In this document: one piece after another, positions 1 to 24,238 of the stretch | Layout of the letters: each line of letters starts with the position of its first letter | Numbering within the stretch: the first letter of the stretch is position 1 | NCBI GenBank assembly: GCA_022448645.1 | Contig: JAKVBZ010000022.1 | Coordinates: 1-24,238 of the forward strand | DNA length: 24,238 nucleotides | From: Pirellulaceae bacterium | GTDB lineage: Bacteria; Planctomycetota; Planctomycetia; Pirellulales; Pirellulaceae | Direction of reading: 5' to 3' | Notes under the pieces: model-generated | What the model was told of the DNA's origin: nothing | Databases searched by the model: none | The model's input: only the letters and a program-made list of their open reading frames with translations | Program-made: the position numbers and the translations under genes

Positions 1-2540
1 CACGAGCAGAAATGTTACTGGAAATGAAGCAATTTGCTGAGGCTGGCCAGTCATTTGGGCTTTTGGCTACGAAGCCCGGCTTTGAGTCGGCTCACTTAGC
101 TCTCTATCGTCAGGCTTACTGTTCTTGGCAATTGAATGATTTCGCCGCAGCTGCGGAACAATATGCCGCGGTGGCTCGGACACCTAACTCGCCCCACGCG
201 CAACAAGCTGGACTGATGTCTGGCCGCAGCCTGTTTCACAACGAAGATACGGCCGCCGCTAAAACTTGGTTGCAAAGTGTTGTCGTCGCTGCAGGGGACG
301 TTGGATTGGAAGCTGCACATTGGTTGGCACGCGTGCACTTGCACGAAAATCAACCGACTCAAGCTTTACAAGTTGTGGACACAGTATTGTCTGGTGCTGC
401 CCCTAGTCCATTTTCGGTGAATTTATTAATGGATCGCGCTGATGCATTGCAGCAAATTCCGGACCGGCTCAGCGAAGTTCCTCAAGCTTACCTGGTTGTC
501 GCACGGAATTACAAAGACCACGAACTCGCACCGCATGGGCTGTACCATGCCATCTTCGCCTCACTCGACCTCAAACATTATGCCCAAGGTATTGAGTTGG
601 TTAAGGAGTTCATGTCCTCCTATTCCACCCATGAATTAGCACGGGACGTGCGTCATGCCGAAGCAGAATGTCGCTTGATGAATGGGGACACGCTAGCCGC
701 TGAGCAAATCTACCGCGAACTGACTGCCGCAACGACAAACCATAAGCACTTCAGCCACTGGTTAGTCCGACTGGCATATACACAATTCTTACAAGCGAAA
801 TATGACGAAGCCGTGGCTACGCTGCAGGCGAACCTGGCACACATCCAAGCCTCACATCAAGTCGCCGAAGCCATGATGATGATTGGAGCGAGCCACTTCC
901 ACCAACAGAATTTCGACCACGCCCTGGCCGCCTTATTGACAGCTATCGAACATGCCGAACATCACGAAAAAACTGACGAAGCCTTACTGTATCTTGCTCG
1001 AACGCAACGAGAATTGGACCAACTCGACGAGTCTTTGAAGAGCCTGCAGCGTTTGGTACAGGATCATTCTCAAAGCGTTCATATGGAATCGGCATTCTAC
1101 TGGCAAGGCGAGAATCACTTCGCCTTAAAGGATTATGAAGCTGCAGCTGCTACGTATGGTGAGCTCTACCAACGCTGGCCCAAATCGACTTACATCCCGC
1201 ATGCCCTTTCCGGACAGGGCTGGTGCAGCTTTCGCTTGCAACGGTATGCACAGGGCATCAAAGCCTTTTCCGAGTTGATCGAGAAGTATGCCTCGCACTC
1301 CGTGACCGTCGAAGCGAGTTATGGACGAGCTTTGTGCCATTACAAGCAACAGGAACATGAGCAGGCGGTTAACGATCTGGAAATCTACCTGAAGTCCGAA
1401 CCTCCCATGGAGCGTCGTGCCAATGCTTTGTACTTGCAAGGTCTGTCATTGATCGAAATGAAGCAGTACCAAGAAGCTATTCAAAGCTTGACAACTTTAC
1501 TGGAACAGGTACCCGACTACAGCTCCGTCGACCGTACCATTTACCAGCTGGCCTGGACGTACAAGATGCTCGATCTTCGGCCAGAATCGATCCAATGGTA
1601 CACCAGACTAACAGAGCAGTACAAATCAAGTTCACATCTCGCTGAAGCCCATTACCATTTGGCCGAAAACGATTATTGGCACGAAGAAAATTATGCGGCA
1701 GCCCAGACCCATTATCAGCGTTGCCTGGAGCTCACTTCGGATGCAGAGTTAACAGAAAAGTCGCTCTACATGCACGCCTGGTGCCATTATCAACAACAGC
1801 AATTCACACATGCCTATCAACAATTCACCTTATTACTGAAGTCACACCCAAATGGCGCTCATGTTCCGGACGCACAATTCATGCAAGCCGAAGCGTTGTT
1901 TCGCCAAGAGAAGCACGGTGAGGCATTACCAGCTTACCAACAATTGCTCACCAACAATCTGCTTGGCCCCGATCGGGTCGTGATGGCCTTATTGCACGCC
2001 GGTCAGTCTGCCAGTCAAACCGAAGATTACCAGACAGCATTGCAGCTCCTGCAAAGAATTACTACCGAACATCCCTCGTCCAACCAAGTCCACGAAGCAA
2101 TGTTTGAACAAGGCGTTTGCCTGTTTCATTTAGGCCGTAACAACAAAGACGCCGAGTCTCCAGACTTTGCCCAGTTCGACGAGGCGATGAAACTGTTTGA
2201 ATCGGTGGCCACCAGTCATCGTAGCACACTTGCTAGTCGGGCTCGCTTTCACATGGGCGAAGTCTACTTTCAAAAGAAAATGTTCATCGATTCCATTCGC
2301 CAATACCAGCGAGTCATGTATGGATTTGGAGGCAACAACGCCCCTGACGAAGTAAAACCGTGGCAAGCCAGAGCTGGATTTCAGGCTGGACAAGCGGCTC
2401 TGGTTTTGGCTGGCGAAACCAAAGATTTGGACAGAAAGAAGCGTTTAATCATGGAGGGTGACAAGTACTTCCGCTATGTTGTTGAAAAGGCCCCAGACAG
2501 CGAAGTCGCATCGGCTGCCGAACAACGACTTCAACGCTGA
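1..2540 (+). CDS. Large TPR-repeat protein, 5' end outside window
   Basis: The reading frame is open to the left edge (R-A-E precede the first ATG at 12, completing a TPR helix), so that ATG is internal and the gene starts upstream of the window. At least 845 residues are visible, almost all tetratricopeptide-type helical hairpins of about 34-37 residues with the usual small/aromatic pattern (for example LKDYEAAAATYGELYQRWP and MKQYQEAIQSLTTLL). TPR arrays are protein-binding scaffolds. The stop at 2538-2540 is only 18 nt before the exbB-like gene, so the two are probably co-transcribed. By analogy with TPR proteins such as YbgF/CpoB beside Tol genes, I infer a periplasmic or membrane-associated scaffold for the following ExbB/ExbD complex. 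No signal peptide can be checked because the N-terminus is missing. The TPR fold is certain; the role is inferred. Confidence 0.9.
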   Translation, partial: RAEMLLEMKQFAEAGQSFGLLATKPGFESAHLALYRQAYCSWQLNDFAAAAEQYAAVARTPNSPHAQQAGLMSGRSLFHNEDTAAAKTWLQSVVVAAGDVGLEAAHWLARVHLHENQPTQALQVVDTVLSGAAPSPFSVNLLMDRADALQQIPDRLSEVPQAYLVVARNYKDHELAPHGLYHAIFASLDLKHYAQGIELVKEFMSSYSTHELARDVRHAEAECRLMNGDTLAAEQIYRELTAATTNHKHFSHWLVRLAYTQFLQAKYDEAVATLQANLAHIQASHQVAEAMMMIGASHFHQQNFDHALAALLTAIEHAEHHEKTDEALLYLARTQRELDQLDESLKSLQRLVQDHSQSVHMESAFYWQGENHFALKDYEAAAATYGELYQRWPKSTYIPHALSGQGWCSFRLQRYAQGIKAFSELIEKYASHSVTVEASYGRALCHYKQQEHEQAVNDLEIYLKSEPPMERRANALYLQGLSLIEMKQYQEAIQSLTTLLEQVPDYSSVDRTIYQLAWTYKMLDLRPESIQWYTRLTEQYKSSSHLAEAHYHLAENDYWHEENYAAAQTHYQRCLELTSDAELTEKSLYMHAWCHYQQQQFTHAYQQFTLLLKSHPNGAHVPDAQFMQAEALFRQEKHGEALPAYQQLLTNNLLGPDRVVMALLHAGQSASQTEDYQTALQLLQRITTEHPSSNQVHEAMFEQGVCLFHLGRNNKDAESPDFAQFDEAMKLFESVATSHRSTLASRARFHMGEVYFQKKMFIDSIRQYQRVMYGFGGNNAPDEVKPWQARAGFQAGQAALVLAGETKDLDRKKRLIMEGDKYFRYVVEKAPDSEVASAAEQRLQR

Positions 2541-2558
2541 CAGCGACACCACCTTCCA

Positions 2559-3548
2559 ATGAAAACCAAATTGAATCTCACCACGGGTGTGCTGTGCATG
2601 GCCACCCTTTTCCATTCACGGTTGCGCCTGTTCATCATAGGCTCGGCATTCATTTGCTGGGGATGGTATGACCAGACAGTTCCCGTGGTATCCCTGTGGG
2701 CACAAGAAAAGGAATCGACCGGACCTGTCTCGACACCGCTCTCTCCCGAAGAACTTGAAGCCGTCAGCAACCCGTCCGACGGTGACAGCTCCTTTGCTCA
2801 AGATGACCACAGTCATGCCTCAGATCAGACAGATTCACTGAACCTTTTTCAGTTAATCCTGCGGGGGCGCTGGCTCATGATCCCTATCGGCATCATGTCG
2901 TTTGTGGTCGTTGCTGTTACCTATGACCGCTTCATAGCGTTAAGACAGTACCGGGTCTTTCCGACCGTGTTAGTCGATCAGTTGGGACAGTTGGGACAGG
3001 ACGCAGGAGGATTCGACCCGCGCAAAGCCTATCACATTTGCCAAAGGCATCCTTCAGCAGCAGCGACGATTGTGCGCACGATGCTACTAAAAGTAGGACG
3101 GCCACAATCAGAAATCGAGCATGCCGTTCGTGAAGCAAGTGACCGGGAAGCAGAACGGTTGTACGCCAACGTCCGCTGGCTCAACCTGGCTGCTGCGGTA
3201 ACGCCTCTGCTGGGACTGCTGGGAACCGTCTGGGGAATGATTCAAGCCTTTTTCGACACTACTCAACTGGCCCCCACTCAAAACAAAGCAGACTTTTTGG
3301 CCGAAGGCATCTATGTGGCTCTCGTGACTACTTTGGGAGGGCTCTCGGTCGCCATCCCAGCCGCCATCCTGGCACACTACTTTGAAGGCCGCATTCAGAC
3401 GGTCTTTCACCGAATCGATGAAATGCTATTCAACCTCCTGCCGCAAGTGGAACGCTACGAGGGACGAATGCGAGTTACTCACCAGCCCATGGAGGGCGAG
3501 CAACCGTCGCAACTAGTAACGCCCCACCAAGAGCCTAGCCACGAATGA
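2559..3548 (+). CDS. exbB: MotA/TolQ/ExbB family proton channel subunit
   Basis: This 329-residue protein has a signal-like hydrophobic N-terminus (about residues 22-48, possible cleavage after SLWA), an acidic spacer of about 55 residues, then the ExbB/TolQ core. TM1 is about 105-127, TM2 207-231 with TPLLGLLGTVWGMIQAF, and TM3 250-274 with YVALVTTLGGLSVAIPAA. The GTVWG segment and the Thr residues of TM3 match the polar pore-lining positions of the family. In the cell it would form the inner-membrane pentamer that uses the proton gradient to drive ExbD and a TonB-like partner. The N-terminal extension is longer than in E. coli ExbB but is common in extended ExbB forms. No good ribosome-binding site is seen before 2559; an in-frame ATG at 2598 is an alternative start but would cut into the signal-like segment. 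It lies 18 nt after the TPR gene and 52 nt before exbD. Confidence 0.93.
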   Translation: MKTKLNLTTGVLCMATLFHSRLRLFIIGSAFICWGWYDQTVPVVSLWAQEKESTGPVSTPLSPEELEAVSNPSDGDSSFAQDDHSHASDQTDSLNLFQLILRGRWLMIPIGIMSFVVVAVTYDRFIALRQYRVFPTVLVDQLGQLGQDAGGFDPRKAYHICQRHPSAAATIVRTMLLKVGRPQSEIEHAVREASDREAERLYANVRWLNLAAAVTPLLGLLGTVWGMIQAFFDTTQLAPTQNKADFLAEGIYVALVTTLGGLSVAIPAAILAHYFEGRIQTVFHRIDEMLFNLLPQVERYEGRMRVTHQPMEGEQPSQLVTPHQEPSHE

Positions 3549-3600
3549 GGGTACATGGGCAGAGAACGGTTGCTCCAAGTAACACTCAACGACTCGCGTT

Positions 3601-4026
3601 ATGACCGTCAGAATTAGAAAAAGCAGTGTTGTCGAAGCGATGAGCCTCACACCACTGATCGATATTGTCTTTCTGCTGCTGATATTCTTCTTGGTGGCGA
3701 CACGATTTGCCGAAGAAGATCGAGAACTGGATGTCGTGCTACCAACGGCCAGCGAAGCCCAGCCGTTGGTGGTCCAACCTCAGCAGATCTTTGTAAATAT
3801 TGACCAAGACGGGACTTTTTACCTAGGCGGAGAACATTTGGACTCTCAGCAGCTGGAGATGGCATTGCGGCAAAACGCAGCGAACAATCCAGCGAACATG
3901 TCCGTAAAAATAAGAGCCGATCAACGGTCTGACTGCCAGTCGTTGATCACCGTCATGAACCTCTGCAACCAGGTTGGCATCTTAGACTATAGCGTCACAA
4001 CATCCGTTCAAGCGGGAGGTAGCTAG
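3601..4026 (+). CDS. exbD: ExbD/TolR family biopolymer transport protein
   Basis: At 141 residues this is the usual length for ExbD. A short basic cytoplasmic N-terminus (MTVRIRKSS) is followed by one membrane helix (about 18-38) opening with LTPLIDIVFLLLIFFLVATRF. D21 in PLID corresponds to the single essential membrane Asp of ExbD/TolR that carries protons. The rest is the periplasmic domain with the typical pattern of a short strand (IFVNIDQDGTFYLGG), a helix and a final strand (MSVKIRADQ). It would pair with the ExbB-like protein encoded 52 nt upstream. The start is the first ATG giving the expected short N-terminus; the Shine-Dalgarno region is poor. Family assignment is firm; whether it serves a TonB-like or a Tol-like partner rests on the neighbouring gene at 4493. 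Confidence 0.95.
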   Translation: MTVRIRKSSVVEAMSLTPLIDIVFLLLIFFLVATRFAEEDRELDVVLPTASEAQPLVVQPQQIFVNIDQDGTFYLGGEHLDSQQLEMALRQNAANNPANMSVKIRADQRSDCQSLITVMNLCNQVGILDYSVTTSVQAGGS

Positions 4027-4086
4027 TAACGCACAGAGATTAGTCAGGCGGCAAACAAGTCTGATTCATGGAACAGGAGAAGGGCA

Positions 4087-4338
4087 ATGTCAAGAGATCA
4101 GTCTCCCAGACAGAATGCACGGCGGGAACACAATTGGCGTCAGTTGAACCCCGACGATCTCGACAACATCGAAGATTTTGAACCCATACGTCGGACTGGT
4201 GACAATGCAATGCCGGCTTCCTCCAAGCGCGCCTCCAAGAATGCTGCGCGCAAAACTAATGGATCACGTCGGGTGAGCAAAAAAATCTCCCAGCAAGTGG
4301 GTGGAATGAACCGTCGTCGCTCTAAACGTTTCGATTAG
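4087..4338 (+). CDS. Small basic protein of unknown function
   Basis: I do not recognise this 83-residue protein. It has no membrane segment and no signal peptide. The first 20 residues are Arg/Gln-rich, an acidic stretch follows at about 21-33 (NPDDLDNIEDFEP), and from residue 46 on it is very rich in Lys, Arg, Ser and Asn, ending NRRRSKRFD; it is probably disordered. It looks real because AGGAG at 4075-4079 lies 7 nt before the ATG, the best ribosome-binding site of this operon, and because it fits the same-strand gap between exbD and the large membrane protein gene. A cytoplasmic partner of the ExbB/ExbD complex, or a nucleic-acid-binding protein encoded by chance next to it, are both possible. 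Confidence 0.7.
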   Translation: MSRDQSPRQNARREHNWRQLNPDDLDNIEDFEPIRRTGDNAMPASSKRASKNAARKTNGSRRVSKKISQQVGGMNRRRSKRFD

Positions 4339-4367
4339 TTGGACGACAACTCTATTTCGTTTACAAT
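4339..4367 (+). promoter_or_regulatory. Possible sigma70-type promoter before the 4493 gene
   Basis: TTGGAC (4339-4344) and TACAAT (4362-4367) are separated by exactly 17 nt. The -10 box matches consensus at five of six positions, the -35 box only at three. A start near 4374 would give a leader of about 120 nt carrying the hairpin at 4384-4407. This would allow the large membrane protein to be made partly independently of the upstream genes. Sequence pattern only. Confidence 0.35.
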
Positions 4368-4383
4368 CGGGGAAGTCCTGTCG

Positions 4384-4407
4384 GCCGGTGGCTAGGTAGC
4401 CACCGGC
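4384..4407 (+). promoter_or_regulatory. Perfect 11-bp hairpin in the leader of the 4493 gene
   Basis: GCCGGTGGCTA (4384-4394) and TAGCCACCGGC (4397-4407) are perfect inverted repeats with only GG between them, so the real loop is probably 4-6 nt. The stem is GC-rich. No T tract follows on either side, so it is not a standard intrinsic terminator. It lies 46 nt after the small basic protein gene and 85 nt before the next start. It may be a transcript-end or mRNA-stabilising stem, an attenuator, or a protein-binding dyad. Confidence 0.5.
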
Positions 4408-4492
4408 TCTAAACCCCTTGTCGGACCCTCTACCAGCCAGCTGACCGTCTCGCAATGATGCTAGATGGCCCCTTGGAAGGTCTTCCCGTCCC

Positions 4493-7400
4493 ATGGCCGA
4501 AGAACGACGCGTTGTACGAAAACTGAAGCACTCACGCAAGCTTTCGTTTGACGAAAAGCTGTGGCCCATCAATTTGGCAATCATGGTCCTGGCTGCATTC
4601 TTAGTGGGGATCATGGTCGTTCGATTTTCGGTACAGACCGGCCGTGTTTCTTTGATCGGGACGTGCCTCATCGCCGCGCTGATATTGCTGTCCGTCTCAA
4701 CCATGACCGGACTCCGGTTCGTCCATCAACGGACACTGCAACGTGGCACACAACTGGCTGCCGTGCTGAGCCTCTTAACGCACCTTGTGCTACTCTTCTC
4801 CATGGCGATTTGGCCCATTCATTCCCGGGTTGCAGAAATTCCAGAAGCCCCCCCCGACCCTATGCCACCAGAATTCACGGCACCCGAACTCGTGACGCCT
4901 CACTTAAATCAAGGTGAACAACGCAAACCAGATTTCCTTCGTCCCGTGGAAACACAGACGGTGGAAACTGGCGCTACCAATTGGACACGGTCTTCGGACA
5001 CAGGACTGGAGCAAGCTCCACTCATTCCGCGATCGTATCTATCTGATGAGAAAGTTCGACCGCAACCGAGCATCACTCCACGACAACGACCCGCCGAAAC
5101 AGCACCTCGAGAAGCTCCCACAGAATCGCGACTCAGCCATCGTGAATCTGCTAGGCCTCAGCCACAAGTTGCTGCACATCCCGTGGACCTACCGTCGCTG
5201 CCCGAGACTGTCGAGGCGGCCCCCACCAGCCAACTGATTGCCGAAACTTCTCCATCGTCGAGAACGACATCGGAACCTCCAGACCTACCGACCTCCACAG
5301 CCAATGCTTTCCCTACCTCCAATCCACCAGAAGCAGTCGTGATACAAGAACCTACCCAAGCTTCGCCCACGCAACCACAAGCAGAAGAGCCTTCGCGACG
5401 CACCGTTCGACCGACGACACAGCCAACCCTCACCGAAACCATTTTAGCTGTCGCGAAACTTACACCACAGCCAGCCGAAACACACGAAGACAAGCCACCC
5501 GTCCTCACAGAAATCCGCCGTCAAAGCTCCGACCTAACAGCAACCGCCGCAGAACGATCGCGGGTGGATCCGAGCCAACCGGCTACTGCCCGTCAAACCG
5601 ACATAGCACAACCAACCCGTCGGAAATCTGAATCGACAGCAGAACCAACCATTCAGCGACATGAGCCATTTCGGCCTCAAACAACCCCACATACCCAACC
5701 CAGCCAATCACAGTTAGCAGTTCAATCGTTGGGTCCTGTTGCCCAACCGACTGCCGATGATTTGCAAAACGAGGTCCACCCCGCTCCTACAGCACTCAAC
5801 CGCTCTATCGATGGGGTCACCGGAATTGGTCATTCAGAGAACCTGGGACACTCGTCACCCGCTCGAGGAGGTCCATCCATGGTGGCCGCCGTCTCGGTCA
5901 CACGAATCACGGCAACTCAAAACAACTCGCCAGGTCCGGCCATGCAACCCAGCGAACGGGTTCAAATCCCGCAATTGCGTTCAGACAATCTACGTCCCAC
6001 TTCAGTATTTCGAGCACAACCTGTTGAAATCGCTGTCACATACGGTTCACAAAACGTTGCTACGATGGACGCTTCATCAGCCGCAACCATCCATCGACAG
6101 GCTGCCGACGCGATTCTTGATCAAGTCACGGCCACGGTTGGATCTGCAGCCGTCGATTTGGGGATCCAAAGAATCGTCGCCGAAGACGGCTCAGGACGTG
6201 CTTCGGGGGGAGGACGCCCTAAGATCAATCCTGCACAGTCCAATTCGGCCTGGAAACTTACAGCTCCCAACGTGCGTCAACAGATCACAGCGGTTAACTC
6301 CACCCCCGACGTGCCCAATAGCGTCCGTGCCGAACAAGTTGGAGAGACGAGCCCTTCTAGTAACGCTGTACCAACTGGTCAATCTGTGGCAAGGACCACA
6401 ACCGCAGTATTGCTGCGCGAAGCAGAAACGGTAGCGATCGCTGAGGAAGCTGATCCTCCACCACGACTTCTCAACATGGAAACGGCAGCAAGACCACTTC
6501 GTCGCACATCCGAGTCAGCATGGCAAACGAGCGAACAAGTCAACCAACAAGACTCGTCCGTGGCTTCACCCACAGAGCACAAGCAGCCTTTTCGTCCACG
6601 GTCTGAGACTGCATTCAATGACTTTGCCTTCGCGAAATCGAAAGTCGAGGTTCAGGTTAGCCATGTTGAACAAACCACGGACAGCCCGTCTCCTGAAAGA
6701 GCACAAGCTGACGTTAACTCCTCATCCAACTTACGCAGGAACTCTGTCGCCGAAACCGTTTTACTTCCTGAAGTCGAAACCGAAGGGCCAGGTGGACTGT
6801 TCTTAGACCTTCAAGCCAGCGTCGGGATCACCACGCAACGGACACCCACAGCAAGCGAATTAGTCGCTTTTCATGAACGACGTTTTGTCATGCGCGATTA
6901 CGGCGGAAATATTTCTCTAGGAGGAGTGGATCAAGTATCGGCCCCTGCGTTCAGCAAACGCATGTCGCGTGTTCAGGGTGATCAGCTCGGTAGTAATCCA
7001 GGACAGGACGATGCCCGGATCGATGAAACCATTGAACTAGGATTGGCCTTCTTGGCCCGTCACCAGTCTCCGCACGGCAACTGGAGCCTACAGCATTTCG
7101 CTGCCGGAAAACCGTACCAGGACCAGCAAAGCCAAGTCGCCCTCAACGCCGACACCGGAGCCACTGGCTTGGCCCTCTTGGCCTTTTTGGGAGCCGGATA
7201 TCATCATCAAAGCAATCCATATGGGGGAGTCGTGCAAACCGGCCTGAAGTCGCTCATCCAATCCCAAAGTGAAAATGGCAATTTATTTCTTAGCGAAGAC
7301 GAGACTTCTAATCAATCGGTAGCTCTGTACAGCCACGGTATTGCCACGATTGCCCTTTGCGAAGCGTACGGCATGACCCTCGATCCGGAATTACGAGAAC

Positions 7401-8071
7401 CTACGGAACGTGCCTTGAACTACATCGTGGCAACCCAACATCCTCGACGCGGAGGTTGGCGTTACCAGCCTCAGGTCGGCTCAGATACATCGGTTACGGG
7501 ATGGATGCTGATGGCACTGAAGAGCGCTCAGATGGCCCACTTGGAGGTCCCCGAGCATACCTGGGCAGGTTTGGAACGCTTCATGTCATCGGCCGAAGTC
7601 GCAAACCACCCTCATTTATTCCGATACAATCCTTACGCACCAGATACCGAAAGACAACGCCATGGTCGTTTGCCCAGTGACACCATGACGGCCGTGGGTT
7701 TACTGATTCGACTCTATACCGGTTCAAATCGTACCGATGAGCTGATGATCATGGGGGCCGAATACCTCGCCGCTCACCTGCCCGCTCCTGAGAAACGTGA
7801 TACCTATTACTGGTATTACGCCACGCAAATCATGTTTCACATGGGAGACCAATACTGGAATGCGTGGCGAGAGAGCCTGTTCCCATTACTTACCGATAGT
7901 CAAGTTACCAACGGTCCGCTAGCCGGAAGTTGGGACCCCCTACGTCCAGTACGAGACAAGTGGGGACACCACGCGGGACGTGTCTACGTCACCACGTTGA
8001 ATCTGCTTTCGCTAGAAGTGGCCTACCGCCACTTACCAATTTACGAAGATTTCAGCCTTCGTAACCGTTAG
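4493..8071 (+). CDS. TonB-like membrane protein with C-terminal squalene-cyclase-like toroid
   Basis: The 1192-residue protein has three parts. Residues 1-110 hold a basic cytoplasmic start and three membrane helices (about 24-45, 52-73, 88-109), placing the remainder in the periplasm. The third helix contains LSLLTHLVLL with S93 and H97, the S-x3-H spacing of the TonB membrane helix, and is followed at once by a Pro-rich EIPEAPPDPMPPEF segment as in TonB. Residues about 115-840 form a low-complexity linker rich in Pro, Thr, Gln and Ser. Residues about 843-1192 match prenyltransferase/squalene-oxidase repeats: QSPHGNW near 858, QSENGNL near 925, RRGGWRYQP near 985 and DTSVTGWMLMALKSA near 998. 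The DxDD catalytic motif of squalene-hopene cyclases is not seen, so a cyclase activity is not supported. GGAAGG at 4475-4480 is a distant possible ribosome-binding site. Location in an ExbB/ExbD operon supports a force-transducing role; this is inference. The stop overlaps the converging gene by 4 nt. Confidence 0.85.
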   Translation: MAEERRVVRKLKHSRKLSFDEKLWPINLAIMVLAAFLVGIMVVRFSVQTGRVSLIGTCLIAALILLSVSTMTGLRFVHQRTLQRGTQLAAVLSLLTHLVLLFSMAIWPIHSRVAEIPEAPPDPMPPEFTAPELVTPHLNQGEQRKPDFLRPVETQTVETGATNWTRSSDTGLEQAPLIPRSYLSDEKVRPQPSITPRQRPAETAPREAPTESRLSHRESARPQPQVAAHPVDLPSLPETVEAAPTSQLIAETSPSSRTTSEPPDLPTSTANAFPTSNPPEAVVIQEPTQASPTQPQAEEPSRRTVRPTTQPTLTETILAVAKLTPQPAETHEDKPPVLTEIRRQSSDLTATAAERSRVDPSQPATARQTDIAQPTRRKSESTAEPTIQRHEPFRPQTTPHTQPSQSQLAVQSLGPVAQPTADDLQNEVHPAPTALNRSIDGVTGIGHSENLGHSSPARGGPSMVAAVSVTRITATQNNSPGPAMQPSERVQIPQLRSDNLRPTSVFRAQPVEIAVTYGSQNVATMDASSAATIHRQAADAILDQVTATVGSAAVDLGIQRIVAEDGSGRASGGGRPKINPAQSNSAWKLTAPNVRQQITAVNSTPDVPNSVRAEQVGETSPSSNAVPTGQSVARTTTAVLLREAETVAIAEEADPPPRLLNMETAARPLRRTSESAWQTSEQVNQQDSSVASPTEHKQPFRPRSETAFNDFAFAKSKVEVQVSHVEQTTDSPSPERAQADVNSSSNLRRNSVAETVLLPEVETEGPGGLFLDLQASVGITTQRTPTASELVAFHERRFVMRDYGGNISLGGVDQVSAPAFSKRMSRVQGDQLGSNPGQDDARIDETIELGLAFLARHQSPHGNWSLQHFAAGKPYQDQQSQVALNADTGATGLALLAFLGAGYHHQSNPYGGVVQTGLKSLIQSQSENGNLFLSEDETSNQSVALYSHGIATIALCEAYGMTLDPELREPTERALNYIVATQHPRRGGWRYQPQVGSDTSVTGWMLMALKSAQMAHLEVPEHTWAGLERFMSSAEVANHPHLFRYNPYAPDTERQRHGRLPSDTMTAVGLLIRLYTGSNRTDELMIMGAEYLAAHLPAPEKRDTYYWYYATQIMFHMGDQYWNAWRESLFPLLTDSQVTNGPLAGSWDPLRPVRDKWGHHAGRVYVTTLNLLSLEVAYRHLPIYEDFSLRNR

Positions 8072-8292
8072 TGTAGAGAAATCTGCCGACCGCGATTCGT
8101 TTCACGAATCTCAACCTTTTCCTCTCGCGCCAGCCAGCCAACGGCTTGCATCACGATGTCCCGTGGCTTGTTTAGATCTTTCACCAGCCGGGCGTACGAC
8201 AGAGTTCCCTCAGAATCTAACTTATTCCAGATCTCACCCGCTGTTTCACCAATTTGCATCACACCAACGGTGTTTCCATTTTCAGTGGACAT
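8068..8292 (-). CDS. Winged helix-turn-helix protein, DUF2582 type
   Basis: The likely protein is 74 residues starting MSTENGNTVG at 8292. The frame is open further upstream, but the extra residues look non-biological and the ATG at 8292 has AGGAGG (complement of 8305-8310) 12 nt before it. The sequence IGETAGEIWNKLDSEG, then LVKDL and MQAVGWLAREEKV, is typical of the small winged-helix family PF10771 (DUF2582), found in several bacterial groups and of unknown function. The single domain has the helices and wing but no effector domain, so it may be a DNA-binding or protein-interaction module. It converges on the large membrane protein gene with a 4-nt overlap of the two stop regions and probably has its own promoter (see 8424-8453). 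Confidence 0.85.
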   Translation of the reverse strand: MSTENGNTVGVMQIGETAGEIWNKLDSEGTLSYARLVKDLNKPRDIVMQAVGWLAREEKVEIRETNRGRQISLH

Positions 8293-8423
8293 GGTTGGTT
8301 TGTTCCTCCTGATCGAAGACCCTCGTTCGAGAAAGAGACGACGCCTGCTATTCGATGTCAACTGCGGCTTTCTAGTGCGGGACCATGCGGTCACGAATCC
8401 ACTATCCGTGAAGGCCACGGCTA

Positions 8424-8453
8424 AGTATACCGCCTTCCATCGGTTTGTGTATA
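8424..8453 (-). promoter_or_regulatory. Possible promoter of the winged-helix gene
   Basis: On the minus strand TATACA (8453-8448) and TATACT (8429-8424) are 18 nt apart, matching the -35 and -10 consensus at four and five of six positions. Both boxes sit within GTATAC palindromes at 8449-8454 and 8425-8430. The leader to the ATG at 8292 would be about 125 nt. A perfect TTGACA also occurs on this strand nearer the gene, but no good -10 box follows it. Confidence 0.35.
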
Positions 8454-8523
8454 CGAAAATCCCACACACTCCCCTTATTCCCCCTAACCAAACAGGACCA
8501 ATGGCGTAAACCCGATTCCTCAA

Positions 8524-8880
8524 ATGATTCGATTAACCCTTACGATCTGTCGTCTAGTCTAGGTTGTGCCCGATGGATGGCGAGTCGGTGGTCAAAACCA
8601 TCCTCTTGTGACGGAACTTTATTGGTTCGGAAACGCCTTCTCATTGAATCTTTGATGAAATCCCAAAGCACATAAACCCGCCCGTGCACCCTATTTCACC
8701 CAAACCAACAGTCTCATCAAAGAGGAGGTGGCTGGATGCGGTGACTGTCTAACACAATCCGTTCGACACGAAAGATATTCCAGTAAAACGGTCGGAGTAG
8801 TGTATCATTGCACCAAAACACCATTCCAAGACTTTGCATTTGGAACTTCGATCTTTCAAGTATCTCGTCGACTAAGCTAC
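8524..8880. other. Stretch without a recognisable gene
   Basis: No reading frame here has a believable start, ribosome-binding site or protein character. A GTG-started frame from 8728 to 9198 has no ribosome-binding site and reads through the terminator hairpin. The only structure I see is a 9-bp inverted repeat, CTTTGATGA at 8650-8658 and TCATCAAAG at 8714-8722, enclosing 55 nt, with a GCAC/GTGC pair inside. Confidence 0.5.
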
Positions 8881-8922
8881 AAAAAGAAAAAGAGCTCTCT
8901 GGTTGCGGGAAAACCAAAGAGC
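8881..8922 (-). terminator. Intrinsic terminator reading leftwards
   Basis: Read on the minus strand, GCTCTTTGGTT (8922-8912), a 7-nt loop and AACCAGAGAGC (8904-8894) form an 11-position stem with one mismatch. A run of T broken by single other bases follows (complement of the A tract at 8881-8892). This is the classic shape of a rho-independent terminator. No minus-strand protein gene ends just to its right, so it probably ends a non-coding RNA (see 8881-9297). Confidence 0.7.
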
Positions 8923-9297
8923 CCTTTGTGGAATACGGCTCGCAAAATTTATATTCCGTTCGGCATCCCTTGGCGAATGAGTTTCCGAGCCGGAGTTGTC
9001 ACCTCATCGGCAAGTCTACATCGGACCGCTTACGGGTTGTTCACGGGAAAACCCACAAATTCTGCTAGCCAAGTGTGCCTGTCCCAGCCCGCGAAACCGG
9101 TTGCCGATCCCGATTCTTGGAATCGTCCGCTTTTTGTACCTTGCCGCGAAAAACTGGCTAACCCTGAAAAGGGACAAATCGTCATCTTACCTCGATGACA
9201 AGCAACTAAGATTCGCGGTAGGTTACGACCGGCAACCAGTACGCTGGGATCGACCCTGTTAAGCGGAAATCGTGCAGGGTCACTGGGTCATGCGTAT
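8881..9297 (-). ncRNA. Candidate structured non-coding RNA
   Basis: The region between a plausible minus-strand promoter (9304-9332) and a good minus-strand terminator (8881-8922) has no convincing protein gene but many stem-loops. Near the 5' end are GACCCTG/CAGGGTC (9275-9281 with 9252-9258). CGATTC-TTG-GAATCG is at 9111-9125. A long hairpin pairs 9003-9014 with 8969-8981 (one mismatch, one bulge) and encloses a small UCCG/CGGA stem at 8984-8994. GGAATAT/GTATTCC pairs 8951-8957 with 8930-8936. The expected transcript is about 415 nt. I looked for hallmarks of RNase P RNA, tmRNA, SRP RNA and common riboswitches and did not find them. It could be a planctomycete-specific RNA or a decayed repeat element. 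Confidence 0.4.
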
Positions 9298-9303
9298 AAG
9301 TTG

Positions 9304-9332
9304 ATTAGCCTTTGAAGCAGTCCTCGTGCCAA
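9304..9332 (-). promoter_or_regulatory. Possible promoter of the candidate ncRNA
   Basis: On the minus strand TTGGCA (9332-9327) and GCTAAT (9309-9304) are 17 nt apart, matching consensus at five and four of six positions. A start near 9297 would lead into the structured region that ends at the terminator at 8881-8922. Confidence 0.35.
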
Positions 9333-9391
9333 ACTTTAATTTTTTCTTCGACCCCCAAAAAACAGGTGCATTCCTCATTCAACACGGGCTT

Positions 9392-9410
9392 CGTTGTAAG
9401 ATTTACAACG
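9392..9410. promoter_or_regulatory. Operator-like perfect dyad before the FAD oxidoreductase gene
   Basis: CGTTGTAA (9392-9399), GAT, TTACAACG (9403-9410) is a perfect 8-bp inverted repeat with a 3-nt centre, ending 46 nt before the GTG at 9457. The size and spacing suit a dimeric repressor or activator. It overlaps TTTACA (9402-9407), a -35-like box, but the nearest -10-like TATAGA (9427-9432) is 19 nt away, longer than usual. No regulator gene lies beside it, so the binding protein is unknown. Confidence 0.4.
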
Positions 9411-9456
9411 CCTACCATGAACGAACTATAGAGTCTCTTAGAAACAAGGTCTTTTT

Positions 9457-10983
9457 GTGAGCGATCCAATGCCCCAATGGCCACAACTTGAACCGTACGA
9501 TCCGTACAATCAAACGCTCGAATCTCACGTCCACCCACCAGATTGGCAGAATCCCAAACCGTCTGGTCGGTATCACCTGGTGGTGATCGGAGGAGGTACT
9601 GCTGGATTGGTGACCGCTGCTGGCGCAGCTGGCCTAGGTGCCAAAGTCGCCCTGATCGAACGCGAACTATTAGGTGGCGACTGCTTGAACGTGGGATGTG
9701 TGCCCTCCAAGGCGATCATTCGCTCGGCCCGTACCGTCGCGTCTGTCAGGGCCGCACACGAATTCGGTGTCCATGTTTCGGGGGAAACTCACGTTGATTT
9801 TAGTGAAGTCATGATGCGGATGCGGCGTTTACGAGCCAAGATCAGTCCTTACGATTCGGCAAGACGATTTCGCGATCTGGGGGTGGATGTTTTTTTGGGC
9901 CCCGCCTCCTTTCGGGATACGGAAACGGTAGAAGTTGCGGGGGAAACATTACGGTTCAAGCGCGCCGTCATCGCAACAGGAGGCAGACCCCACTCGCCGC
10001 CGATCGAGGGCTTAAAGGACGTCTCGTTTCTCACCAACGAAACGATTTTTTCCCTGACTGCCTTGCCGGCCCGTTTGGCCGTGATTGGAGCCGGCCCAGT
10101 CGGCTGTGAGCTTGCACAATGTTTTGCCCGATTCGGCTCGGACGTATGGTTAGTGGGTTCGCAACGAGGCATTTTACCCAAGGAAGACCGTGACGCAGCC
10201 GACATCGTGCGAGATCAACTGATCGCCGATGGGATCCATCTTCTCTATGGAGCACGCCAGTTAAAACTGCAACAGGAAGGACAGCAAATTCGATTCCGTC
10301 TCGACGCTGAACAGACGTCGCGCAACGAAATGGTTGATCAATTACTTATTGCGGCGGGACGAACTGCCAATGTCGAAGGGCTCAATCTGGAAGCAGTCGA
10401 CGTCGATTACGATACGACAGGCGTCCACGTCAATGACAAATTACAGACGACCAATTCCCGTATTTATGCGGCAGGCGATGTATGTTCTTCTTACAAATTT
10501 ACTCACGCTGCAGATTTCATGGCGAGGACTGTCATCCGTAACGCCCTCTTCATGGGACGTGCTAAAATGAGCAATCTAACAATCCCGTGGTGTACTTACA
10601 CTTCCCCAGAACTTGCTCATGTCGGCATGCAACCTGCCGAAGCAGCAGAACAGGGCATCCAGGTCGACACGTTCACCCAACCGTTTGATCATGTGGATCG
10701 TGCCATGTTGGAAGGTGAAGATGCAGGATTCGTGCGCATCCACACCCGAAAAAGATCCGGCCGAATCATCGGTGCCACTGTCGTAGCCCCCAACGCAGGA
10801 GATCTAATTTCAGAGATCACTTTGGCTATGAATCACGGCATTGGCCTCTCGAAAATCGCCAATACGATTCACCCCTATCCGACTCAGGCCGAGGCCATTC
10901 GCAAGGTCGGAGACATGTACCATCGCACCAAGCTAACACCGCTGGTCAAATCGCTGTTTCGCTGGTGGTTGGGTAACGCGTGA
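9457..10983 (+). CDS. FAD-dependent disulfide oxidoreductase, mercuric reductase-like family
   Basis: This 508-residue protein belongs to the class I pyridine nucleotide-disulfide oxidoreductases. After an unusual N-terminal extension of about 38 residues comes the FAD-binding VVIGGGTAGLVTAAGAAGLG (42-61). The redox pair C76/C81 is in GGDCLNVGCVPSK, the NAD(P)-binding VIGAGPVGCELA is near 207, a second FAD contact (IYAAGDVC) is near 338, and the C-terminal dimerisation domain has HPYPTQAEA with its catalytic His near 472. It would transfer electrons from NAD(P)H through FAD to a disulfide or similar acceptor in the cytoplasm. Databases often label such proteins mercuric reductase, but the N-terminal heavy-metal domain and the C-terminal Cys pair that bind mercury are absent. 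The lack of dehydrogenase-complex genes nearby argues against a dedicated lipoamide dehydrogenase. The GTG start is preferred because AAGG at 9446-9449 lies 7 nt before it; ATG at 9469 is the alternative. Confidence 0.9.
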   Translation: MSDPMPQWPQLEPYDPYNQTLESHVHPPDWQNPKPSGRYHLVVIGGGTAGLVTAAGAAGLGAKVALIERELLGGDCLNVGCVPSKAIIRSARTVASVRAAHEFGVHVSGETHVDFSEVMMRMRRLRAKISPYDSARRFRDLGVDVFLGPASFRDTETVEVAGETLRFKRAVIATGGRPHSPPIEGLKDVSFLTNETIFSLTALPARLAVIGAGPVGCELAQCFARFGSDVWLVGSQRGILPKEDRDAADIVRDQLIADGIHLLYGARQLKLQQEGQQIRFRLDAEQTSRNEMVDQLLIAAGRTANVEGLNLEAVDVDYDTTGVHVNDKLQTTNSRIYAAGDVCSSYKFTHAADFMARTVIRNALFMGRAKMSNLTIPWCTYTSPELAHVGMQPAEAAEQGIQVDTFTQPFDHVDRAMLEGEDAGFVRIHTRKRSGRIIGATVVAPNAGDLISEITLAMNHGIGLSKIANTIHPYPTQAEAIRKVGDMYHRTKLTPLVKSLFRWWLGNA

Positions 10984-11010
10984 GTTACCGCGGACACCTC
11001 GAGACGTTGC

Positions 11011-11949
11011 CTAACAACCTACACTCACCAGCTTGCGACGTAGGAAACACGGTGCGGCCAAGAACACCATTCCGATCAACCCGAACGCACTCGGCTCCGG
11101 CACCTGGTGCCCACTGTAACCCGCCGCAGAAAAGTTACTAGACAAAAAATTAAAATCGGTGATGTCAACGTCGCTGTCGCCATCAAAGTTTCCAACGTTC
11201 CAAGTATTGGCTATTCCGTTGGAACCAATCGGGTCAAAATTCGCCGACAGCAGGTTAAAGTCGGTAATATCAACCCCCCTTCCTGCGGGGAAAACATTGC
11301 CAATGCCGTCCACGTCGCCTCGTCGATAAGCCGAGTTGTAGCCATTTTCGCTACCAGATTCTTGCAACCAACGATCAATATCAATGTTATCGACGACGAG
11401 ATCATCGTTCAAATCAAAAACGTCACCATGAGAAGTCGGCACACCCGCCACTAGATCACCCGTGGCATACATCAAGTTCAGATCCGCGACGTCACATCGC
11501 CGGTCGTTGTTGAAGTCGCACAACGAGCTGACGATCACAACGTTCGCGGTAAACCTATCCCATCCATCTGCTGAATAGGAAATCCCCGGATCAACTCCTA
11601 GGTTGAAGTTGTAGAGACTTGACAAATCGAACACACCGTCAACCACAGTGTGCGAGAGAAAAGAGACTTCGACGTATTCCTCTGCAGTGCTACTCGACAT
11701 GAGGGCGAGCACAATCCCCAACGGTCCGCTGCCACTCAAAAGGTGCTGCATGGGTGACGTGAGAGTCCCTTGCAGAACTCCCAAACACGTCGGATCATTG
11801 CCGCAAGGAGCTTGATTGGCGTACAGCGTCAGTGTCTCATCCACTGCATTGAGTTCCAGGATCGCGTCACCAGGTCCGGGAGAAATCTGTGCGCACAGCG
11901 ACCCTTGCAGAAGTAACAGCGTGTAGCAAACAATCACCCATCGCATCAT
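11011..11949 (-). CDS. PEP-CTERM protein with dockerin-like repeats
   Basis: The 312-residue product has a signal peptide (about 1-20, LLLLQGSLCA). A body domain of about 120 residues that I do not recognise follows, with a likely disulfide between two Cys of CGNDPTCLG. Next come dockerin-like calcium loops: CDFNNDRRCDVADLNLM, FDLNDDLVVDNIDI, a degenerate loop, and NFDGDSDVDITDFNFL. The C-terminal sorting signal starts VPEPSAFGL at 283, with a hydrophobic helix and basic FLRRK end. Proteins of this class are processed by an exosortase and displayed on or outside the cell. The gene starts 2 nt after the stop of the 2833-residue protein gene, with AAAGG just before its double ATG, so it is probably translationally coupled to it. 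Its last calcium loop is closely related to one in that protein. Cargo or ligand unknown. Confidence 0.88.
   Translation of the reverse strand: MMRWVIVCYTLLLLQGSLCAQISPGPGDAILELNAVDETLTLYANQAPCGNDPTCLGVLQGTLTSPMQHLLSGSGPLGIVLALMSSSTAEEYVEVSFLSHTVVDGVFDLSSLYNFNLGVDPGISYSADGWDRFTANVVIVSSLCDFNNDRRCDVADLNLMYATGDLVAGVPTSHGDVFDLNDDLVVDNIDIDRWLQESGSENGYNSAYRRGDVDGIGNVFPAGRGVDITDFNLLSANFDPIGSNGIANTWNVGNFDGDSDVDITDFNFLSSNFSAAGYSGHQVPEPSAFGLIGMVFLAAPCFLRRKLVSVGC
11153..11193 (-). repeat. Dockerin-module DNA repeat, copy in the PEP-CTERM gene
   Basis: This 41-nt segment and the segment at 12304-12344 agree at 34 of 41 positions by my count. They encode GNFDGDSDVDITDF and GNFDGDTDIDITDF at equivalent places near the C-termini of the two neighbouring genes. 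This points to duplication or gene conversion of a calcium-binding module. Confidence 0.6.
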
Positions 11950-11951
11950 TG

Positions 11952-14900
11952 TTACCTTTGGTTACCAGGCTCATCTGGCGAGTCCAACTCGACTCGGCTT
12001 TTGCGACGACTAGCTCTAACTGTCATCCAAGATTCGTTCGCAGCAGTCGCTTGGTTTTCTGGCCTTACGGCAAAATCACCAGCTGTCTGTGCCACATCGT
12101 TCCTTTCCGTTTCGGAAATCATCCACTGTCGTCGATTACTCATGGAGTCCGTTTCGGCGTCCTGAGCGAAAGCTACGGGCAACATCCGGGGAGATCCCAT
12201 ATCGGATATTAACCCAGCCCCTGACCGGGGCTCGTTCTCAGTGACCGCTGACATGACTCCCAACACATATCCCAGGGGAGAAAAATTTCGGACGACATGC
12301 GAGAAATCGGTAATGTCGATATCGGTGTCGCCGTCGAAGTTTCCATTCTGCCAACGCAATTGCTCGCCGCCACCTAACGGATTGAACTGAACGACCAGTT
12401 TGTTGAAATCCAAAATATCTACGTCGCCGTCCAGATCTACATCGCCGAATTCTTTTTTCATGACATTCTGCACCAGTTCGACCACGTCATCCCGATCCGC
12501 GTCCATATCTCCATCCAGATCAAACAATGGATCCGTGGAACCCAAATTGGCGTAAACCAAATCAATATCTGTAGCATCCAATGCTAGGTTCTGACTGATG
12601 TCGCCTGACATCACGGGGATCGTCGATCCTGGTGTCGGCGCCGCACCGTACCAACTATTGTAATTGCCACCCCAAAATTGGGTGCTGACGCGGTGTAACG
12701 AAGAACCTCCGCCGGCCGGTAACGTAGGCCATGGGGATTCGTCGTCAAAGAAAACCTGGTCCTCGGTCACAAGTTCGCCGGTCAACAACGAACCTGCTCG
12801 ACGCAACTCCAGTGGCTCGCCATGGTCGTCCATCAACCCGGAATATCCGCCTACAAAATGTGCGGAGGAAGAACTCACATCCACGCCAACGACGGATTCA
12901 AAATCGGCCAGTGAGTCCAAGTCCGAGTAAGGATCAAATGGCAACACAACGAGCACCTGTCCCGGTCCCAGCATGGTTCCAGCAGGAATGACAGCGTCCA
13001 GGCCTTCAATCTCCCAACCAGAAAGATCGATCGTCCCCAGATCTGGATTGAAGATTTCAACGAACTCCATCAGATCTTCATCGATTCCATTTCCAGGATC
13101 TGCTGGATGGTAGTGAACTTCGGTCACGACCAAAGGTCCCACACGTGGTCCACTGTTAAGTGCAAATGGTGTCTGACTGGCTAGGGGTGACGGTTCTCCC
13201 GTACCGTTCGGCCATCGTCCGACGGACTCACCCTGTGGCGACGCCGTGAACGAGAAATGGTCAACAAAGCGTAACGGCTGGCCACTACCATCTGCTTCGA
13301 TCAACCACAGGTCGACAGGCATCCCATTCGAGAAAGAGAAGCCTAGAAAACTTTCGTCGAGGACCATGTATTGATTTGCGGAGATAAGGCTGGGCCCAAT
13401 TTGAAACTTGAAATAATTGGCCTGATCGTCGCTCAGGTACCATTGCGTCGTCATGACAGAACTGCCGGTAGGATTGTACAGTTCGACGAAGTCAATATTT
13501 CCTGACTCACTATCGGTAAGGACCTCATTGATAACGACGCTCGCCATGGATCCCACACCGGTCACTCCTGGCGAACCGTGAAACTCCACACTAGCACGCC
13601 AGTTGGACGGGTCGTCCACGTTTCCATTCACATCGATGATCTCGAGAGAACTACCGTGGCCATCAGCGCGTATCGGCCAGGCAGCTTGATCATCATAGGA
13701 AAACTGCTGAACGGTTCTTCCCAACGAGTCAACCAGGCGTACCGTTTCGCCCCCATTCGAAAAACTGAATCGTTGAGTCCCCGTTCCATACTCTCCTGCA
13801 ACGTTCAAACCGGTACCGTACAATGACTCAAACGCCATCTGATCCTGGACCACGAGGATCACTTCACCTGGTGCCAGCATCGAACTCGGGAATTCAAATT
13901 CAACTCCCTCTGCCATACGGACACCGCTCAAATCCAAAGCTACCGCCCCCACGTTCTGCAATTCGAAGAATTCCAAAGAACCAACGTTGAACGGGTGGTA
14001 CATCAATTCGGTAATTCGCAACCCATTCAACAGATCGAGAGCTTCTTGAGTTGAAGTATCCGACACCACCGATTCTGCGGTCATGATCAGGCCAAACACC
14101 GCATCCGAAGTCATGGTGTCATTTTGGTGCAGTTCCACCGCAATGACATTGTCTCCGGTGTTCAAAAATGCCGAAGGCACGGTGACCGGTCCCTCGTAGT
14201 TGGCGATCGTGATGGTCCGGTTCGCACCCGTCAGATAGTTCACGGTTCCTCCTGGGAGTCCCAGGCGCGTGACTTCCATTCCATTGACGTAAATCACCGC
14301 TCCATCATCCACAAGTGGTAATATTTCGACATGGGTTGTCGCTGGATCGGTCGTCAAGTTGAAATGGCGACGATAATAGCTGGAAATGATCCCCAACGAG
14401 ATCGGTGTCTGGATCGGAGCTGGCAAGGTATCGGGATCCGTGCCAAGAACTCCCGGGCCAGTCGGCCAAGAAGCATCGTTAAACGTGGGTTGTCGCCAAG
14501 CGGTCCCCAAATCGGTACCGGAATCGTCGTAAGACCAGACGTCGTCAACCTGAATCAAGATTTGCACGGACGTTGTTGTTGGGTTTTCATTAGCGGCTCC
14601 TGGAGTCGGCAATTGCAAGTCAACAATCGTGGAACTTCCATTCGGACTGCGTCCCTGTGATCGATCCGCCACTTGACCTACAAAGATCACGCTATCAACT
14701 ACGTTCCCACCCGGATCCAACAAAGCGACCATTTCCTGGTTCGAGGACAATCGAAAACTCAAATGATCATGGCCAGCTGCTGCGTCGCCGTCAGCAATAA
14801 AATCTCGATAACCATTGGCTGCCAGAAAACTCAAAGGTGGAATCGGATGCATCGTCGGCCATCCAACCGGTTCGTCGGAAAAGAAAAGTCCTCCTAAAGG

Positions 14901-17900
14901 AATCGGTAACGACGTCGGGTTGTAGATTTCGAGAAAATCGTCTCTTAGTAATTCGTCACCTCGGGCTAACCATTCATTCAGCCGGACAGCACTCCAATCC
15001 GAAGTGGGTTGTACGACGTTTGCAGATCCGAATGTGGGAACAGTAAGTGTCCAGGGATTGTCACCGCTTTCTTGACGACCAATCGACAGATTCGGCACTT
15101 GCAATCCAAAATCGACCGAGTCCAACAGGTTTCCTCCGGAGCCCACACTGTCAAACAAGTAGACGCCGTCGCCTTGATCATTCAACGAGAATCCCAGATG
15201 AATTCCGGGAGTGCCATCGGGAGCATTCGCGTACAACGTCAAATAATCACCTGGCTGCACAATGGTACCCGGCGCAAACTGAAATCTATCCGGCACGGTG
15301 GGATTGTCCGAAATTCGCATCCCGCCTAAATCAATCGCATTGGCGCCCAAGTTTACTAACTCAATCAAATCCGGCTGTGTTCCTTGATGATCAACGACGC
15401 CATCATTGTCCGCCAGTACTTCGTTAATCAGCACCTGAGGGCTGAACGTCTCAACCGTCCACGTTTTGGAAACGGTCGGTGAAGCCTGCCAAACTCCGGC
15501 AAAATCTTGTCCCTCGGCTTCAACCGTATACATTCCATCAGTCAATCCGTTAAGCGTGACGTCGACGGAACGTACCGTGCTACCTGATGGATTAAACCCT
15601 GAGCCGATTGGAATCACGGAACTCCAACTGCCGCCATTCACGCGATAGCGGAAGGCGAAGATTCCGGGACCGCCAAACGTCAACGTTGCAGCGGTTTGTC
15701 CGGTCACCGTAGGAGGCTCGCCAGCAATCCACACACCGGCAGGAACGAACGCGCCAAAGTCTTGTCCAAACGGCCCTTGCCCTTTGGCCCCGGAATGGGT
15801 GTCGAGCTGTAAATCGCCCAACATCGCGTCGACAAAATGCACATCGCCTTGGACATTACCCGCTCCCAATTCCCAAATCATATGGGGTCGGTCCCCAAGG
15901 GACACGTCGGCGATATTCATGTCGACATAATTCGATTGTAGCTCTAGCGTGGAGGTAGTCCCGGCAGGCAAATCCACATTGCCAAAGACTCGTGGTACAT
16001 CGGAAAAAATATTTCCGGACGCATAAGCCCCTAAGCCGGGAACCGCACCCGGCTCTGGCACAAACAAATTGATGGCAGAACCGATATTCGGGTCTCCAAA
16101 CACATCCACAAAATCGTCGTGGACGCCATGGACCGTATTGTTTTCAAAGATCGTTGCTGCCGACTGTTTGAGGTTAATCGCATGATCGACCTCCCAAAAA
16201 ACATTCCGAGACACGACGACTGTCGTATTGGCCCCCGCATCACCAGTAGAAATCGCGTTCGCATACCCGGTGTCCGAAGTTTGGTCGTCCTTAAATACAC
16301 TTGCAAACAGGTTTCCAGCGACATAGACGTCGCCGCCCAGGTCTAACAGTTCATCACCGGCACCCGTGAACACGTTGTCGAGCACCTGCAGGATTGGATT
16401 AGGCAGACGGTTACTGTCTGAATCGATTATGTCGTTGTGTCCACGGTTGGTGCCGAAGAAATTGTTCTGAATAATGGCACGCCCGCCTGCTGGAATCGAA
16501 CCGACACCTTTGACTTGTTCGGCCGTATTGTCCAACCCTAAAGCCGCAGGAGACTCTCCATCGGCGAACATATCGGGAAACACAGAATTTTTTAACGTGT
16601 AACTCGCGTCCTCGGTATAAAACATGGGACGATGTGTCCCGCGCCAGGTAACGTTGTCGACAATGGCCTCGCTGCGTATCACCCCAATCGAGCCTTGGCT
16701 GCCCTGAGCATAGTCAAAATCCGCAAAGGAAATAATATTTTCTGCAGACATGCTATCGATGAACTGCACGCCATCCCAGCGCGGTGGCCCATCGGGCAAA
16801 CCAGGTTGGCCACCAGGTTGATTGGGCACCTCAGGAGCATTTGGTACGCTCGTAAACCGAATACGATCGAAAGCGGTACCCTGCGCATCCAGAATCCCCG
16901 ACACTTGCAGACGGGTGTCCTGATCAAAGTAAACCGAGGTTCCTGGCTGAATGACTAGCTTTTGTCCTACAGGAACGGTTGCGTTAGCCGTCACGTGATA
17001 GGGGCCATCGGCGGTGGTCCAGGTCACCGTTCCAGACGGGTCACTAATGGTTCCTGAGACCGTTTGTTCGGATCCGCTATCCCGCCAGATGTCGATGAAA
17101 CCACTGTCCACCACTTGGCCAGTACCACCAGGTCCGTCGAACGCCTGAACAACAATCCGATCTACACCTGGATTGACCGGGAACCCCGAGCCGCTAGAAG
17201 CTACCTCCGCGGTCAATTCCAAGTTCATACTAATATCGCTGCTGGCTAGCGCCGCTTGATGGACTTCGACCGCCACAACGTTGGTGCCGGCAACCAGCAG
17301 CGTTGGATCAATGTTGTAGCTGAAAAACGTTTGTTCCGTTGGCGGCCCAATCTGGTCGGGCGCAGCCAGCGTCAAATGGCCGGCTCCAACTGGCAAATTC
17401 ACACGCACAACTTCGCTGCCGTTCAAATAGACTGCTGCGCCATCGTCCCGTAGCAAGCGGAGCGTCCCGGAATCGTATTGGCTGGGGTTCGCGACGTTGA
17501 ACGTATGACGAAAATACGTCGTGATGTACTTATTCGTGGATGAGGGACCAAAACTGACGACGGTCGCTTCGTCATTGTCTCCATATCCCAGTTCGGCCGG
17601 TCCATTTCTCCAATTGGCATCGATGACGAAATCCGTTTCCTTCCACGCGGTTCCTTGATCTGTTCCATTGTCCAAATAGTCCCAATTTGCACCCTCGCTA
17701 ATCAAGGTATCAACCTGTCCGGCAATCATACTTCCTAAAGACCATTCGCCTGTGTTCGCATCGAAGTTGGCCAGCTGCCCATCTACCAAGACAGATTGCG
17801 TGGCAATAGGGTCGGACGTTCCATGAACTTCGCCGAATCCCAAGGTGGTTCGAGGAAACTCACCCACGACTGGCAAATGGCTGGCGATCGTAAACGAGGT

Positions 17901-20453
17901 TGTCTGCTGTTCGAGCTGCGACAACACGCTGTCGGTTCTAGCCACAATGTATTGCTTCCATATGTCACGCGTGGCGCTGGGAACGAAATCCAACAGCTGA
18001 TCGATCAACGGATTCAAGGTCTCTGGGTTGTACACTTCTTGAATCAGATCACGAAAAGCCTGCAAATAAAGAGAACGCGTATCGGGATGCGTAAACAGCC
18101 GAGTTAGCCCCCGTACGTTGATGTAATTGTTGAAGATATCCCGAGTCTCAGTACCCGGCGTAAAGAGCGTATCCATATCGTGTGGCACAAGAACGAACTT
18201 GGGGTCGATCACACCAGCATACATGGCAAAATCGTCACCACGTCCGGTAGGCAGCCCACCTTCCAAATTGCCCAACAGCGAGTCTAACGCCAGATATCGC
18301 ATCCATTGCTCAACGTCCAAGACTTGGCTCAGATCTGACAAGTACGTTGCATCCGGGGCGTTGTTCAACACATCCAGCATGTTGATCAAGTCGGTCCAGT
18401 CATCCACGGACTCATTCGTTTGCTTGTAATACGAGTCTCGATAGCTGTTGGGATCGGTACCTTCGTAAGTTAGTTCACCACCCGAAACCTGGTATCGGTC
18501 TTTGACACGGTAGACGTTACCATCCGGATCGTTAGGGAAGTGATGCATTGCAAAATCACTGTCTGCCACTTCCAATTCGATGTACGAACCATACATCGCG
18601 TCACCTGCCACGGCCAAATTTTGATCATTCACGCGCAACTGAATAGGCCGTCCATCCGGAGCTGGGTGCAACGCTAGACGATGAATGGCGTTTCCCACAA
18701 TCTGATCCGGGACACCACGCGCATTTATATTTAGACTCGAAATCCCATCCAGCAGCCGATCGCGCGACAAATTGATCCGATAATTGTTCCGATTATTTCC
18801 CGTTGCCACACGAGAAGAGTTTCCTCGATTGCGGATTCCAGCGCTGTAGCGGACCTCTACTTCGCTTCCATCCACGCGTACCACCGAAGCGTTCATTTGT
18901 GCATTGGTAAGGGATTGGGCTCCGGGACCGTCACCAATGTCCGCCAACTCTGCTCGTTCGCTTTCGGTCATGATCAAGCGTAGTTCCGGCTGTGCTCCTA
19001 CAGGCCAGGGCGCCGTCGAATCGTAGCTGTCGTCGACTTGGTACAAGAGATTCGCAAGTTGCTGCCCGGAAGGTTGCGTTGCCGCAGGCCAACTGCGCGA
19101 CAGTGTTCCTGAATCGCTGCCAGACACGTAGAACTCAATGATCGTCCCGTGCGGGTGAGCTGGAATAATCGCTCCGAATTCTCCATTGTTGGCGGCACCG
19201 TCACCCTGTTTGCCGGTGTCGTACATCCGGTACTGCTGAAACGTGCCGGCACCATCAACACGCCAATGTAATGTCGCCGTCTGGCCGACAGATAGCTCAT
19301 CCAACAACCGTACTGTCACACTGACCGGTTCCGAGGCACGAGGAATCACAGGCGAGTGTGTCACATCAAGGATCATCGGAGCAATGTCCGAAGAGGCTAC
19401 AGAATTCTCCACTCCTGGCGTACCTTCGAGAACGGCACTCGCCCGCCAATTCTGACCTTCTTCGTTTGTTAAGTCGGCATTCGCTAATTCGAGCGAGTGA
19501 CCACCACCGTCATGATCATCAAGCCACACCCAGCCGGTATGCCCTGCGTCCAACGGCCCTTCGGATCGCTGCGACCAATCGCCCTGATCAGCGTAAGTGA
19601 CTTCGTCTACCGTGCGGCCTAAATCATCCACGACCCGCACGCGCTCACCACCGTTGCTCAATCTCCCTGTCCAGCCTCCCACGACATTCGTTATGCCCGG
19701 ATACTTGGCCTGAAAAGCATCCACGTTTGCCGCCACAACCAAGTAGTCATTGTGCAGAATACTGACATCTGGAAACGTAAACTGAACGCCATCGTCGATT
19801 TGCCAACCACCCACATCCACGGGTATTCCTGACCGGTTGACGACTTCCAGATATTCTTCGAGATCGTTATTACTCGCAGGATGATACATCAACTCATTGA
19901 TGATCACCCGCTGACTCGGGTCTACCAACTGACTCCCGTTCGCAGCTCCGGGCGTCGGTGTATCGTAAAATCCTTCGGTTGTTTCATCCGCAGCTAGTCC
20001 GTAGGACATATTAGCCGACTGAGAAGGAAACTGCGGAGCGAATTCGTGAGCGACGGTCATTCCATCCGGATGCACGAGTGCCAGATATTCTCCACCTCCG
20101 TCGAGCCGGTAATTCGTATGCAATTCACTGAAAGGGATTGCACGATCTTTCCCTGATGCGAAAAAAACCAGATACTCGTCAGCCGTCAGCGTCACATCAG
20201 GGATCTGCCACTTCGTAAGATTGACTGCGCTGTCCGTCAGATACCAGCCATTAAGTTGAATGTCGGTAGCCGTCGCATTGTGGACTTCCAACCAATCCGA
20301 GAAATCACCGTCCTCGTCCATCAGCGTCGAATCGTTGATCGCCATCAACTCCGAAATGACAGGTCCATGCGTCAACATCCAACGTGATTCCAAACTTTGA
20401 AAGTTTGCGATCCGTTGCAGGTGTCGTCTTTGAGAACGCGACTTGGTTCGCAT
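11952..20453 (-). CDS. Giant exported mosaic: lamin-tail, CotH-like kinase, beta-helix, dockerin
   Basis: The 2833-residue product begins with a basic segment and FQSLESRWML (residues 18-27), the LEPR-XLL-type motif of planctomycete exported proteins; there is no classical hydrophobic signal peptide. Lamin-tail domains are at about 30-165 and 183-350 (INELMYHPASNNDLEEYLEV). A CotH-type kinase domain is at about 488-850, with GDDFAMY near 738 and VPHDMDTLF near 757 as likely catalytic or metal-binding segments. A beta-sandwich module with DDGAAVYLNG is at about 920-1080. A right-handed beta-helix is at about 1127-1560, and an Ig-like stretch follows. Lamin-tail domains start again near 1672, 1818, 2147, 2305 and 2438, with a second beta-sandwich copy at about 1970-2125. 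Dockerin-like calcium loops are at about 2617-2730 (FGDVDLDGDVDILDFNKL), and a polar tail without PEP-CTERM ends the protein. It probably acts at the cell surface in adhesion, assembly or protein phosphorylation. The start at 20453 fits the motif spacing; the ribosome-binding site is weak. Confidence 0.9.
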   Translation of the reverse strand: MRTKSRSQRRHLQRIANFQSLESRWMLTHGPVISELMAINDSTLMDEDGDFSDWLEVHNATATDIQLNGWYLTDSAVNLTKWQIPDVTLTADEYLVFFASGKDRAIPFSELHTNYRLDGGGEYLALVHPDGMTVAHEFAPQFPSQSANMSYGLAADETTEGFYDTPTPGAANGSQLVDPSQRVIINELMYHPASNNDLEEYLEVVNRSGIPVDVGGWQIDDGVQFTFPDVSILHNDYLVVAANVDAFQAKYPGITNVVGGWTGRLSNGGERVRVVDDLGRTVDEVTYADQGDWSQRSEGPLDAGHTGWVWLDDHDGGGHSLELANADLTNEEGQNWRASAVLEGTPGVENSVASSDIAPMILDVTHSPVIPRASEPVSVTVRLLDELSVGQTATLHWRVDGAGTFQQYRMYDTGKQGDGAANNGEFGAIIPAHPHGTIIEFYVSGSDSGTLSRSWPAATQPSGQQLANLLYQVDDSYDSTAPWPVGAQPELRLIMTESERAELADIGDGPGAQSLTNAQMNASVVRVDGSEVEVRYSAGIRNRGNSSRVATGNNRNNYRINLSRDRLLDGISSLNINARGVPDQIVGNAIHRLALHPAPDGRPIQLRVNDQNLAVAGDAMYGSYIELEVADSDFAMHHFPNDPDGNVYRVKDRYQVSGGELTYEGTDPNSYRDSYYKQTNESVDDWTDLINMLDVLNNAPDATYLSDLSQVLDVEQWMRYLALDSLLGNLEGGLPTGRGDDFAMYAGVIDPKFVLVPHDMDTLFTPGTETRDIFNNYINVRGLTRLFTHPDTRSLYLQAFRDLIQEVYNPETLNPLIDQLLDFVPSATRDIWKQYIVARTDSVLSQLEQQTTSFTIASHLPVVGEFPRTTLGFGEVHGTSDPIATQSVLVDGQLANFDANTGEWSLGSMIAGQVDTLISEGANWDYLDNGTDQGTAWKETDFVIDANWRNGPAELGYGDNDEATVVSFGPSSTNKYITTYFRHTFNVANPSQYDSGTLRLLRDDGAAVYLNGSEVVRVNLPVGAGHLTLAAPDQIGPPTEQTFFSYNIDPTLLVAGTNVVAVEVHQAALASSDISMNLELTAEVASSGSGFPVNPGVDRIVVQAFDGPGGTGQVVDSGFIDIWRDSGSEQTVSGTISDPSGTVTWTTADGPYHVTANATVPVGQKLVIQPGTSVYFDQDTRLQVSGILDAQGTAFDRIRFTSVPNAPEVPNQPGGQPGLPDGPPRWDGVQFIDSMSAENIISFADFDYAQGSQGSIGVIRSEAIVDNVTWRGTHRPMFYTEDASYTLKNSVFPDMFADGESPAALGLDNTAEQVKGVGSIPAGGRAIIQNNFFGTNRGHNDIIDSDSNRLPNPILQVLDNVFTGAGDELLDLGGDVYVAGNLFASVFKDDQTSDTGYANAISTGDAGANTTVVVSRNVFWEVDHAINLKQSAATIFENNTVHGVHDDFVDVFGDPNIGSAINLFVPEPGAVPGLGAYASGNIFSDVPRVFGNVDLPAGTTSTLELQSNYVDMNIADVSLGDRPHMIWELGAGNVQGDVHFVDAMLGDLQLDTHSGAKGQGPFGQDFGAFVPAGVWIAGEPPTVTGQTAATLTFGGPGIFAFRYRVNGGSWSSVIPIGSGFNPSGSTVRSVDVTLNGLTDGMYTVEAEGQDFAGVWQASPTVSKTWTVETFSPQVLINEVLADNDGVVDHQGTQPDLIELVNLGANAIDLGGMRISDNPTVPDRFQFAPGTIVQPGDYLTLYANAPDGTPGIHLGFSLNDQGDGVYLFDSVGSGGNLLDSVDFGLQVPNLSIGRQESGDNPWTLTVPTFGSANVVQPTSDWSAVRLNEWLARGDELLRDDFLEIYNPTSLPIPLGGLFFSDEPVGWPTMHPIPPLSFLAANGYRDFIADGDAAAGHDHLSFRLSSNQEMVALLDPGGNVVDSVIFVGQVADRSQGRSPNGSSTIVDLQLPTPGAANENPTTTSVQILIQVDDVWSYDDSGTDLGTAWRQPTFNDASWPTGPGVLGTDPDTLPAPIQTPISLGIISSYYRRHFNLTTDPATTHVEILPLVDDGAVIYVNGMEVTRLGLPGGTVNYLTGANRTITIANYEGPVTVPSAFLNTGDNVIAVELHQNDTMTSDAVFGLIMTAESVVSDTSTQEALDLLNGLRITELMYHPFNVGSLEFFELQNVGAVALDLSGVRMAEGVEFEFPSSMLAPGEVILVVQDQMAFESLYGTGLNVAGEYGTGTQRFSFSNGGETVRLVDSLGRTVQQFSYDDQAAWPIRADGHGSSLEIIDVNGNVDDPSNWRASVEFHGSPGVTGVGSMASVVINEVLTDSESGNIDFVELYNPTGSSVMTTQWYLSDDQANYFKFQIGPSLISANQYMVLDESFLGFSFSNGMPVDLWLIEADGSGQPLRFVDHFSFTASPQGESVGRWPNGTGEPSPLASQTPFALNSGPRVGPLVVTEVHYHPADPGNGIDEDLMEFVEIFNPDLGTIDLSGWEIEGLDAVIPAGTMLGPGQVLVVLPFDPYSDLDSLADFESVVGVDVSSSSAHFVGGYSGLMDDHGEPLELRRAGSLLTGELVTEDQVFFDDESPWPTLPAGGGSSLHRVSTQFWGGNYNSWYGAAPTPGSTIPVMSGDISQNLALDATDIDLVYANLGSTDPLFDLDGDMDADRDDVVELVQNVMKKEFGDVDLDGDVDILDFNKLVVQFNPLGGGEQLRWQNGNFDGDTDIDITDFSHVVRNFSPLGYVLGVMSAVTENEPRSGAGLISDMGSPRMLPVAFAQDAETDSMSNRRQWMISETERNDVAQTAGDFAVRPENQATAANESWMTVRASRRKSRVELDSPDEPGNQR
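12304..12344 (-). repeat. Dockerin-module DNA repeat, copy in the giant gene
   Basis: Partner of the segment at 11153-11193, encoding GNFDGDTDIDITDF. A further, weaker related calcium loop (GDVDLDGDVDILDF) is encoded just to its right at about 12405-12450, so the module is repeated within this gene too. Confidence 0.6.
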
Positions 20454-20801
20454 ACCGATCTCTGTTCCCCAAATCTACTCTCGTATTGCCGTTATTCGCT
20501 CATCAGGCCAACGAGTGCTACGACAGCGGGTGTTACACACAAACTTCATTTTAGTCTGCCGTGGAAAAAAGGGCGAGGATCGTGACTAAAAACAACCCCA
20601 AAGCCCGCGCAACAGGTTCTTCCCACACCGTAGGCCACAAATGCGTAGGCGCCTGTCCCATGCGAGGCACCGTGGCGCATCCACAGACAACACCTGAACC
20701 GTTCCGTCCCTGAAAAAAATGAAAATTTATTCCAAACGGTTGAAGAAGTGGGCCTGGACCCCCATCTTACGGAGAGCAAGCATAGAGCCTAGACTGCATG
20801 G
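20454..20801. other. Divergent intergenic region with a repeat-like hairpin
   Basis: This 348-nt gap separates the giant minus-strand gene from the plus-strand methyltransferase gene and should contain both promoters. I see no convincing -35/-10 pair for either. An A/T-rich block lies at 20711-20731. A short minus-strand frame (20546-20779) covers most of the gap but has no ribosome-binding site and no recognisable protein character. The clearest structure is the hairpin at 20648-20671. Confidence 0.5.
20648..20671. repeat. Hairpin in a possible dispersed repeat
   Basis: GGCGCCT (20648-20654) and AGGCACC (20665-20671) pair as a 7-bp stem with one wobble and a 10-nt loop. The blocks CCACAAAT (20635-20642) and GCCTGTCCCA (20651-20660) recur in the same order and orientation at 9053-9060 and 9077-9086, which suggests two members of a degenerate dispersed repeat family. 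Confidence 0.3.
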
Positions 20802-21905
20802 ATGTTCGATCCATCTTCCAACACGCCGTTTGTTTTTGCCGGGTGTCAACGAGGTGCGGAAAATGCGCTTAAGACCGACTTACTCGCACAACAACCCGAC
20901 CTCCGTTTTGCTTTCTCTCGGCCCGGTTTCTTGACGTTTAAGCTCCCTGCCCCAACCGCTTCCTCCACAGAAATCGCACTACGTTCTGCATTTCTTCGTT
21001 GCACGGGGAGAACTTGTGGCAAGGCCACGGCGGAGAACAAGGAAGACCTGCTAAGCCATTTTACGCAGTTCCTGGAAGCCCAAACGACCCGCGCGATCCA
21101 CGTGTGGCACCGCCAGGCCCCCTCGACTGACACCATGGGGTACGCCCATCAACAGCTCGACGCCACCGTGTCTGAAATCGTGTCGGCACTAAGCAACCTT
21201 CCTACCCCGCCAACCGTCAACACGGTCGCTCAACCCGGCACCTTGATCGCCAATTGCATCGTCGTTGAGCCCTTGGAGTGGTGGTTTGGCACGCACGTAG
21301 TGCGATCGGTTTGTGATCGCTGGCCGGGAGGCGTCTATCCTGGAACCCTCCCTGAATCAGCCGTATCGAGAGCCTATCTGAAACTTGCCGAAGCACTAGC
21401 GTGGTCGCGGATGCCGGTCCGCAAGCAAGACCTGTGCGTAGAGTTAGGAAGCGCCCCCGGCGGAGCCAGCCAATTATTGCTGGAGCGAGGTCTGCGTGTC
21501 GTGGGCGTCGACCCGGCTGAAATGCATCCAGATGTCATGGCTCATCCAAACTTCCAGCATCGACGTTGTCGCGGTCGCGACCTCAAGCGGCGCGAATTCC
21601 GCGGAGTGCGTTGGCTGGTCGTTGACTCCAATGTTGCTCCAGGACATAGTCTCGACACCGTCGAAGACATCGTGACACATCGACTCGTCAGCATTCACGG
21701 CATGTTGCTGACATTAAAATTGCTCGATTGGAATCTGGCGGAAGAGCTACCGGAATTGTTGAAACGCATTCGTGGCTGGGGTTATGGATACGTCAAGGCC
21801 CGACAATTGTCACACGCTGGTCAAGAAATCTGCGTTTTTGCGCTGCGACGCCGAGGCATGTTACGTGCGCCGCGCACCGCAACCAAGCGATCACAAAGAT
21901 CCTAG
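20802..21905 (+). CDS. rlmM: 23S rRNA 2'-O-ribose methyltransferase, RlmM type
   Basis: At 367 residues the protein is almost the length of E. coli RlmM, which 2'-O-methylates C2498 of 23S rRNA using S-adenosylmethionine. The N-terminal half (about 1-180) corresponds to the THUMP-containing RNA-binding part. The C-terminal half is an RrmJ/FtsJ-like Rossmann domain. It shows SRAYLKLAEAL with K194, the AdoMet loop ELGSAPGGASQLLLERG (214-230), VVGVDPAEM, VVDSNVAPG with D275, TLKLLDW with K306 and QEICVFALRR with E342, completing the K-D-K-E catalytic set. The Arg-rich tail is typical of an RNA-binding enzyme. An overlapping ATG at 20798 is in another frame; the ribosome-binding site before 20802 is weak. 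It converges on RNase D with only 2 nt between the stops. Family assignment is strong; the exact target nucleotide is by homology. Confidence 0.85.
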   Translation: MFDPSSNTPFVFAGCQRGAENALKTDLLAQQPDLRFAFSRPGFLTFKLPAPTASSTEIALRSAFLRCTGRTCGKATAENKEDLLSHFTQFLEAQTTRAIHVWHRQAPSTDTMGYAHQQLDATVSEIVSALSNLPTPPTVNTVAQPGTLIANCIVVEPLEWWFGTHVVRSVCDRWPGGVYPGTLPESAVSRAYLKLAEALAWSRMPVRKQDLCVELGSAPGGASQLLLERGLRVVGVDPAEMHPDVMAHPNFQHRRCRGRDLKRREFRGVRWLVVDSNVAPGHSLDTVEDIVTHRLVSIHGMLLTLKLLDWNLAEELPELLKRIRGWGYGYVKARQLSHAGQEICVFALRRRGMLRAPRTATKRSQRS

Positions 21906-21907
21906 TC

Positions 21908-23104
21908 TCATTCTCCTTTTTCATCGCTGGCGGCTTCGAACAGCAACGGATCATCCGCTAAAGGGTCTCCCACTCGTACCGTGATGTGGCCCTGCAGCAA
22001 CTGACGTAATCGGTCTCCTGCGATTTCCTCTCGCCAACCTTGCTTCAGAATCGGTTCGTCGTTGTTTTGGCGGTCCAATCCACAATGACTTGCGACAAAA
22101 TCACGCACATCATCCACCGTCGCCACAATACCCGGAGAAATACTTTCTGATCGGCAGATGCCATTCAACGCCATGTGCATGAACTGTCCTATCGTGGCCA
22201 ACTGGCGTTGCGACGACTTATGACTACGTTGCGGAAGTTCGTCATCGTCAAGTACCAAAGCCCGAGCAATTGCCGCAGCGATCTCGGGCAGACAGCGGCG
22301 CAGGTCTCCTCGGTCCATCCCCCGAATCGCTTTAATTCGATTTGTGTCGTCAGTTTGCCGACGAGCCAACTCAACGATCAAATCATCACGTAATACTCGT
22401 TTGACTGGCTTGTTCCGGCGCTGCGCTTCCTGTTTTCGCCAACGCCATAATTCTCGTACGATCGCCAAGCATCGCTGGGAGAGCCCATTGCTGCCAGACA
22501 CGCGTCGCCAGTTTTCGTGCTGAGACCGCTCAACCACACGGTCCTGCCATAATATCATTTCATCGCGCAACCATTCCGAGCGGCCCAGAGAATCTAACTG
22601 GGACAACAATGTGTCGTACATCGCCTGTAGAAACAAGACATCCTGGATGGCATATTCCAATTGACTATCGGTAAGAGGACGCTTGCGCCAATCGGTGCGA
22701 GTCTCACCTTTCGCAAGCCTTTGCCCCAACAATCGATGAATCAAGGTACCGTACGAGGCAGGGTATTCCAAACCAATGAACCCCGCGGCCAATTGGAGAT
22801 CGAATAATTGGAACGGCACCTGACCAGTGGCACGTGTCGAGAAGAGGAGTTCTTCGCGGCCTGCATGAACCACTGTCACGTGTCCTGGCGACGCCAACAA
22901 TTCCCAAAAAGGAGTCAGATCCTCGATGGGTTGTGGATCAATGATCGCCAATTCTCCGTCGGCTGCTATTTGCAGGAGACAAAGTTCCGGTTCAAACGTG
23001 TGTTCTGAAACAAATTCGGTATCGAACCCCAGGAACTCCGCGCCTGTGGCTTGGCGGCAAAAATCCCGCAAACTCGATTCGGTGTCAATGTATGCGTAAT
23101 TCAA
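21908..23104 (-). CDS. rnd: Ribonuclease D, DEDDy 3'-5' exoribonuclease with HRDC domain
   Basis: RNase D trims the 3' ends of tRNA precursors and other stable RNAs. I place the start at the TTG at 23104, giving 398 residues: GGAG (complement of 23112-23115) lies 7 nt before it, and the protein then begins MNYAYIDTESS like E. coli RNase D (MNY). From this start the active-site residues fall at D28 and E30 (FDTEF), position 85, and Y151 and D155 (YAIQD), the same numbers as in E. coli from memory. The frame is open to another TTG at 23164, adding 20 unlikely residues. An HRDC domain follows (about 204-275) and then a further helical C-terminal region. Oddity: the second exonuclease motif reads HAGREELLF, with E85 where E. 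coli has Asp. It lies 71 nt downstream of the transporter gene on the same strand, perhaps in one transcript, and ends 2 nt from the converging rlmM stop. Confidence 0.9.
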   Translation of the reverse strand: MNYAYIDTESSLRDFCRQATGAEFLGFDTEFVSEHTFEPELCLLQIAADGELAIIDPQPIEDLTPFWELLASPGHVTVVHAGREELLFSTRATGQVPFQLFDLQLAAGFIGLEYPASYGTLIHRLLGQRLAKGETRTDWRKRPLTDSQLEYAIQDVLFLQAMYDTLLSQLDSLGRSEWLRDEMILWQDRVVERSQHENWRRVSGSNGLSQRCLAIVRELWRWRKQEAQRRNKPVKRVLRDDLIVELARRQTDDTNRIKAIRGMDRGDLRRCLPEIAAAIARALVLDDDELPQRSHKSSQRQLATIGQFMHMALNGICRSESISPGIVATVDDVRDFVASHCGLDRQNNDEPILKQGWREEIAGDRLRQLLQGHITVRVGDPLADDPLLFEAASDEKGE

Positions 23105-23175
23105 AAGATTACTCCGCCGCTTTCCGTGCGTTGGCCACGCCGTGATCCATTTCGAAATTTGCAATCAGCTTCATG

Positions 23176-24238
23176 TCAGTGCACGAACAGCCAGGTAACG
23201 ACCAGTAAAACGGGCACCATAACAGCAACACTGTACGCCATATATCCAAAAAAGCTAGGCATACGCACACCCGACTCTTCCGCAATCGCCTTGACCATGA
23301 AGTTCGGGCCGTTACCAATGTAAGTCATCGCACCCATAAAAACTGCCCCCAAACTGATCGCCACGAGATAGTCATGGGCAAGTGGATTCTCCCCAGGACG
23401 ACTCACCAGGTCTCCGAGATGACCACTGAATTGAGCTTCGGCTGTTTTGAAAAAAACAAGGTAGGTAGGCGCGTTGTCCAATGCGGAAGAGAGAACCCCA
23501 GTAAACCAAAAAAACTTTGCCCCAGAATTAATCCCCAGGTCAGCTCCGCGCTCATTCAAAATCTGCAGGGCAGGTTGCATGCAAATAAAGATCCCTAAAA
23601 ACAAAGCGGCTACTTCTAGGATTGCGTGATAATTGAAGCGATTGGAAACGCGCACGTTTCGTTCACCCCACCAGAGCGAAAAGACCACCAAACACAACTG
23701 GCAAACTTCGCGCAGGTAAAGAAACGGATACCAATCTGTTCCCAGAAATGGTTTCTTGGGATCCAACAGGGCAACACATAAGACGACGCCCAGCAGCAAC
23801 GGAAAATTCAACTGCCAACCGCTAATTCGAATTTGCCTCACTCGCGTCTCATCCAATGTGATATCACGCGGCTTTTCTTGTCGGTAACGATAGGTATCCC
23901 AAACCAGGAATATCGCGATCAAAGCGACGTTAGTAAACAGCCACGGCAACCACAACGCCTGCAGTGTCCACAAAAACGAAACGCCTTCCAAGTAGCCAAG
24001 AAACAGAGGAGGATCACCAATCGGCAACAAGCAACCTCCACAATTACAAACAACAAAGATAAAAAACACGACAGTATGTTTGACGAATTTTCGCTCACTA
24101 TTCGTCTCCAACAGGGGCCGAATCAACAACATGGCAGCCCCTGTCGTGCCAACGAAACTCGCCAACAAACCGCCCACGCCAATGAAGGCCGCATTGGTCA
24201 AAGGACCTGCAGGCAAATCACCCGTGATGCGAATCCCT
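23176..24238 (-). CDS. NhaD/ArsB-type ion transporter, 5' end outside window
   Basis: About 353 C-terminal residues are visible. The frame is open to the right edge (G-I-R-I-T-G-D precede the first possible TTG start at 24216), so the true start lies beyond the window. The sequence has about nine or ten hydrophobic helices. Signature segments of the ion transporter superfamily, sodium/proton antiporter NhaD-like branch, are SFVGTTGAAMLLIRPLL, FIFVVCNCGGCLLPIGDPP, SSALDNAPTYLVFF and GAMTYIGNGPNFMVKAIAEE. The two internally related halves each carry an Asn/Asp/Pro-containing re-entrant segment expected to bind the substrate ion. The most likely role is Na+/H+ exchange in the cytoplasmic membrane, fitting a marine organism; citrate or other anion transport cannot be excluded from the sequence alone. 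It ends 71 nt before the likely RNase D start. Confidence 0.87.
   Translation of the reverse strand, partial: GIRITGDLPAGPLTNAAFIGVGGLLASFVGTTGAAMLLIRPLLETNSERKFVKHTVVFFIFVVCNCGGCLLPIGDPPLFLGYLEGVSFLWTLQALWLPWLFTNVALIAIFLVWDTYRYRQEKPRDITLDETRVRQIRISGWQLNFPLLLGVVLCVALLDPKKPFLGTDWYPFLYLREVCQLCLVVFSLWWGERNVRVSNRFNYHAILEVAALFLGIFICMQPALQILNERGADLGINSGAKFFWFTGVLSSALDNAPTYLVFFKTAEAQFSGHLGDLVSRPGENPLAHDYLVAISLGAVFMGAMTYIGNGPNFMVKAIAEESGVRMPSFFGYMAYSVAVMVPVLLVVTWLFVH

Follow-up and report, generated by a model that had tools for sequence, protein, structure and literature searches.

The 1192-aa protein encoded at 4493..8071 on the plus strand of the window (the whole stretch of Pirellulaceae DNA analysed, 24,238 nucleotides) is probably a force transducer of the TonB/TolA kind with a new head, driven by the ExbB/ExbD-type motor encoded upstream of it. 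The assignment draws on the open reading frame, profile searches and a structure model; gene order, the predicted fold and the conservation of motif and motor residues were computed. The first-pass annotation had described a TonB-like transducer with a toroid as its head. That observation was confirmed, and the interpretation given to it is supported. The planctomycete toroid family points to an undescribed route for energy across the cell envelope.

Gene unit and synteny

All four genes of the unit lie on the plus strand. The first, at 3..2540 and cut at its 5' end by the window, encodes a TPR protein (TPR_6, 5e-49) that scores 213 bits against a cut-off of 90 with tol_pal_ybgF (TIGR02795), a family in which TPR models cross-match. 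It is followed by an ExbB/TolQ-type motor subunit at 2559..3548 (PF01618, 1.3e-25; TolQ chains of the PDB, 1e-10), an ExbD/TolR-type subunit with channel Asp21 at 3601..4026 (PF02472, 2.6e-29) and the toroid gene. An 83-aa basic ORF with no family match was seen between the ExbD and toroid genes (4087-4338, plus strand). The ExbD-toroid gap is 466 bp in the window, compared to at most 160 bp in 63 of 65 measured gaps, and the long gap and the small ORF therefore look lineage-specific.

To the unit described earlier, the TPR gene (3-2540) is an addition. Its family, of about 1100 aa, was present at 59 of 81 neighbourhood loci (the best 80 of 408, plus the window). It lay on the toroid's strand in 58 of the 59 ORFs measured, and its start preceded that of the toroid gene by a median of 4.8 kb. 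Many TPR homologues have starts that resemble signal peptides by eye, suggesting that the TPR protein is probably periplasmic; on this sequence evidence it is a probable partner of the toroid protein in that compartment.

The association with exbB and exbD also held among orthologues. Distinct orthologues with at least 2.5 kb of upstream DNA were pooled from L001-L080, the window and L151-L197, sets that share genomes, and duplicates were removed by identical last 250 residues. ExbD stood directly upstream on the same strand in 87 of these 93, and ExbB in 84. Both were missing in six (L057, L060, L043, L169, L190 and L191), and three more had no recognised ExbB. A count restricted to toroid ORFs of 600 aa or more that had 2.5 kb or more of upstream DNA (69 ORFs) located ExbD within 2 kb in 65 and ExbB within 3 kb in 64.

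Membrane anchor and linker

Structure modelling and hydropathy placed membrane helices 1 and 2 at residues 24-45 and 50-76 (4562..4720, plus strand), and the model and alignment placed helix 3 at residues 84-106 (4742..4810, plus strand). Arg and Lys residues precede helix 1 and lie between helices 2 and 3, which suggests that the N-terminus is inside and the toroid in the periplasm. As reported earlier, helix 3 of the window protein contains both S93 and H97 of the S-x3-H motif. The Pro-containing linker of about 700 residues that had been noted after it is also present: residues 107-815 (4811..6937, plus strand) are predicted to be disordered, with pLDDT mostly below 50, and 81 of these 709 residues (11%) are Pro. 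Linker length in the 88 exbBD-linked proteins ranged from 310 to 1842 residues, with a median of 656. The periplasm of the planctomycete phylum is enlarged, according to the available part of PMC11958385.

After the helix, residues 131-155 (4883..4957, plus strand) form a conserved segment in which P151 and V152 were kept in at least 90% of 33 sequences and P131 in at least 90% of 26. This segment may be a candidate ExbD-binding box; in TonB, the D-box is 45-ISVTMVT-51 (available part of PMC12215075). Residues ~440-573 (window 5810-6212), within the disordered region, hold conserved positions with no predicted fold. Here G441, P486, P502, G550, G557 and G573 were kept in at least 90% of 33 sequences, and these positions are possible binding motifs. 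A PDB sequence search with the full toroid protein as query gave no match.

The S-x3-H motif in orthologues

N-terminal regions were aligned for the 86 of 120 listed homologues that have at least two N-terminal helices. Residue 97 was His in 51, Asn in 34 and Ile in 1 of these 86 homologues, which keep the N-terminus, and residue 93 was Ser in 48, Cys in 22, Gly in 9 and Ala in 7 of them. The expected conservation of the pair was found in part: position 97 was His or Asn in 85 of 86 and position 93 Ser, Cys, Gly or Ala in all 86, while the exact Ser-His combination occurred in 14 of 86. S93 is not strictly conserved, which corrects the earlier description. Where one of the two residues was replaced, the other was nearly always retained (at least one of S93 and H97 in 85 of 86; Fisher 1.4e-11, relatedness ignored). 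Swayne and Postle reportedly found a His-to-Asn change in TonB to be fully functional.

A motif script was applied to the 88 distinct genomic exbBD-linked proteins and assigned S+H to 56, C+H to 17, G+H to 6, A+H to 1, S+N to 5 and G+N to 1. The two unassigned proteins were L050 and the second toroid of L077, a paralogue. By itself, the looser S93/H97 pattern seen in orthologues is weak evidence, since controls have it as well: 106 of 879 membrane segments, and 35 of the 277 proteins that contain one to three helices. The full SHLS pattern is absent from the window protein, which has M104 and P108 at the positions expected to be Leu (His+7) and Ser (His+11). No clear covariation was seen between His/Asn97 and ExbB helix 1, a comparison with only six Asn-type pairs. 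Two of the Asn97 orthologues, L043 and L060, stand without exbBD in a conserved, different neighbourhood and may borrow another motor.

The S-x3-H motif in paralogues

The strongest evidence for reading the family as probable transducers comes from paralogue sequences. Nine genomes provided 39 non-orthologous toroid ORFs (L112-L150); in 29 of them the toroid is preceded by 120 residues or more. An exact S-x3-H within a predicted membrane helix was found in 28 of these 29 long paralogues and in none of the 10 short toroids; the count of 28 of 29 leaves out three orthologues and the 10 short toroids. The one exception, L115, has an N-terminus that by eye resembles that of a lipoprotein. As controls, 879 membrane segments from other ORFs included 8 with the exact motif, and 277 proteins having one to three helices included none (Fisher 6e-45 and 8e-39, respectively; relatedness ignored). 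Control ORFs were picked mechanically, longest first, and may include false genes.

The same motif was found across the phylum. The 30 best loci of a phylum-wide search, one per genome (L081-L110), showed S-x3-H in 24 of 27 testable cases, with misses in L088, the second ORF of L109 and L110. This count includes one orthologue, L081, and excludes three short ORFs and the 5'-cut, motif-less L083, L084 and L101; because 5'-cut ORFs with the motif were kept in, the rule favours the transducer reading, and the result becomes 24 of 30 when these three are taken as misses.

In the 28 paralogues, Leu was present at +11 from Ser (His+7) in 18 and Ser or Thr at His+11 in 13, and a D-box-like alternating strand followed the helix in 20 of 28, compared to 17 of 127 windows from the same linkers. 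ExbB or ExbD was encoded close upstream of seven, all two-helix forms (L120, L123, L125, L130, L136, L142 and L148). The other 21 had neither within 4.5 kb upstream on their own strand and would have to borrow a motor. A PDB profile search with the paralogue helix found no TonB/TolA chain, and nothing up to E 10. When five single helices were searched against Pfam, one gave two weak matches below the cut-off, which were taken as chance. Genome G001 has four other ExbD loci (L198-L201); the ORFs listed there included no S-x3-H head. One contig, L077, carries two facing toroid units (L077:9989-14569 and L077:16863-20480), one with a three-helix orthologue and one with a shorter paralogue of 702 aa; both units have an ExbB and an ExbD of their own.

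Motor subunits

Residues of the motor were conserved. The channel Asp, D21 of ExbD, was present in 88 of 88 sequences, and S114 of ExbB was invariant in the 86 of 88 aligned ExbBs having a residue at that position. ExbB T223 and T258 were invariant in 25 sequences and P216 was kept in at least 90%. In E. coli TolQ, Ser28, Trp32 and Pro138 form a contact network with TolA Ser18/His22 (available part of PMC12215075). P216 aligns with TolQ Pro138. S114 fits TolQ Ser28 in a gapless Ser-x9-Arg register, an equivalence that was read by eye, as the HMMER profile alignment stopped short of ExbB helix 1. The equivalent of TolQ Trp32 is Val118 in the window ExbB, and Val is found there in 71 of 88.

Relation to known systems

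The first-pass annotation knew of no described counterpart. A parallel exists, however, in the vWA-headed transducers of Williams-Jones et al. 2025 (PMC12204202), which, in the available part of that paper, combine an SHLS membrane helix, a disordered linker with a motor box and a head unrelated to TonB/TolA. They occur in PVC and other bacteria; in the PVC group their genes often follow a TPR gene and genes of the tolQ/tolR type, and their function is described as unknown (available part of PMC12204202). The window has the same order of TPR, tolQ-like, tolR-like and transducer genes, with one ExbD where vWA units have a pair. The toroid proteins differ further in the head, an alpha/alpha toroid with no vWA match, in having three N-terminal helices (one or two in paralogues) and in linker length, with a median of 656 compared to about 100 residues. 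The toroid family can be seen as the same design as the vWA transducers, changed in its head, its three-helix anchors and its much longer linkers. Among the matches listed from open-licence PMC, in part only the best of many, there was no description of toroid-headed transducers. A term search of the main text of PMC10632474 gave no match, and one of PMC12505986 gave a single passage, with nothing on squalene or prenyltransferase.

Like TonB and TolA, the toroid protein has an S-x3-H helix, a flexible Pro-containing linker and ExbB/TolQ and ExbD/TolR genes alongside. Unlike them, it has three helices, a very long linker, a His that can be Asn and no TonB/TolA C-terminal domain.

Distribution and cellular role

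The long orthologue was concentrated in close relatives. Each of 13 relatives had one strong orthologue (E<=1e-180). Of 80 genomes from the family to which one of the 13 belongs, 70 gave a single match at E<=1e-150 and none gave two, with up to 22 candidates scored per genome. Across 246 genomes of the phylum, with up to seven candidates scored in each, 78 had a match at E<=1e-80 and only 4 at E<=1e-150. This spread of E-values and the organism names of the loci suggest that the long orthologue is typical of a Pirellulaceae-like group and that weaker toroid relatives occur phylum-wide.

With motor genes and a helix motif as in TonB, the toroid might pull an outer-membrane receptor for nutrient import, of polysaccharides for example. 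The same 13 relatives had 6 to 13 further toroid matches each, some of them split pieces, as would be expected of substrate-specific transducers. We consider this role rather unlikely. A TonB_C protein is already encoded in 11 of 16 relatives' genomes, the orthologue occurs in single copy, and, beyond TPR, ExbB and ExbD, the commonest same-strand neighbour family was present at only 18 of 81 loci, although a receptor may be among these less frequent families. TolB_N, in turn, was found in none of the 16 relatives' genomes, compared to 3 of 14 control genomes, pointing to a Tol-like vacancy.

The TonB_C and TolB_N counts, the single copy and the TPR score above the tol_pal_ybgF cut-off favour Tol-like housekeeping over nutrient import. 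As in Tol-Pal (TolQ-TolR-TolA-TolB-Pal-CpoB), a TPR protein, a QR-type motor and one transducer occur in single copy; unlike Tol-Pal, the relatives' genomes gave no TolB_N. The window gene is probably the single-copy housekeeping member of the family, with a Tol-like envelope job, and we propose the specific Tol-like role tentatively. Its product is a single-copy candidate for trans-envelope energy transfer in a group where TolB was not found (16 relatives' genomes).

Toroid head

Residues 839-1178 (7007..8026, plus strand) were modelled as an alpha/alpha toroid, and fold comparison matched it to squalene/hopene cyclases. The earlier description of a squalene-cyclase-type toroid without DxDD, standing in place of the TonB C-terminal domain, fits the prediction: DxDD is absent from the window toroid, and there was no Pfam TonB_C match. 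Elsewhere, the catalytic DxDD was present in one of the 61 toroids from orthologues and in none of the 39 from paralogues. The head shares its fold and Q-x3-G-x-W type repeats with squalene-hopene and oxidosqualene cyclases and with single-toroid class II cyclases (MstE). Unlike these enzymes, it is membrane-anchored through a transducer helix and scores far under the curated family cut-offs (TIGR01787, 26 of 322.7 bits; PF13243, 12.1 of 26.1 bits). A PF13243 survey of 119 genomes returned top matches that look like genuine cyclases by score and length, and was uninformative for the toroid family. At E<=1e-5, the toroid region was matched by 2703 of 7996 scored candidates, most of them unnamed proteins.

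Seven residues (D964, D998, Y1105, Y1108, Y1109, E1175 and R1179) were the same in all 61 toroids from orthologues and all 29 from long paralogues, which favours a shared ligand over a drifting protein interface. The ten short toroids, of about 350-410 aa (L131-L133, L137-L139, L144, L145, L149 and L150), have no transducer helix. By eye their N-termini are signal-peptide-like, some with a Tat-like RR. By sequence they appear to be unattached relatives of the head that retain some core residues and have mostly lost E1175/R1179.

Most of the folds that scored best belong to enzymes (cyclases, epimerases and GH76). Such folds, the strong conservation of aromatic and charged residues such as D998 and the three Tyr, and the existence of short toroids (10 of 39) would fit a periplasm-tethered enzyme, acting on glycans or isoprenoids, that the motor positions or releases rather than using it to pull on an outer-membrane partner. 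We regard this as improbable, given the missing DxDD, the failure to reach any curated enzyme family and the confinement of the S-x3-H helix to long forms. E1175 and R1179, kept in every one of the 29 long paralogues but scattered among the 10 short toroids, further suggest that the long heads are under their own constraint. Ordinary operon neighbours with a chance motif and no coupling, a reading to which the 8 control segments with S-x3-H and the 35 control proteins with the looser pattern lend something, are hardly credible, being already contradicted by the motif counts in long paralogues (28/29) and across the phylum (24/27) and by the synteny (87/93).

Proposed mechanism

For the toroid protein as a force transducer, we infer physical coupling, force, role and ligand as follows. 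The ExbB/ExbD-type motor encoded upstream would draw on proton motive force, and helix 3 would dock outside ExbB through its S93/H97 face, while the conserved post-helix stretch may bind the periplasmic domain of ExbD. The linker, long and flexible, would let the toroid reach across the periplasm, which is wide in planctomycetes. The toroid would bind a conserved ligand or partner there, possibly a lipid, a polymer or a component of the outer membrane; the TPR protein would help, and the motor would pull or release the ligand-engaged toroid. Paralogues, often with one or two membrane helices, would be alternative or orphan transducers sharing motors.

More speculatively, planctomycetes may possess a whole set of toroid effectors driven by proton motive force, in which the single-copy, Tol-like TPR-ExbB-ExbD-toroid unit takes the place of TolA/TolB in bacteria whose division and envelope are unusual. 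Several motor-sharing orphans would accompany it, each loading or unloading, by mechanical force, a ligand inside its cyclase-like ring. If the toroid protein is such a transducer, the ExbBD/TolQR motor would be a general power source with an exchangeable effector head. A large set of database toroid proteins would gain a testable mechanism.

Other genes in the window

On the minus strand, 11952-20453 encodes a protein of 2833 aa in which seven matches to the lamin-tail domain and one CotH kinase domain were found. The protein that follows it, at 11011-11949, has a weak PEP-CTERM match, below the cut-off.
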